Source of the DNA: Rhizobiales bacterium NRL2
Lineage (GTDB): Bacteria > Pseudomonadota > Alphaproteobacteria > Minwuiales > Minwuiaceae
Assembly: GCA_001664005.1 (NCBI GenBank)
Contig: CP016093.1
Span: forward strand, 1,061,001-1,125,000
DNA: 64,000 nucleotides
Direction: 5' to 3'
Shown here: positions 1-64,000 of the stretch, one piece after another
How positions within the stretch are numbered: position 1 is the first letter of the stretch
How the letters are laid out: each line of letters begins with the position of its first letter
Made by a program: the position numbers and the translations under genes
The notes under the pieces: generated by a model
The model's database searches: none
The model's input: the letters and a program-made list of their open reading frames with translations, nothing else
Told to the model about the DNA's origin: nothing

Positions 1-485
1 GCGTCCTCCGGCTCCACTTCCATAACGGTCAGGTAGCGCAGCAGGTTGGCGATCGAATCCTCGATCTGCTGGTAGCGGTCGAAGGTTCCCGTGCCGGGGC
101 GCGCCATCGACCTGTGCAGGATCAGAATCTCGACATGTTCGGAATGGAGCTCGCATTCGACGACCACGCGCCTCAGGTCGTCGGAAAGCGGCCGGGGCGC
201 CTCGCCGATGCCGCCCTTCAGCTGCCGGCGCAGTTCGCGCAGCGTTTCGACGACATGCACGCGCCACTCGGCGACGGCGTCCAGCGCACCTTCCAGTTCG
301 TCCTTCCGGAAGGCGCCGCGGCCGCTCGATGCGACCCAGCAGCAATACAGAACGACGTTGACGTCCAGCCCGACGCGCTCCTGCAGGGTCAGACAGGCGT
401 CCTTGGCGCGCCCGCGCGCATAGACGCGGGTCGTGTAGTCCCACAATTCATTCGGCGGAAAGACGCCTGCGGAGAACACCGCCAT
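1..485 (-). CDS. TIGR02444/DUF2390 family protein, 3' end cut by window edge
   Basis: Reading leftward from an ATG at 483-485, the frame stays open for about 161 codons to the window edge, so the C-terminus is missing. The product begins MAVFSAGVFPPNELWDY. It continues with a helical region rich in Leu, Arg and Glu that includes VNVVLYCCW near residue 45. This N-terminal pattern (aromatic NELWDY, then a conserved GLDVN..L..CW segment) is the one I associate with the uncharacterised proteobacterial family TIGR02444. No enzymatic motif or signal peptide is visible. Function is unknown. The family call rests on recognition, not on a search. Confidence 0.7.
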   Translation of the reverse strand, partial: MAVFSAGVFPPNELWDYTTRVYARGRAKDACLTLQERVGLDVNVVLYCCWVASSGRGAFRKDELEGALDAVAEWRVHVVETLRELRRQLKGGIGEAPRPLSDDLRRVVVECELHSEHVEILILHRSMARPGTGTFDRYQQIEDSIANLLRYLTVMEVEPED

Positions 486-667
486 AGAATTCGCTCCCGC
501 TGCACGCCCTTCCAGGCTCAAAACCGTGATTGCGCGCCGGACCCGTGATAGAATTTCCCGGCCACGGCCGTTCGGCGCCGGCGGACTATGCCAGAAGCGC
601 CGCCACGCGCAAAGCGGCTGTGATCGAGCCGTTCGATCGGCATCATTGACCAGCGGGAGCGAATGCC

Positions 668-883
668 ATGACGGAAGTCGTCGGCGCGGATCGGCAAAGG
701 ATCGAAGGGCGGCTGGCCGAACTCAGGGTCGCGCACAACGATCTGGATGCGGCTATCGACGCGCTCAGCCAGCGCGGCGCCTATGACGATCTGCAGATGC
801 AGCGCATGAAACGGCGCAAGCTTCAGGTCCGCGACGAGATCCGCAAGCTGGAAGTGCTGCTGGAGCCCGACATCATCGCCTGA
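668..883 (+). CDS. DUF465 (YdcH-like) small protein
   Basis: A 71-residue acidic/basic helical protein starting at ATG 668, behind an AGCGGGAGCG purine stretch that can act as ribosome-binding site. It has the DUF465 layout: an N-terminal amphipathic helix, a short turn with DLQMQRMKRRKLQ, then a second helix with LRDEIRKLE-like spacing (here VRDEIRKLEVLL). Such proteins form short antiparallel coiled coils and are common in proteobacteria, but no molecular role is established. It stands alone and converges on the diguanylate cyclase gene, with 7 bp between the two stop codons. Confidence 0.75.
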   Translation: MTEVVGADRQRIEGRLAELRVAHNDLDAAIDALSQRGAYDDLQMQRMKRRKLQVRDEIRKLEVLLEPDIIA

Positions 884-890
884 CGTTTCG

Positions 891-1631
891 TCAGGCCGCG
901 TCGGCCTTCATCTGCCGCTTCTTCTCGTACATGCGCCGGTCAGCCTCGGCCAGCGCTTCGGAGGCGTCTTCTTCGGCGCGGAAGGGGAAGACCCCGTAGG
1001 CGACATCCAGCGGGACCGTTGCGTTGTCTGTCACCACCGGCCGGGCGCGGATGCTCTCGGCCAGTTCCTCCGCCTTCGCGTTCGCCACCTCGTCATTGGC
1101 CTGGGCCAGGATGACGCCGAACTCGTCGCCGCCCAGCCGGCCCACGACGTCCGATTCGCGGGTATTCTCCAGCAGCGCCTGCGCCACGTTCAGCAGCGCG
1201 CGGTCGCCGGCGGCGTGGCCGTAGCGGTCGTTGATGTCCTTCAGTCCGTTGACGTCGAAAAAGACGAGGCTGGACGGTACGCCGTAGCGGTCCGTGTAGG
1301 ACATCATCCGGCTCATGTCGCGGACGAAGGCGCGGCGGTTCGCAACCGGAGCCAGCGGGTCCTGGTCGGCCAGCTTCTCCAGTTCGCCGACGCGGCGCTG
1401 GGACGCATGCAGCTCCTGGCGCAGGGTCTCGACTTCCGCCATGAGGTTGAGGAAGGCCTGGCGCACCTTCGGCGTCAGTTCCGCATCCGGCACGCCGAAC
1501 AGCTCGGTGGTGTCGCGGATCTCGCCGATTCCACTGGAATCGACGGACGTCGACGCCGAGGACCGCGAGGCCGGGTGCTTCCTTTCGGTCGGGCGGACGT
1601 TCTGGACTGACGGATATCCGCCGATCTTCAT
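891..1631 (-). CDS. GGDEF-domain diguanylate cyclase
   Basis: A 246-residue protein with a disordered N-terminus (1-50), a coiled-coil helix (about 58-88) and one GGDEF domain (about 90-240). The intact active-site motif GGDEF is at 167-171. The product-inhibition I-site RESD (RxxD) is at 158-161, five residues upstream as in feedback-controlled cyclases. The substrate-binding stretch FFDVNGLKDINDRYGHAAGD is also canonical. It should condense two GTP into cyclic di-GMP in the cytoplasm. No membrane segment or known sensor domain is visible, so the short helix is the only candidate for dimerisation or input. A PilZ protein, a typical c-di-GMP receptor, lies at 37315 in this window. GGGAG upstream supports the ATG at 1631. 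Confidence 0.92.
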   Translation of the reverse strand: MKIGGYPSVQNVRPTERKHPASRSSASTSVDSSGIGEIRDTTELFGVPDAELTPKVRQAFLNLMAEVETLRQELHASQRRVGELEKLADQDPLAPVANRRAFVRDMSRMMSYTDRYGVPSSLVFFDVNGLKDINDRYGHAAGDRALLNVAQALLENTRESDVVGRLGGDEFGVILAQANDEVANAKAEELAESIRARPVVTDNATVPLDVAYGVFPFRAEEDASEALAEADRRMYEKKRQMKADAA

Positions 1632-1724
1632 TGGTTGCTCCCGGTCGGGCCTCGGTGCTTGTCCGAGGTAGTCTGGTGCAGGAATGTTAACAAACGCTTT
1701 CCCGGCCTCTCCGGCTTTCCTCGC

Positions 1725-1752
1725 TTGCCTCGGGGGGTGCGCCGCCTATACT
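1725..1752 (+). promoter_or_regulatory. Candidate sigma-70 promoter for purEK
   Basis: TTGCCT at 1725-1730 and TATACT at 1747-1752 are separated by 16 bp, close to the -35/-10 consensus. Transcription would start near 1759, about 40 nt before the purE ATG. No riboswitch-like structure fits in so short a leader. Confidence 0.5.
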
Positions 1753-1798
1753 CCGCCGCTTTCTTTTCCCGTCGAACGCACTGGGGGCGAGAGACGAC

Positions 1799-2299
1799 AT
1801 GAGCGCCAACCCGGCCGACGTGAAAGTCGGCGTCATCATGGGCAGCCAGTCGGACTGGGATACCATGGCGCATGCCGTGGAGATCCTCGAGGCGCTGGCG
1901 GTGCCCCACGAGGTCCGCATCGTCTCGGCGCACCGCACGCCCGACAGGATGGCCGACTATGCGCGGACGGCCCGCGAGCGGGGGCTGCAGGCGATCATCG
2001 CCGGCGCCGGCGGCGCCGCGCATCTGCCCGGCATGGTCGCCGCGCAGACCAGCGTTCCGGTGCTCGGCGTGCCCGTCGAAAGCAAGGCGCTCAGCGGCAT
2101 GGACAGCTTGCTTTCGATCGTCCAGATGCCGGGCGGCGTGCCCGTCGGCACACTGGCCATCGGCAAGGCCGGGGCGAAGAACGCCGCGCTGCTCGCCGCC
2201 GCCATCGTCGGGCTGCAGGACGCCGGACTGACCGCCCGGCTGGACGACTGGCGCCGCCGGCAGAGCGAGGCCGTCGCGGAAGAACCCGAACGCGGATGA
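1799..2299 (+). CDS. purE: 5-(carboxyamino)imidazole ribonucleotide mutase PurE
   Basis: A 166-residue protein of the class I PurE family, normal in length. It has the phosphate-binding N-terminal motif [13 protein letters not shown], the SAHRTPDRM segment containing the catalytic histidine, and the glycine-rich [15 protein letters not shown] loop. It converts N5-CAIR, made by PurK, into CAIR in de novo purine synthesis. The start is ATG 1799 behind a GGGGGCGAGAG purine run. The gene overlaps purK by four bases (ATGA at 2296-2299), so the two are translationally coupled. Confidence 0.97.
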
Positions 2300-3402
2300 C
2301 GGCCCTGCCTCCAGGCTCGGCCATCGGCGTGCTGGGCGGCGGACAGCTCGGCCGCATGATGGCGCTCGCCGCCGCGCGGCTGGGTTACCGCGTGCATGTC
2401 TTCACGCCGGAAGCCGACAGCCCCGCCGCCCAGGTGTCGGCGGCGGCGACTGTGGCCCGGTGGGACGATCTGGGCGCGCTGGACGCCTTCGCGGAACAGG
2501 TCGACGCCGTGACCCTGGAGTTCGAGAACGTGCCGGTATCGGCCGTCGAGAGGCTGGCGGAAAAGGTCCCTGTCCGCCCCGGGGCGAAGGTGCTGGCGGT
2601 CGCCCAGGACCGGCTTCGGGAGAAGACCGTGGCGCGGGAACTCGGCGTGCCGGTGGCGCCCTTCGAGCCGGTGACCAGCGATACCGACCTTGCGGACGCG
2701 ATCGCGGCCATCGGCGCGCCGGCGGTGCTGAAGACCCGGCGCGAGGGCTATGACGGCAAGGGCCAGCGGATGATCCGCAAGGCGGCGGATGCGGCGGCCG
2801 CGTTCGACGAACTGGGCCGGCCTGCAGCGATCCTGGAATCCTTCGTCGAGTTCACATCGGAGATCTCGGTGATCGCGGCGCGCGGCGTCGACGGCGAGGT
2901 GCGCTGCTATCCGGCGGTCGAGAACCGCCACCGCAATCATATTCTCTCGCTGACCATCGCGCCGTCACCCGGACCCTCCGCCGCCTCGAAGCTGGCCGAG
3001 GAGGCGACGCGCGCGCTGATCGAGGCGCTGGACGTGGTCGGCCTGCTGGCGGTCGAATTCTTTGTGACCCCCGAGGAAGGCGTGCTGTTCAACGAGATGG
3101 CGCCCCGGCCGCACAATTCCGGTCACTGGACCATCGAGGCATGCCGCGTCAGCCAGTTCGAGCAGCAGGTGCGCGCCACTGCTGGCCTGCCGCTGGGCGC
3201 GCCCGGGTTCCATCACCGCGCGGTAATGCGCAACCTGATCGGCGACGATGCGAAGGACTGGGCCCGGCTCGCCGCCGGCGACGTCAGCCTGCACCTCTAC
3301 GGCAAGGCGGAGGTCCGGCCCGGCCGCAAGATGGGGCATGTCACGAAGCTCTATGCCCCGGACCGTCCGGCCTGGCCGCCGAAGGACACCGAACTCCCCT
3401 GA
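2296..3402 (+). CDS. purK: 5-(carboxyamino)imidazole ribonucleotide synthase PurK
   Basis: A 368-residue ATP-grasp enzyme beginning [19 protein letters not shown] at an ATG overlapping the purE stop. The [12 protein letters not shown] loop opens the N-terminal domain. The ATP-grasp core includes [25 protein letters not shown] and, late in the core, [14 protein letters not shown], which supplies Mg-ATP ligands. It makes N5-CAIR from AIR, bicarbonate and ATP. The frame is open further upstream, but only this start keeps the family N-terminus and the ATGA overlap. It converges on an acyl-CoA dehydrogenase with 3 bp between stops. Confidence 0.96.
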
Positions 3403-3405
3403 TCG

Positions 3406-4545
3406 CTACGCCCCGGCGGCGATCTGCCGGGCGATGACCAGGCGCTGTACGTCCGAGGTGCCCTCGTAGATCTGGCAGACCCGGACGTCGCGGTAGATGC
3501 GTTCGACTTCGTAGTCGGCGACGTAACCATAGCCGCCGTGGATCTGGATGGCGTCGGAACAGACCTGCTCGGCCATCTCCGAGGCGAACAGCTTGCACAT
3601 CGAAGCCTCCTGCAGACAGGGCGCGCCGCGCTGCTTCAGGTCAGCGGCGTGGAACATCATCTGGCTGGCGACCTCGATCCGCGTCTTCATGTCGGCCAGG
3701 CGGAAGCCCACGGCCTGGTGCTCGACGATCGCCTTGCCGAAGGCGGTGCGCTCGCGGGCGTAGGCGGCCGCCCGCTCGTAGGCCGCGCGCGCCATGCCGA
3801 TGGCCTGGGCGGCGATGCCGATGCGGCCGGTCTCCAGGTTGGCGAGCGCGATGGCGTAGCCGCGGCCCTCCTCGCCGACCAGGTTCTCCGCCGGGATCTC
3901 GCAGTCCTCGAAGGCGATCTGGCAGGTATCGGAGCAGCGCTGGCCCAGCTTTTCCTCCTTCGAGGCGACGCGGTAGCCGGGCGTGTCCGTGGGCACCAGA
4001 AAGGCGGAGATGCCCTTCGCGCCCTTGTCCGGATCGGTCATGGCGAAGACCAGGGCCACGCCGCCGATCGAGCCGGAGGTGATGAACTGCTTGGTGCCGT
4101 TGATCACCCAACTGTCGCCCCTGCGCACGGCCCGGGTCTTCAGGTTGGAGGCCTCGGAGCCGGCCTGCGGCTCGGTCAGGCAGAAGGCGCCGATGATCTC
4201 GCCGGCGGCCATGGGTTTCAGCCAGCGCGCCTTCTGCGCATCGGTGCCATAGCGCAGCAGCGCCGCGCAGCAGGGCGAGTTGTTGACGCTCATGATGGTG
4301 GAGACCGCGCCGTCGGCGGCCGCGACCTCCATCAGTGCCAGCACGTAGGCGGTCATGTCCGCACCGGCCCCGCCCAGCTCCTCGGGCACGGTCATGCCCA
4401 TGAGTCCCAGTTCGCCCATCTGGCGCAGCAGCGCCATCGGCGGTTCGCCGGAACGGTCGCGCTCCATGGCGCCCGGGGCCAGTTCGCCCAGACAGAAGGC
4501 GCGCGCCGCGTCGCGAATCAGTGTCTGATCTTCGGTCAGTTGCAT
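3406..4545 (-). CDS. Acyl-CoA dehydrogenase (short/branched-chain type)
   Basis: A 379-residue FAD-dependent acyl-CoA dehydrogenase of typical length. Visible family features are the [17 protein letters not shown] flavin-binding segment, [13 protein letters not shown], and the C-terminal [19 protein letters not shown]. The last precedes [14 protein letters not shown], which carries the Glu that acts as catalytic base in short-chain members. It introduces an alpha-beta double bond into an acyl-CoA and passes electrons to ETF. Butyryl-, isobutyryl- and 2-methylbutyryl-CoA dehydrogenases share these motifs, so chain length is not assigned. The gene is monocistronic and divergent from the DsbA-like gene. 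A TATAAA box and an inverted repeat lie upstream (4585-4606). Confidence 0.9.
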
Positions 4546-4584
4546 GGCGTCGCTCCATGGGGGCTGGCGATGGGACGGGCGGTG

Positions 4585-4606
4585 TTTATATCACTGCTCA
4601 CGTGAT
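4585..4606 (-). promoter_or_regulatory. -10-like box and inverted repeat upstream of acyl-CoA dehydrogenase
   Basis: On the minus strand TATAAA (4585-4590) lies about 40 nt before the start codon. It abuts an inverted repeat, ATCAC-N7-GTGAT (4590-4606). I see no good -35 hexamer. The arrangement would suit a repressor covering the promoter of a fatty-acid degradation gene (TetR or GntR type), but no regulator is encoded nearby. Confidence 0.3.
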
Positions 4607-4688
4607 CGTGGGATGATCCGTCAGGCCCAATTCAGGCCATATTCCCCATCATCCATTGCAGCGGCTTTTAGAGATTGAGGAGAGCATC

Positions 4689-5342
4689 ATGCCCACCTAT
4701 ACTGACACTATATCTGGTGTGCGCGAGGCGGTGATGACACTATCACGGCGACAGGTGATGATCGGCGGGGCGGCCCTGGGGCTGGCGCTTCCATTTGCGC
4801 CGGCGCTGGCCGAGGACAAGCCCTGGGCCACCGGCGACATGACGATGGGCGCCGAGGACGCGCCGATCGAGGTGATCGAATACGCCTCGATGACCTGTCC
4901 GCACTGCGCCAGTTTCCATCACGCCACCTGGCCGAAGCTGAAGGAAAACTGGATCGATACGGGTAAGGTCCGCTTCATCTTCCGGGAATTCCCCTTCGAC
5001 AGGCCCGGTCTCGCCGCGGCCATGCTGGCGCGCTGCGGCGGCGAGCAGCGGTTCTTCGCCTTCATCGACGTCCTGTTCAAGCAGCAGGAGAAGTGGACGC
5101 GCGCGCAGGATCCGATGGCGGAGCTGCGCCGGATCGCCAGCCTGGGCGGCGTCTCGCCGGAGGAGTTCGACCGCTGCCTGGCCAGCGAGGAACTGCAGGA
5201 CATGATTCTGCAGTCGCGCCTGACCGGCCACGAGAAGTTCGGTGTCCAAGGTACACCGACGCTGATCATCAACGGCGAGAAGCACGAGGGCGGCAACGAC
5301 TACGAGAGCGTGGCCGCGGCGCTTCGGGGCCTCTCGTCCTAG
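4689..5342 (+). CDS. DsbA-family thiol-disulfide oxidoreductase, exported
   Basis: The chosen ATG at 4689 is preceded by GAGGAGAG at good spacing; the frame also opens at 4656. The 217-residue product carries SRRQVMIGG at 19-27, followed by a hydrophobic stretch ending ALA (about 39-41). This is a twin-arginine-like signal peptide. The mature part has the thioredoxin-fold active site CPHC (70-73) and the cis-proline loop VQGTPTLIING. It should act in the periplasm on cysteine pairs, as a DsbA-like oxidase or a DsbG/BdbD-type protein. The sequence does not say which. It lies just ahead of smc (27 bp), an order common in alphaproteobacteria but without known functional meaning. Confidence 0.88.
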   Translation: MPTYTDTISGVREAVMTLSRRQVMIGGAALGLALPFAPALAEDKPWATGDMTMGAEDAPIEVIEYASMTCPHCASFHHATWPKLKENWIDTGKVRFIFREFPFDRPGLAAAMLARCGGEQRFFAFIDVLFKQQEKWTRAQDPMAELRRIASLGGVSPEEFDRCLASEELQDMILQSRLTGHEKFGVQGTPTLIINGEKHEGGNDYESVAAALRGLSS

Positions 5343-5369
5343 GGTCTGAACGGAGGTCGGCGGAAGGCG

Positions 5370-8300
5370 TTGCAGTTCACCAAGCTCAGACTGGTCGGAT
5401 TCAAGTCTTTCGTCGAATCGACGGAGCTCTCCATCGCGCCGGGCATGACCGGCGTGGTGGGGCCCAATGGTTGCGGCAAGTCCAACCTGGTCGAGGCCCT
5501 GCGCTGGGTGATGGGCGAGACCTCGCCCAAGAACATGCGCGGCGGCGAGATGGACGACGTCATCTTCGCCGGCTCGGCGACGCGGCCGGCGCGCAACCAG
5601 GCGGAAGTGCAGGTCACGCTGGACAATGCAGGCCGCGACGGCCCGCCCGACTACGCCGAGCATCCTGAACTCGCCATCACGCGGAAGATCACCCGGGAGC
5701 ACGGCTCGGACTATCGCATCAACGGCGGGCCGGTGCGCGCCAAGGACGTCCAGCTCCTGTTCGCCGACATGGCGACCGGTGCGCGCTCGACCGCGATCGT
5801 CAGCCAGGGCCGGGTCGGGGCGCTGATCGGCGCCAAGCCGCAGGAACGCCGCCTGCTGCTGGAGGAGGCCGCCGGCATCACCGGGCTGCATTCGCGGCGG
5901 CATGAAGCGGAACTCCGTCTCCGGGGGGCCGAGACCAATCTCGAGCGGCTGGATGACGTCACCAGCCAGCTCGAGCAGCAACTCGGCAATCTGAAGAAGC
6001 AGGCCCGGCAGGCCTCGCGTTACCGCAACCTCTCGGCGCAGATCCGCCAGGTCGAGGCGATGATCCACCATCTGCGCTTCACGGCCGCCCTGGAAGAGAT
6101 GAACGCGGCCCGCAGCGCGCTGGAAGAAGCGCAGCGGGCGGTCAACGAGGCGACGCGAGGCGCAGCCGCGGCCAGCGCCGTGCAGGCCGAACAGGCGGCG
6201 CGGATCGAGCCCTTGCGTCAGCGGGAGGCGGAGACGGCGGCCGCTTTGCAGCGGCTGCTGGCCGGGCGCGAAAAGCTCGATGACGAGGAAGCGCGGCTCA
6301 ACGAGACGGTGGCCAATCTCAGGGACCGTCTCGCCCAGTCCGACGGCGATATCTCCCGCGAGGAAGGCCGCCGCCAGGATGCGCTCGACCGGCTGAAGGA
6401 ACTGGACCGGGAAGCGGAAGATCTGAAGGACGCCTCGGAGGGCGAGGACCAGGCCGCCGATGCGGCGGCAGCGAAGGCCCGCGGGGCGGCAGACGCGGTG
6501 GAGGCCGCGGAGGCGGAACTCGCCGGCGCGACGGAACGGCTGGCCGAACTCAAGGCGCGGCGCGGGGCGCTGGCGCGGCAACTGGACGAGCAGGGTCGCC
6601 GCAAGGCCGACCTCGACCGGCGTATCGCCAACGCCGAACGCGAACTGGCGCAGGCCGCGACCGGCGGCTTCGACGAGCGGTTCCGGGCGCTGGAAGAGGT
6701 TCAGGGCGAGCAGCGGGAGATCGCCGAGAGCGCCGGCGCCGAGACCGAGAAGGCCGAAGCGGCGCGCGCCGAGGTGGAGAAGCGCCTCGATGCCGCGGCC
6801 GAGGCCGAGCGCGCGGCCAGGGGCCGGCTGTCGGCGCTGGAGACGGAGATGGCGACGCTGGAGCGGCTGCTGGCGAAGGAGAAGCCGGCGAGCCATGCGC
6901 GCATCATCGACATGGTGAAGGTCGCCGCCGGCTTCGAGAATGCCTTCGCCGCGGCGCTGGGCGATGGCGTGGACGGCGGACTGGAGCGTGAGGCTGTCTC
7001 GCGCTGGGACGAGATGGAACCGCTGGACGCGGGCCCGCTGCCCGGCGGTGTCCCGGCGCTGGCGGAGAAGGTCGAGGGACCGGCGGCGCTGGCGCGGCGG
7101 CTGGCCGCAACGGGCGTTGTGCAGGATATTGAAGCCGGCGAAGCACTGGCTGCGGAACTGAAACCCGGTCAGCGGCTGGTGAGCCGCGCGGGCGACCTCT
7201 GGCGCTGGGATGGCTACCGCCGCCGCGCCGGCAAACAGGCCGCCGGCGCCCTCCGGCTGGAGCAGCAGAACCGGCTGGCGGCCCTGAAGACTGACCGCCA
7301 GCCCGCCGCCGAAGCGGTGACCGGGGCCGAGGCCGCGATGAACGCCGCCCGCAACGCCGTCGCCCGCGCCATCGAGGCCGAGCGGTCTGCCCGGGCCCGC
7401 CGCAAGGAGGCCGAGAACCGCTTCACGGAGGCGGGGCGGGAACTGGACGTGCTGCGCCGGCAGGCGGAGGCCGAGCGCCAGAAGCGCGACCGGCTGGGCT
7501 CCATGCTCGAAGCGTTGAAGACCGAACTCGGACAGGCCGAGGAGGCTCGCGCGGCGCTGGAGAAGGAGATGGCCGGCCTGCCGGCTGTCGATACGGCCGA
7601 GCGCGAAGCGAACGAGCGCCGCGAGCGCGTTCGGCAGGCCCGCGAAGCGCTCGATCAGGCGCGCCAGACGCAGGACCGAATCGAGCGCGAACGCCGCTTC
7701 CGCCGCCGTCGGCTTGAGGAGATCGCTCGCGACCGGGAGGGCTGGCAGAAGCGCGCCGACGAGGCGGCCCGGGGTATGGCGCAACTCGCCGAGCGCCGCG
7801 ATGCCTCCGCACAGGCGATCGAGGATCTGAAGCACCGTCCCGAGGAGATCGCTGCCCGGCGCGTGGAACTGGGGGGCAGGATCACCGAGGCCGAACAGGG
7901 GCGGGCCGGCGCCGTCGAGCGCCTCGCTGCCGCCCAGACCGAACTGGCCGAGGCCGACCGGGCGCTGAAACAGGTCCAGGCGACCGTGCAGGCGGCGCGC
8001 GAGGATCTGGTGCGCCGCGAAGCCGCCGCCGAACATGCCCGCGAGGCGATCGAGCGTCTGACCCGGGAAGTCCGCGAGGCGATGGAGTGCCCGCCGCAGA
8101 AGGTGCTCGAGGTCGCGGGGTTGGAGCCCGACGCCGAACTGCCGCCGCTGGACGATTGCGAGCGGAAGATCGAGCGGCTGCGCCGGGAGCGCGAGAACAT
8201 GGGTCCGGTGAACCTGCGGGCCGAGATCGAATCCCAGGAGGTGCAGGAGAAGCTGGACACCCTGGCCGCCGAGCGGGCCGACCTGGAAGGCGCGATCCAG

Positions 8301-8825
8301 CGCCTGCGTCAGGGCATCGGCAGCCTGAATCGCGAAGCGCGGGCGCGGCTGCTGGAGGCCTTCGAGACCGTCAACGGCCATTTCGAGAAGCTGTTCCGCC
8401 GGGTCTTCGGCGGCGGCGAGGCGCGGCTGGCGCTGACCGAGGCCGACGATCCGCTCGAGGCCGGGCTGGAGATCATGGCGAGCCCGCCGGGCAAGCGCAT
8501 GCAGATCCTGACGCTGCTCTCGGGCGGCGAGCAGGCGCTGACGGCGACGGCGCTGCTGTTCGCGGTGTTCCTGACCAATCCGGCGCCGATCTGCGTTCTC
8601 GACGAGATCGACGCGCCGCTGGACGATTCCAATGTGGAGCGCCTGGCCGACCTGCTGGATGAACTCGCCGGCCATGGCGGCACGCGCTTTCTGGTGATCA
8701 CCCACAACCCGATCACCATGGCGCGGATGGACCGCCTGTTCGGCGTCACCATGGCCGAGCGCGGCGTGAGCCAGCTGGTTTCCGTCGACCTCGCCCAGGC
8801 GGCCGCGCTCAGGGAGTCCGCGTGA
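5370..8825 (+). CDS. smc: Chromosome segregation ATPase SMC
   Basis: An 1151-residue SMC protein starting at TTG 5370, with GGAAGG just upstream. The N-terminal head has MQFTKLRLVGFKSF and Walker A GPNGCGKS (31-38). Long Arg/Glu/Ala-rich coiled coils run from about 170 to 500 and 660 to 1000, flanking a hinge (about 500-640, including GFENAFAAALGDGVDGG). The C-terminal head has the ABC signature LLSGGEQALTA and Walker B ICVLDEIDAPLDDSN. It forms dimers that, with ScpA and ScpB (not encoded here), organise and segregate the chromosome. Family length is about 1150-1190, so the gene looks intact. Its stop overlaps the next gene's GTG. Confidence 0.97.
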   Translation: MQFTKLRLVGFKSFVESTELSIAPGMTGVVGPNGCGKSNLVEALRWVMGETSPKNMRGGEMDDVIFAGSATRPARNQAEVQVTLDNAGRDGPPDYAEHPELAITRKITREHGSDYRINGGPVRAKDVQLLFADMATGARSTAIVSQGRVGALIGAKPQERRLLLEEAAGITGLHSRRHEAELRLRGAETNLERLDDVTSQLEQQLGNLKKQARQASRYRNLSAQIRQVEAMIHHLRFTAALEEMNAARSALEEAQRAVNEATRGAAAASAVQAEQAARIEPLRQREAETAAALQRLLAGREKLDDEEARLNETVANLRDRLAQSDGDISREEGRRQDALDRLKELDREAEDLKDASEGEDQAADAAAAKARGAADAVEAAEAELAGATERLAELKARRGALARQLDEQGRRKADLDRRIANAERELAQAATGGFDERFRALEEVQGEQREIAESAGAETEKAEAARAEVEKRLDAAAEAERAARGRLSALETEMATLERLLAKEKPASHARIIDMVKVAAGFENAFAAALGDGVDGGLEREAVSRWDEMEPLDAGPLPGGVPALAEKVEGPAALARRLAATGVVQDIEAGEALAAELKPGQRLVSRAGDLWRWDGYRRRAGKQAAGALRLEQQNRLAALKTDRQPAAEAVTGAEAAMNAARNAVARAIEAERSARARRKEAENRFTEAGRELDVLRRQAEAERQKRDRLGSMLEALKTELGQAEEARAALEKEMAGLPAVDTAEREANERRERVRQAREALDQARQTQDRIERERRFRRRRLEEIARDREGWQKRADEAARGMAQLAERRDASAQAIEDLKHRPEEIAARRVELGGRITEAEQGRAGAVERLAAAQTELAEADRALKQVQATVQAAREDLVRREAAAEHAREAIERLTREVREAMECPPQKVLEVAGLEPDAELPPLDDCERKIERLRRERENMGPVNLRAEIESQEVQEKLDTLAAERADLEGAIQRLRQGIGSLNREARARLLEAFETVNGHFEKLFRRVFGGGEARLALTEADDPLEAGLEIMASPPGKRMQILTLLSGGEQALTATALLFAVFLTNPAPICVLDEIDAPLDDSNVERLADLLDELAGHGGTRFLVITHNPITMARMDRLFGVTMAERGVSQLVSVDLAQAAALRESA

Positions 8826-9430
8826 CGCTGCTGGAGCACGAGGGCAAGGCGCCCCGGATCGATCCCTCGGCGCGGATCGCGCCGAATGCCGTCATCTGCG
8901 GCGACGTCACCGTGGGCGCCAATACCTCCGTCGGCTTCGGTGCGGTGCTGACCGCCGAATCGGGCTCGATCGCCATCGGCGCCAACTGCGTGATCATGGA
9001 CACCGCGGTGCTGCGCGGGGTGCGCGGCGCAGCCCTCGATATCGGCGACAACGTCCTCGTCGGTCCGCGCGCCTACCTGACCGGCTGCCGGGTCGGCCAC
9101 AACGTCTTCATCGCCACGGGAGCCTCGGTCTTCAACGGCGCGGTGATCGGCGCGGGCGCGGAGGTCCGCATCAACGGCGTGGTCCACATCCGCACGGTGC
9201 TGGCCGAGGGCGCGACCGTGCCCATCGGCTGGGTGGCTGTCGGCGATCCGGCCCGGATCCTGCCGCCGGTGGAGCATGACGCCATCTGGGCGGTGCAGAA
9301 GGATCTGGATTTCCCGAAGGTGGTGTTCGGCGTCGACCGGCCGCCGCCGGGCGGATCGATGATGCCCGACGTCATGCCGAAATACGCCGCCCGCCTCGCC
9401 GGCCATCGCGACGACGTCGAGGTAGGTTGA
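8822..9430 (+). CDS. Left-handed beta-helix (gamma-carbonic-anhydrase-like) hexapeptide-repeat protein
   Basis: A 202-residue protein starting at GTG 8822, inside the smc stop (GTGA overlap). It is built from imperfect [LIV]G-x4 hexapeptides: IAPNAVICGDVTVGANTSVG, IGDNVLVG, VGHNVFIATGASV and VIGAGAEVRIN. This predicts a trimeric left-handed beta-helix as in gamma carbonic anhydrases and PaaY-like proteins. The usual zinc-binding histidines are not where expected: the common VGH..LHGC pattern reads VGPRAYLTGC here, so carbonic anhydrase activity is doubtful. WVAVGDPARILPP near the C-terminus resembles the usual coil-ending loop. It could be an acyltransferase-like scaffold; the substrate is unknown. 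Confidence 0.8.
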   Translation: MTLLEHEGKAPRIDPSARIAPNAVICGDVTVGANTSVGFGAVLTAESGSIAIGANCVIMDTAVLRGVRGAALDIGDNVLVGPRAYLTGCRVGHNVFIATGASVFNGAVIGAGAEVRINGVVHIRTVLAEGATVPIGWVAVGDPARILPPVEHDAIWAVQKDLDFPKVVFGVDRPPPGGSMMPDVMPKYAARLAGHRDDVEVG

Positions 9431-9436
9431 GCGCGC

Positions 9437-9895
9437 TTATCCGGCCGTCTTGCGGCGCCAGCGGAAGTCGCAATGCGGCGCGCCCTGCATCCGGGTCTGG
9501 GTGCGGGTGAATTCCCAGCCCGGCCGGATGCGTTCCTCCGCCGCGAAGTCGACGCCGCAGGTCATCAGCGCGCCGATCTCCGGCTCCCCGATCGCGCGGA
9601 ACCAGTCGGCGAAGGCGCAGCCGGTGATATTGTGGCCATAGGCGTCGGGCGTGTTCTCGACGACTTCCTCCTCGACCGGAAAGGCCGGCGCATTGCCGCT
9701 TTCGCCCCTGTCGTCGGCGGGGTGGCTGTCCTCGACGAAGCCCAGCTTCTCGCGCCAGGCGACATAGTTCTGGGCGATGGCTTCGCCGACGATGCGGTGC
9801 GCCTCTTCCTTGCCGAGTTCCTGTTCCAGCCGCTTCACGACCGGAATGAGCATCTTGGCCTGGATCTTGGTGGCTTCGAGTATCGACGGTTTCAT
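9437..9895 (-). CDS. L-2-amino-thiazoline-4-carboxylate hydrolase-like protein
   Basis: A 152-residue protein starting at ATG 9895 (MKPSILEATKIQAKML). The frame extends upstream but the extension is arginine-rich and unlike coding sequence. The C-terminal half shows the pattern of the ATC hydrolase family (PF14196 in my recollection): CAFADWFRAIGEPEIGALM, then VDFAAEE and a terminal GAPHCDFRW. Characterised members open the thiazoline ring on the route to L-cysteine in pseudomonads. Most homologues lie in genomes without that pathway, and no other pathway gene is present here. I therefore assign the fold, not the reaction. Confidence 0.75.
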   Translation of the reverse strand: MKPSILEATKIQAKMLIPVVKRLEQELGKEEAHRIVGEAIAQNYVAWREKLGFVEDSHPADDRGESGNAPAFPVEEEVVENTPDAYGHNITGCAFADWFRAIGEPEIGALMTCGVDFAAEERIRPGWEFTRTQTRMQGAPHCDFRWRRKTAG

Positions 9896-9965
9896 GGCAT
9901 GGCTCCCCAATCGCTTTCCCCTAAGGAACGATGATAGCCAATTGCGGAAGCGGGGCCAAACGCCG

Positions 9966-10382
9966 TCAGCGGGGCGGGCGGCCCTGCATCTCGATCTTCC
10001 GCACTGCGCCCAGATCGTCGACCCAGGGCAGAGCCGAACGGCACCATATCTGCGTCTGCGGCGGCAGTTCGGCGCGCTGGCGCGCCGTGCCGATGCGCAG
10101 CGAGACCGGACCCGTACCGTCGACATTGCCGCCGTGGATCGAGGTGCCGCATTCGGGACAGAAGGACAGGGCCCGCCTGTTCCCGCTCTCGGCGATCTTG
10201 ACGTAGACCTTCATCTCGCCGGAGAGAATGCGGAGGTTCTCCCGCGGCACCATCACCGCGACGCGGAAGGCCGTGCCGGAGTTGATCTGGCAGTCGGTGC
10301 AGTGGCAGACGCCGACCTTTTCCGAGTCGATCTCCGCCTCGTAGGCGATGTGGCCGCAAAGGCAGCCGCCGTCGATCTTCAT
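9966..10382 (-). CDS. GFA/CENP-V-domain zinc protein
   Basis: A 138-residue protein of the GFA (glutathione-dependent formaldehyde-activating enzyme-like) family. Zinc-binding cysteines are clear: GGCLCGHIAYE near the start, VCHCTDCQ at about 26-33, and FCPECGTSIHGG near residue 90. These are the structural and active-site zinc clusters of the family. The true formaldehyde reaction is proven for few members, so the substrate is unknown. It is 13 bp downstream of an SDR gene on the same strand, and the EamA exporter lies before that. The three probably form one transcript. Confidence 0.88.
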   Translation of the reverse strand: MKIDGGCLCGHIAYEAEIDSEKVGVCHCTDCQINSGTAFRVAVMVPRENLRILSGEMKVYVKIAESGNRRALSFCPECGTSIHGGNVDGTGPVSLRIGTARQRAELPPQTQIWCRSALPWVDDLGAVRKIEMQGRPPR

Positions 10383-10395
10383 GGCTTCCGTTCCC

Positions 10396-11235
10396 TCAAT
10401 CCATTCTCAGCCCGCCGTCGACGTTCAGCGTCTGCCCGGTGACGTAGCTGGCGTCCGGTCCGACCAGGAACGACACGGCCGAGGCCTGCTCGGCGACATC
10501 CCCCTGGCGGCCGAGCGGGATCTGGCGGCGCACGCCCTTCTTGATCCGCTCGAACTCGGTGCCGGCACGGCCGGCGGTGCGGCGGAAGGTGCCGTCCATC
10601 ATGTCGGTGTCCGTCGAGCCCGGACAGATGCAGTTCACCCTGATGCCGTGGGGCGCCAGCTCGACCGCCATCTGCTGGGTCAGGCCGATCACGGCGAACT
10701 TGGTGGCGCTGTAGGCGCCGTAGTTGGGCATCCCGACCCGGCCGGCGGTCGACGACAGGTTGACGATGGCGCCGCCGTTGCCGGCCTCGACCATCGCCTG
10801 CGCCGCGGCCTTGGAGACCCGGTAGACGCCGTTCAGATTGACGTCGACGGTCCGCAGCCATTCGGTGTCGTCGATTTCCAGAATCGGCGTGTCGCCTGCG
10901 CCGCTGGGGACGCCGGCATTGTTGATCACGGCGTCGAGCCGTCCGAACCCGGAAAGCGTCGCGGCGGTCATGGCGTCCACCTGCGCCTGGTCGGTGACGT
11001 CGCAGTCGACAGCCAGCGCGCTTCGGCCCATCGCCCGGATTTCCTCCGCCAGGCTTTCGACGCCCTGCCAGCCCATGGCCCGCTCGTGTTCGGGAAATCC
11101 TTCGGGATCGGCCTTCCGGGCCGAGACCACGACGTCGAAGCCGTCCCGCGCCAGCCGGAGCGCGATGGCCCGCCCGATGCCGCGATAGCGCGCCGCGCCG
11201 GTGACGATGGCGACCTTGTTTTCGGCAGTGTTCAT
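10396..11235 (-). CDS. SDR-family NAD(P)-dependent oxidoreductase
   Basis: A 279-residue classical short-chain dehydrogenase. The cofactor loop reads TGAARYRGIGRAIA, two residues longer between TG and GIG than the usual TGxxxGIG. The NNAG motif (INNAGVPSG), the catalytic serine in NLSSTAGRVG and the YSATK Tyr-Lys pair are all present. So is the family ending YVTGQTLNVDGGLRMD. It should reduce or oxidise a carbonyl/alcohol pair in the cytoplasm; substrate unknown. Its ATG overlaps the stop of the upstream DMT-transporter gene (ATGA), so the two are coupled. Relatives include 3-oxoacyl-ACP reductase FabG and sugar-alcohol dehydrogenases. Confidence 0.9.
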   Translation of the reverse strand: MNTAENKVAIVTGAARYRGIGRAIALRLARDGFDVVVSARKADPEGFPEHERAMGWQGVESLAEEIRAMGRSALAVDCDVTDQAQVDAMTAATLSGFGRLDAVINNAGVPSGAGDTPILEIDDTEWLRTVDVNLNGVYRVSKAAAQAMVEAGNGGAIVNLSSTAGRVGMPNYGAYSATKFAVIGLTQQMAVELAPHGIRVNCICPGSTDTDMMDGTFRRTAGRAGTEFERIKKGVRRQIPLGRQGDVAEQASAVSFLVGPDASYVTGQTLNVDGGLRMD

Positions 11236-12158
11236 GCGCGTGCCTCCCTTCTCCGACTATAGGCGACCAGGAACGGCCCTGCGACGGCGCAGGCAAGCCC
11301 GACGAGGAACAGCGGCGTGATGGTCTCGCCCAGCAGCACGGCGCCCGCAGCGGTGGCGGCGATGGGGCTCAGCGGTACGTAGATGGCCGCGCGGGTGGGC
11401 GAAAGCCGTCTCAGGCCGTAGTTGAACAGGCCCATGGAGCCCGCGCCGCCGAAGACGGCGAGCCAGGCGAACCACAGCCAGTCGTCGCCCGTGTAGGTCG
11501 CGAGCACGTCCGCGGTTCCCTCGGCCAGCGACCAGGGCAGCAGGAACAGGCAGCCGCCGGTCATGGTCAGGATCGAGATCGCGAACAGGGAATGGTTCTG
11601 GTAGAGCCGCGCGGAGAAGGCGTTGTAGGTCGCCCCGCAGCAGACGGCGAGGAAGAACAGCGCCTCACCCAGGAAGCTGTGGCCGCCGACGGCTGGCCGG
11701 AACGCGGCCTCGCCGACCGCAAGCGCCACCCCGGCGAAGGAGAGGACGGCGGCGGCCGTCATCACCCAGGACAGCCGGTCGCGCCCGCCGGCGGCGGCGA
11801 TCAGCATGGTCAGGATCGGGATCAGCGCGAAGATCACCGCGCCGCGCGCCGCCGGGATCTGCTGCAGGGCCGTGTTCACGAACAGGTGGAACAGGCCGAA
11901 CTGCAGCATGCCGAGGACGAGCGCCAGGGCCAGCGCCTTCGGCCCGATCCGCCATTTCGAAAGCACGAGCGCGAAGGGCAGCAGCGTCAGGGCGCCGACG
12001 ACATAGCGGGCGAGGCCCAGCGTCGCCGGCCCCTCGTGGTCCGCCATGATCGCACGCGCGGCCACGAAGGACGTGCCGAGGAAGACCACGGCGAAGAACA
12101 GCGCGATATGGGGGAGGACCCGGTGCAGGACGTCGGGTGGATCGGCGGCGGCAGTCAT
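11232..12158 (-). CDS. EamA/DMT-superfamily transporter
   Basis: A 308-residue integral membrane protein with about ten hydrophobic segments in two similar halves, the EamA (DUF6) arrangement. The first segment (about 17-35) ends FLGTSFVAARAIMADHEGP. A late segment, YVPLSPIAATAAGAVLLGE, matches the second-repeat signature. Such permeases export amino acids, nucleobases or other metabolites; the substrate is not predictable here. The gene leads a short minus-strand transcript with the SDR and GFA genes and is divergent from the TPR gene. Confidence 0.88.
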   Translation of the reverse strand: MTAAADPPDVLHRVLPHIALFFAVVFLGTSFVAARAIMADHEGPATLGLARYVVGALTLLPFALVLSKWRIGPKALALALVLGMLQFGLFHLFVNTALQQIPAARGAVIFALIPILTMLIAAAGGRDRLSWVMTAAAVLSFAGVALAVGEAAFRPAVGGHSFLGEALFFLAVCCGATYNAFSARLYQNHSLFAISILTMTGGCLFLLPWSLAEGTADVLATYTGDDWLWFAWLAVFGGAGSMGLFNYGLRRLSPTRAAIYVPLSPIAATAAGAVLLGETITPLFLVGLACAVAGPFLVAYSRRREARA

Positions 12159-12257
12159 GGGCGGGAAGTCTCGCCGCTCGCCCGCGGCCTGTCACCCTGC
12201 TTCCACCGCCGGGCTGTTCTGCGTTAGCGTTGTCGCATTCGGTCAGGGGAGGGTGCG

Positions 12258-13646
12258 ATGGAAGAGGATGCCTGGGGCAACGCGGTCACCGCGGCGAACG
12301 CCGAGGCGGCGCGGGCGCTGGACGAGACGGCGCTGGCCTATATGGGATTCCGCCTCGACACCGGCGCGCATCTGAAGGCGGCGCTGACGGCCGATCCGGA
12401 GATGCCGCTGGCGCTGATCTACCGCGGCTATTTCTTCCTGCTGTTCTGTCATCCGGCGCTGGCGCGCAAGGCGGCCGAGACGCGCGACCGGTTGCTGCCG
12501 ATGGCCGAAGTCGGCGCGCTAAACGCCCGCGAGAAGCTTCATTTCCGCGCCCTCGATCTCTGGGTCGACGGCGACATGCAGGGCGCCAACGACGCCTGGG
12601 AAGCGGTCATGCTCGACTGGCCCTTCGATCCCATGGCGATCCGGCTGGCCCATTACACCAGTTTCTACATGCGCGGCGGCGCGGCCATGCGCCGGCAGTC
12701 GGCGCGCGTCATCCGCGACTGGGCCGGGCGGGATCTGCCCGGCGCGGGCTTCATCCACGGGGTCCACGCCTTCGCCTGCGAAGAGTCGGGCGACTATGCG
12801 AACGCCGAGCGGCACGGCCGCATCGCCGTGGAGATGAATCCGGCCGATATCTGGGCGACCCACGCCGTCGCCCACGCCATGGAGATGCAGGGCCGCCACC
12901 GCGAGGGCATCGGCTGGGTCCGCGCCAACGAGGCCGACTGGAACCGGACCAACAATTTCCGATTCCACGTCTGGTGGCACCGCTGCCTCTACCATCTGGA
13001 GCTGGGCGAGCACGACGAGGTGCTGGCGCTCTACGACCGGGCTGTGAGGGCCGAGAGCACCGACGAATATCTCGACATCACCAACGGCGTCGCCATGCTC
13101 TGGCGGCTGGAGCAGGAGGGCGTGAACGTCGGCGACCGCTGGGACGAACTCGCCGACCGCTCCGCGGAGCGCGTCCACGACCACATCCTGTGTTTTGCCG
13201 ACATGCACTACGTCATGGCGCTGGCCGCAGCCGGGCGCGAGCCCGAGGCGAAGGACATGATCGCGTCCATGCGCGACGCTTCGGACGGCGACTTCTCCAG
13301 TCAGGGCGAGGTCTACCGCCGGATCGGCCTGCCGCTGGCCGAGGCGGTCGTGGCCGCTCGTGCCGGTCGCCACCAGCAGGTGCTGGACACGCTGCTGCCG
13401 GTCCGCGAGGAGATCGCGCTGGTGGGCGGCAGCCACGCCCAGCGCGACGTCTTCGAACGCACGCTGCTGGAAAGCGCGCTGGCGGCCGGCAAGGGCGCGC
13501 TGGCGCGGGCGCTGGCGGCCGAGCGGGTCGACGCCAAGGCGACCAGCGCCTATGGCTGGCGGCGCTACGCCGACGCGCTGGACCTCTGCGGCGACGCCGA
13601 GGGCGCGTGGGCCGCGCGGGCGGAAATGGCGCGCCTGGCTGCCTAG
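12258..13646 (+). CDS. TTC38-like tetratricopeptide repeat protein
   Basis: A 462-residue soluble all-helical protein starting at ATG 12258 behind a strong GGGGAGGG site. It resembles the tetratricopeptide-repeat protein 38 family. Features are an ALAYMGFRLDTGAHLKAAL opening, AHYTSFYMRGG in the middle, and the His/Trp-rich NNFRFHVWWHRCLYHLELGE motif near residues 235-255. Several 34-residue helical hairpins can be made out, for example around 180-270 and 350-420. No catalytic motif is obvious and the family has no proven function in bacteria. No partner gene lies beside it. Confidence 0.8.
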   Translation: MEEDAWGNAVTAANAEAARALDETALAYMGFRLDTGAHLKAALTADPEMPLALIYRGYFFLLFCHPALARKAAETRDRLLPMAEVGALNAREKLHFRALDLWVDGDMQGANDAWEAVMLDWPFDPMAIRLAHYTSFYMRGGAAMRRQSARVIRDWAGRDLPGAGFIHGVHAFACEESGDYANAERHGRIAVEMNPADIWATHAVAHAMEMQGRHREGIGWVRANEADWNRTNNFRFHVWWHRCLYHLELGEHDEVLALYDRAVRAESTDEYLDITNGVAMLWRLEQEGVNVGDRWDELADRSAERVHDHILCFADMHYVMALAAAGREPEAKDMIASMRDASDGDFSSQGEVYRRIGLPLAEAVVAARAGRHQQVLDTLLPVREEIALVGGSHAQRDVFERTLLESALAAGKGALARALAAERVDAKATSAYGWRRYADALDLCGDAEGAWAARAEMARLAA

Positions 13647-13684
13647 ATCTTTCCAATGTTTGTTTGAACCGCCACTCACTCAGC

Positions 13685-13797
13685 GTGTCACCCCCGCCTC
13701 TGTGCGGGGGACCGGAGCGGCTTTGCCGCAAGTCGATGATCTTGGCCGGATGCCCGCACAAGGCGGGCATGACACCTTTCGGGGGGCGGGCATGACG
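13685..13797. repeat. Compound palindromic intergenic repeat (REP/BIME-like)
   Basis: The gap between the TPR gene and the convergent M23 gene holds nested inverted repeats. An outer pair GTGTCA (13685-13690) / TGACAC (13770-13775) encloses two hairpins. The first is CCCCCGC-6-GCGGGGG (13691-13710). The second is ATGCCCGC-5-GCGGGCAT (13750-13770). A partial third copy, GGGCGGGCATGAC, follows at about 13783-13795. This is the layout of mobile palindromic repeats scattered between genes in many alphaproteobacteria. It could also end transcription from both sides. Confidence 0.6.
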
Positions 13798-13837
13798 CCG
13801 ATGCTTGACTGGCGATTCAATCTTACCGAGGGTTGTT

Positions 13838-14833
13838 CTAGCGCACCTCGACCGAGACCCGGCGTGCGTCGTAGACGCGGCCGTCGCGGAGCATCTGGAC
13901 CCGGCCGCTGTAGACGCCGGGTTTCAGACCGCCGTCGGGCGCGCGGCGGCCGGAAAAGGCGAAGTACTGCGCCTGGTTCTTGGGGTGCGCGGGGCGGGTG
14001 TCATCGTGGAAGACGCCGCCATCCGGACTTTCGATCTGCAGGCGCATGACGTCGCCTTCGCGGATACCGAAGACGTGAAACCAGACCACCAGCGCCGGGC
14101 TGCCCGGCTCGATCCGCGCCACCGTGGCGCGGCCTTCCTTGACGTCGATGTACTGCGGCGCATTGCCATAGAGGCCGGCATTCAGAATGCCGCCCGGCCG
14201 GTAGTCGAGCTGGGCGGTGAGTTCCCGATCCCAGAGTCCGTTGTAGTCGCCGCCGCACTGGATTTCCGGCTCGATGCCGCGGAAGGGATCGACGTCGGCG
14301 CCGTCCTTGCGCACCGCCAGATGGATGTGGGGGAACTGCGCGGCGCCGGACATGCCGACGAGGCCGAGCGTCTGGCCCTTCTCGACGCGCTGTCCGGTGC
14401 GGACCCTGAGCGAGCCTTGGCGCATGTGGCAGTACTGGGTCTGCCAGCCGCCCGTGTGGTCGATGACGACGCCGTTGCCGCATTCGCGGCCCTTGACGGC
14501 CTCGCGGCCGCCGATCGTGGCGATGTCGACATCGGCCATGCCGTCGCGTGTGCCGCGGACGACGCCGCCCAGCGCCGCGATGACTTCGACGCCGTCGCGC
14601 ATCGCCTGACGGTCGGGCAGCCGGAAGTCGGTCCCGGAATGGTCGTCATAGGTGAGTGGACCGCAGGCGTAGTCGCTGGCTCCCGGCCCGGGGTCGATGT
14701 CCATGAACTGCTGGATGAAGCAGGTGCGGTTGAGTTCGCAGCGCAGAGGCAGCCCGAGCGTCGGTTCATCCGCGCCCGCCGCCAATGCGGGCGCCGCCAC
14801 CAGGCCGAGGAGAAGAAGAAGCCGACCGATCAT
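13838..14833 (-). CDS. Exported M23 (LytM-type) peptidase
   Basis: The ATG at 14833 is behind GAGGTG; an in-frame GTG at 14839 overlaps that site, so I prefer the ATG (331 residues). A signal peptide (MIGRLLLLLGLVAAPALA) is followed by the M23 domain. Zinc-site motifs are HSGTD (65-69, HxxxD) and FPHIHLAV (HxH), with YCHM between them. It probably cuts peptidoglycan cross-links or acts as an amidase activator in the periplasm. The C-terminal third (about 220-331) is a beta-rich extra domain of unknown role. It is 46 bp downstream of ptsN on the same strand and may share its transcript. Confidence 0.9.
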   Translation of the reverse strand: MIGRLLLLLGLVAAPALAAGADEPTLGLPLRCELNRTCFIQQFMDIDPGPGASDYACGPLTYDDHSGTDFRLPDRQAMRDGVEVIAALGGVVRGTRDGMADVDIATIGGREAVKGRECGNGVVIDHTGGWQTQYCHMRQGSLRVRTGQRVEKGQTLGLVGMSGAAQFPHIHLAVRKDGADVDPFRGIEPEIQCGGDYNGLWDRELTAQLDYRPGGILNAGLYGNAPQYIDVKEGRATVARIEPGSPALVVWFHVFGIREGDVMRLQIESPDGGVFHDDTRPAHPKNQAQYFAFSGRRAPDGGLKPGVYSGRVQMLRDGRVYDARRVSVEVR

Positions 14834-14879
14834 GCACACCTCACGCGATCTGGCGGATCGCGCGGGATCCGCGGCTGCT

Positions 14880-15353
14880 TCAGGCCGCCTGGGAGGCCGA
14901 TCCGCTGGCCAGGACCGCGTAGACCGCGTCTGCCGACTTCGCCCCGCGAAGCTTCTCGCACTTGTCCTTGTCGCGCAACAGACGCGATATCTTCGACAGC
15001 GCCTTCAGGTGGTCGGCGCCGGCCTGCTCCGGCGCCAGCAGCAGGAACAAGAGGTCGACAGGCTTGCCGTCGACGGCGTCGAAATCGACCGGCTCCTTCA
15101 GGCGGGCGAACAGGCCGGTGATGTGGTCGACCTCCCCGATCCGGCCGTGGGGAATGGCGACGCCGTCGCCGACGCCGGTCGTTCCCAGGCGTTCGCGCTC
15201 CAGCAGCACATCGAAGATGCGCCGCTCGTGCAGGCTGGTCTGGCCGGCCGCCAGCCGGGCGAGCTCCTGAAGCACGTGCTTCTTGCTGCCTGCCCTGAGG
15301 TCGATGACCACGGCGTCTGAAACCAGAATATCGGAGATATCCACTACGCTCAC
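14880..15353 (-). CDS. ptsN: Nitrogen-PTS EIIA protein PtsN
   Basis: A 157-residue EIIA-Ntr protein. The phosphoacceptor histidine lies in GDGVAIPHGRI (His69), the family hallmark. The start is GTG 15353, since no better-placed ATG keeps the N-terminal MSVVDISDIL helix. It accepts phosphate from the PTS-Ntr chain (PtsP-PtsO) and regulates potassium, nitrogen and other functions by protein contact. It sits last in the conserved order lptB-rpoN-hpf-ptsN, linking sigma-54 and PTS-Ntr control. Confidence 0.95.
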   Translation of the reverse strand: MSVVDISDILVSDAVVIDLRAGSKKHVLQELARLAAGQTSLHERRIFDVLLERERLGTTGVGDGVAIPHGRIGEVDHITGLFARLKEPVDFDAVDGKPVDLLFLLLAPEQAGADHLKALSKISRLLRDKDKCEKLRGAKSADAVYAVLASGSASQAA

Positions 15354-15389
15354 CTTGTGTTGTCGAGGCGAAGGCCGGAAACGGGCCCG

Positions 15390-15968
15390 TCAGCCGTCGC
15401 TGGGGTCGATCCAGCCGATATTGCCGTCCGGGCGGCGGTACACGACGTTCAGCCGGTCATTGCCGAGATTGCGGAACATCATCACGGGGCTGTCGGCCAG
15501 GTCCATGCGCATGACGGCGTCGCTGACGGTGCAGGAGGGAATGTAGGCGCGGGTCTCGGCGATGACAGCGGGATGTTCGCCGCGGTCGACCTCGGGCTCC
15601 TCGTCTTCCGTCTGCGCGGCGATGACGTAGTCCTGTGCGGCCCTTGCCGGCTGGCCGAGCTGATGCTGGCGGGCATGGTGGTCGCGCAGGCGGCGCTTGT
15701 AGCGCCGAAGCTGCTTCTCGATCCTGTTGGCGGCGTCATCGAAGGCGCTGTGGGCGTCGGCGGCGCTACCGCGGCTCTTCAGATAGATGTCCTGGCCCAC
15801 GTGCACCTGGCAGTCGACGCGGATTTCGGTCGAGTCCTTGGCGAAGGTGGCGCTGCCCTCGATGGCGTCGCCGAAATACTTCCCCACGGCGGCTTCCAGC
15901 CGCTCGGTCACGCGCTGGCGGAGCGCGTCGCCAAGGTCGATGTGCTTGCCCTGAATGGTGATGTGCAT
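15390..15968 (-). CDS. hpf: Long-form ribosome hibernation promoting factor
   Basis: A 192-residue protein with two parts. The N-terminal S30AE domain (MHITIQGKHIDLGDALRQR..., about 1-105) contains the ribosome-binding helix KSRGSAADAHSAFDDAANRI. The C-terminal domain (about 130-190) includes the conserved SDAVMRMDLADSPVMMFRN pattern and drives 100S dimer formation. Length and both domains mark the long HPF form rather than short HPF or YfiA. It inactivates ribosomes in stationary phase. It lies between rpoN and ptsN on the same strand, the usual alphaproteobacterial place. Confidence 0.95.
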   Translation of the reverse strand: MHITIQGKHIDLGDALRQRVTERLEAAVGKYFGDAIEGSATFAKDSTEIRVDCQVHVGQDIYLKSRGSAADAHSAFDDAANRIEKQLRRYKRRLRDHHARQHQLGQPARAAQDYVIAAQTEDEEPEVDRGEHPAVIAETRAYIPSCTVSDAVMRMDLADSPVMMFRNLGNDRLNVVYRRPDGNIGWIDPSDG

Positions 15969-16074
15969 GGTACCCCTTCTTGGCCGGTACAGGTCTGTCG
16001 AACTCGATGGTCGGAGCCGGCGCTCGAAGCGGCGCGGACCTTAGGTAGGGCCGCATGACAAGTCAAGCTGGGTA

Positions 16075-17646
16075 TCAGCGCGCCATGTCGAGCTGCATCC
16101 GCTTCATCCGGCGCCGCTGGACCGACGACGGAATCCGCAGGGCTTCGCGGTATTTTGCCACCGTGCGCCGGGCGATGTCGACGCCGTCGGCGCGCAGAAT
16201 CTCGACAATACGGTCGTCCGAAAGCACGGCGTCCGGCGTCTCTACCTCGATCAGGTCCTTGATGCGGTGACGCACGGCTTCGGCGGAATGGGATTCGCCG
16301 CCGTCGGTCGCCGGGATCGAGGCTGTGAAGAAGTATTTCATCTCGAAGATGCCGCGCGGCGTGCCGATGTACTTGTTCGAGGTCACGCGGCTGACCGTGC
16401 TCTCGTGCATGCCGATCGCGTCGGCGATGGTGCGCAGGTTGAGCGGCCGGAGGTGCTGGACGCCGTGGGCGAAGAATCCGTCCTGCTGGCGCACCAGTTC
16501 GGTCGCCACCTTCATGATCGTGTTGGCGCGTTGCTCCAGGGACTTCACCAGCCAGTTGGCGTTGTTGAAGCAGTCGGTCAGATAGGTCTTGTCCTGCGCC
16601 TTCCTGGTGACGGCGCTGATCTCGGCGTAGTAGCGGTTGTTGACCAGCACCCTGGGCAGGGTCTCGGGGTTGAGTTCGATCTGCCAGCCGCCGTCGGGCT
16701 TCTGGCGCAGCAGGACATCCGGGATCGCCGTCTGCGCCTCTTCGGTCTCGAACTGCCGCCCGGGGCGCGGGTCGAGGCGTTTCAGCTCCCGGATCATGTC
16801 CGTCAGGTCTTCCTCGTCGACCCCGCATTCGCGCAGCAGCGCCGGGTAGTCCTGCCTGGCCAGCAGGTCGAGACGGCCGACCAGCGCCTTCATCGCCGGA
16901 TCGTAGCGGTCGAGTTCCCGCAACTGCAGCGCCAGACACTCCGCCAGGTCGCGGGCGGCGACGCCGGTGGGGTCGAAGGCCTGCACCAGCGCCAGCGCGT
17001 CTTCGACCGCCTCGGGCGAACAGCCGAGCCGTTCGGCCATTTCCTCGATGTTCTCGCGGAAATAGCCGTCCTCGTCGACGGAATCGATGATGGCCGCCGC
17101 GATCAGCCGCCCCTCGACCGAAGCGGGCGCCAGGTTGAGCTGCGCCGTGAGGTGGTCGCGGAGCGATTCGGAGTTGCTGAGCGTGTTCTCCAGGCTCAGA
17201 TCCATGTCGTCGAACTTGTGCGAGCCGCCGCCGCCGATCTGGCCGAGGCTTCCGCCGCCGCTGTCGCCGATATCGCCGCCGCCGGAGGGCGTTTCGCTCA
17301 ACCGGTCGGAGGGGCTGTCATTGCCGTGGACGTCGTCATAGCCGGCGTCGAGGGCTGACTCCGCCTCCGCGCCGCCGCCCTTTTCCGCGTCGATCAACAT
17401 CTCGCTCAGAGGCTCGTCGCCGAAGCCGTCGCCGCCGGCGTCCGCCGAATCGGACTCGGGGCGGTTGTCCGGCTCCGGCGTATCGGGGCCGGTGTCGTCG
17501 AGCAGCGGATTGCGCTCCAGCTCCTGTTCGACGAAGGCGCTCAGCTCGATGTTGTTGAGCTGCAGCAGCTTGATGGCCTGCTGCAACTGCGGCGTCATCA
17601 CCAGATTCTGGCTCTGCCGGAGCTCGAGTCGCGTGGAGAGGGCCAT
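16075..17646 (-). CDS. rpoN: RNA polymerase sigma-54 factor RpoN
   Basis: A 523-residue sigma-54. The N-terminal activator-binding region is glutamine-rich (LRQSQNLVMTPQLQQAIKLL, about 8-27). An acidic, Gly/Ser-rich linker (about 50-150) follows, longer than in E. coli. The core-binding and DNA-binding domains come next, and the RpoN box ARRTVAKYREALRIPSS is near the C-terminus. It directs RNA polymerase to -24/-12 promoters and needs AAA+ activators, none of which are in this window. It is 11 bp downstream of lptB in the same transcript. Confidence 0.97.
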   Translation of the reverse strand: MALSTRLELRQSQNLVMTPQLQQAIKLLQLNNIELSAFVEQELERNPLLDDTGPDTPEPDNRPESDSADAGGDGFGDEPLSEMLIDAEKGGGAEAESALDAGYDDVHGNDSPSDRLSETPSGGGDIGDSGGGSLGQIGGGGSHKFDDMDLSLENTLSNSESLRDHLTAQLNLAPASVEGRLIAAAIIDSVDEDGYFRENIEEMAERLGCSPEAVEDALALVQAFDPTGVAARDLAECLALQLRELDRYDPAMKALVGRLDLLARQDYPALLRECGVDEEDLTDMIRELKRLDPRPGRQFETEEAQTAIPDVLLRQKPDGGWQIELNPETLPRVLVNNRYYAEISAVTRKAQDKTYLTDCFNNANWLVKSLEQRANTIMKVATELVRQQDGFFAHGVQHLRPLNLRTIADAIGMHESTVSRVTSNKYIGTPRGIFEMKYFFTASIPATDGGESHSAEAVRHRIKDLIEVETPDAVLSDDRIVEILRADGVDIARRTVAKYREALRIPSSVQRRRMKRMQLDMAR

Positions 17647-17657
17647 CGCGCGGGATC

Positions 17658-18431
17658 CTAGAGGCGGAACCGTTCGCCGAGATAGACCCGGCGCACGTCG
17701 TCATGATTGACGATGTCGTCGGGCGTTCCCTCCATCAGGACCCGGCCGTCATGCAGGATGTAGGCGCGGTCGATCAGATCGAGGGTCTCGCGGACATTGT
17801 GGTCGGTGATCAGCACGCCGAGGCCGCGATCCTTGAGGTGGAAGACGAGGTCGCGGATTTCGCCCACCGCGATGGGGTCGATTCCGGCCAGGGGCTCGTC
17901 GAGCAGCATGAAGGACGGCTGCGAGGCCAGGGCGCGGGCGATCTCCACGCGTCGCCGCTCGCCGCCCGACAGCGCCACCGACGGCGTCCGCCGCAGATGG
18001 GTCAGGGTGAACTCCGCCAGCAGGTCCTCGAGCATCTGCTCGCGCTGGTCGCGTTCCCGTTCCACCACCTCGAGCACGGCGCGGATGTTCTCCTCCACGG
18101 TCATGCCGCGGAAGATCGACGCCTCCTGGGGCAGGTAGCCGATCCCCAGCCGCGCCCGGCGGTACATGGGCAGGGTGGTGATGTCGTGGCCATCCAGGCT
18201 GATCTGGCCGTAGTCGGCCGAGATCAGGCCGGTGATGATGTAGAAGCAGGTGGTCTTGCCGGCGCCGTTGGGCCCCAGCAATCCGACCGCTTCACCGCGC
18301 TGTACACCGATGGAGACATCACGCAGCACCGGGCGCTTCTTGTAGCGCTTGCCCAGATTGCGGGCGCTGAGTCCCGGGTTCTGGTGCACCAGACGCGGCC
18401 GTTCCTGATCGATGTCGTTGCGGCTTGCCAT
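17658..18431 (-). CDS. lptB: LPS export ABC transporter ATPase LptB
   Basis: A 257-residue ABC ATPase. Walker A is GPNGAGKT (53-60), the signature is LSGGERRRVEIARAL, Walker B is FMLLDEPLAGIDP and the switch histidine lies in LITDHNV. The YLPQEASIFRGMTVEENI Q-loop is typical of LptB. The N-terminal extension of about 20 residues is common in alphaproteobacteria. It powers lipopolysaccharide extraction by LptFG (not in this window) and passes it to LptC and LptA, encoded just upstream. The gap to lptA is 9 bp. Confidence 0.96.
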   Translation of the reverse strand: MASRNDIDQERPRLVHQNPGLSARNLGKRYKKRPVLRDVSIGVQRGEAVGLLGPNGAGKTTCFYIITGLISADYGQISLDGHDITTLPMYRRARLGIGYLPQEASIFRGMTVEENIRAVLEVVERERDQREQMLEDLLAEFTLTHLRRTPSVALSGGERRRVEIARALASQPSFMLLDEPLAGIDPIAVGEIRDLVFHLKDRGLGVLITDHNVRETLDLIDRAYILHDGRVLMEGTPDDIVNHDDVRRVYLGERFRL

Positions 18432-18440
18432 GACGTGGAG

Positions 18441-18944
18441 CTAATTCCCTTCCGGCCGGAAGATACCCTTGACCCGGCCGCCGCGCTCGGCGTCGAGGGT
18501 GGATACGCCCGTGTTCAGGTCCATGACCAGGGTCTGGCCGGTCAGGACGTTGTCTTCGCGGAAAAGCTGCACGCCGCCTTCCAGCCGGATGCGGCCGGCG
18601 TCCACGTCGTAGACGCCGCGGCGGCCGGTCGCGCGCTCGCGCGCTGTCAGCACCACGACGCTGCCCACGGCCTCGAGCTTCGAGATGGCGCCGCCGACGT
18701 CCGCACCGCCCGAGTCTCCCTCGCGGTAGTTGACGCGCAGCTCGTCCGTCCTGAGTGTCATGCCGCCCTGCACGGCGTCCACATTGCCGGTAAAGATGGC
18801 GATCTGCTGATCACGCCGGACCTCCAGGTTGTCCGCCTCGATCTCGATCGGGGCGTCGGGATCGCGCTGCAGCGCCTGCTGGGCGGCCAGGGGCGACGAC
18901 AGCAGCGTCAGCGCCAGAAGCAATGAGAGAGGACGCCAACTCAA
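18441..18944 (-). CDS. lptA: Periplasmic LPS-bridge protein LptA
   Basis: A 167-residue OstA/LptA protein with signal peptide MSWRPLSLLLALTLLSSPLAA. The beta-jellyroll repeat includes IEIEADNLEVRRDQQIAIFTG and a later RIRLEGGVQLFREDNVLTG. The start is TTG 18944, overlapping the lptC stop as TTGA, with GGAG at proper distance. Only this start keeps the signal peptide. It bridges the periplasm between LptC and the outer-membrane LptD. Confidence 0.92.
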   Translation of the reverse strand: MSWRPLSLLLALTLLSSPLAAQQALQRDPDAPIEIEADNLEVRRDQQIAIFTGNVDAVQGGMTLRTDELRVNYREGDSGGADVGGAISKLEAVGSVVVLTARERATGRRGVYDVDAGRIRLEGGVQLFREDNVLTGQTLVMDLNTGVSTLDAERGGRVKGIFRPEGN

Positions 18945-19606
18945 TTCTTCTCTCCACTGGGCTCTACGACCAATTGAACGTTACCGCGCAATAACAGAAC
19001 GTTACCTTCCTCGCGGATCTCGAAGCTGTCGGCCCGGAAGTGGCCATAGGGACCGTGGCCGGCGACCCGATCGTCGCCCCGGACCTCACCGCGGCCCATG
19101 TCAATGGTCGCCTTCGGGCTGTGGATTTCGTTGCCCTGGTCGGTATAGAGCGAAACGTCGCCCGTGAGCTCGAGGCGGTCGGCCGCCCGGTCGAAGACGC
19201 CCGAACGGGCCGACATGTGCATCCAGACGCCGCCGTCCGTGGTGGTGTCGCCTTCCAGGGCGGAGAGATGGACCATCGTCGGCACCTCCGGATCCTGCAC
19301 CACCTTGTCTGCGGTGACGTTGACCGACCGTTCCCCGCCACTGACGAAGCGGGCGTTGGTCATGGTGGAACTCTGGGAGCTGACGTCGACATCGGCGAAG
19401 TCGATGGGCAGGCCGTTGCGGCGTTCGGTGAACTGGGGCCAGATGATGATCGTCGCCACCAGGGCCAGGGACACGCCGATCAGGAGGTATTTCAGCAGCG
19501 CGACCCGGCGGCTGCGGCGTGCCGACGGCGCCCCCACCTGATCCTGGCGCGGCTGCGCGGTCCAGTGCCGCTTCGGTCTTTGCCGATCCAGGACGGAATC
19601 GGTCAC
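18941..19606 (-). CDS. lptC: LPS export protein LptC
   Basis: A 221-residue protein with a basic cytoplasmic N-terminus (1-38), one membrane anchor (LLKYLLIGVSLALVATIIIW, about 38-57) and a periplasmic LptC domain with repeating beta strands such as NVTADKVVQDPEVPTMVHLS. This is the bitopic inner-membrane LptC layout. The GTG at 19606 overlaps the kdsD stop (GTGA), and its own stop overlaps lptA, so kdsD-lptC-lptA are translationally coupled. It receives LPS from LptBFG and passes it to LptA. Confidence 0.9.
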   Translation of the reverse strand: MTDSVLDRQRPKRHWTAQPRQDQVGAPSARRSRRVALLKYLLIGVSLALVATIIIWPQFTERRNGLPIDFADVDVSSQSSTMTNARFVSGGERSVNVTADKVVQDPEVPTMVHLSALEGDTTTDGGVWMHMSARSGVFDRAADRLELTGDVSLYTDQGNEIHSPKATIDMGRGEVRGDDRVAGHGPYGHFRADSFEIREEGNVLLLRGNVQLVVEPSGEKN

Positions 19607-20598
19607 TGTACGCCCGTCCGCAGGCAGTCGTGTATGTGGACCAGGCCGGCCGGCCGGCGGCCGTCGACGATGAACAGGCTGGTGATCTTGCGGCGGTTCA
19701 TGTGGCCCACCGCCTCGGCGGCCATGGCCCCGAGCGGCAGGGTGAGGGGATTGCGCGTCATCACGTCATCCACCCGGCAGGCCAGCAGATCGCGCTTCTC
19801 CTCCATGCCGCGGCGCAGGTCGCCATCGGTGATCAGCCCGCTCAGGACGCCCTCGCCGTCGACGATGCCGACGCAGCCCAGGCTCTTCCGTGTCATGACG
19901 ATCAGGGCGTCGGACATGCCTGTGCCTTCCTCCACCAGCGGCATGCGCTCGCCGGTATGCATCAGGTCGTCGACCTTCAGCAGCTTGCGGCCAAGCTTGC
20001 CGCCGGGATGGAAGCGGCGGAAGTCGTCGGCGGTGAAACGCCGCTGATCCAGCAGCGCCACCGCCAGCGCATCGCCCAGCGCCAGCATCATGGTGGTCGA
20101 CGTGGTCGGCGCCAGCCGGTTGGGGCAGGCCTCCTCGACGGGCGGCGCCACCAGGGCCACGTCCGCCGCGTCGCCCAGCGAGCTCTTCTCCCGGCCGACC
20201 ATGGCGATGACGCTGATGTCGTTGAGTGCGGCGAAATCCAGCATGTCGGCCAGCTCGCTGGTCTCGCCGGAATTGCTGAGGCAGATCATGATGTCGGCGG
20301 CCGTGACCATGCCCAGATCGCCGTGACTGGCCTCGCCGGGATGGACGAAGTAGGCCGGCGTCCCGGTCGACGCCATGGTCGCGGCGATCTTGCGTGCGAC
20401 ATGGCCGCTCTTGCCCATGCCGGTGACGATCACCCGGCCCTGGGTCTCGAGGATGAGGCCGACGGCCTTCCGGAACGGCTGGCCCAGCGAATCGGCCAGG
20501 GCCGAAAGCGCCGACGCCTCGGTCTCGATGACCCGGCGGCCGACGTCGACGATATCCTCGGATGCTGCCGGAATTCCGGGCCTTGTCTGATCGGCCAT
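19603..20598 (-). CDS. kdsD: KpsF/GutQ-type arabinose-5-phosphate isomerase
   Basis: From ATG 20598 (MADQTRPGIPAASEDIV) the product has 331 residues. A SIS domain (about 35-180) includes GMGKSGHVARKIAATMASTG and LSNSGETSELADML. Two CBS domains follow, with SGLITDGDLRRGMEE in the first and a VDGRRPAGLVHIHDCLR end in the second. It interconverts ribulose-5-phosphate and arabinose-5-phosphate, the first step to Kdo for LPS, which fits its place ahead of lptCAB. The frame also opens at 20646, but that start lies at the edge of a promoter-like region and lacks a ribosome site. Confidence 0.93.
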   Translation of the reverse strand: MADQTRPGIPAASEDIVDVGRRVIETEASALSALADSLGQPFRKAVGLILETQGRVIVTGMGKSGHVARKIAATMASTGTPAYFVHPGEASHGDLGMVTAADIMICLSNSGETSELADMLDFAALNDISVIAMVGREKSSLGDAADVALVAPPVEEACPNRLAPTTSTTMMLALGDALAVALLDQRRFTADDFRRFHPGGKLGRKLLKVDDLMHTGERMPLVEEGTGMSDALIVMTRKSLGCVGIVDGEGVLSGLITDGDLRRGMEEKRDLLACRVDDVMTRNPLTLPLGAMAAEAVGHMNRRKITSLFIVDGRRPAGLVHIHDCLRTGVQ

Positions 20599-20657
20599 GC
20601 GATCAGCTACTCCATGTCCCCGCGTCCGTTGACGAACGCTAGTCAAGATTCATGCCA

Positions 20658-20686
20658 ATAATGGCGACTATTGCTGGCCATGGCAA
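20658..20686 (-). promoter_or_regulatory. Candidate promoter of the kdsD-lptCAB-rpoN-hpf-ptsN operon
   Basis: On the minus strand TTGCCA (20681-20686) and CATTAT (20658-20663) are separated by 17 bp, close to the sigma-70 consensus. The predicted start near 20651 gives a leader of about 53 nt before the kdsD ATG at 20598. The -35 box lies inside an inverted repeat (20682-20695). This supports reading kdsD from 20598. Confidence 0.5.
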
Positions 20687-20715
20687 TGGATTGCCGATGA
20701 AGCTGTCTGCTTCAT
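20682..20715 (-). terminator. Two adjacent inverted repeats at the rnd 3' end
   Basis: ATGAAGC-5-GCTTCAT (20697-20715) overlaps the rnd stop codon. It is followed downstream of rnd by GGCAAT-2-ATTGCC (20682-20695). Together they could end rnd transcription. No T-run follows, and the second repeat overlaps the -35 of the next operon, so an operator role is equally possible. Confidence 0.35.
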
Positions 20716-21326
20716 GAATGGGCAAATATGTCGGTCTCCGGCCAGCCCGCAAGGTCCAGCGCCGCGCGCACGGGCAGGAAGTCGAAGCAGGCCTGGGCGA
20801 TATCGGCCCGCCCTTCCCGCGCCAGCATCGGCCTCAGCGCCGCCACCAGCCGATGGAGATGCAGCACGTCGGAGGCCGCGTACTCCATCTGCGCCTCGGT
20901 CAGTTCTTCCGCGCCCCAGTCGGAGGACTGCTGCTGCTTGGAGATGTCGACGCCCAGCAACTCGCGGCAGAGGTCCTTCAGGCCGTGGCGGTCGGTGTAG
21001 GTGCGGCACAGCCGGCTGGCGATCTTCGTGCAGAAGACCGGCGCCGTCTCGGCGCCGAGGCCGTGGCGCAGCGCGGCGATGTCGAAACGGCCGAAATGGA
21101 AGATCTTCAGCACCGAGCGGTCGGACAGCAGCGCCTTGAGGTGAATGGCTTCCGGCCCGCCCGGCCGGATCTGGACCAGATGCGCGTCGCCGTCGCCCGC
21201 GGAGAGCTGCACCAGACAGAGCCTGTCGCGCATGGGGTTCAGGCCCATGGTCTCGGTGTCGATGGCGACGCTGTCGCCGAAGCTGATGTCGGAGGGCAGG
21301 TCGTCGCGGTGCAGGTGGATGGCCAA
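20712..21326 (-). CDS. rnd: Ribonuclease D-like 3'-5' exonuclease, short form
   Basis: Starting at TTG 21326, with AGGAG at ideal spacing, the product is 204 residues (LAIHLHRDDLP..., initiator read as Met). Longer readings of the frame add arginine-rich sequence and lack a better site. DEDDy exonuclease motifs are present: VAIDTETMGL (Exo I), FHFGRFDIAAL (Exo II) and YAASDVLHLHRL with the Tyr-x3-Asp of Exo III. The HRDC domains of full RNase D are absent. This is normal for the roughly 205-residue alphaproteobacterial form. It likely trims stable RNA 3' ends in the cytoplasm. Confidence 0.9.
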   Translation of the reverse strand: MAIHLHRDDLPSDISFGDSVAIDTETMGLNPMRDRLCLVQLSAGDGDAHLVQIRPGGPEAIHLKALLSDRSVLKIFHFGRFDIAALRHGLGAETAPVFCTKIASRLCRTYTDRHGLKDLCRELLGVDISKQQQSSDWGAEELTEAQMEYAASDVLHLHRLVAALRPMLAREGRADIAQACFDFLPVRAALDLAGWPETDIFAHS

Positions 21327-21487
21327 GGCTCGGGCTCCTGACGGCTCGGTGATCGGCGGCGGCATCGCCATAGCATGGCGGCGGCCGCCGGGCCAAGCGC
21401 CGCAGAGGGCGGCGGCCCGATTGCCAAGGCGCGCGCGTGGCTGTAGACCGGGCCGGAGAAACAAGGGCCTGACGGCGGGAGTGGGCA

Positions 21488-22438
21488 ATGCGTGGCAAGC
21501 GGGTCGCGGTATTCGGCGGATCGGGTTTCGTGGGACGGCATCTGGTCAGGCGGCTGGCTCAGGCCGGCGCCCAGGTCACGGTGGCCGTGCGCGATCCGGA
21601 GGCGGCCCTGTTCCTGAAGCCGATGGGCGACGTCGGCCAGATCACCCCGCTCTACGCCAACATCCGCAAGCCGAAGACGGTGCAGCGCGCGGTCGAGACC
21701 GCCGACATGGTGGTCAATCTCGTCGGCGTCCTGCATCAGGGCGAGCAGTCCTTCGCCGCCGCGCACGCCATGGGCCCGAAGCACATCGCCGAGGCCGCGG
21801 CGGCCGCCGGGGTCGAAACCTTCGTGCAGATGTCGGCGCTGGGCGTCTCCGCCGACAGCCCCTCGCTCTATGGCCGCACCAAGGCCGCCGGCGAGGCCGC
21901 GGTGCTGGAAGCCGTGCCGACGGCGAATATCGTGCGACCGTCAGTCATCTTCGGTCCTGAGGACACCTTCCTGAACCGCTTCGCCGCGATGGCGCGTCTC
22001 TCGCCCGTGCTGCCGCTCATCGGCGGCGGCACGACGCGCTTCCAGCCGGTGTTCGTGGGCGATGTCGCGGACGCCTTCATGGCCCTGCTGCAGGGCCGTG
22101 GCGAGCCGGGCGCGGCCTATGACCTCGGCGGACCCAGGATCTACACCTTCAAGGAAATCCTCGAGTTCATCATGCAGGCGACGGGACGGCGGCGCCTGCT
22201 GGTTCCCATTCCCTTCGGCGTGGCCCGCATCCAGGGCGCGCTGCTGCAGTTGCTGCCCTCGCCGCCGCTGACGCTGGATCAGGTGAAGTCGCTGGAAGGC
22301 GACAATGTCGTGGAGGGCGGTAATCCCGGCTTCGGTGAACTCGGCATCGAAAATCTCAGCCTGATGGAGGCGGTAGCCCCGGCCTATCTGCAGCGTTACG
22401 CCCGCGGCGGCCGCATCCGCTCCCTCGATGTCGGCTGA
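21488..22438 (+). CDS. Complex I NDUFA9-like NAD(P)-binding protein
   Basis: A 316-residue atypical SDR starting at ATG 21488. The Rossmann loop is VFGGSGFVGRHLVRRLA (GGSGFVG at 10-16). VNLVGVLHQGEQSF and YGRTKAAGEAAVLEA follow; the latter carries a Lys but not the classical YxxxK tyrosine. VRPSVIFGPEDTFLNRFA and a C-terminal substrate-side domain complete the pattern. It resembles the mitochondrial complex I accessory subunit NDUFA9 and its alphaproteobacterial homologues, which bind NAD(P)H but are probably not active dehydrogenases. No nuo genes are in the window. Confidence 0.85.
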   Translation: MRGKRVAVFGGSGFVGRHLVRRLAQAGAQVTVAVRDPEAALFLKPMGDVGQITPLYANIRKPKTVQRAVETADMVVNLVGVLHQGEQSFAAAHAMGPKHIAEAAAAAGVETFVQMSALGVSADSPSLYGRTKAAGEAAVLEAVPTANIVRPSVIFGPEDTFLNRFAAMARLSPVLPLIGGGTTRFQPVFVGDVADAFMALLQGRGEPGAAYDLGGPRIYTFKEILEFIMQATGRRRLLVPIPFGVARIQGALLQLLPSPPLTLDQVKSLEGDNVVEGGNPGFGELGIENLSLMEAVAPAYLQRYARGGRIRSLDVG

Positions 22439-22803
22439 TCCGTCCGGCGCGTGAAATTCCACCCTCGCCGGGATGCGGCGGCAGGCAAGGGTGTTGCCCA
22501 AACGCGTCAACATTATTGACGTATATTGCTCCGGCGGTATATGGAAGAGAAACAACAGGGTGCTTGCCAATCGGCGCGGGCATCGCCATAGTCCGCCGTC
22601 CGCAGGCGTGCAAGACGCGCCTGCGCAGGGGGGCGGGATAGGTCGGATGAGTCGGTGGCCAGGACGCCGCCGCCTCGTGTCGAAGCACCCCTGTCATATC
22701 AAGCGCATAAGTTGCGACCGCCGTCGGGCCGACGACGGCCGTGCTCGAACAGGCACGCCAGGCCCGTCGAGCAAGGCAGTCGAAGGAAGATGACGGAGTT
22801 TGC
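22439..22803 (+). other. 365-bp leader region of gltBD
   Basis: No coding frame here looks real. The region holds a good promoter (22516-22543) and a perfect 8-bp hairpin, CGCAGGCG-9-CGCCTGCG (22601-22625), inside the predicted mRNA leader of about 250 nt. No T-run follows the hairpin. GGAG seven bases before ATG 22804 serves as ribosome-binding site. I cannot match the leader to a known riboswitch. Confidence 0.5.
22516..22543 (+). promoter_or_regulatory. Candidate gltBD promoter with overlapping inverted repeat
   Basis: TTGACG (22516-22521) and TATATG (22538-22543) are spaced by 16 bp. The -35 is the right arm of an inverted repeat, CGTCAA-5-TTGACG (22505-22521), so a dimeric regulator could sit on the promoter. 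Local AT content is clearly higher than in the surroundings. Confidence 0.55.
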
Positions 22804-27413
<4,610 letters not shown>

Positions 27414-27414
<1 letters not shown>

Positions 27415-28841
27415 TGGGCAAGATTACCGGCTTCAAGGAGTACCAGCGCAAGGACCGGGTCTACCGTCCCGTCGAGGAGCGCATCCGCCATTTCAAGGAG
27501 TTCGTCGTCCCCCTGCCGGAAGACGAGCTGAAGATCCAGGGCGCGCGCTGCATGGATTGCGGCATTCCGTACTGTCACACCGGCTGTCCGATCAACAACA
27601 TCATTCCCGACTGGAATGATCTGGTCTATCGCGGCGACTGGCGCGAGGCGACCGAGGTTCTGCACTCGACCAACAATTTCCCGGAGTTCACGGGGCGCAT
27701 CTGCCCGGCGCCGTGCGAAGCGGCCTGCACGCTGAACATCGACGACAACCCCGTGACCATCAAGTCGATCGAGTGCGCCATCGCCGACCGCGCCTGGTCC
27801 GAGGGCTGGGTGGAACCGCAGATCCCGGCGCACCGCACCGGCAAGTCCGTCGCGGTGATCGGCTCCGGCCCGGCCGGACTGTCGGCCGCGCAGCAGCTCG
27901 CGCGCGTCGGCCACAAGGTCGACGTCTACGAAAAGAACGCCCGCATGGGCGGCCTGCTCCGCTATGGCATTCCCGACTTCAAGATGGAGAAGCACCTCAT
28001 CGACCGGCGCATCTCCCAGATGCAGGCGGAAGGCGTGACCTTCTTCGGCGGCATGAACATCGGCGTCTCCAAGCCGGTCGAGGAGCTGATGGCGAAGTAC
28101 GACGCTGTCGTCCTCGCCGGCGGCGCCGAGCATCCGCGCGACCTGCCGGTGCCGGGCCGCGAACTGGACGGCGTCCACTTCGCCATGGACTTCCTGCCGC
28201 AGCAGAATCGCCGCGTCGGCAAGGAGCGGCTGGACGTGGACAAGGAGATCCTGGCCACCGACAGGCACGTCATCGTCATTGGCGGCGGCGACACCGGCTC
28301 CGACTGCATCGGCACCAGCTTCCGTCAGGGCGCGAAGTCGGTGACCCAGCTCGAGATCATGCCGGCGCCGCCGGAGAAGGAAGACAAGGGTCTGACCTGG
28401 CCCAACTGGCCGCTGAAGATGCGCACCTCTTCCAGCCAGGCCGAAGGCGCCACGCGCGACTTCTCGGTCATGACCACCCAGATCAAGGGCGAGAACGGGC
28501 ATGTCACGGCGATCGAATGCGCCCGCTGCGAGGGGCCGGACAAGGGGTTCGCCAGGATCGAGGGCACCGAATTCGAACTGAAGGCGGACCTCATTCTGCT
28601 GGCGATGGGCTTTGTCCACCCGGTGCTCGAGGGCATGATCGAGAACCTCGGCGTTGCGCTGGACGAGCGCAAGAACGTCCAGGCGGACACCGAGAGCTAC
28701 AGCGCCTCGGTCGACAAGGTCTTCGCCTGTGGCGACATGCGCCGCGGCCAGTCGCTGGTGGTTTGGGCTATCCGCGAGGGCCGGCAGTGCGCCCGCGCCG
28801 TCGACGAGTATCTGATGGGCAGTTCCCTGCTGCCGCGCTGA
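27414..28841 (+). CDS. gltD: Glutamate synthase small subunit
   Basis: A 475-residue NADPH-dependent flavoprotein. The N-terminal 4Fe-4S motifs are [17 protein letters not shown] and [11 protein letters not shown]. The FAD site is [16 protein letters not shown] and the NADPH site is [14 protein letters not shown]. It passes electrons from NADPH through FAD and two iron-sulfur clusters to GltB. The ATG overlaps the gltB stop by one base (TGATG). It converges on an ExoD-family gene with 6 bp between stops. Confidence 0.97.
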
Positions 28842-28847
28842 CCCGTC

Positions 28848-29504
28848 TCAGCCGCTGGCCACCTGGCTGGCGCCGTTCATCACGAACCAGCCGGCCAGGC
28901 CGAGGGCGCCGAGCCCGAGCGCGTTGGCGAGAATCACCATGACGCCGTCGCGCGCGGCCAGCCCGAGGCTGAAGACGATGATCGCGGCCGACGGCAGTGC
29001 GACGCCGAAAGGCACCAGCGCCAGCGGATACATCGTCGCCGCCATGGCGATGCAGAATATGGCGCCCAGGCGGCCGAGTATGCCGTCGGTCAGGATCGTC
29101 AGACGGTGGTGCAGGAAGCGGTCGATGAAGCGCGCCACGGGCCGCGACGTATTCACGAATGTCTGCAGTTTGCTCTTGGGAAAGCGAACGCGCTGCGCCC
29201 GGTCGGGCAGCCAGGGATGGTCCGCGCCGACCAGCATCTGCAGGGCCACCAGGACGATGATGGTGGCCGTCGCGATCGACATGCCCGGGATCGCGCCCGT
29301 GGGCCCCAGCGCCAGCAGGCCGGGCACCAGCAGCAGCGGGGCGAAGGCGCGCTTGTCGAAGGCGTCGAGCATCTCGCCCACGGAAACCTGTCTGCCGTCC
29401 GCATGATCGAGCAGTCGGTCCAGCACCTCGGTCAGGGATTCCGGTTCGCCGCCGCCCGCCGCACGGCGGCGGCCCCTGCCGGGAGAGGCCGCCTCCATCG
29501 TCAT
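28848..29504 (-). CDS. ExoD-family membrane protein (downstream paralogue)
   Basis: From ATG 29504 the product has 218 residues. The N-terminus (about 1-30) is basic, followed by [33 protein letters not shown]-type sequence. Several membrane segments follow: [20 protein letters not shown], an [17 protein letters not shown] stretch, and two C-terminal hydrophobic hairpins. This is the ExoD (PF06055) pattern. ExoD affects exopolysaccharide production and alkaline tolerance in Sinorhizobium, but its activity is unknown. The start overlaps the stop of a paralogue at 29501 (ATGA). The frame opens further upstream without coding character. Confidence 0.85.
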
Positions 29505-30142
29505 GGGATTCCACCCAGCCAGAAGGCGACGCCGACACTCACACCGCCGAGCAGATAGGCGGCGGTGACGAATGCGCCGTCCCGCGCCACCAGTCCGAGA
29601 CTGTAGACGGCCACCGCCGCGGAAGGCGCGGTGACGCCGATCGGCATCAGCGCCAGGGGAAACATCAGCAGTCCCATCAGCACGCACAGCAGTCCGCCTG
29701 CGCGGCCGTTGACCCCGCGGGTCATGTATTCCATCCGCTGTGCCAGAAAGCGGTCGACGAACCGCGTCACCGGCAGCGACTTCTCAACGATCTTTCTCAG
29801 TTTCTGCGCCGGCAGCGTCAGGCGCAGCAGGTGTCCGGGCAGCCAGGGGTGATTGCGCCCGAACAGGATCTGGGCGCCGACCAGGATGTAGATTGCGCCG
29901 CCTGTCACCGAGATGCCCGGAATCGCCCCGAGCGGCGTGATGATGATGACCGCCGGGATCAGCAGGAGCGGCGCGAAGCCGCGATGGCTGAACGCTTCGA
30001 GCAGGCTTCCGACCGAGACCTTCTCATGGTGATCGGCCTGCTCCGTCAGGCTCTGGAAGACCGTGGTCAGGCCTTCGGCGTCGCCATTTCCGGAAGGGCG
30101 CCGCCGTGCCCGATCCTCCGACTGATACGTGTTGGAACTCAC
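29501..30142 (-). CDS. ExoD-family membrane protein (upstream paralogue)
   Basis: A 213-residue paralogue of the next gene. The two share SVGSLLEAFSHRGFAPLLLIP versus [21 protein letters not shown], the same GAIPGxS loop, the GxNHPWLP / GADHPWLP loop and the VTRFVDRFL segment. Four to five membrane spans are likely. The tandem pair probably arose by duplication and may form a hetero-oligomer. No exopolysaccharide genes are adjacent. The start at 30142 is about 100 bp downstream of the moaE stop. Confidence 0.85.
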   Translation of the reverse strand: MSSNTYQSEDRARRRPSGNGDAEGLTTVFQSLTEQADHHEKVSVGSLLEAFSHRGFAPLLLIPAVIIITPLGAIPGISVTGGAIYILVGAQILFGRNHPWLPGHLLRLTLPAQKLRKIVEKSLPVTRFVDRFLAQRMEYMTRGVNGRAGGLLCVLMGLLMFPLALMPIGVTAPSAAVAVYSLGLVARDGAFVTAAYLLGGVSVGVAFWLGGIP

Positions 30143-30243
30143 GACTTGCTGCCCCGTCCCTTGCGGATCTTGTTCTTGTACGGGCCTTGGACCGGCTGTT
30201 GAGGGAGATCGTGTCGGGGAGGGGCGGGATCAAGTACCGGGGG

Positions 30244-30702
30244 TCAGCCCTCGTCGTCCCAGCGCCGCGTCGCATTGTCGTCGCTGCCGCGGGCCTCGAC
30301 CCAGCGGGCGCCTTCGGGCGTCTCCTCGCTTTTCCAGAACGGGGCCTTCGTCTTCAGCCAGTCGATCAGGAACTCGCAGGCCCGGAAGGCCTCGCCGCGA
30401 TGGGACGAGGCGGCGATCACCAGCACGATCCGCTCGCCTGGCTCCATCCGTCCGTGGCGGTGGACGATCCGCGTGGCGTCGATGTCGAAGCGGTCATGGG
30501 CCTCGCGTTCGATCTTCTCCAGCGCCTTCTCCGTCATCCCCGGATAGTGCTCCAGAGTGAGCGCTCCGACGCCGGTCCCCTCCGAGAAGTCGCGGACAAG
30601 CCCGACGAAGCTGACGACGCCGCCGATGTCGCGCCGGCCTTCCAGCAGCGCCTTGAGCTCGCGCCCCGGGTCGAAGTCCCCGCGCTGCACGCTGACGCTC
30701 AA
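30244..30702 (-). CDS. moaE: Molybdopterin synthase catalytic subunit MoaE
   Basis: A 152-residue MoaE starting at TTG 30702, which overlaps the moaD stop (TTGA). Family features are VSFVGLVRDFSEG, LTLEHYPGMTEKAL, the IVHRHGRMEPGE loop and APFWKSEETPEGARWVEAR near the end with the conserved lysine. It adds dithiolene sulfur from thiocarboxylated MoaD to cyclic pyranopterin monophosphate. It is the last gene of the pgsA-mobB-moeA-moaD-moaE run. No alternative ATG keeps the usual VQR.DFD.G opening. Confidence 0.95.
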   Translation of the reverse strand: MSVSVQRGDFDPGRELKALLEGRRDIGGVVSFVGLVRDFSEGTGVGALTLEHYPGMTEKALEKIEREAHDRFDIDATRIVHRHGRMEPGERIVLVIAASSHRGEAFRACEFLIDWLKTKAPFWKSEETPEGARWVEARGSDDNATRRWDDEG

Positions 30703-30956
30703 CGCCGGCCCCCGGTCATGGGCGGAAAGAAGGCGACCTCGTCGCCCTGGGCGACGGGATCGCCGGGGCCGGCCGTCTCCTGGTTGACCGCGGCGCGGAT
30801 CTGGCCCGCGTCGGCGAAGGCGCGGGCGAAGCCGTCGCCCCGGCCTCTGAGGTGCTCGACCAGGTCCGCGACCGTGGCGACGCCGTCGGGCAGGTCGTAG
30901 TCCTCCTCGTGGATGCCGGTGCGTTCGCGGACCCAGGCGAAATAGAGCAGCTTCAA
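30699..30956 (-). CDS. moaD: Molybdopterin synthase sulfur carrier MoaD, with C-terminal RR extension
   Basis: An 85-residue beta-grasp protein starting at TTG 30956, seven bases after a perfect GGAGG and overlapping the moeA stop (TTGA). The frame is open upstream but only this start gives the family opening KLLYFAWVRERTG. The C-terminus reads AFFPPMTGGRR: the essential Gly-Gly (82-83) is followed by two arginines. In ordinary MoaD the diglycine is the last residue pair, adenylylated by MoeB and thiocarboxylated. The extension would have to be removed, or the protein works differently. The stop is unambiguous in the reading frame. Confidence 0.9.
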   Translation of the reverse strand: MKLLYFAWVRERTGIHEEDYDLPDGVATVADLVEHLRGRGDGFARAFADAGQIRAAVNQETAGPGDPVAQGDEVAFFPPMTGGRR

Positions 30957-32209
30957 GACAGCGCCTCCCTGAAGGAAATGAATCCCAGCCTGTCGCCGGG
31001 CCGGACGGCCGTCGTCGCCTCGGGTATTTCGATCAGGCCGTCGCTGGCGGTCAGGGAATGGATGATGCCCGATCCTTGGCGCGGATGACGGTCGGCGATC
31101 ATTTCGTCGTTCTCGCCCTGGCGGAGCGTGCCGCGCAGCCATTCCAGGCGGTCGGCCTTGGAGCGCATCTCGAAGCCCGCCGTCACCGGCCAGCGCCGCA
31201 GCGGCGTGGTTTCGGCGCCTTCCAGACGGTCGAGCAGGGGCCGCACGAACATCAGGAAGCAGACCATCACCGCGACCGGATTGCCCGGCAGTCCGACGAA
31301 AGCCGTGCCGCGGACATGGCCGAAGGCCAGCGGCCGGCCGGGCTTGATGGCCAGCCGCCAGAGATGCACGGCACCCAGCGCGCCGACAGCGTCGCGCACA
31401 TGATCCTCGTCGCCCGTGGATGCCCCGCCGGAAGTGATCACCAGATCGGCGCCCTCGGCCGCCCGCTCCAGCGCCTCGCGCACGGCCGAGGGACTGTCGG
31501 CGACGATGCCGTGATGATGGGCTTCGATGCCGATGCGCCGCAGCAGCGCCATCAGCATCGGCGCGTTGGCGTCGTGGACGTCGCCGTGGTCGAGCGGCGA
31601 GCCGGCGGGCCGGATCTCGTCGCCGGTCGAGAGCAGGGCCACGCGCGGCCGCGCCCGCACCGGCAGATGCGCGATCCCGCCGGCGGCGGCCAGGGCCAGC
31701 TCGGCCGGTCCCAGGCGGACGCCACCCTTCAGCAGCGCCTGGCCAGCCGCGACATCCTCGCCGGCCCGGCGGCGGTTGGCGCCGGATTTCAGGCCGGCGG
31801 GCACGACGACGCGGCCCTCGGCGAGCGTCACGTCTTCCTGCATGACGACGGTATCCGCGCCGCGCGGCATCGCCGCGCCGGTGAAGATGCGCGCGGCCTC
31901 GCCCGGTTCCAGCAGCCGGGCCTCTGGATGGCCGGCCGCCGCCCGGCCTCTGAGCGTCAGTGCGGTCTCGGCTTCAGGGTCGAGATCCGTGCCGCGAAAG
32001 GCGTAGCCGTCCACGGCGGCATTGTCCTGCGGCGGCGAGGCGGAGAGGGCGGTGATGTCCTCCGCCAGGACATGGCCGGCGGCGTCGGCCAGCGGGCGCG
32101 TGTCCGGTCCGGTCACCGCCGGAGTCCGGACCCGGATCAGTTCCAGAGCTTCCGCCGCCCGCATCAGCGGCCCGCCGAAGGCGAAGCAGTCGTCGGTGAT
32201 CTGGCTCAT
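30953..32209 (-). CDS. moeA: Molybdopterin molybdenumtransferase MoeA
   Basis: A 418-residue MoeA of standard length. Present are the N-terminal QDNAAVDGYAF segment, GAAMPRGADTVVMQEDV, the MoaB/MogA-like domain with ALLSTGDEIRPAGSPL and VITSGGASTGDEDHV, and PGRPLAFG / GLPGNPVAVMV. The C-terminal beta-barrel is complete. It inserts molybdate into adenylylated molybdopterin. It overlaps mobB upstream and moaD downstream by four bases each. Confidence 0.96.
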   Translation of the reverse strand: MSQITDDCFAFGGPLMRAAEALELIRVRTPAVTGPDTRPLADAAGHVLAEDITALSASPPQDNAAVDGYAFRGTDLDPEAETALTLRGRAAAGHPEARLLEPGEAARIFTGAAMPRGADTVVMQEDVTLAEGRVVVPAGLKSGANRRRAGEDVAAGQALLKGGVRLGPAELALAAAGGIAHLPVRARPRVALLSTGDEIRPAGSPLDHGDVHDANAPMLMALLRRIGIEAHHHGIVADSPSAVREALERAAEGADLVITSGGASTGDEDHVRDAVGALGAVHLWRLAIKPGRPLAFGHVRGTAFVGLPGNPVAVMVCFLMFVRPLLDRLEGAETTPLRRWPVTAGFEMRSKADRLEWLRGTLRQGENDEMIADRHPRQGSGIIHSLTASDGLIEIPEATTAVRPGDRLGFISFREALS

Positions 32210-32715
32210 GCCGCCCGTCCCGGCCGGCGCGCGAAGCGCGCGGCGAACTCGGCGATGGCCTCGGCGTCGTTGAGGTCCAGAAGGGGCAGTTCGCCCGCTT
32301 CGATCGGCGTGTCCGAAGCGACGGCGACGATGGCGGGGTCGTCGGGATGGAGCGGCGGCTTGCCGGTGGCGGCGCGATGGACCTCGATCTTGCTGTGCCC
32401 CTCGCGCTTGAAGCCTTCGACCAGAACCAGATCAACCGGGGTCATCCGCGCCAGGAGTTCGTCCAGCGTCGGCTCCGCCGCGCCGCGCAGTTCGTGCATC
32501 AGGGCGAAACGCTGGGACGAGGCCACCATGACCTCGCTGGCGCCCGCGTCCCGGTGGCGCCATGAATCCTTGCCCGGCGTGTCGACGTCGAAGCGGTGAT
32601 GGGCATGCTTGATGGTGGAGACCGTCAGGCCGCGCCGCCGCAGCAGCGGGATCAGGGCCACCATCAGCGTGGTCTTGCCCGAACCGCTCCATCCCGCCAG
32701 CCCCAGCACCTTCAT
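32206..32715 (-). CDS. mobB: Molybdopterin-guanine dinucleotide biosynthesis protein MobB
   Basis: A 169-residue GTP-binding MobB. The P-loop GWSGSGKTTLM is at about 8-18, followed by VSTIKHAHHRFDVDTPGKDSW, and LVLVEGFKREGHSKIEVHR in the middle. It helps attach GMP to molybdenum cofactor with MobA, which is not in this window. The ATG at 32715 overlaps the pgsA stop, and its own stop overlaps moeA. The frame continues upstream inside pgsA but without the family N-terminus. Confidence 0.95.
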   Translation of the reverse strand: MKVLGLAGWSGSGKTTLMVALIPLLRRRGLTVSTIKHAHHRFDVDTPGKDSWRHRDAGASEVMVASSQRFALMHELRGAAEPTLDELLARMTPVDLVLVEGFKREGHSKIEVHRAATGKPPLHPDDPAIVAVASDTPIEAGELPLLDLNDAEAIAEFAARFARRPGRAA

Positions 32716-33293
32716 GGCGTGTCTTCCTTCTCCCGGAAGTGCGGACGCGCCACGGTCACATAGGCCCAGCCGGTCTGAACCGCCAGCGCGGCGGAAACCC
32801 AGAACAGCACCAGGCCCGGCGCCCCGGCCTCGGGCGCCGGCAGCAACAGGACGGTGAGCGCGGCCATCTGCGTTGCGGTCTTCCACTTGGCCAGGTTGGA
32901 GACCGGCATCTCCGCGCCGCGGAAGGCGAGGAACTCGCGGAGGCCGGAGACGAACATCTCGCGGCACAATATGGCGATGGCCGGGATGACGTGGACGCCG
33001 TCCAGCCGGCCGTCCGCGGCGAGCATCAGGATCACGGCGACGACCAGCAGCTTGTCGGCGATCGGGTCCATGAACTGGCCCAGCTTGGAGCCGGCCCGCC
33101 AGCGGCGCGCGAGCACGCCGTCGAACCAGTCGGTGACCGAGGCGAAGACGAACAGCGCGAGCGGAAGCCATGCCCGCCAGGGATCCGGCAGGTAGAAGGC
33201 GGCGACCAGCGGCGGGATCGCCGCGATCCGCGCCGCCGTCAGCAGGTTGGGAACGTGGCGGCGCAAGCCGCCATTTGCCGCTGTTTCAGCCAT
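32712..33293 (-). CDS. pgsA: CDP-diacylglycerol-glycerol-3-phosphate 3-phosphatidyltransferase
   Basis: From ATG 33293 (MAETAANGGLRRHVPNLLT) the product is 193 residues. It has the complete CDP-alcohol phosphotransferase motif in DWFDGVLARRWRAG...MDPIADK, all three C-terminal Asp included, and several membrane spans. It makes phosphatidylglycerophosphate, the committed step to phosphatidylglycerol. The extra six residues from 33311 are possible but unneeded. It heads the Mo-cofactor run, an order seen in other alphaproteobacteria. Confidence 0.94.
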   Translation of the reverse strand: MAETAANGGLRRHVPNLLTAARIAAIPPLVAAFYLPDPWRAWLPLALFVFASVTDWFDGVLARRWRAGSKLGQFMDPIADKLLVVAVILMLAADGRLDGVHVIPAIAILCREMFVSGLREFLAFRGAEMPVSNLAKWKTATQMAALTVLLLPAPEAGAPGLVLFWVSAALAVQTGWAYVTVARPHFREKEDTP

Positions 33294-33339
33294 GCCCGAT
33301 AGGTAGAGCAAGTTCGGCCGCTGCGAAACCGCTTCCGCG

Positions 33340-33879
33340 TCAATCGCGCGCGGCGGCCTTCTCCGATGCCTTGTCGCCGGACGCGGATTCCTTGTTCTGC
33401 TGCTCCAGCGCCTCGCCCCATTCGTCGAGCAGTTTGCGCCTTTCCGCCTCGGCGCGGCGCAGCAGGCGCTGCCCGGCGATATCGACCCAGGTACGGGCGA
33501 TGAACGGCGCGATCACCAGCAACGACAGGCCGAGCCCGGCCGCGGCGAAGTTGATCACCAGGAATTCGCCGTGGAACAGCAGCGCCAGGGCGGCATCGAA
33601 GTCGTTGCCGCTGTGCCAGAGGTGATAGAGCGCCGGCAGCAGGCCGGCGATATTGAACCCGGCGACGGTGGAGATTGCGCCCGGCGCCTGAAGGCCGCGG
33701 AAACAGCCCATGATGAATGTCGGCGAGAGATAGACGGCTACGACGGTGAAGCTGGCCGGCGCGATCGGCATCAGCAGACCGGCCATGGCGAAGACCATGA
33801 CCATGGTGGAACGCCCGCCGGCGGCGCGGGCGGGTCGCGCGCCGGTCTTGTCCCCGGACTCGGCGGCCGCGGCGCTCAC
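33340..33879 (-). CDS. Small membrane protein coupled to pseudokinase gene
   Basis: I do not recognise this 179-residue protein. Residues 1-25 are Ala/Arg-rich. Two hydrophobic segments follow (about 26-60: VMVFAMAGLLMPIAPASFTVV, then VYLSPTFIMGCFRG). After a linker with NIAGLLPALYHLWHSGNDFD come another one or two (EFLVINFAAAGLGLSLLVIA). The C-terminal tail is a charged helix (QRLLRRAEAERRKLLDEW...). The GTG start overlaps the stop of the 676-residue pseudokinase gene (GTGA), so the two are translated together and may form one membrane complex. No enzymatic motif is visible. Confidence 0.8.
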   Translation of the reverse strand: MSAAAAESGDKTGARPARAAGGRSTMVMVFAMAGLLMPIAPASFTVVAVYLSPTFIMGCFRGLQAPGAISTVAGFNIAGLLPALYHLWHSGNDFDAALALLFHGEFLVINFAAAGLGLSLLVIAPFIARTWVDIAGQRLLRRAEAERRKLLDEWGEALEQQNKESASGDKASEKAAARD

Positions 33880-35906
33880 AGCAGTTCAATCATGGTGAAG
33901 TAGAACCCTGTCAGGAAGGCGAGCGACATGCTGAGCAGACGCGCATAGCGGTAGCCGCGGCGCTTGGCGAGGATGGCCTGGGCCGGGCCGTTGGCGGAGA
34001 CGATGGCGATCAGGTTGTCCAGCCGCTGCAGCCGGTCCTTCGCGCGCTCGAACTCGGCGCGGTCCTGTTCGAGCGTGCGGTTGAGGTCCAGTTCCTCCAG
34101 CATTGCGGCCATATCGCCGCGCTTGGCCAGGCTTTCGACCTTCTTCTCCACCACCATGCGGCGCAGCCTGCTGCGGATTTCCGAGGCGGCGGGCGCCAGG
34201 ACCGCGACGAACGCCCGCGTCATGCCGGGCATCGGATGGCGGTAGTGGCTGCGCTGGACCGAGGCGTAGAACTCGACCAGCGAGACCAGTTCGGCTGTCT
34301 TGGTCGTGTGTCTGGCGTCGAGCGCACGCACCTCCTTCTCGATGTTCTTGTCCTGAGCAGCCATGAAGGCGGCCTCGTGGCGGCCGATCTCCAGTCCCGT
34401 CTGGGGGTTCTTCTCGGCGCGGCGGTTGAGCGCCAGCATCATCTCCGCCGGCGAACGCACTATGGCGTCCAGAACGCTTTCGCCGATGCAGGGCGTTCTG
34501 GGCAGCATTTCGTAAAGCACGCGTTCCAGGCCGTAGCCGCGCTTCTGCTCCTCCCGCATGATCGACTTGATCGTGCTGGTGACGAAGCCGGGCAGGGCCG
34601 CCCGCACCGCGCGGGAGCCCATGCCGCTCCACTCCTCCAGCAGCGGCGAGGACAGCAGCTGGTTCAGGGTCCGTATCCGGTCCTTGTTGCCAGTGCGGAA
34701 GGCGGTCCAGATCGCGCCCGGAATGCCCGACGGCGTGACCACCACATCACGGAAGCGCAGCGGGCCGTTGGGGTCGAGCGCGATGCACACGCGGGCGAGG
34801 ATCTCGTGACGGTCGGCGCCGGGCCCTTCCCTGGTCGCTTCGCCCGAAAGGGCCGCCGTCTGGATCAGGTCGGCGGCGGTGTTGTCGTCCAGGACGTTGC
34901 GCGTCCATTTCAGCAGCCGCCCGGCCTCGATGCAGGACATGGCGTCATCGGGATAGGTATGGAGCGCCCAGGCCAGCAGTTCGGGGCTGTAGTAGTCACG
35001 GTCGCGGAACAGGAAGGGTCGGATGGCGCGCCGGCCGCCGATGGTCGGGCGCGGTGCGTCCCAGCTGCCGGCGGCCCAGCTCTTCAGTTCGTCGCTGGAC
35101 CACCGCATGATTGCCTCGTCGGTCAGCGTGCCGGCGAACAGCGATTGCAGCGCCGCCGCGAACTTGCGGCGCTGGAGCAGGCATTCATAGGAGCCGCGCG
35201 TCACCTTGGTGGTCAGGATCTCCTGTGCGCTCATGCCCTTGCAGGGCATCTCCCCCGTCACCAGGTGCAGCGCCGCGACACCCAGCGCGTAGCAATCGTC
35301 GGCGGCGACGCCTTCGCCGCGCGCGCCCTCGGTCGCCAGCGAGGAGGAGATCGGCTCGTAGACCATGGGCTGCTGCTCGCCCGGAAGGTTCACCAGGCAC
35401 TGGTCCAGGATGACCTCGCCCCCGCGGTCGACCAGGATGGTGTCGTGGCGGATCGCGCGATGCAGCACCGCACGGGCCTTCATGTCGACCATGGCGCCGA
35501 TCACCGCCGGCAGGACGGTCTGGATCAGATCCTTTTCCGGCACGCCGCCCCGGGGATAGCGCGACAGGATGGGGACGGCGTTGCGCCGGTCGAAGACGAT
35601 AGCGAAGAAGTGACGCCCGTCGTTCAGCATCACCGTGCCGGACGCCTGGGGCAGCCGCATGTTGCGCGGCTCCTTGGACATCAGCGTGTCGGCCGCGGAC
35701 TGACGGACATGGACCCCGGGCTTGCAGAGCAGGGCGTAGTACTCGTCGGCGCCGCTGAGCTGGTCGGTGACCGCCACCGCGTCGGCGCCGGGCGGGGACA
35801 GATGCGGCAACGCGCTGCCCACGTCGAGGCGGAAACGCTCGCCCAGGATCAGGCCCCGTCCGTCGTCGATATAGGGTGCGTTCTGTGTGTGCTTCTTTCC
35901 CGACAC
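33876..35906 (-). CDS. Tail-anchored protein-kinase-like (pseudokinase) protein
   Basis: A 676-residue protein starting at GTG 35906. Residues about 90-225 resemble the C-lobe of an Hanks-type kinase: LHRAIRHDTILVD (149-161) stands for HRDLKPxNIL, VILDQ (165-169) for the DFG strand, and DDCYALGVAALHLVTGEMP (203-221) for the alpha-F motif. The catalytic Asp is Ala (151), the metal-binding Asn is Thr, the DFG Asp-Phe-Gly is lost, and no VAIK lysine is seen. It should therefore not phosphorylate in the usual way. The middle (about 260-540) is helical and unrecognised. A charged coiled coil (about 575-645) is followed by one C-terminal membrane helix (last 20 residues). It is coupled to the small membrane protein gene downstream. 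Confidence 0.8.
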   Translation of the reverse strand: MSGKKHTQNAPYIDDGRGLILGERFRLDVGSALPHLSPPGADAVAVTDQLSGADEYYALLCKPGVHVRQSAADTLMSKEPRNMRLPQASGTVMLNDGRHFFAIVFDRRNAVPILSRYPRGGVPEKDLIQTVLPAVIGAMVDMKARAVLHRAIRHDTILVDRGGEVILDQCLVNLPGEQQPMVYEPISSSLATEGARGEGVAADDCYALGVAALHLVTGEMPCKGMSAQEILTTKVTRGSYECLLQRRKFAAALQSLFAGTLTDEAIMRWSSDELKSWAAGSWDAPRPTIGGRRAIRPFLFRDRDYYSPELLAWALHTYPDDAMSCIEAGRLLKWTRNVLDDNTAADLIQTAALSGEATREGPGADRHEILARVCIALDPNGPLRFRDVVVTPSGIPGAIWTAFRTGNKDRIRTLNQLLSSPLLEEWSGMGSRAVRAALPGFVTSTIKSIMREEQKRGYGLERVLYEMLPRTPCIGESVLDAIVRSPAEMMLALNRRAEKNPQTGLEIGRHEAAFMAAQDKNIEKEVRALDARHTTKTAELVSLVEFYASVQRSHYRHPMPGMTRAFVAVLAPAASEIRSRLRRMVVEKKVESLAKRGDMAAMLEELDLNRTLEQDRAEFERAKDRLQRLDNLIAIVSANGPAQAILAKRRGYRYARLLSMSLAFLTGFYFTMIELL

Positions 35907-35925
35907 GGCGCCGTCACTTGTCCAG

Positions 35926-35995
35926 GAATACCGCCTGTATTCGACAATATTGTCCTGAAGGAAGCGTTAAGCCCGCGATTGTTGACCGGCGGTCA
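35926..35995. promoter_or_regulatory. Three palindromes between pseudokinase and diiron-protein genes
   Basis: The 152-bp divergent gap contains GAATAC-5-GTATTC (35926-35942). It directly abuts the 12-bp perfect palindrome GACAATATTGTC (35943-35954). Further on lies TGACC-3-GGTCA (35983-35995). The first two lie 20-50 bp before the pseudokinase start; the third lies about 65 bp before the diiron-protein start. They look like operators for dimeric regulators. I cannot name the regulator, and I see no clean -35/-10 pair in either direction. Confidence 0.45.
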
Positions 35996-36058
35996 TTTGG
36001 GTAACAGACTGCCATTCGAACAAGAATGCGAATGCATGCCAGGGCCGGGAGGAAACGG

Positions 36059-37141
36059 ATGGCGACCCAACACCTATACGCGATGCCGGTCGAGCAGACG
36101 GGCTGGGAGTTCGACGGCGCGACCGAGATCAGTTTCACTTGGGAGTACGACGACGAACGCGCCGCCCTGCTGGCGCTCTACGACAAGGGCAAGAAGCAGC
36201 AATGGGACGCCGCGGAGCGCATCGACTGGACCCAGGAGGTCGACTGGGCCAATCCGATGGCGCTGCCCGACGAGCAGATCCCGATCTACGGCACCGACGC
36301 CTGGAACAAGATGAACGAGAACGAGCGCGCCGAGCTGCGCCGCCATCTCCAGGGCGCGACCCTCAGCCAGTTCCTGCACGGCGAGCAGGGCGCGCTGATC
36401 GCCACGTCCAAGATCGTCGCTACGGTGCCGGACGCCGATTCCAAGTTCTACGCCGCCACCCAGGTGATGGACGAGGCCCGCCACGTGGAGGCGTTCTCGC
36501 GCCTGCTGCACGAAAAGGTGCAACTCGCCTATCCCATCACGCCCGGCCTGAAATCCCTGCTGGAGCAGGGCCTGAGCGACCGCCGCTGGGACATGACCTA
36601 TCTGACCATGCAGATCCTGATCGAGGGTCTGGCGCTCGCCGCCTTCCAGCGCCAGCGCGACCATTCCGGCAACGATCTCGTCCAGGCCGTCAACGCCTAT
36701 GTCATGCAGGACGAGGCGCGTCATGTCGCCTTCGGCCGGCTGGCGCTGCGCGATTTCTATCCGGAACTGACCGAAGCCGAGCGCGACGAGCGCGAGGAGT
36801 TCGTGGTCGAGGCCTGCTACCACATGCGCGACCGTTTCAATCAGATCGAGGTCTGGGAGAACCTGGGCTTCTCCCGGGAACAGATCGCCGACGCCGTCGG
36901 CACCAGCGAGGTGATGGCGCAGTTTCGCCAGCGGCTGTTTACCCGCATCGTGCCGACGGTGAAGGATATCGGCCTCTGGGGCGAGCGCGTGCGCAAGGCC
37001 TATCAGGACATGGGCGTGATCCAGTTCTCCGAGATCGACGCCGAGGCGCTGCTCGACGCCGACAACAAGGTGGCCGAGGACTTCGACGCGAAGCAGTTCG
37101 TCAGGGACGGCGTCAGCGGCCAGGTCGCGGCGGCGGAGTAG
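36059..37141 (+). CDS. Diiron ferritin-like (R2-like) domain protein
   Basis: From ATG 36059, eight bases after GGGAGGA, the product has 360 residues. It has the four-helix diiron pattern of R2-like oxygenases: HGEQGAL, then MDEARHVEAF with ExxH, EGLALAAF in the third helix and QDEARHVAFGRL with the second ExxH. All six expected carboxylate/His ligands are present. The C-terminal part and length differ from NrdB, and no radical-site or NrdA partner is seen, so I do not call it ribonucleotide reductase. Possible roles are oxygenase or iron storage. A strong hairpin at 37174 follows the gene. Confidence 0.85.
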   Translation: MATQHLYAMPVEQTGWEFDGATEISFTWEYDDERAALLALYDKGKKQQWDAAERIDWTQEVDWANPMALPDEQIPIYGTDAWNKMNENERAELRRHLQGATLSQFLHGEQGALIATSKIVATVPDADSKFYAATQVMDEARHVEAFSRLLHEKVQLAYPITPGLKSLLEQGLSDRRWDMTYLTMQILIEGLALAAFQRQRDHSGNDLVQAVNAYVMQDEARHVAFGRLALRDFYPELTEAERDEREEFVVEACYHMRDRFNQIEVWENLGFSREQIADAVGTSEVMAQFRQRLFTRIVPTVKDIGLWGERVRKAYQDMGVIQFSEIDAEALLDADNKVAEDFDAKQFVRDGVSGQVAAAE

Positions 37142-37173
37142 CGCGGGCCGGCTGCTGCCCTGCCGGGACGGCC

Positions 37174-37198
37174 CGGCGCCCGACGCGATCGGGCGCCG
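37174..37198 (+). terminator. Terminator-like hairpin after the diiron-protein gene
   Basis: CGGCGCCCGA (37174-37183) and TCGGGCGCCG (37189-37198) form a perfect 10-bp stem with a 5-base loop, 33 bp after the stop codon. No T-run follows, which is common in GC-rich alphaproteobacteria. The position between two separate genes supports a terminator. Confidence 0.5.
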
Positions 37199-37314
37199 TG
37201 TGGCTGCCGTCACAACTGCGGCGGGGCTCCGCCGAGCGTTGAGAGTTCGTTAACCCTGCCCAAGCTACCGTAGGTAATAGATTGCCACGGTCGAATGCGA
37301 AGGCTTCACCCGAC

Positions 37315-37653
37315 ATGAACCAGATGAGCGCGCAGGGCGTCCTGCGCTTCAGCGAGCGGCGCGCCGCACCCCGCTTCCCCGTCCGGATGCCGGTGAAAGT
37401 CCGGGACCGGGAAGGCCGTGTCACGGAAGCGATGGCGATCAACATCTCGACGGGCGGCATGCTGATCGCGCCGGCGCAGGAGCACGTGGCGCCCGGCGGC
37501 GAACTGGCGCTCGACATCGGTGATGTCGCCCACGGCGTCATGGCCCGGGTTGCCGGTCACCGCAAGCAGGGCACGGGCCTGCAGTTCGTCGACGCCCATG
37601 AGGGCGAACGCCTGGCGCTGACGCTTTCCGAACTGGCCCAGCGCTCCGCCTGA
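37315..37653 (+). CDS. PilZ-domain protein, putative c-di-GMP receptor
   Basis: A 112-residue single PilZ domain. The c-di-GMP-binding motif RRAAPR (15-20, RxxxR type) and the later NISTGGMLIA ([DN]xSxxG) are both present. The rest fits the six-stranded barrel. The ATG at 37315 is used rather than an in-frame TTG at 37282, which adds residues before the motif without need. It would sense cyclic di-GMP, for example made by the GGDEF protein at 891-1631, and act by protein contact. No target gene is adjacent. Confidence 0.85.
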   Translation: MNQMSAQGVLRFSERRAAPRFPVRMPVKVRDREGRVTEAMAINISTGGMLIAPAQEHVAPGGELALDIGDVAHGVMARVAGHRKQGTGLQFVDAHEGERLALTLSELAQRSA

Positions 37654-37698
37654 GCGAAGCCGTTTGCCGCCCCGGGCGGCAGAGGCTAAAACCAGCCC

Positions 37699-38094
37699 AT
37701 GAACAGGTTGCTGCAGCCGCCGGGATGGCCCCGGCCGAAGGGTTACGCCAATGGCGTGGCCGCGCGCGGGACGATGGTCTTCGTCGCCGGCCAGATCGGC
37801 TGGACGCCCGACGGCGTCTTCGAGACCGACGACTTCGCCGGCCAGGCCCGTCAGGCCTTCGAGAACACTCTGGCCGTGCTCAGCGAAGGCGGCGCGTCGC
37901 CCGAGCACATGGCGCGGCAGACCTGGTACGTCACCGACAAGCGCGAGTATCTCGACAATGCCCGGGAGGTCGGCCGGGCTTTCCGTGACGTCTTCGGCCG
38001 CAATTTCCCCGCCATGGCGGTGGTGGAAGTCACGGCGCTGGTCGAGGACCGCGCGAAGATCGAGATCGAGACAACGGCGGTCGTCCCCGACTGA
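37699..38094 (+). CDS. RidA/YjgF-family protein
   Basis: A 131-residue protein of the RidA fold. It has [21 protein letters not shown] near the N-terminus and [34 protein letters not shown] at the end, the usual family C-terminus. The canonical arginine of true RidA (R105 in the IxxxR context) is not seen in the expected form; the end reads [16 protein letters not shown]. It may therefore belong to another Rid subfamily. RidA proteins hydrolyse reactive enamine/imine intermediates. It is 26 bp before gcdH on the same strand. Confidence 0.85.
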
Positions 38095-38120
38095 GGACGG
38101 CCCGGACGGGAGTGAATGAC

Positions 38121-39323
38121 ATGAACGCGGACACCACGCCGACCCGGAAGCCCGATGCGAGCTTCAACTGGGAGGATCCCTTCGACCTGGACGGCCAGCT
38201 CACCGAAGACGAGGTGATGGTCCGCGACATGGCGCGGAAATACGCCCGCGAAAAGCTGCTGCCCCGGGTCATAGAGGCCTTCCGCGAGGAGAAGACCGAC
38301 CGCGCCATCTTCAACGAGATGGGCGAACTGGGCCTGCTCGGCTCCACCATCGACGGCTATGGCTGCGCCGGCACCAACTACACCACCTACGGCCTGATCG
38401 CGCGTGAGATTGAGGCGGTCGATTCCGGCTACCGCTCCATGATGAGCGTGCAGTCCTCGCTGGTGATGCATCCGATCCACGCCTTCGGCACGGAGGCCCA
38501 GCGCGAGAAGTACCTGCCGAAGCTGGCCACCGGCGAGTGGGTCGGCTGTTTCGGCCTGACCGAGCCCGATCACGGCTCCGATCCCGGCGGCATGAAGACC
38601 CGGGCGAAGTCCGTGGACGGTGGTTACCGCGTCAGCGGCTCGAAGATGTGGATCTCCAACGCGCCGATCGCCGACGTCTTCGTGGTCTGGGCCAAGACCG
38701 ACGACGACAAGATCCGCGGCTTCGTGCTCGAAAAGGGCATGGAGGGCCTCACGGCGCCGAAGATCCAGGGCAAGCTGTCGCTGCGCGCCTCGATTACCGG
38801 CGAGATCGCCATGGACAACGTCTTCGTGCCCGAGGAGAACCTGCTGCCCCATGTGCAGGGCCTGCGCGGGCCGTTCAGCTGCCTCAACAACGCCCGCTAC
38901 GGCATCGCCTGGGGCGCGCTCGGCGCCGCCGAGTTCTGCTGGCACCAGGCGCGTGAATACGTGCTCGACCGCAAGCAGTTCGACCGCCCGCTGGCGGCCA
39001 ACCAGCTGGTCCAGAAGAAGCTGGCGGACATGCAGACGGAGATTTCCATCGGCCTGCAGGCTTGTCTCGCCGCCGGCCGGATGAAGGACGAAGGCCGCTG
39101 CCCGCCGGAGACGATCTCCATCATCAAGCGCAATTCCTGCGGCAAGGCGCTCGATATCGCGCGCATGGCGCGCGACATGCACGGCGGCAACGGCATCCAC
39201 GAGGAGTATCACGTGCTGCGCCACGCCATCAATCTGGAGACCGTGAACACCTATGAGGGCACGCACGACGTGCACGCGCTGATCCTGGGCCGCGCCCAGA
39301 CCGGCATCCAGGCGTTCTTCTAG
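38121..39323 (+). CDS. gcdH: Glutaryl-CoA dehydrogenase
   Basis: From ATG 38121 the product has 400 residues. GGGAG (38108-38112) lies eight bases upstream and overlaps an in-frame GTG at 38112, so the ATG is preferred. Motifs match glutaryl-CoA dehydrogenase closely: [18 protein letters not shown] (with the substrate Arg), [15 protein letters not shown], and [20 protein letters not shown] with the catalytic Glu. It oxidises and decarboxylates glutaryl-CoA to crotonyl-CoA in lysine/tryptophan and glutarate degradation. A CoA-transferase and a crotonase-fold gene follow. Confidence 0.95.
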
Positions 39324-39703
39324 CAAGGGGGAACAGGCGGGCTGGGGATGGCTGGGCCGGCCAGCCCGCCGTCGCAGGCAAATCCGGAATGTCACAGCCG
39401 CGCTGCGCGGGTCAGCTCGCGCCCTTCGATTACAGCGCCGAGTCCTGAGCGAACCGCAGGTTCGGCTCGGGACCCATGCCTGAGTGCATCCGCCGAACGC
39501 CAATTCCACGGAAAAGCCCCGGCGTGGGTCCCGGGCCCCGGCTCCGCCGGTCCCAGGACGCGAGGTGCACTGGCCCAGCCGATCCATCCCGCGCAGCGCG
39601 GTTTCCGGGCCATGCGTCGCACGCTGTTCCGGACCCCCGCCTTTCCCGTCTATGCTCCCCCGCAATGCGCCGCAGCGCGCGTCGAACAGGGGAGGGCGAT
39701 TGA
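39324..39703 (+). other. 380-bp gap after gcdH with two hairpins
   Basis: No credible gene lies here; the open frames are arginine/proline-rich. Besides the terminator-like stem at 39336-39370 there is a second, bulged hairpin at 39447-39468 (GAGCGAACC pairing with GGTTC-G-GCTC). Further GC palindromes follow near 39528-39550. The last 20 bases hold GGGGAGGG, the ribosome site of the next gene. The separation means gcdH and the crotonase-fold gene may not share a transcript. Confidence 0.5.
39336..39370 (+). terminator. Terminator-like hairpin after gcdH
   Basis: GGCGGGCTGG (39336-39345) pairs perfectly with CCAGCCCGCC (39361-39370) across a 15-base loop, 12 bp after the gcdH stop. No T-run follows. 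Confidence 0.45.
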
Positions 39704-40564
39704 ATGAGAACCGGCAACTTCAAGGGCTACGAGACCTGGATCACCGAGCCGGGCGTGCTCTGGATCCGCTTCAACCGGCCGGAACAGAAGAACGGCACCA
39801 CCTCGGTGATGAAGCGGGAGCTGATCGAGACCCTGACCGAGGCGCAGATGGACAATGCCGTCCGCGTCGTCGTCTTCACCGGCTCCGGCGACAGCTTTTC
39901 AGCAGGCGACAATCTGAAGGGCTATGCCGCTCTCGACCGGGAGACGGACGACGGCCAGGTGCGGCTGATCCCCGGCGGTCATGACACCGGCATCGGCACC
40001 TATTCGGCGCTGCGCACGATCTCCCAGCAGCTCAACACGGTCATCCGGGAGATGGACAAGATCACCATCGCCGCGATCAACGGCGTCGCCATCCAGACGG
40101 GCTTCTCGCTGGCGCTCTGCTGCGACTTCCGCATCGCCGCAGAGGAGGCGCGGCTGGGCTCCGGCACGCTGCGCTTCGCGCTGCTGCCCGACGAGGGCGG
40201 GCCCTATTTGCTGGTCCAGCACATGGGCCTGGCGAAGACCATGGATTTCCTGATGAGGAAGAAGATCGTGTCCGCCGCCGAGGCTCTGGAACTGGGTCTG
40301 ATCAACGAGGTCGTGCCCGGCGACAGGCTGCTGGCCGCCGCCGAGGAACTGGCCGTCGAGATGGCGGAGGGCCCGCAGGTCGCCATGCGCCTGCTGAAGC
40401 GCTCGGTCTACAACGCCGCCGAAATGAGCTGGCTGCAGACGCTGGACGATATCGCCGGCAAGACGGCGGTCACCGATCACCATCCGGACGCGGCGGAGGG
40501 CAAGGCCGCGTTCATGGAACGGCGCAAGGCGCGCTTCAACGCCTGGCTGGACGAGGCCGGCTGA
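39704..40564 (+). CDS. Crotonase-fold (enoyl-CoA hydratase/isomerase family) protein
   Basis: A 286-residue crotonase-superfamily protein. CoA-pocket and oxyanion features are visible: VVVFTGSGDSFSAGDNLKGY and ITIAAINGVAIQTGFSLALCCDFRIA. In enoyl-CoA hydratases two Glu follow; the first position (usual PEV..G) reads SGTLRFALLPDEGG here, so that Glu is Thr, and the second is also not evident. Hydration by the classical mechanism is therefore doubtful. Isomerase, hydrolase or decarboxylase activity is possible. The gene is 5 bp upstream of a class III CoA-transferase, so it likely acts on that enzyme's CoA ester. Confidence 0.85.
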   Translation: MRTGNFKGYETWITEPGVLWIRFNRPEQKNGTTSVMKRELIETLTEAQMDNAVRVVVFTGSGDSFSAGDNLKGYAALDRETDDGQVRLIPGGHDTGIGTYSALRTISQQLNTVIREMDKITIAAINGVAIQTGFSLALCCDFRIAAEEARLGSGTLRFALLPDEGGPYLLVQHMGLAKTMDFLMRKKIVSAAEALELGLINEVVPGDRLLAAAEELAVEMAEGPQVAMRLLKRSVYNAAEMSWLQTLDDIAGKTAVTDHHPDAAEGKAAFMERRKARFNAWLDEAG

Positions 40565-40569
40565 CGCGC

Positions 40570-41748
40570 ATGGGCATACTCGACGGGCTGAAGGTCATCG
40601 ACGCGGCGAGCTTCATCGCCGGGCCGTCTGCCGCGACGCTGCTGGGCGATTTCGGGGCCGACGTCATCAAGGTGGAGCCGCCGGGCGGTGACGGCTACCG
40701 CCGTCTGCTGGGGCTGCCGGGCTTCCCGACGGCGGACGTCGACTATCACTGGCAGCTCGACAACCGCAACAAGCTGGGGCTGGCGCTCGATCTGCGCGAC
40801 GAGACCGACCGGCAGGTCTTCCTCGACCTCGCCGCCCAGGCCGACGTTCTGGTGGTCAACCATCCCCTGCCGGTGCGGCGGAAGCTCGGCATCGCCTGGG
40901 GCGACCTGCGCGGGCTCAATCCGGGCCTGATCTACGCCTCGCTGACCGGTTTCGGGGAGACGGGGCCGGAGGCCGACAGCCCGGGCTTCGATCTCTCCAC
41001 CTACTGGGCGCGTTCGGGGCTGATGGACCAGGTCCGCCCGGACATGGACGGACCGCCCGCGCCCTCGGTCGCGGGGCAGGGGGATCATCCGACCGGCGTC
41101 GCCCTGTTCGGCGCGATCATGCTGGCGCTGTACGAGAGACGAGAGACCGGCCGGGGCCGCGAGGTGCAGTCCTCGCTGATCGCCAACGGCCTGTGGTCGA
41201 ACGCCTGCCTGGCGCAGGCAGCACTGGCGGGCGGCGACATTCCGCGGCGCCGGCCGCGCCATGCCCCCTTCTCGGCGCTGGTGAACACCTACCGCGCCCG
41301 CGACGGCAAGTGGTTCATCGTCAGCGCGCTGGAGCCGGAGCGGGACTGGCAGCGCCTGCTCCGTGTGATCGAGCATCCGGGACTTGCGGACGATCCGCGA
41401 TTTTCCGCCATCGAGGGGCGGCGCGAGAACGCGGCGGCGCTGACGACGCTGCTGGACGACATCTTCCTGGAGCGCGACTGGCCCGACTGGCGCGTCCGCT
41501 TCGAGGCTGAGCGCCTGTCCGTCGGGCCGGTCTACTCGCCGCAGGACGCGGTGGCCGACGCACAGGCCCGGCCCTCGGCGGCGGTGCGCCGAACGGCTGA
41601 CGGGGCGTTGATGGCGGAGGTCATCGACAGCCCGCTCTGGCTGGAGGGAGAAGCGAAACGTTCCGTCGGAAGGGCGCCGGCGACCGACGAGCATGGGAAA
41701 CTGATCCGCTCGGCGCTGAAGGACGGCCGTTCGCCCTGGCGGCCCTGA
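40570..41748 (+). CDS. Class III (CaiB/BaiF) CoA-transferase
   Basis: A 392-residue family III CoA-transferase. Family motifs are GLKVIDAASFIAGPSAATLLGDFGADVIKVEPPGGD at the start (in parts), NRNKLGLALDL, and PGFDLSTYWARSGLM (about 137-151), which holds the aspartate expected to carry the acyl intermediate. GDHPTGVALFGAIMLALYER follows. It moves CoA from a donor such as succinyl-CoA to a carboxylate. With gcdH nearby, glutarate is a plausible acceptor (GcdG-like), but carnitine- or other-specific relatives share the motifs. Confidence 0.9.
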   Translation: MGILDGLKVIDAASFIAGPSAATLLGDFGADVIKVEPPGGDGYRRLLGLPGFPTADVDYHWQLDNRNKLGLALDLRDETDRQVFLDLAAQADVLVVNHPLPVRRKLGIAWGDLRGLNPGLIYASLTGFGETGPEADSPGFDLSTYWARSGLMDQVRPDMDGPPAPSVAGQGDHPTGVALFGAIMLALYERRETGRGREVQSSLIANGLWSNACLAQAALAGGDIPRRRPRHAPFSALVNTYRARDGKWFIVSALEPERDWQRLLRVIEHPGLADDPRFSAIEGRRENAAALTTLLDDIFLERDWPDWRVRFEAERLSVGPVYSPQDAVADAQARPSAAVRRTADGALMAEVIDSPLWLEGEAKRSVGRAPATDEHGKLIRSALKDGRSPWRP

Positions 41749-41912
41749 CCGGGGCGCCCCCGATGCCGGGGCCCACGTCACAATCCCCGCTTCTTGATGC
41801 GACCCTGCGGGTTGTTTTCTGTGGCGTGCGCCCCGGCTTGTTCCGGAGGCGGTCCCGGCCGCATGACGCTTCGCGCGGTCGGGTGCGCCCCCGGAATGGC
41901 GTATTCCCTGGT

Positions 41913-42344
41913 TCAATGCTTTGCGGTCGAGAACCTCCCCGGCCGGGCCTGAATGAAGGCGAACTCGTCGCTGCTGAGCTGCAAGGTGAACTCCATCGCC
42001 CGCCCATCGAGCATGGCGAACACGCAGCGGACGCGGTTCTGATCCCGTTCGATATTTGTCTGCACGAGGTCGCCGAGGGCGGAGCCGCCCCGGCCGTCCG
42101 GCAGTTCGAAGCGCCGCGCCCGAAGGCGTGACACCGATGAATCGGGCATGGTGAGTTCGACGGCTCTGAACAGAAGCGCCAACGCATGCTCTTCCGTATG
42201 GGTGAGCGGTGCGTTCTCGTTGAATTTGGCATGCGAGCCGCGCTCCGGCGTACGGCCGGGCGCAATGGCCAGGGGATCTTTCCTTCGACGCGACACGAAC
42301 TCTGCGTCCTTTGTTCTTGTTCTTACGCTACTACTGCAAAGCAC
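41913..42344 (-). CDS. Hypothetical protein, uncertain start
   Basis: A 143-codon frame from GTG 42344. The last about 100 residues (from THTEEHALALLFRAVEL onward, including SRLRARRFELPDG and MLDGRAMEFTLQLSSDE) look like real protein. The first 40 are Ser/Arg-rich and doubtful. An alternative GTG at 42296 has AAGGA upstream; an ATG at 42149 would leave 78 residues. I recognise no family. It lies downstream of the M48 gene on the same strand, 108 bp away. Confidence 0.4.
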   Translation of the reverse strand: MLCSSSVRTRTKDAEFVSRRRKDPLAIAPGRTPERGSHAKFNENAPLTHTEEHALALLFRAVELTMPDSSVSRLRARRFELPDGRGGSALGDLVQTNIERDQNRVRCVFAMLDGRAMEFTLQLSSDEFAFIQARPGRFSTAKH

Positions 42345-42452
42345 TATCGGCGCCGATGTTTCAGCGACCCTGCGTTGCCGAATGGCATGATACTACCCGT
42401 GATGGGGATCTGTCGACCGGTCCGGCCCGAGAAATTCTTCACTGGCCGGCGG

Positions 42453-43277
42453 TCAGTTGCGGCCCGCCATCCGTTGCAGCCTGTCGATCCGGTCCGGAAC
42501 CGGCGGATGGGTGCGCATCCAGGACCGGCCCCTGACGCCGGCGAACTCCTCGATGGTGTCCTTCAGATGTATGCCGTTCGCGAACTGGATACGCGCCAGC
42601 GCCTGGCTGAGCGCGCCCGGATCGCCGGTCAGCCGGACCGAGCGGGCGTCGGCGGCGTACTCGCGGCGGCGAGAAAGCGCGGTCTGAAGCAGGGATGTCG
42701 CCGCCGGCGCCAAGGCCAGGAACCAGTACACCCAGTCGGGCGCCATCTGTTCGCCTGTGACCATGTAGGTGACCGCGCCCGTCAGCAGGCCGAGCACGGC
42801 GGCGGCGAAGGTCACCCGGCTCATGGCCTCGCCGAAGCGGATCAGACGCACGTCCCCGGCGGCGACATGGGCGACCTCGTGAGCGATCACCGCGATCAGA
42901 TGCCGCTCCGACAACAGCTCCAGAAGACTGCGCGAAATCAGGATCACGCAGTGGCGTCTGTCGCCGATGGAAAACGCATTGGGGGCGCCGTCGATGACCC
43001 TGATCTCCGGCGATTGCGCGAGTCCCGCTGCCCCGGATATCTCGGCCAGGCGCGTCCGGAACCGCTCCGACATGCGCCGTTGCAGCGGCCGGGCGTGGGC
43101 GATGCGCAGTTCCATGGTCTCGGGCAGATGCGGCAGCGCCACGATGGCCAGCGCCACAGCCATGGCGACGGCGACGCCGCCCCAGACGCCGAAGGTGGCG
43201 CTGGCGGCGATCACCCAGACGCCGCCCATTCCCGCCAGGGGCAGGCGGGACAGGGACCATTCCCAGACCGCTCTCAT
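42453..43277 (-). CDS. M48-family (HtpX-like) membrane metalloprotease
   Basis: A 274-residue protein with two N-terminal hydrophobic segments (about 18-50), the zinc motif HEVAH in IAVIAHEVAHVAAGDV and the third-ligand region RREYAADARSVRLTG. Two more membrane segments lie between them (about 155-200). The C-terminal HPPVPDRIDRLQRM is the usual HP.. ending of HtpX/M48B proteins. It probably degrades damaged membrane proteins. It is the last gene of a tight run after the FG-GAP protein (9 bp gap). Confidence 0.9.
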   Translation of the reverse strand: MRAVWEWSLSRLPLAGMGGVWVIAASATFGVWGGVAVAMAVALAIVALPHLPETMELRIAHARPLQRRMSERFRTRLAEISGAAGLAQSPEIRVIDGAPNAFSIGDRRHCVILISRSLLELLSERHLIAVIAHEVAHVAAGDVRLIRFGEAMSRVTFAAAVLGLLTGAVTYMVTGEQMAPDWVYWFLALAPAATSLLQTALSRRREYAADARSVRLTGDPGALSQALARIQFANGIHLKDTIEEFAGVRGRSWMRTHPPVPDRIDRLQRMAGRN

Positions 43278-43286
43278 GCATTCAAT

Positions 43287-44134
43287 CTAGGGGGCGGGAC
43301 GCCATTCGACCACTGTGCCGCCTTCGACGGGTGCGCGGACCACCAATGCGCCATCCGGGCCGGTGGCGGCGCTCAATGCCCCGGTCAGCGCCGCCGGCAG
43401 CGTCTCGCTGTCCAGCACCGCAGGCGGGCCGCCTGCGAAGCGGAGGGCCTGCAGAGACCGCCGGCCGTTCTTCGGCAGGATCAGGTCGGCCACGCCATCG
43501 CCGTCGACATCGGCGACGAAGCTGAGGCCCTGTTCGCGGGAGCCGATGGCGTGATTGGAATAGCCCGGCAGGCTGGCGACCGTCTCGAAGCCCTTCACGC
43601 CGGGCCGGAGCAGCTTCAGCGTGCCGCCGATATGGGGTGTCACCACGATCGCGATCTCCAGCCGGCCGTCCCCGTCGAAGTCGGCGATGCCGGCTGGATT
43701 GAGCCAGCGGTTGGCCTGCCCGATCCACGCGTCGCGGAGGACGAGCTGGATCCGGCCCTCCCGGATACCGTAGATGGCGAGCGCTGCTCCATGCTCCAGG
43801 TGACTCTCGACGACCACCATCTCGTCGACGCCGTCGCCATTGAAGTCGGCCAGGCGGACATGCCGGTCCTCGAAGACCGTCTCGTCGGAAAGGCGGATCC
43901 CCAATATGCGGCCGCCGGCCAGTTCGGCCATCAGCGCGCCGGCTTCGATCGCGTCGCCCAGCACGCCGTGAGGGTAGCGTTCCGTGGGTTCGGCCAGCCA
44001 GGCGCGCCGGACGGGGCCTTCGCCCGTGGCGACGACCGCATCCGGCAGCGCGCCCGGCGGCCGGTCCCCGGCCGACGCTGTGGTTGTGGAAATACAGAGC
44101 AGGGCGGCGGCCAGCAGCGCCGACCCGCTCCGTC

Positions 44135-44138
<4 letters not shown>
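43287..44138 (-). CDS. Exported FG-GAP/VCBS-repeat protein
   Basis: A 283-residue protein with signal peptide MRRSGSALLAAALLCISTTTA. It has three or more calcium-binding-type repeats: DFNGDGVDEMVVVE, DFDGDGRLEIAIVV and DVDGDGVADLILP. These Asp-rich loops are those of integrin-like beta-propeller blades. A periplasmic location is likely. The rest of the sequence is beta-rich without catalytic motif. The ATG overlaps the stop of the aminopeptidase gene (ATGA), so it is coupled to it. The binding partner is unknown. Confidence 0.88.
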
Positions 44139-45509
<1,371 letters not shown>

Positions 45510-45517
<8 letters not shown>

Positions 45518-46538
45518 CGATCAGACCCATTTCCACGTAGTAGCGCCGGGCGCCTGGATGGAGGGGGATGGTAAGGCCCTCGAGCGCGGTTTCCAGTCTG
45601 ATCTGTTCACCCTTGAGATGCCCCGTGTCCAGCAGGCCGCGGTTTTCCTCGTTCCAGAGTGCGGCAGTGATGTTGTAGATCAGGTCGTCGGAAATATCGG
45701 CGTGGGTGATCCATTGCGCGCCGACCGAGAGCGTCGGCGTGACCGGATTGCCGCCATAGGCGCCGGCGGGAATGGAACTCGCCGTGTAGTAGCGGTTGGT
45801 GAAGAGAAGCTGTCCGGCGGCGGCGCCGTCGATCGCCACGAGTTCGAACCGGCCCGTGTCGAGGAGTTCCGAAACCGCCGCCGAGGGATAGCCGACCACG
45901 AAGAAGGCGGCGTCGATGCGTTCCTCCAGCAGGCTGGTGATGGACAGTTCCGGGCCGGCGCTCACCGCCTCGATATCGTCGTGTTCGACGCCGAAGGCCG
46001 CGAGGATCAGCAGCGCATTGATGCGGGTGCCGGAACCGTCGCGGTCGATCGCCACCTTGCGGCCCTTGAGATCGGAAATGGATTCGATGCCGAGGTCCTT
46101 CCGCGCCACCAGATGCACATGCTCGGGATAGAGATTGGCGATGGCCCTGAGATCGGGGAAGACGCCTTGGCCTGTGAAGATTTCCGCACCCTCGAAGGCC
46201 CAGGCGACCACATCGGCCTGCGCCAGGCCCGAATCCAGTTTCCGGGTGGCGATCCCCTCCAGGTTCTCGAACGAACCGAGCGTGGTGATCGCCGTCGCGA
46301 TGAGATTGTCGACGCCACAGGCGCCGCCCTGGCCGCAGGGCGAGCTTCCCCCCGGACGCGAAATCGCTGAGGCGATCAGGGAACCGATCGGAAAGTAGGT
46401 GCCGGCCGAGGAACCGGTGCCGATGGTGAAGAAGCGGGGGTAATCGTGCTCGCCGGCCAGGCCGGCGGAACCGGGCAGGAGGACAGCCAGTCCGCAGAGG
46501 ACCGCGATGAGCGCGTCTCTGGCCTTCGTCATGCCCAT
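45510..46538 (-). CDS. TAXI-family TRAP solute-binding protein
   Basis: From ATG 46538 the product has 342 residues: signal peptide (MGMTKARDALIAVLCGLAVLLPGSAGLA), then the TAXI pattern FFTIGTGSSAGTYFPIG. ALxxxDVVAWAFEGAEIF-like sequence, LKGRKVAIDRDGSGTRINA and FFVVGYPSAAVSELL follow. TAXI proteins capture solutes such as glutamate or 2-oxoglutarate in the periplasm for TRAP permeases. No TRAP membrane subunit is nearby, so the partner must be elsewhere, or the protein is a sensor. It leads a tight run with the aminopeptidase, FG-GAP protein and M48 protease. Upstream frame extension lies inside the GMC gene and is not real. Confidence 0.9.
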
Positions 46539-46641
46539 GGCGCCGTTATACCCTTCTTCCACGCTGCAGCAAGGTAATCCGACCGCATTAAACGCCGTGG
46601 AGGGCAAATTTTCCGTGAACGGATAGCCCGGATCCGGCGCC

Positions 46642-48315
46642 TCAGCGCTGGCGCGTTTCCCAGTCCGGGTGCAGCCACGGCTCCCGGTCGTCGGGCGACA
46701 GGAGATCGCGGCCCAGGATGTGATCGGCCATCTTCTCCCCCACCATGATCGACGGCCCGTTGAGATTGCCGTTGGTGATCCGCGGGAAGACGGAGCTGTC
46801 GGCGACGCGCAGGCCGTCCGCGCCGATGACACGGCCCTCCGGGTCGACCACCGCTTCCGCGTCGTCGGGGTCGCCCATGCGGCAGGTGCCGCAGGGGTGG
46901 TAGGCGCTCTCCACCGCGTCCCGGATGAAGTCGTCGAGGGCTTCGTCGGAGGTGACCTCGTCGCCCGGCGCGATCTCCGGACCGGCAAAGCGTTCGAAGG
47001 CGGGCTGGGCGAAGATCTCGCGGCTGAGGCGGATACAGGTGCGGAAGTCGGCCCAGTCCTTCTCGTTCGACATGTAGTTGAACAGGATCGACGGCGCCGC
47101 CGCCGGGTCGGACGCAGCGAGCCGCACGCGGCCACGCGATAGCGAGCGCATGGGGCCGACATGGACCTGGAAACCGTGAGCCTTCGCCGGCGCCTTCCCG
47201 TCATAGCGGATGGCCACGGGAAGGAAATGATACTGGATGTCGGGGTACTCGATCCCGGCGCGGGAGCGGATGAAGGCCGCCGCCTCGAAATGGTTGGTGG
47301 CGCCGAGACCGGTCTTCGTGAACAGCCAGCGTGCGCCGATCCAGGCCTTGGCGGCGAGGTTCAGGCTGGAATAGAGGGAGACCGGTTCCTTGCAGATCTT
47401 CTGGATGTAGATCTCCAGATGGTCCTGCAGGTTGCCGCCCACGCCCGGCCGGTCCGCCAGCACTTCGATGCCATGCTCCTGCAGGTGCGCCGCCGGGCCG
47501 ATGCCGGAGAGCATCAGCAGCTTCGGCGAGTTGATCGAGGAGGCGGCGAGGATCACCTCGCGGCGCGCGCGTACGGTCCGCGGCCGTCCCCCCTCACGGA
47601 TCCGGACGCCGACCGCCCTGCGTCCCTCGAACGCAATGCGCTCGGCAAGGCAGCGGATCAGACGCAGGTTCGGCCGTTTCAGCGCCGGCTTCAGATAGGC
47701 GTTCGCCGCCGACCAGCGCCGGCCGCGCCAGACGGTCATCTCCATCGGCCCGAAGCCTTCCTGCTTGCGGCCGTTGTAGTCGTCGGTGGTCTCGTAGCCC
47801 GCTTGCGCGCCTGCCTCGATGAAGGCGCGGTAGAGCGGGTTGGCCATCGGCCCGCGGCTGACATGCAGCGGCCCGTCCTCGCCGCGCCAGCCTGCCTCGC
47901 CGCCATGGCTCGATTCCATGCGGCGGAAATAGGGGGCGACGTCGCGCCAGGCCCAGCCGCGTGCGCCGGCCTGCGCCCAGCCTTCGTAGTCCCGGGCGTG
48001 GCCGCGGACATAGACCATGCCGTTGATCGAGGACGAGCCGCCGATCACCTTGCCGCGTGGACAGGCCAGCCGCCGTCCGCCCAGATGGGGCTCCGGCTCG
48101 GTCTGATAGCCCCAGTCGTAGCGGGCCATGTTCATGGGGTAGGAAAGGGCCGCCGGCATCTGGATGAAAGGACCGGCGTCCGTGCCGCCGTGTTCCAGCA
48201 CGATGACCGAATGCTTGCCCGACTCGCTCAGGCGCGCGGCCAGCGCCGACCCGGCGCTGCCGGAGCCGACGATGACATAATCCGCTTCCGCCAGGACCGC
48301 CGCATCGTCCGTCAT
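46642..48315 (-). CDS. GMC-family FAD oxidoreductase (choline-dehydrogenase-like)
   Basis: A 557-residue glucose-methanol-choline oxidoreductase. The FAD-binding motif is [19 protein letters not shown] (about 12-30). The GMC signatures are [21 protein letters not shown] and [19 protein letters not shown]. The active-site histidine lies in [11 protein letters not shown] near the C-terminus. It oxidises an alcohol; choline, PEG and aliphatic alcohols are known substrates of similar sequences. No betaine-aldehyde dehydrogenase or BetI gene adjoins, so betA is not assigned. Confidence 0.92.
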
Positions 48316-48364
48316 GCGGCGTGCTTAGCGGCCGGCGCCTTGCTTGCCAAGCAGTGCCGTGGTT

Positions 48365-49330
48365 TCAGGCCGCGGCCTCGGCCTGGTAGCCGATGATCGC
48401 GGCGGTTTCGTCAGCCGAATAGAACAGGTCCGCAATGTCCTTGTTCTTTTCGTAGATCGCCGTGCGCTCGACCTCGTCGTACTTCACGGCCGAACGGAAA
48501 TAGCGGTCCCATTCCAGGGACTTGCCGACATACTGGCTGAACACCTTGGAGCTGTGCTCGCCCTCGATCTCGGTGGGCGTGAAGCCAAGATGGTCGCCCA
48601 TGGACTGCAGGGTGACCTCGCGATGGTTGAGGATGTCCTCGAACTTCACGAACAGCGTCCGGCCGACGATTTCGGGATCATTGAAAGGGAAATGGACGAA
48701 CGGCTTGCGGTACTGGTTGACCGCATCCGAGACCTGGCGGTAGCGGTCGCAGAGCGAGGCCACGCCGGTGACCGGATGGCGGACCATGAAGATGAACTTC
48801 ACATCCGGGTACATGCGCTGGATGACCTTCAGGTGCAGCGCATTGTCGGGGGTCTGCTCGCCATAGATACTGCCGCTGGCGCCGGTGGATTCCACGAATT
48901 CCGAGAACATTGCCGCGACCGTGTTCGCCCAGCTCGGATTGGCCGGGTCGAAACGGGCCATGTAGCGGTCGAAACGGAAGCCCTTCAGATAGGCCTGATG
49001 GGCGAAGACATCCTTGGTCACGTCGGACAGGGACGAGTTCATCAGGTTCTCGTAGAAGGTGATGTTGTAGTAGCAGGTGTGCAGGAACGGCGTCACCGGC
49101 TGGTGCTTGACGAATTCCAGCAGCGAGTCGCAGTTGGCCGGATCGACGCCCTCGAATTCGCCGCCCTGGCGGATTACCCGGCAGACCAGGCCGTAGAGGT
49201 GCTCCAGCCGCGTCATGACGGTGGTGCCCTGGAGGCCGCAGACCTCGGGCTGCTTGTCCAGCAGTGCGCCGGTCACCGTGGTGCCGCTGCGCTCCGAGCC
49301 GGCGATGAAGAAGTCGATGCGATCGGTCAT
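48365..49330 (-). CDS. PAPS-dependent sulfotransferase-family protein
   Basis: From ATG 49330 (after GGAAGG; the frame also opens at 49366) the product has 321 residues. The 5'-phosphosulfate loop is FFIAGSERSGTTVTG (GSxRSGTT), and the 3'-phosphate motif appears in FIFMVRHPVTGVASLCDRYR. YGEQTPDNALHL lies between. It should transfer sulfate from PAPS to a small molecule, glycan or lipid; acceptor unknown. It is monocistronic and divergent from pyc. No sulfate-activation genes are near. Confidence 0.85.
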   Translation of the reverse strand: MTDRIDFFIAGSERSGTTVTGALLDKQPEVCGLQGTTVMTRLEHLYGLVCRVIRQGGEFEGVDPANCDSLLEFVKHQPVTPFLHTCYYNITFYENLMNSSLSDVTKDVFAHQAYLKGFRFDRYMARFDPANPSWANTVAAMFSEFVESTGASGSIYGEQTPDNALHLKVIQRMYPDVKFIFMVRHPVTGVASLCDRYRQVSDAVNQYRKPFVHFPFNDPEIVGRTLFVKFEDILNHREVTLQSMGDHLGFTPTEIEGEHSSKVFSQYVGKSLEWDRYFRSAVKYDEVERTAIYEKNKDIADLFYSADETAAIIGYQAEAAA

Positions 49331-49533
49331 GACGGGGCCTTCCGAAGTTTCGTGGTTGCGCACCATGCTGACGCGTCTTCGTAAAATCGTGGTTAACGAT
49401 GAAGGCCGGGCCTGGCCGCGGCTTTCGTGACCGCCGTCGCCTTCGCCTCAGGGTGGTGCAACTTCCGCTTTGCCAAGCGCCCTGCGATCGCCGAACATGC
49501 CCGCCGGGCGCGGGGGACAGAGGGGGTTCAGCG

Positions 49534-52500
49534 ATGACCGAGTTCCGCAAGATCAACAAGATCCTGGTCGCCAACCGATCCGAGATCGCCATCCGCGTGA
49601 TGCGCGCGGCCAATGAACTGGGCATCGCCACCGTCGCGGTGTTCGCCGACGAGGACAAGCTGGCGCTGCACCGCTTCAAGGCCGACGAGAGCTACCTGAT
49701 CGGCCAGGGGCTGGGACCGGTCAAGGCCTATCTCTCGATCGAGGAGATGATCCGCGTGGCGAAGCTTTCGGGCGCTGACGCGGTGCATCCGGGCTATGGC
49801 CTGCTCTCGGAGAACCCGGACTTCGCTCAGGCCTGCGCGGACGCCGGCGTGACCTTCATCGGCCCGCCCCCGGCCATCATGCGCGCGCTCGGCAACAAGG
49901 TCGCCGCCCGCGAGGCCGCGATCGCGGCCGGCACGCCCGTGGTGCCGGCGACCGGCCCGCTGCCCGAGGATCTGGACGAGGTGGCCCGGATGGCCGGCGA
50001 GGTGGGCTATCCGCTGATGCTGAAGGCGTCATGGGGCGGCGGCGGCCGCGGCATGCGCGTCATTGAGAGCGCCGCCGAACTCAAGGACGAGGTCGCCGCG
50101 GGCCGGCGCGAGGCGGGCAACGCCTTCGGCAATGACGAGGTCTATCTGGAGAAGCTGGTCCGCCGCGCCCGTCATGTCGAGGTGCAGTTGCTGGGCGACC
50201 ATCACGGCAACGTCGTGCACCTGTGGGAGCGCGATTGCTCCGTCCAGCGCCGCAACCAGAAGGTCGTGGAACGCGCGCCGGCGCCCTATCTCAGCGACGC
50301 CCAGCGCACGGAGCTGTGCGAGAGCGCGCTGCGGCTGGCCCGCTCGGCCGCCTATGTCAATGCTGGCACGGCCGAGTTCCTGATGGACTACGACACCGGC
50401 GAGTTCTTCTTCATCGAGGTCAATCCCCGCATTCAGGTCGAGCACACGGTGACCGAGGAAGTCACCGGCATCGACATCGTCAAGGCGCAGATCCGCATCG
50501 CCGAGGGTGGCCGTGTCGGCAAGGTCGAGGAGACCGGCGTGCCCCCGCAGGAAAAGATATTCCTCAACGGCCACGCCCTGCAGTGCCGCATCACCACCGA
50601 GGATCCGGAAGCCAACTTCATCCCCGATTATGGCCGGATCCTGGCCTATCGCGGGGCGACCGGTTTCGGCATCCGCCTGGACGGCGGCACCGCCTATTCC
50701 GGCGCGGTGATCACCCGCTACTACGATTCCCTGCTGGAGAAGGTCACCGCCTGGGCGCCGACGCCGCAGGAAGCGATCCGCCGGATGGACCGGGCTCTGC
50801 GCGAGTTCCGCATCCGCGGCGTGGCCACCAACCTGATCTTCGTCGAGAACCTGATCAACCACCCGAAGTTCGTCGCCAACGAGTACACGACGAAGTTCAT
50901 CGACGAGACGCCGGAGCTGTTCGATTTCCCCGTGCGCCAGGACCGGGCGACGAAACTGCTGAACTTCATCGGCGACGTCATGGTCAACGGCAATCCGGAG
51001 GTCCAGGGCCGCGTGAAGCCCAGCATGGGCCACGGGCCCGTGGTGCCGGCGCCGCGCAATGACGCGCCGCCGAAGGGCACCCGCGACCTGCTGGATGAAC
51101 TGGGGGCGGAGAAGTTCGCCGACTGGATGCTGGATCAGAAGCGGCTGCTGATGACCGACACCACCATGCGCGACGCCCACCAGTCCCTGCTGGCGACGCG
51201 CATGCGCAGCTTCGACATGGTGCAGGTGGCCGAGGCCTATTCGCGCAATCTCGCCGGCCTGTTCTCCATCGAGTGCTGGGGCGGAGCGACCTTCGACGTT
51301 TCCATGCGCTTCCTCAAGGAATGCCCCTGGGAACGGCTGTCGGACCTGCGCGAGCGGATCCCGAACATCCTGTTCCAGATGCTGCTGCGCGGCGCCAATG
51401 GTGTCGGCTACACGGTCTACCCGGACAATGTCGTGAAGGGCTTCGTGCATCAGGCCGCCGAAAGCGGGGTCGACGTCTTCCGCGTCTTCGACAGCCTGAA
51501 CTGGGTGGAGAACATGCGCGTGGCCATCGACGCGGTGCGCGAGTCGGGCAAGCTGTGCGAGGCGGTGGTCTGCTACACGGGCGATATCTTCGATCCCGAA
51601 CGGCCGCGCTACGACCTGAAATACTATGTCGACATGGCGCGCGAACTGAAGGCCGCGGGCACCAACATCCTCGGCATCAAGGACATGGCGGGACTGCTGA
51701 AACCGGCCCAGGCGCGGGTGCTGGTCAAGGCGCTGAAGGAGGAGACGGGCCTGCCCGTCCATTTCCACACCCACGACACCTCCGGCATTTCCGCCTCCAG
51801 CGTGATCGCGGCGGCCGAGGCCGGCGTCGACGCGGCGGACGCGGCGATGGACAGCTTTTCCGGCCTGACCAGCCAGCCCAATCTCGGCTCCATCGTCGAG
51901 GCGATGCGCTTCGGCGAGCGGGAGACCGGGCTGGAGCCGGCGGTCATCCGGCAGTTCTCCGACTACTGGGAGGCCGTGCGCCGCCGCTACGGCGCCTTCG
52001 AGAGCGACCTGCGCTTCGGCGCGTCCGAGGTCTATCTCCACGAGATGCCCGGCGGGCAGTTCACCAATCTGCGCGAACAGGCGCGCAGCCTGGGCCTGGC
52101 CGAGCGCTGGCACGACGTGGCCCGGACCTATGCCGACGTGAACCAGATGTTCGGCGATATCGTGAAGGTGACGCCGTCCTCCAAGGTCGTCGGCGACATG
52201 GCGCTGGCCATGGTCTCGGCCGGCCTGACCCGCGCCGACATCGAGGACCCGGACAAGCCCTTCAGCTTCCCCGATTCGGTGGTGTCCTTCTTCCACGGCG
52301 ATCTGGGCCAGCCGCCGAACGGCTTCCCCTCGGCGTTGCAGAAGAAGGTGCTGGGCGAGACGAAACCGCTGACCGAGCGGCCGGGCGCCAGCGTGCCGCC
52401 CGCCGATTTCGGCGCGCTGCGCAAGGAGGCCGAGGCGGCCGCGGAGCGGGAGATCACCGACGAGGAGTTCCAGTCCTATCTGATGTATCCGAAGGTCTTC

Positions 52501-52986
52501 ACGGACTTCGCGAAGTTCCAGGCCGATTTCGGGCCCGTCGACCGCCTGCCGACGCCGGTCTTCTTCTACGGGCTGGAGCCGGGCGACGAGGTCCTGGTGG
52601 AGATCGAGAAGGGCAAGGCGCTGGTGATCCGCTGTCAGGCCGTGGGCGAGCCGGACGAGGAGGGCGTGGTGCGCGTCTTCTTCGAGCTGAACGGCCAGCC
52701 GCGCCGGGTCAAGGTGCGCGACCGCAGCGCCGCCGCCTCGGTGGAGCAGCGGCCGAAGGCCGAGCCGGGCAACGCGAAGCACGTCGCCGCGCCCATGCCT
52801 GGCATGGTGGCGACGGTGGCGGTGGAGAAGGGCCAGAAAGTGCAGACGGGCGACCTGCTGCTGACCATCGAGGCGATGAAGATGGAGACCGCGATCCGCG
52901 CCGAACGCGACGGCGAGGTGGCCAGCATCCACGCCGGCGCCGGTACCCAGGTCGATGCCAAGGACCTGCTGGTGGAGTTCGCCTGA
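49534..52986 (+). CDS. pyc: Pyruvate carboxylase
   Basis: From ATG 49534 the product has 1150 residues, the full single-chain form; an upstream frame opening at 49399 is not family-like. Order: biotin carboxylase (NKILVANRSEIAIRVMRAA to about 470, with ATP-grasp and FFIEVNPRIQVEHTVTEE); carboxyltransferase (TDTTMRDAHQSLLATRMRS, then FHTHDTSG metal ligands and DAAMDSFSGLTSQP); and the C-terminal biotin domain with EAMKMET. It makes oxaloacetate from pyruvate and bicarbonate. An allosteric tetramer is expected. Confidence 0.97.
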   Translation: MTEFRKINKILVANRSEIAIRVMRAANELGIATVAVFADEDKLALHRFKADESYLIGQGLGPVKAYLSIEEMIRVAKLSGADAVHPGYGLLSENPDFAQACADAGVTFIGPPPAIMRALGNKVAAREAAIAAGTPVVPATGPLPEDLDEVARMAGEVGYPLMLKASWGGGGRGMRVIESAAELKDEVAAGRREAGNAFGNDEVYLEKLVRRARHVEVQLLGDHHGNVVHLWERDCSVQRRNQKVVERAPAPYLSDAQRTELCESALRLARSAAYVNAGTAEFLMDYDTGEFFFIEVNPRIQVEHTVTEEVTGIDIVKAQIRIAEGGRVGKVEETGVPPQEKIFLNGHALQCRITTEDPEANFIPDYGRILAYRGATGFGIRLDGGTAYSGAVITRYYDSLLEKVTAWAPTPQEAIRRMDRALREFRIRGVATNLIFVENLINHPKFVANEYTTKFIDETPELFDFPVRQDRATKLLNFIGDVMVNGNPEVQGRVKPSMGHGPVVPAPRNDAPPKGTRDLLDELGAEKFADWMLDQKRLLMTDTTMRDAHQSLLATRMRSFDMVQVAEAYSRNLAGLFSIECWGGATFDVSMRFLKECPWERLSDLRERIPNILFQMLLRGANGVGYTVYPDNVVKGFVHQAAESGVDVFRVFDSLNWVENMRVAIDAVRESGKLCEAVVCYTGDIFDPERPRYDLKYYVDMARELKAAGTNILGIKDMAGLLKPAQARVLVKALKEETGLPVHFHTHDTSGISASSVIAAAEAGVDAADAAMDSFSGLTSQPNLGSIVEAMRFGERETGLEPAVIRQFSDYWEAVRRRYGAFESDLRFGASEVYLHEMPGGQFTNLREQARSLGLAERWHDVARTYADVNQMFGDIVKVTPSSKVVGDMALAMVSAGLTRADIEDPDKPFSFPDSVVSFFHGDLGQPPNGFPSALQKKVLGETKPLTERPGASVPPADFGALRKEAEAAAEREITDEEFQSYLMYPKVFTDFAKFQADFGPVDRLPTPVFFYGLEPGDEVLVEIEKGKALVIRCQAVGEPDEEGVVRVFFELNGQPRRVKVRDRSAAASVEQRPKAEPGNAKHVAAPMPGMVATVAVEKGQKVQTGDLLLTIEAMKMETAIRAERDGEVASIHAGAGTQVDAKDLLVEFA

Positions 52987-53127
52987 GCCGGCCAGCCGAC
53001 GCCGCGTGGTATCCGGACGCCGCGCCGCGGGAAATCTGTGGAAAAGCATGAACCGGCGGTTGCGGTGAACGGATGTTCAGGAAACACTGTCGCGGTACCT
53101 CCCCACTGATTCCAGCGAGACCCCGAC

Positions 53128-54243
53128 ATGCTGATATCCCTCGCCAGGACGCTGGGCGTCCTGATGCGCAATCCCTTTGTGGCCGGCGTGCTGCGCCTCG
53201 GCGCCGTCTCGGCGCTGCTCCTCTCCGCCGCCTGCGCGACGGTCGTCGAGGGCACGACCCAGAACGTCACCGTGGCGACCGACCCCGCCGGCGCCGCCTG
53301 CGAGCTCAAGAACGACGGTAAGCTGGTCGGGGCGGTCAACCCGACGCCGGGCTCCCTGTTGCTGGATCGCAGCAATGACGATCTCGACGTCGAATGCCTC
53401 AAGGACGGCTATCTGCCGGGCAATCTGGTGATGAGTTCCAAGTTCACGGGCACCACCTTCGGCAACATCATTCTGGGCGGGGGCATCGGCATCCTGGTGG
53501 ATGCGGCCAGCGGGGCGAATAACCGCTATCCGGAATCCGTCTCGCTGGTGCTGACGCCGGAGGTGTTCCGCTCCCAGGCCGAAGTCGACGCCCATTTCGC
53601 CAAGTTGTCGCAGCGCGTCGAGCAGGAGGCGGATCAGGCGCTGAAGAAGCTGGAGGAGGACTGCTTCCAGCAGATGGCCGATAGCGAGCACTGCAAGGAA
53701 GGACCGGAACGAATCGAGGAACGTCGGCGCCACGAACTGGCTCGTCTCGCTGCCGAGAAGGCGCGAGTGACGATCGACCCCGCCGCGGCGCGGGCCCCTG
53801 ACCAGCAGGCGCGGGCGCCTGCGCCGGCCCCTGTTGCCGCCAAACCGGTTGCCGCGAACCGCGCTCAGGTTTCGGCCCCGCGGCCGTCGAACCCGGCCGA
53901 GGCCGGTTCGGATTGTCAGGCCGCAGCGTCTCGTCTCGGCCTGGATCCTTCCCGGTCGGGTTGTCTGAAAGTCAAGATTTCGGGGCGTTTCGACTTCGGT
54001 CGCGAATGCCTGTCGACCTACAACAATCCTCCCGCGAAGCGCCTTCATTTCCGGATCGGAGATCAGCTGCTGACCGATCCGGAGCCCACGCAGGCACGAT
54101 CCCTTGTCGGGCTGGACGATGTCGTCTGCTACCGGGTTATCGCCGGTGAAGGGGTCGTGAAGGGCGATCCGCGGAACCGATACGTCATCGTCACGCGGGG
54201 CGACAGGTCCTACGAATGGTGCGAGAACGCTGCGGGCTGTTAG
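53128..54243 (+). CDS. Cys-rich exported protein with lipoprotein-like N-terminus
   Basis: A 371-residue protein I do not recognise. The N-terminus (from Met1 or Met13 at 53164) ends in LLLSAAC (Cys36), a degenerate lipobox. Residues about 37-130 resemble a PEGA-like surface domain (TTQNVTVATDPAGAACEL, SLLLDRSNDDL). A Lys/Glu-rich coiled coil (about 155-215) and an Ala/Pro linker (about 216-265) follow. The C-terminal domain (about 270-371) holds six Cys (SGCLKV, FGRECLS, VVCYRV, EWCENAAGC). The stop overlaps the convergent AI-2E gene by 4 bp. Confidence 0.75.
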   Translation: MLISLARTLGVLMRNPFVAGVLRLGAVSALLLSAACATVVEGTTQNVTVATDPAGAACELKNDGKLVGAVNPTPGSLLLDRSNDDLDVECLKDGYLPGNLVMSSKFTGTTFGNIILGGGIGILVDAASGANNRYPESVSLVLTPEVFRSQAEVDAHFAKLSQRVEQEADQALKKLEEDCFQQMADSEHCKEGPERIEERRRHELARLAAEKARVTIDPAAARAPDQQARAPAPAPVAAKPVAANRAQVSAPRPSNPAEAGSDCQAAASRLGLDPSRSGCLKVKISGRFDFGRECLSTYNNPPAKRLHFRIGDQLLTDPEPTQARSLVGLDDVVCYRVIAGEGVVKGDPRNRYVIVTRGDRSYEWCENAAGC

Positions 54244-55298
54244 GCCGGCGGCGCCTCTTCGTAGCGCTTCGCCGCCTCGAAGGCCGCGATCATGGTGGCC
54301 ACAAGCGGCATGGCGATCAGGGCGCCGATCAGGCCCACCAGGCTGCCCAGGACCAGCAGCGCCGCCAGCACCAGCGCCGGCGGCAGGGCGATGATGCGGC
54401 GGTGGACCATGGGCGTCAGCAGCAGGCCCTCCACGTTCTGCAGCACCACGATCAGGATCAGCGCCAGCAGGGTCTGCTCGATGCTCTGGGTCAGCGCCAT
54501 GAGCAGCACCGGGATGGCGGCGATCACCGGGCCCAGATTCGGGATGAAGGTCATCAGCGCCGTGAACAGGCCGAACAGCAGCGCGAAGGGCACGCCGATG
54601 ACCCACAGGCCCAGCGTCATGATGCTGCCCAGAACCAGCATCGAAAGCCCCTGACCGACGAACCACCAGGCCACGACCACGGCGACCCGGTCCATCATGT
54701 GGTTGACCATGCCGCGGCGACGGGCGGGGGTCACGAACAGCACGCCCTGGCGGTAGAGCTTCGGCTCGAAGGCGATGTAGGCGGCCATGGCGATCATGAT
54801 GATCACGCTGAACAGCGTGCCGACGACGCTGGAGAAGATGCCGGTCAGCCGGCCGATCATCTGGGTGCTCTCGGTGATGATGGCCGACAGGTCGGGCAAG
54901 GCGTCGGGCTCGCCCATCGCCTCCCGCACCAGGTCCAGGATCGTCACGCCGATCTCGCTGCGCCGGATCGCGGCCTCGCTGGCGCGCCAGAGTTCGGGCA
55001 CGCGGCGGGCCAGTTCGCCCGCCTGCTCGACGACATGCGGGCCGATGACGAAGATCATCGCCATGCCCGCCGCCAGCAGCACGATCAGGATGATCAGCAG
55101 GGCCGGCGCGCGCGGTAGGCGCAGCCGCCGCGACAGCACGTCCGCCGCCGCCGACAGGAAGATGCCGAAGATGATCCCGGCGAAGATCAGGCACAGCACC
55201 GGCAGCGCGTAGATCAGCAGTCCCGCCACGGCGAGGCTGACGCCGACGACGAGCAGCATCCTGTAATCGTTGCCGGTCCGGCCGCGGTCGTCGATCAT
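54240..55298 (-). CDS. AI-2E-family permease
   Basis: A 352-residue integral membrane protein of the AI-2E/PerM family, with about seven spans. Segments include LLIYALPVLCLIFAGIIFGIF, a central EQAGELARRVPELW periplasmic helix and LTFIPNLGPVIAAIPVLLMALTQ. The C-terminal VGLIGALIAMPLVATMIAAFE is the family end. Members export autoinducer-2 (TqsA) or act as Na+/H+ antiporters; substrate unknown. The gene is monocistronic. Confidence 0.9.
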   Translation of the reverse strand: MIDDRGRTGNDYRMLLVVGVSLAVAGLLIYALPVLCLIFAGIIFGIFLSAAADVLSRRLRLPRAPALLIILIVLLAAGMAMIFVIGPHVVEQAGELARRVPELWRASEAAIRRSEIGVTILDLVREAMGEPDALPDLSAIITESTQMIGRLTGIFSSVVGTLFSVIIMIAMAAYIAFEPKLYRQGVLFVTPARRRGMVNHMMDRVAVVVAWWFVGQGLSMLVLGSIMTLGLWVIGVPFALLFGLFTALMTFIPNLGPVIAAIPVLLMALTQSIEQTLLALILIVVLQNVEGLLLTPMVHRRIIALPPALVLAALLVLGSLVGLIGALIAMPLVATMIAAFEAAKRYEEAPPA

Positions 55299-55364
55299 GC
55301 GTCATGCTCCCGTCGTCGCGGACGGTTACACCCGAGCGGGCAGGAGGCGTCAAGGCGCGCCTGC

Positions 55365-55397
55365 GGCGGCCGGGCCGGCCGCCTCACGCGAGCGTGA
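55365..55397. promoter_or_regulatory. Two inverted repeats in the divergent AI-2E / hydrolase gap
   Basis: GGCGGCC-5-GGCCGCC (55365-55383) is followed at once by TCACGC-2-GCGTGA (55384-55397). They lie 70-100 bp from either start codon, where operators would be expected. Regulator unknown. Confidence 0.35.
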
Positions 55398-55469
55398 ACG
55401 GGACGGCCCGGCGAATTCGGTCATCATGGCTTATCGAGACTTGGAACAAGTCCAACAGAGGAGGCGCAG

Positions 55470-56273
55470 ATGCTTGGCAGAGTAATCCGGTTCGCGGCGG
55501 CGCTGGCCGTGGGCGCGACCATGGCGACGGCGGCGGCGGCCGAGGGCATCGGCGTGCACTGGTATGGCCAGTCGGCGTTCAAGATCACCACGCCCGGCGG
55601 CAAGGTGATCCTGATCGATCCCTTCATCTCCAGGAACCCGGTAACGCCGGAGGACCAGAAGGATCTGACGAAGCTGGGGCAGGTGGACCTGATCCTGGTG
55701 ACCCACGGTCATGGCGACCATGTCGGCGACACCTTCGAGATCGCCAAGATGACGGGCGCCAAGGTGGCCATGAACGCCGACATGGGGTCGACCTACAACT
55801 CGCTGAAGGTCATGGACCCGAAGAACCTGATCCGGTTCAACAAGTCCGGGCGCATCGCGCCGATCGGCAAGGACATCGTGATCACCATGACCCGGGCCGA
55901 GCACAGCTCCACGGTGGGCTTCGACGGCAAGGTCTTCCCCGGCGGCGAGCCGGCCGGCTACATCATCCGCCTGGAGAACGGCTACAAGATCTACCATGCC
56001 GGCGACACGGGCGTGTTCGGCGACATGCGCTTCATCAGTTCCTACTACAAGCCCGATCTGGCGCTGCTGCCGATCGGCGGTCACTTCACCATGGGCCCCG
56101 CCCACGCGGCCTATGCGTTGCGGAATCTCATGAAGGAAATCCCGCGGGTCATGCCCATGCACTACGGCACCTTCCCGCCGCTGAAAGGCACGCCGGAGCA
56201 ACTCATCAAGGGCCTGGGCGACCACAAGGTCGAGGTCATCGTCATGCAGCCGGGCGAAAGCCGGGAGTTCTGA
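55470..56273 (+). CDS. Exported UPF0173-type metallo-beta-lactamase-fold hydrolase
   Basis: A 267-residue protein with signal peptide (MLGRVIRFAAALAVGATMAT...AAA). The metal motif is HGHGDH (79-84, HxHxDH). HAGDTGVFGDM supplies the bridging Asp, and MPMHYGTFPP the late His. The IHWYGQSAFK-like opening (GVHWYGQSAFKI) marks the UPF0173 group. Most relatives are cytoplasmic; a signal peptide is less usual. It probably hydrolyses an ester or lactone in the periplasm. AGGAGG six bases before ATG 55470. Confidence 0.9.
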   Translation: MLGRVIRFAAALAVGATMATAAAAEGIGVHWYGQSAFKITTPGGKVILIDPFISRNPVTPEDQKDLTKLGQVDLILVTHGHGDHVGDTFEIAKMTGAKVAMNADMGSTYNSLKVMDPKNLIRFNKSGRIAPIGKDIVITMTRAEHSSTVGFDGKVFPGGEPAGYIIRLENGYKIYHAGDTGVFGDMRFISSYYKPDLALLPIGGHFTMGPAHAAYALRNLMKEIPRVMPMHYGTFPPLKGTPEQLIKGLGDHKVEVIVMQPGESREF

Positions 56274-56315
56274 TCATCGGGGATTGGCCGCAGCGCAAGG
56301 CTGCGGCCAACCAGG

Positions 56316-56951
56316 TCACACCACCGCGGCCGAGATCTGCTGCGGCACGGGGACGGTCTCCCGGAAGGAGGGGCGTTCCGACAGCCGCTCCAGGCGGCGG
56401 ACCAGTTCGGGATGGCGGCTCTGCCAGTCGATGTCGGGGCAGCGGACTCTCAGATAGTCCAGCACGGTACCGACCGCGAGGTCGGCGAGGCCGAAGCGGC
56501 CGCCGACCAGGAATTCGTCCGCCGGGTTGGCGCGGCGGTCGATCTCGGTCAGGCCGCCCATGATCTTGCGCATCTGGCGGTCCATCCATGGCGCGCTCCG
56601 ATTGTCCTCGGCGCGGAAGGTCTCGAAGAACCAGAGCACGAAGGCGTCGCAGACGCCGTCCGCCAGCACCTCGTAGCGGCGCGCCGCCAGCCGTTCCTCG
56701 GCATCGCGGGGGAACATGGGCGGCTCGGGATGGCGCACCTCCAGCCATTCCAGGATGTAGTCGGATTCGTAGACCGTCTCGCCATCGTCCAGGATCAGGA
56801 CCGGCAGCTTCTCCAGTGGATTGTAGGCGGGTGTCGAGGTGCCCTCGTTCCAGGGCACCTCGGTCACCAGCTCGAACGCCAGCCCCTTTTCCGCCAGGGC
56901 GATGCGTACCTTGCGGGCATAGGGGCTGGGCGTCGCGCTGAGCAACTTCAT
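56316..56951 (-). CDS. Glutathione S-transferase
   Basis: A 211-residue GST. The N-terminal thioredoxin-like domain has SPYARKVRIALAEKGL with the activating Ser/Tyr, NPLEKLPVLILDDGETVYESDYI (cis-Pro and glutathione-binding Glu-Ser), and the C-terminal helical domain has RFGLADLAVGTVLDYL (N-capping Asp). It conjugates glutathione to electrophiles, or acts as peroxidase. The ATG overlaps the stop of the crotonase-fold gene by one base (TGATG), so the two are coupled. Confidence 0.92.
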   Translation of the reverse strand: MKLLSATPSPYARKVRIALAEKGLAFELVTEVPWNEGTSTPAYNPLEKLPVLILDDGETVYESDYILEWLEVRHPEPPMFPRDAEERLAARRYEVLADGVCDAFVLWFFETFRAEDNRSAPWMDRQMRKIMGGLTEIDRRANPADEFLVGGRFGLADLAVGTVLDYLRVRCPDIDWQSRHPELVRRLERLSERPSFRETVPVPQQISAAVV

Positions 56952-57739
56952 CAGCGGCCCTTGTAGGCGGGCTTGCGCTTCTCGGTGAAGGCCGTCAGCC
57001 CTTCGATCACGTCCTCCGACTGGCCATAGGCTTCCCAGACCTGCATCTCGGTCTGCAGCGCGCGGTCCAGCGGCATGTCGAGCGCCTGGTCGACCAGGTG
57101 CTTCATCAGCCGCATGGCCAGCGGACTCTTTGAGGTCAGCTTGGCCACCAGTTCCTCGACGCGCGGGATGAGCTGGTCGTCGGGCACGATCTCGTTGATC
57201 AGGCCCCAGTCGGCCACCTTCTGCACCGGCAGCAGTTCGCCGGTGAAGAGCAGATACTTCGCCCGGGTCTCGCTGATCTTGCGCGGCAGGCGGATGGCGC
57301 TGCCGCCGCCCGGCAACATGCCGAAATTGATGTGGCCGTCGCCGATCTTCACCGACTCCGCGGCGATCACCAGGTCGCAGGCCAGGGTGAGTTCGAGGCC
57401 GCCCGCCGCCGTGATGCCGTTGACCGCGGCGATGGTCGGCTTCTCGCACTCGCCGACGCGGGCGAAGGCCTCGTAGGCCTGCTTCATGAAGGTGCGCACC
57501 TTCACCGGGTCGCCCGAGCCCATGAACTGCAGGACGTATTTCAGGTCGGCGCCGGCGGAGAAGGCGCGGCCCGAGCCGGTAAAGACTACGGCTTTCACCT
57601 CCGGGTCCTTCTCGGCCTTCTCGATGACTTCCGAATAGCCGTCGAGGATGTTCTGGTTCATCGCGTTGAGCGCGTCCGGACGGTTGAGCGTCACCCAGGC
57701 TGCGCCATTGCGGACTTCGTAGAGCATGTCTTGCGTCAT
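56951..57739 (-). CDS. Crotonase-fold (enoyl-CoA hydratase/isomerase family) protein
   Basis: A 262-residue crotonase-family protein from the second of two tandem ATG codons (57739; 57742 also possible), behind a GGGGAGGGG run. VVFTGSGRAFSAGADLKYV and TIAAVNGITAAGGLELTLACDL are the CoA and oxyanion segments. At the position of the first catalytic Glu the sequence reads IGDGHINFGMLPGGG (His), and the second Glu position is Tyr (ETRAKY). Classical hydration is doubtful. It is coupled to a GST gene, so a detoxification or dehalogenation role is conceivable. Confidence 0.87.
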   Translation of the reverse strand: MTQDMLYEVRNGAAWVTLNRPDALNAMNQNILDGYSEVIEKAEKDPEVKAVVFTGSGRAFSAGADLKYVLQFMGSGDPVKVRTFMKQAYEAFARVGECEKPTIAAVNGITAAGGLELTLACDLVIAAESVKIGDGHINFGMLPGGGSAIRLPRKISETRAKYLLFTGELLPVQKVADWGLINEIVPDDQLIPRVEELVAKLTSKSPLAMRLMKHLVDQALDMPLDRALQTEMQVWEAYGQSEDVIEGLTAFTEKRKPAYKGR

Positions 57740-57768
57740 CATCCCCTCCCCGGGATCGATCGATGCGG

Positions 57769-57788
57769 GGGCCGCCGGCCGGCGGCCC
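57769..57788 (-). terminator. 20-bp perfect GC palindrome between folC and the crotonase-fold gene
   Basis: GGGCCGCC followed by GGCCGGCGGCCC (57769-57788) reads the same on both strands. As RNA it can form an 8-bp stem with a 4-base loop, 40 bp after the folC stop. No T-run follows. It may end the pyrF-to-folC transcript before the next gene pair. Confidence 0.4.
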
Positions 57789-57828
57789 GTCGCCGGCGAT
57801 GATGCCCGCTTCCGCGGCCGGGGGCCAG

Positions 57829-59103
57829 TCAGGCGATCGGCGGGTCGGCCTCCGCCAGCATCTCCGCGGCGAGGTAGAGCGAACCGGTCACCAGCGTGCG
57901 CGGCGCGCCACGCTCCCGCCGCGCAATCTCGACCGCTTCGGCCAGGGAGCCGGCGACGCGCGCCTGCAGGCCGAGCCGGCCGGCGGCAAAGGCGATCTCC
58001 TCCGGCGGATGGGGACGGCCGGCGGTGTAGACCGGCTGCCGGCCCGCGGCGACGCCGATGACCAGCGGCCGCAGGGTTTCGAAGGCCGCGAGGAAGGGTG
58101 CGACGGGGCGGCTGTCGAGCATGCCGACGATCAGACAGAGCGGTTTCGGCGGCAGGGCTTGCAGCGCCCCCGCCATCGCGGCGGCGGCATGGGCGTTGTG
58201 GCCGCCATCGACCCAGATCTCGCGCCCCTCGATGTCCAGGCGCTGCATCCTCGCCGGCCACCGGGCGTCGGCGAGCCCGGCGGCGGCCTCGGGCAACAGG
58301 CCGGGGCGGAAACTCTCCAGCGCTGCGACGGCCAACGCCGCATTGCGCCATTGATGCCCCCCGGCGAGGCCGGGCGCGGGAAGGGCGATTTCGCTCAGGC
58401 CGCTATAGAGACCGGACTCCGGATCGACCGTGAAGTCGCGGCCGGCGAGACGCAGGGGAACCTGGAGCGCGCGGGCCCGATGTTCGACGACCGCCACGGC
58501 GTCCGGATGCTCGGGGCCTGCGACGCAGGCCGCGCCGGGTTTGAGAATTCCGGCCTTCTCGGCGGCGATCTCGGCGATGGTGTCGCCCAGATAGGCCATG
58601 TGGTCCAGCGCGATGGGCGTGATCACGGTCAGCGCGGGCTGGCGGACGACGTTGGTGGCGTCCAGCCGGCCGCCCATCGCCGTCTCCAGCAGCAGCACGT
58701 CGGCGGTATCCTCGGCGAAGGCGAGGAAGGCGGCTGCCGTCAGCGCCTCGAAGCTGCTCAGCACGCCGCCGTCATTGGCGTCCTCGACGCGCAACAGGTG
58801 CCGGGCGAACTCGGCGTCGCGGATTTCGCCGCCGGACAGCGCGACTTCCTCGGTGACCCTGTGCAGATGGGGCGAGGTGAAGCACTGCACGTCGAGACCG
58901 GCGTGGCGCAGCATCGCCCTCAGGAAGGCGACGACCGACCCCTTGCCGTTGGTGCCGGCGACGTGGATGACCGGCGGCAGCCGGTCGAGCGGATCGCCCA
59001 GCCGCTCCAGCAGGGCCGGAAGGCGCTCCAGGTCCAGTTCCATCTTGCGGACCGACTGGCTGTCGATCCGGGCCAGAATGGCATCGCTCAGCGGCGCGTT
59101 CAC
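57829..59103 (-). CDS. folC: Bifunctional folylpolyglutamate/dihydrofolate synthase
   Basis: A 424-residue Mur-ligase-fold enzyme starting at GTG 59103, which overlaps the accD stop (GTGA). The P-loop is [14 protein letters not shown] (about 48-61). Further motifs are [48 protein letters not shown] and [14 protein letters not shown]. It adds glutamate to dihydropteroate and to folates. Its place after accD is conserved in proteobacteria. Confidence 0.95.
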
Positions 59104-60074
59104 TTCCGCTCGGACTTGCCCCCGGTCTCGGCCTCGACCCTTGCGGGCGGGGTCTCGTCGACGGCCTCGTTGGGCATGGGGATGGCGACCTCGGCGTCGG
59201 GCTTCGGCAGGGGCTTTGGCGGCTCGACGGTCTTGACCCGCAGCAGCGAGATGACGCGGGCGACGGTCTCGGCGAGCTGATGGCGGTGGGTGACCATGTC
59301 CACCATGCCGTGATCCAGAAGGTATTCGGCGCGCTGGAAGCCGTCGGGCAGTTGCTCGCGGATGGTCTGCTCGATCACCCGCGGGCCGGCGAAACCGATC
59401 AGGGCGCCGGGCTCGGCGATGGTCACGTCGCCGATCATGGCGAAGCTGGCGGTGGTGCCGCCGGTCGTGGGGTCGGTCAGCACGCAGACATACGGCAGAC
59501 CGGCGTCCCTCAGCCGTTGCAGCGCCACCGTGGTGCGCGGCATCTGCATCAGCGACAGGATGCCCTCCTGCATGCGCATGCCGCCCGAGGCGGCGCAGAC
59601 CACCAGCGCCGCATCCTTCTCGACGGCCTTCTCGGCCGCCGCGATGATCGCTTCGCCCTCGCCGGCCGAAACGGAGCCGCCCATGAAAAAGAAGTTCTGC
59701 GCCGCGATGACAGCCGCCAGTCCGCCGATACGGCCGAAGCCGACCTCGACGGCGAAGTCCGAGCCGGAGGCCGAGCGAGCTTCCTTGAGCTGGTCGGTAT
59801 AGCGCCGCGCATCCCTGAATTTCAGGGGATCGAGCGGTGGTTCGGGCGTCCGCACGCGGGTGAACTTGCCGTCATCGAACAGCAGGCGCAGCCGCGCGCC
59901 GGCCTTGAGCCGCATGTGATGGTCGCAATGGGGGCAGACGCGGTGGCTCTGCTCCAGGTCGCGGTGAAAGACCATCTGGCCGCAGGAACGGCATTTCTCC
60001 CAGAGATTGTCGGGGCTGTCCTTCTTTCGGCCCAGCCCGATCTTGGGCAGTACGGTGTTGGTCAGCCAGCTCAT
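59100..60074 (-). CDS. accD: Acetyl-CoA carboxylase carboxyltransferase subunit beta
   Basis: A 324-residue AccD. The N-terminal zinc ribbon has Cys 28, 31, 47 and 50 ([18 protein letters not shown]). The carboxyltransferase core includes [35 protein letters not shown] and [14 protein letters not shown], which forms the oxyanion and CoA site. The C-terminal about 45 residues are Lys/Pro/Glu-rich. With AccA (elsewhere) it makes malonyl-CoA. It is 8 bp downstream of trpA. Confidence 0.96.
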
Positions 60075-60082
60075 GGATCTTC

Positions 60083-60912
60083 CTATTCTGCCGGTACGGT
60101 CTCTCGGCGGGCCGAGCGCACGCCGGCGCTCAGGTCGCGCACCAGTTGCAGCACGCCTGCGACGGCCCTGTCACGGTCGCCGCCCGCTTCCTTCACGCGG
60201 TTCACGATCGCCGAGCCGACGACGGCGGCGTCCGCGACCTCCGCGACAGCCGCGGCCTGCTCAGGCGTCTTGATGCCGAAGCCGACGGCGATGGGCAGGT
60301 CGCTGTGGCGCTTCAGGCGGCGGACGGCCTTCGCCGCGGCCTCCGTGTCCAGGCTCGCCGCGCCGGTGATGCCGGCGACGGAAACGTAGTAGATGAACCC
60401 GGACGTGTTCTCGAGAACGGTCGGCAGGCGGCGGTCGTCGGTGGTCGGCGTCGCAAGGCGGATCAGCGAGATATCCTTCGCGCCCGCCGCGGCCAGCAGA
60501 TCCATGTCCTCCTCGGGCGGCAGGTCGACGACGATCAGGCCGTCCACGCCGGCCGTGGCCGCATCGGCGGCGAAGCGGTCGACGCCATAGGAGAAGATCG
60601 GGTTGAAATAGCCCATCAGGACGATCGGGGTCGCCGGGTCGCCGCGCCGGAACTCGGTCACCATCTCCAGGGTGCGGATGAGGGTCTGCCCGCCGGCCAG
60701 GGCCCTCAGGCCCGCCTCCTGAACCGAGGGGCCGTCGGCCATGGGGTCGGTGAACGGCATGCCCAGTTCGATCAGGTCGGCGCCGGCCTCGGGCAGGCCG
60801 CGCAGGATCCGCATCGCCGTCTCGCGGTCGGGGTCGCCCGACATGACGTAGGGCATCAGGGCGGCGCGCCCCTCCGCCTTCAGCGCGGCGAAGCGCGCCT
60901 CGATGCGCCGGC

Positions 60913-60916
<4 letters not shown>
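60083..60916 (-). CDS. trpA: Tryptophan synthase alpha chain
   Basis: From ATG 60916 ([19 protein letters not shown]) the product has 277 residues. Both catalytic carboxylates are in place: [16 protein letters not shown] holds the Glu and Asp. [18 protein letters not shown] and [13 protein letters not shown] complete the TIM-barrel signatures. It splits indole-glycerol phosphate to indole. The start overlaps the trpB stop (ATGA), so the two subunits are co-translated. Confidence 0.97.
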
Positions 60917-62133
<1,217 letters not shown>

Positions 62134-62146
62134 GCTCGGTCCTCTT

Positions 62147-62791
62147 TCAGAGGGATTTGACGGCGTCGAGGAACTTCGCGATCCGCGCGGGATCCTTCGT
62201 CCCGGGGGCGCTCTCGACGCCGGAGGAGACATCGACCCAGGCCGCGCCGCTGATGCGGACCGCCTCGGCCACGTTCTCCGCGTCCAGTCCGCCCGAAAGC
62301 ATCCACGGGCGGTTCCACTTGCGTCCGGCCAACAGGCGCCAGTCGAACGCGACGCCGTTGCCGCCCGGCAGGCCATGACCCTGGCCCTTCTGCGGCTTGG
62401 CGTCGAACAACAGCCAGTCGGCGGCGCCGTCATAGGCGTCGACGGCGCCGAAATCCTCCGGTCCACGGATCCTGATGGCCTTCATCACCGGCAGGCCGGT
62501 GCGGGAGCCGATGGCGGCCGCGCGCTCGGGCGATTCCGAGCCATGGAGCTGGATCATGTTCAGCGCCGCATCCGTCAGCACCGCGTCGAGCCAGCCATCG
62601 TCCGGGTCGACGAACAGGCCGACCCGGGTCGCCCGGCCGGCCTGGCGGCCGAGGCCACCGGCGGTTTCCGGTGAGATGCTCCGCGGCGACGGCGGATAGA
62701 AGACGAAGCCGATGGCGTCGGCGCCGCCGCGCACCGCCGCATCGACCACCTCGGGGGTGTTCAGCCCGCAGATCTTGGCCTGCAGCTTCAT
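62147..62791 (-). CDS. trpF: Phosphoribosylanthranilate isomerase
   Basis: A 214-residue TIM barrel. The catalytic cysteine is in KICGLNTPE (Cys8) and the catalytic Asp in [27 protein letters not shown] and [13 protein letters not shown] are the family signatures. It isomerises phosphoribosylanthranilate in tryptophan synthesis. The ATG at 62791 overlaps the pyrF stop (ATGA). trpC, trpD and trpE are not in this window, so the pathway is split. Confidence 0.96.
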
Positions 62792-63507
62792 GCTGTGCCT
62801 GCCTCCGCCGCCACCCGCCGCGCGGCGGCGCGGCGGTCTTCGGCGGCGGTGATCGAACGGCCGACCACGATATAGGTCGCGCCGGCGGCCATGGCGTCGC
62901 GCGGCGTCATGATCCGCTTCTGGTCGCCGCGCGCGTCGCCGGCCATGCGGATGCCCGGCACGACAAGCATCGGGTCCGGTCCGAGCGCTTCGCGCAGGGG
63001 AGCGATTTCCTTCGGACTGCAGACCAGGCCGTCCGCCCCCGCCTCGATGGCCAGCCGGCCCAGACGGACGACCTGATCGGTCGCGCCGCCGGCGACGCCC
63101 ATCGCTTCCAGGTCCGCATCATCGAGGCTGGTCAGGACAGTTACTGCGACGATGGCCGGACGCGCTGCGCCGAAGGCTTCGGCGGCCTCCCGCGCGGCGC
63201 GGATCATCGCCGCCCCGCCCTGGGCGTGGACGGTCAGCAGGTCGGGCCGGCAGGCGCTTGCGGCAGAGGTCACCGCCCCGGCGACCGTGTTCGGGATGTC
63301 GTGCAGCTTCAGGTCCAGGAACAGCCGCCGCCCGGCGGGCGCGGTCTCGCGCACGCGCTGCGGGCCGTGTGCCGCGAAGAACTCCAGCCCGAGCTTGAAG
63401 CCGCCGACCTCGTCCTGAAGTTCGGCGACGATGCCGCGCGCCTGCCCGACGTCGTCGGTGTCGACGGCCAGCAGGACCGGATTCTCGGATGGGCTTCCAT
63501 CAGACAT
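62788..63507 (-). CDS. pyrF: Orotidine 5'-phosphate decarboxylase
   Basis: A 239-residue OMP decarboxylase from ATG 63507 (MSDGSPSENPVLLAVDTDD). The catalytic motif is DLKLHDIPNT (65-74), with Lys67 and Asp70. VTVLTSLDD, LVVPGIRMAGD and YIVVGRSIT (phosphate site) follow. It makes UMP. It heads the pyrF-trpF-trpB-trpA-accD-folC run. No clear ribosome site precedes the ATG, while a TATACC box lies about 5 bp before it, so a leaderless or very short-leader mRNA is possible. The frame extension to 63942 overlaps the divergent PAS gene and is rejected. Confidence 0.95.
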   Translation of the reverse strand: MSDGSPSENPVLLAVDTDDVGQARGIVAELQDEVGGFKLGLEFFAAHGPQRVRETAPAGRRLFLDLKLHDIPNTVAGAVTSAASACRPDLLTVHAQGGAAMIRAAREAAEAFGAARPAIVAVTVLTSLDDADLEAMGVAGGATDQVVRLGRLAIEAGADGLVCSPKEIAPLREALGPDPMLVVPGIRMAGDARGDQKRIMTPRDAMAAGATYIVVGRSITAAEDRRAAARRVAAEAGTA

Positions 63508-63591
63508 GCGCGCGGTATAGCAGTTGGGATCGCCGCGTTGTAGATGCCTTGATGCGTCGCATTCGTTGCCAGAGAGGTTGGCGATCCACCC

Positions 63592-64000
63592 ATGTCCATC
63601 GTGCAGGCCCATATATCCATCGACGATGTCGCGGAGGCAGGATTCCGGGAGCACCTGCGGCGCTGGTTCGATCAGCGCGACGCCGCCGGGGGACTGCCGG
63701 ACCGCAGCCTGATCGATCCGTTCATGGTGCCCGCGCTGGCCGAGTCGGTCATCCTGTTCGAGGTCGGCGAGGATCTGTCGCCGACCTATCGGCTGACGGG
63801 CGAGGCCATGCGCCGCGCGGTCGGCCGGCCCACCGTCGGTCTCACGCCCTATGACCTGATGGGACGCACGCCCTATGCCGAGCTGATCGTCGAGCAATTG
63901 CGGGACTGCGCGCGGGCCGTGGAGCCGATCTACTCCAGTCACGATTTCGTGGTTGCCCAGGACGAGATCGCGCGTGAATCGCGCCGGATTGCGATGCCCT
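63592..64000 (+). CDS. PAS-like domain protein, 3' end cut by window edge
   Basis: An open frame from ATG 63592 to the window edge (136 codons, no stop). The product begins MSIVQAHISIDDVAEAGFRE. It continues with RSLIDPFMVPALAESVILFE, LSPTYRLTGEAMRRAVGRP and PYDLMGRTPYAELI, the pattern of the small single-PAS proteins (PAS_5-type) that are abundant in Rhodospirillales. Ligand and partner are unknown, and downstream domains cannot be excluded. It is divergent from pyrF. Confidence 0.75.
   Translation, partial: MSIVQAHISIDDVAEAGFREHLRRWFDQRDAAGGLPDRSLIDPFMVPALAESVILFEVGEDLSPTYRLTGEAMRRAVGRPTVGLTPYDLMGRTPYAELIVEQLRDCARAVEPIYSSHDFVVAQDEIARESRRIAMP

Follow-up and report, generated by a model that had tools for sequence, protein, structure and literature searches.

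Two genes on the minus strand of the window, by which we mean the whole stretch of 64,000 nucleotides analysed here, encode a large protein with a predicted kinase fold and a small membrane protein (Table 1). The first-pass annotation had described the pair as a tail-anchored pseudokinase coupled to its membrane partner through overlapping genes; both open reading frames and the GTGA junction were found as described. The same 4-nt GTGA overlap occurs in 22 of 205 called pairs, an overlap of any length in 61, and a gap of 0-20 nt in 121, although overlaps are over-called in these counts, which took the first start codon of each frame.

Table 1. Features of the pseudokinase gene and its partner in the window.
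Feature	Position	Strand	Details	Basis
Pseudokinase gene (large subunit)	33876-35906	minus	676 aa, GTG start	ORF list
Predicted kinase-fold domain of the large protein	35061-35864	minus	residues 15-282	AlphaFold2, VIA-align, residue states
Predicted all-helical middle domain of the large protein	34089-35045	minus	residues 288-606	AlphaFold2
Predicted long helix and C-terminal membrane anchor of the large protein	33879-34085	minus	residues 608-676 (anchor about 657-675)	AlphaFold2, hydropathy
Partner membrane protein gene (small)	33340-33879	minus	179 aa, GTG start; charged C-terminal helix with L..EWG	
Overlap of pseudokinase stop and partner start	33876-33879	minus	4 nt, GTGA	ORF coordinates

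The gene beside the pseudokinase gene (window 36026-37141, plus strand) encodes what looks by eye like a ferritin-like di-iron protein; its cluster comprises seven loci, in six of which it lies upstream on the opposite strand. Elsewhere in the window, two adjoining minus-strand frames (28848-29687 and 29501-30142) have products that are similar by eye, possibly through tandem duplication, and that we take to be ExoD-like.

The AlphaFold2 model of the large protein, built from 57 aligned sequences, has a mean pLDDT of 89.0 and a pTM of 0.85. Residues of about 15-282 assume a two-lobed protein kinase-like fold in this model, which Foldseek matches to PknA with an E value of 6.6e-8. Alignment of residues 15-281 with VIA-align superimposes 252 residues on WNK3 (5o21) with an rmsd of 2.6 and Z of 23.7, and matches PknA (4x3f) with Z of 23.1; rows within 1 Z count as tied, and these two are tied. 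Solved kinases are matched at Z of 22-24 overall, with WNK entries in the top four rows (Z 23.1-23.7). The kinase fold that had been read from the C-lobe motifs is upheld by the structure prediction, and the motifs themselves, HRA at 149-151, LDQ at 167-169 and DDCYALGV at 203-210, lie at the residues claimed. The Pfam Pkinase model gives only a sub-threshold match to the window protein (E 0.015, residues 116-273), but among 57 relatives it detects 50 at E<=0.1, with a best E value of 8.8e-12.

Behind the kinase domain, the model places the helical domain (about 300-606), a helix at 608-638 and a second at 640-675, which contains the hydrophobic C-terminal stretch. The middle domain (residues 288-606) has no sequence match in the PDB at E<=1 and no consistent Pfam family, with five single-member matches (E 0.007-0.06) among 34 members; profile searches put no name on this domain or on the partner protein, and we do not propose the domain as a new fold. 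A hydrophobic 17-mer (KD>=1.6) lies within the last 45 residues of 211 of 217 homologues, and 202 of the 217 have no strong hydrophobic stretch in the body of the protein. By hydropathy, then, the protein has one membrane helix, placed at its very C terminus, as proposed for a tail anchor.

The first-pass annotation had stated that each catalytic position is replaced, and this holds for the window protein, in which the β3 lysine is Cys61, the HRD aspartate is Ala151, the catalytic-loop asparagine is Thr156, and the DFG aspartate is Gln169. The loss is family-wide: none of 209 distinct homologues has lysine at the β3 position, which is cysteine in 114, and a single one keeps the HRD aspartate, which is replaced by alanine (118), serine (35), glycine (19), or asparagine (14). 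His149 is present in 196 and alanine or serine at 151 in 153. The DFG position is aspartate in 108, glutamate in 77, glutamine in 15, and proline in 9. We use the label pseudokinase because none of the 209 homologues keeps all three of the β3 lysine, the HRD aspartate, and the DFG aspartate. The glycine-rich loop is replaced in the homologue alignment by a proline-rich stretch with the consensus PLPxLDxP. Asp204 and Arg268, which we take to be residues that hold the kinase C-lobe together, are kept in 215 and 216 of 217 rows, respectively. The ratio dN/dS between the window pair and its nearest relative is 0.094 for the large gene and 0.196 for the small gene, and over five pairs it is 0.087-0.134 and 0.078-0.271, respectively; these values indicate that the pair is under purifying selection, the window genus included.

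The pocket of most members may still bind something, as Arg153 is kept in 185 of the 209 homologues, Asn156 in 199, and Asp or Glu169 in 185. This raises the alternative that the pocket retains a nucleotide or small ligand, or has turned to other chemistry as in SelO or SidJ, in which case the complex would sense a ligand or act as an atypical enzyme. The excerpted text of a 2025 review (PMC12599244) describes a catalytic-loop arginine of DLHK pseudokinases that is modelled in contact with nucleotide phosphates, which would suit this alternative. The absence of the β3 lysine from all 209 and the replaced glycine-rich loop argue against it. The window protein and three congeners have Thr at 156 and DQ instead of G-D/E at 168-169, and by these residues the window protein is one of the more decayed family members; it has nevertheless remained under purifying selection. 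On balance we regard a ligand-binding or atypical enzymatic role as possible but on the unlikely side.

The distribution of the two genes was surveyed with profiles in 387 genomes of the class, all >=90% complete, with E<1e-20 defining a strong match for the large gene and E<1e-8 for the small gene; from the named homologues we infer the class to be Alphaproteobacteria. A strong large match is present in 131 genomes, 130 of which also have a strong small match, and the remaining 256 have no strong match to either gene; these counts exclude 2 small matches that are weak and 28 weak large ones (E 3.7e-4 to 1.7e-10), the latter taken to be ordinary kinases. The sole exception to the pairing is a genome (G365) with a large match at 1.4e-25 and no small match. 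At least one linked pair occurs in 126 of the 130 genomes with both genes, and the small gene lies <=800 nt downstream on the same strand for 136 of the 150 large matches listed, fragments included. As to the four genomes without a linked pair, a contig break intervenes in G276, the genes lie on separate short contigs in G309, and they are truly apart in G205 and G275. Phylogeny enters into the pairing counts, which are therefore not independent, but the two genes are present or absent together within the families f27 (neither in G034, both in G299), f30 (neither in G037, both in G362), and f61 (neither strongly in G376, both in G069, G250, and G316).

The surroundings of the large gene were also inspected in 112 loci, made up of the window, 31 fetched loci, and 80 named ones. 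The small gene was not found nearby in eight of them (L060, L064, L078, L081, L094, L100, L109, and L118), including L100, whose contig ends after 222 nt; in L090 it begins 762 nt downstream. The genomes of seven of the eight were searched, all but that of L060 (a 63% complete genome), and each of the seven has one copy of the small gene elsewhere; together with five others, 12 of 12 genomes searched have one small gene. The predicted conservation of the gene pair is borne out by these data: the genes are linked in nearly every genome, and the unlinked cases that were searched still retain both. The family and its pairing recur throughout the class, beyond chance.

A fixed 1:1 unit is not general, because copy numbers are unequal in some genomes; only the best 3 large and 9 small candidates per genome were scored, and extra copies can be missed in the following figures. 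Tandem copies of the two-gene unit occur in G133, G250, and G316, four small genes in each of G022 and G146, and two listed large genes with one small gene in G100, G135, G217, G248, G286, and G349. Two small copies of G022 (L253 2779-3375 and L254 3603-4124, both minus) have no pseudokinase beside them. One of these follows ABC-transporter-like genes, and the other adjoins a gene for a 994-aa protein with membrane stretches, both as judged by eye; the neighbours of lone small genes share no common theme by eye.

AlphaFold2 models the small protein with a pLDDT of 86.9 and a pTM of 0.62, placing helices at 22-39, 41-50, 52-61, 66-89, and 104-178, the last of which is hydrophobic in its first part only. 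Averaged over 205 homologues, the N-terminal segment carries 3.2 K+R and 0.3 D+E, the loop at 60-67 carries 2.05 and 1.29, the loop at 89-105 carries 0.79 and 1.94, and the C-terminal helix carries 5.8 and 4.6. Because of this charge pattern, the positive-inside rule points to four membrane helices and to a cytosolic location of both termini. The best sequence match in the PDB reaches only E 0.57, and the fold search gave no convincing match (Foldseek best E 3.4; VIA best Z 7.0, to a designed protein). Pfam yields scattered matches, some to transporter families, each in 1-2 of 57 members at E 0.01-0.1, which we read as chance.

A channel or transporter formed by the small protein, with the pseudokinase as its gating or accessory subunit, would account for the conserved P53, N76, and G79 in or beside membrane helices and for the lone small copies of G022. 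The searches just described, in sequence, fold, and Pfam alike, speak against this assignment, and we consider it distinctly improbable.

A search with the window protein in 60 genomes, its own included, returned a match in 31, one of which has two, and all 9 genomes of the order have one. At least 321 relatives were confirmed, and the best 80 were kept; among those named are Magnetospirillum, Telmatospirillum, Rhodospira, Roseospira, Thalassospira, Terasakiella, and Caenispirillum, together with numerous metagenome genomes, a few of which bear the unexpected labels, as deposited, Rhizobium, Asaia, Stygiobacter, and Candidatus Marinimicrobia. The pseudokinase is also present on five Azospirillum plasmid records, two of which annotate it as a serine/threonine protein kinase; in NZ_CP029356, a hypothetical protein is annotated next to it, at the place of the partner.

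Among 397 genomes of the phylum, 23 match the pseudokinase profile at E<=1e-15, 20 of them in the same class and three in others. The three outside matches cover only about position 104-127 to 391-399 and lie within larger proteins. L245 (991-3627, minus) belongs to another class of the phylum. Its HRDIKPGN and ADFG motifs are intact, and it may be an active cousin of the pseudokinase; by eye it also has recurring G-x-L-x-x-W stretches after the kinase domain and hydrophobic stretches near the C terminus. L246 carries AAA_11/AAA_12 and nuclease-like domains along with DLHK-like motifs. Homology beyond the kinase domain with L245-L247 was considered, as the full profile passes the kinase end, and was set aside, the region alone being not significant (E 0.08-0.56).

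A PurA-like gene lies <=2.5 kb upstream in 87 of the 112 loci, and a convergent RpoH-like gene <=2.5 kb downstream in 44, these names being taken from an annotated Azospirillum record and from reading of the sequences. The gene for an ATP phosphoribosyltransferase regulatory subunit precedes purA in the Azospirillum record, and the surroundings of the pair in the window genus differ from the purA/RpoH arrangement. We do not derive a function from these neighbours, which are taken as inherited housekeeping surroundings.

The kinase domain has weak matches to the PD-T4-6 and MAD6 models, which would bring an anti-phage defence system to mind. The PD-T4-6 models of PADLOC, which give no cut-off, match residues 132-236 only (best E 9e-7), and MAD6 scores 27.5 bits against a curated cut-off of 460; both matches span the kinase part alone. 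Unlike mobile defence genes, the pair usually follows purA and is present in one copy in 30 of 31 genomes. We hold a role in defence to be extremely improbable.

A further alternative is that an active Ser/Thr kinase is allosterically activated by the pseudokinase or docks with it, since allosteric activation of partners, often canonical kinases, is among the pseudokinase roles given in the excerpted review (PMC12599244). In 25 hand-picked pair-bearing genomes searched with Pfam at E<=0.001, Pkinase has no match in 7, matches only the pseudokinase in 5, and has another match in 13, two of which are strong (G192, 5.4e-40; G178, 5.0e-33); Pfam can miss divergent kinases, and in several of these genomes even the pseudokinase escapes it. 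Because 12 of the 25 have no other Pkinase match, a conventional kinase partner is, on this census, not general. The only Pfam Pkinase match of the window genome is L001 (1465-3624, plus), a kinase-like protein of 720 aa with a topoisomerase-type zinc ribbon, encoded elsewhere on the chromosome, at 4,053,937 versus 1,094,879 for the pair. A role of this kind appears very unlikely to us.

The most likely reading, which we favour with modest confidence, is that the two proteins form one complex in the inner membrane, where the pseudokinase would serve for binding or regulation and not for catalysis. The dead kinase domain and the helical domain of the large subunit would reside in the cytosol, with the single C-terminal helix as the tether to the membrane. 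The four-helix small subunit, with both ends in the cytosol, would either hold the large subunit or be controlled by it. At the membrane, the pseudokinase could bind a protein or ligand and pass that on, or recruit a partner, a non-catalytic role in the general way of the pseudokinase domain of EssB/YukC or MviN. Direct coupling analysis (mean-field DCA) of 205 pairs, with Neff of about 163, gave a best inter-protein score of 1.40 against a maximum of 0.93 in six shuffles, which destroy phylogeny, and nine further overlapping segments spanning the large protein reach 1.14-1.39 at best. We rejected these scores as evidence of contact, as segments of the kinase and middle domains score about as high as the anchor segment. 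The pairs F619-L158 and L632-L139 make geometric sense but were selected post hoc, and L593-G115 and L608-A113 do not fit. As a long shot, the pseudokinase, with its WNK-like β3 cysteine, might sense an ion, osmotic, or metabolite signal and gate the four-helix protein without known relatives; the pair would then be an old and widely retained two-subunit membrane sensor of alphaproteobacteria.

A dead, membrane-anchored kinase that occurs in many alphaproteobacteria and is almost always co-inherited with a small protein points to an unnamed two-part complex. Genomes as small as 1.4-2.0 Mb retain the pair, and five of these (G028, G117, G120, G136, and G224) have no Pfam Pkinase match at all. 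What the pair could reveal is whether proteins with a kinase fold can serve as core components of the membrane in the absence of phosphorylation. Bacterial pseudokinases are, according to the excerpted review, largely unexplored experimentally (PMC12599244), and the present family offers a dead kinase with a concrete candidate partner. The first-pass annotation had recognised no described system with this layout, and our literature searches found none among the open-licence papers listed. Membrane-anchored dead kinases are already known; the papers so listed show no description of a family that spans a class and has its own membrane partner, and the family may already be a group in the bSTK atlas of 42 kinase families.

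Seven bacterial pseudokinase families are described in the excerpts of the review, by whose descriptions the window family appears to be set apart from GLW, DLHK, CP1, ActPs2, and DYD (PMC12599244). In GLW members, HRD is replaced by GLW and the β3 motif reads LLLL/W (PMC12599244), whereas the window family has HRA or HRS and mostly AL[IV]C; the excerpts mention no partner gene for GLW pseudokinases. The DLHK family has two points in common with it: the catalytic-loop arginine is common to both, and L246, which matches the pseudokinase profile from outside the class at E<=1e-15, has the AVLT, HRDLRPAS, and GFG motifs of a DLHK member (PMC12599244). DLHK proteins, however, keep the HRD aspartate, have no membrane regions, and are often fused to helicase domains according to the same excerpts, the opposite of the window family with its hydrophobic C-terminal helix. 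The replacement of the β3 lysine by arginine given for ActPs2 and DYD (PMC12599244) is absent, with no arginine at position 61 in 209 rows. CP1 is described there as without a transmembrane region and with a linked COG3899 domain; the window family has the C-terminal anchor, and Pfam detects no ATPase domain common to 57 members.

WNK kinases keep the HRD aspartate. The replacement of the β3 lysine by cysteine is shared with them, yet they are described as active in the excerpted review (PMC12599244), and their Z values are tied with PknA and others; we claim no kinship. ActPs1 and ActPs3 are primarily actinobacterial in the review's account (PMC12599244). MviN, of ActPs3, resembles the large subunit in that a dead kinase domain on a membrane protein acts as a binding platform, but its action runs via PknB and FhaA, an FHA protein, and the FHA domain has no Pfam match in 22 of the 25 pair-bearing genomes. 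As for EssB/YukC, no YukC-type Pfam match was obtained for the window protein (E<=1) or in 57 members (E<=0.1), from a library that presumably includes such a model, and no secretion genes were recognised by eye among the recurrent neighbours of the pair. EssB/YukC is alike in having a membrane-anchored dead kinase domain that works in a membrane complex, as the review excerpts describe it (PMC12599244), while the window family differs by its 320-residue helical domain and its anchor at the C terminus.
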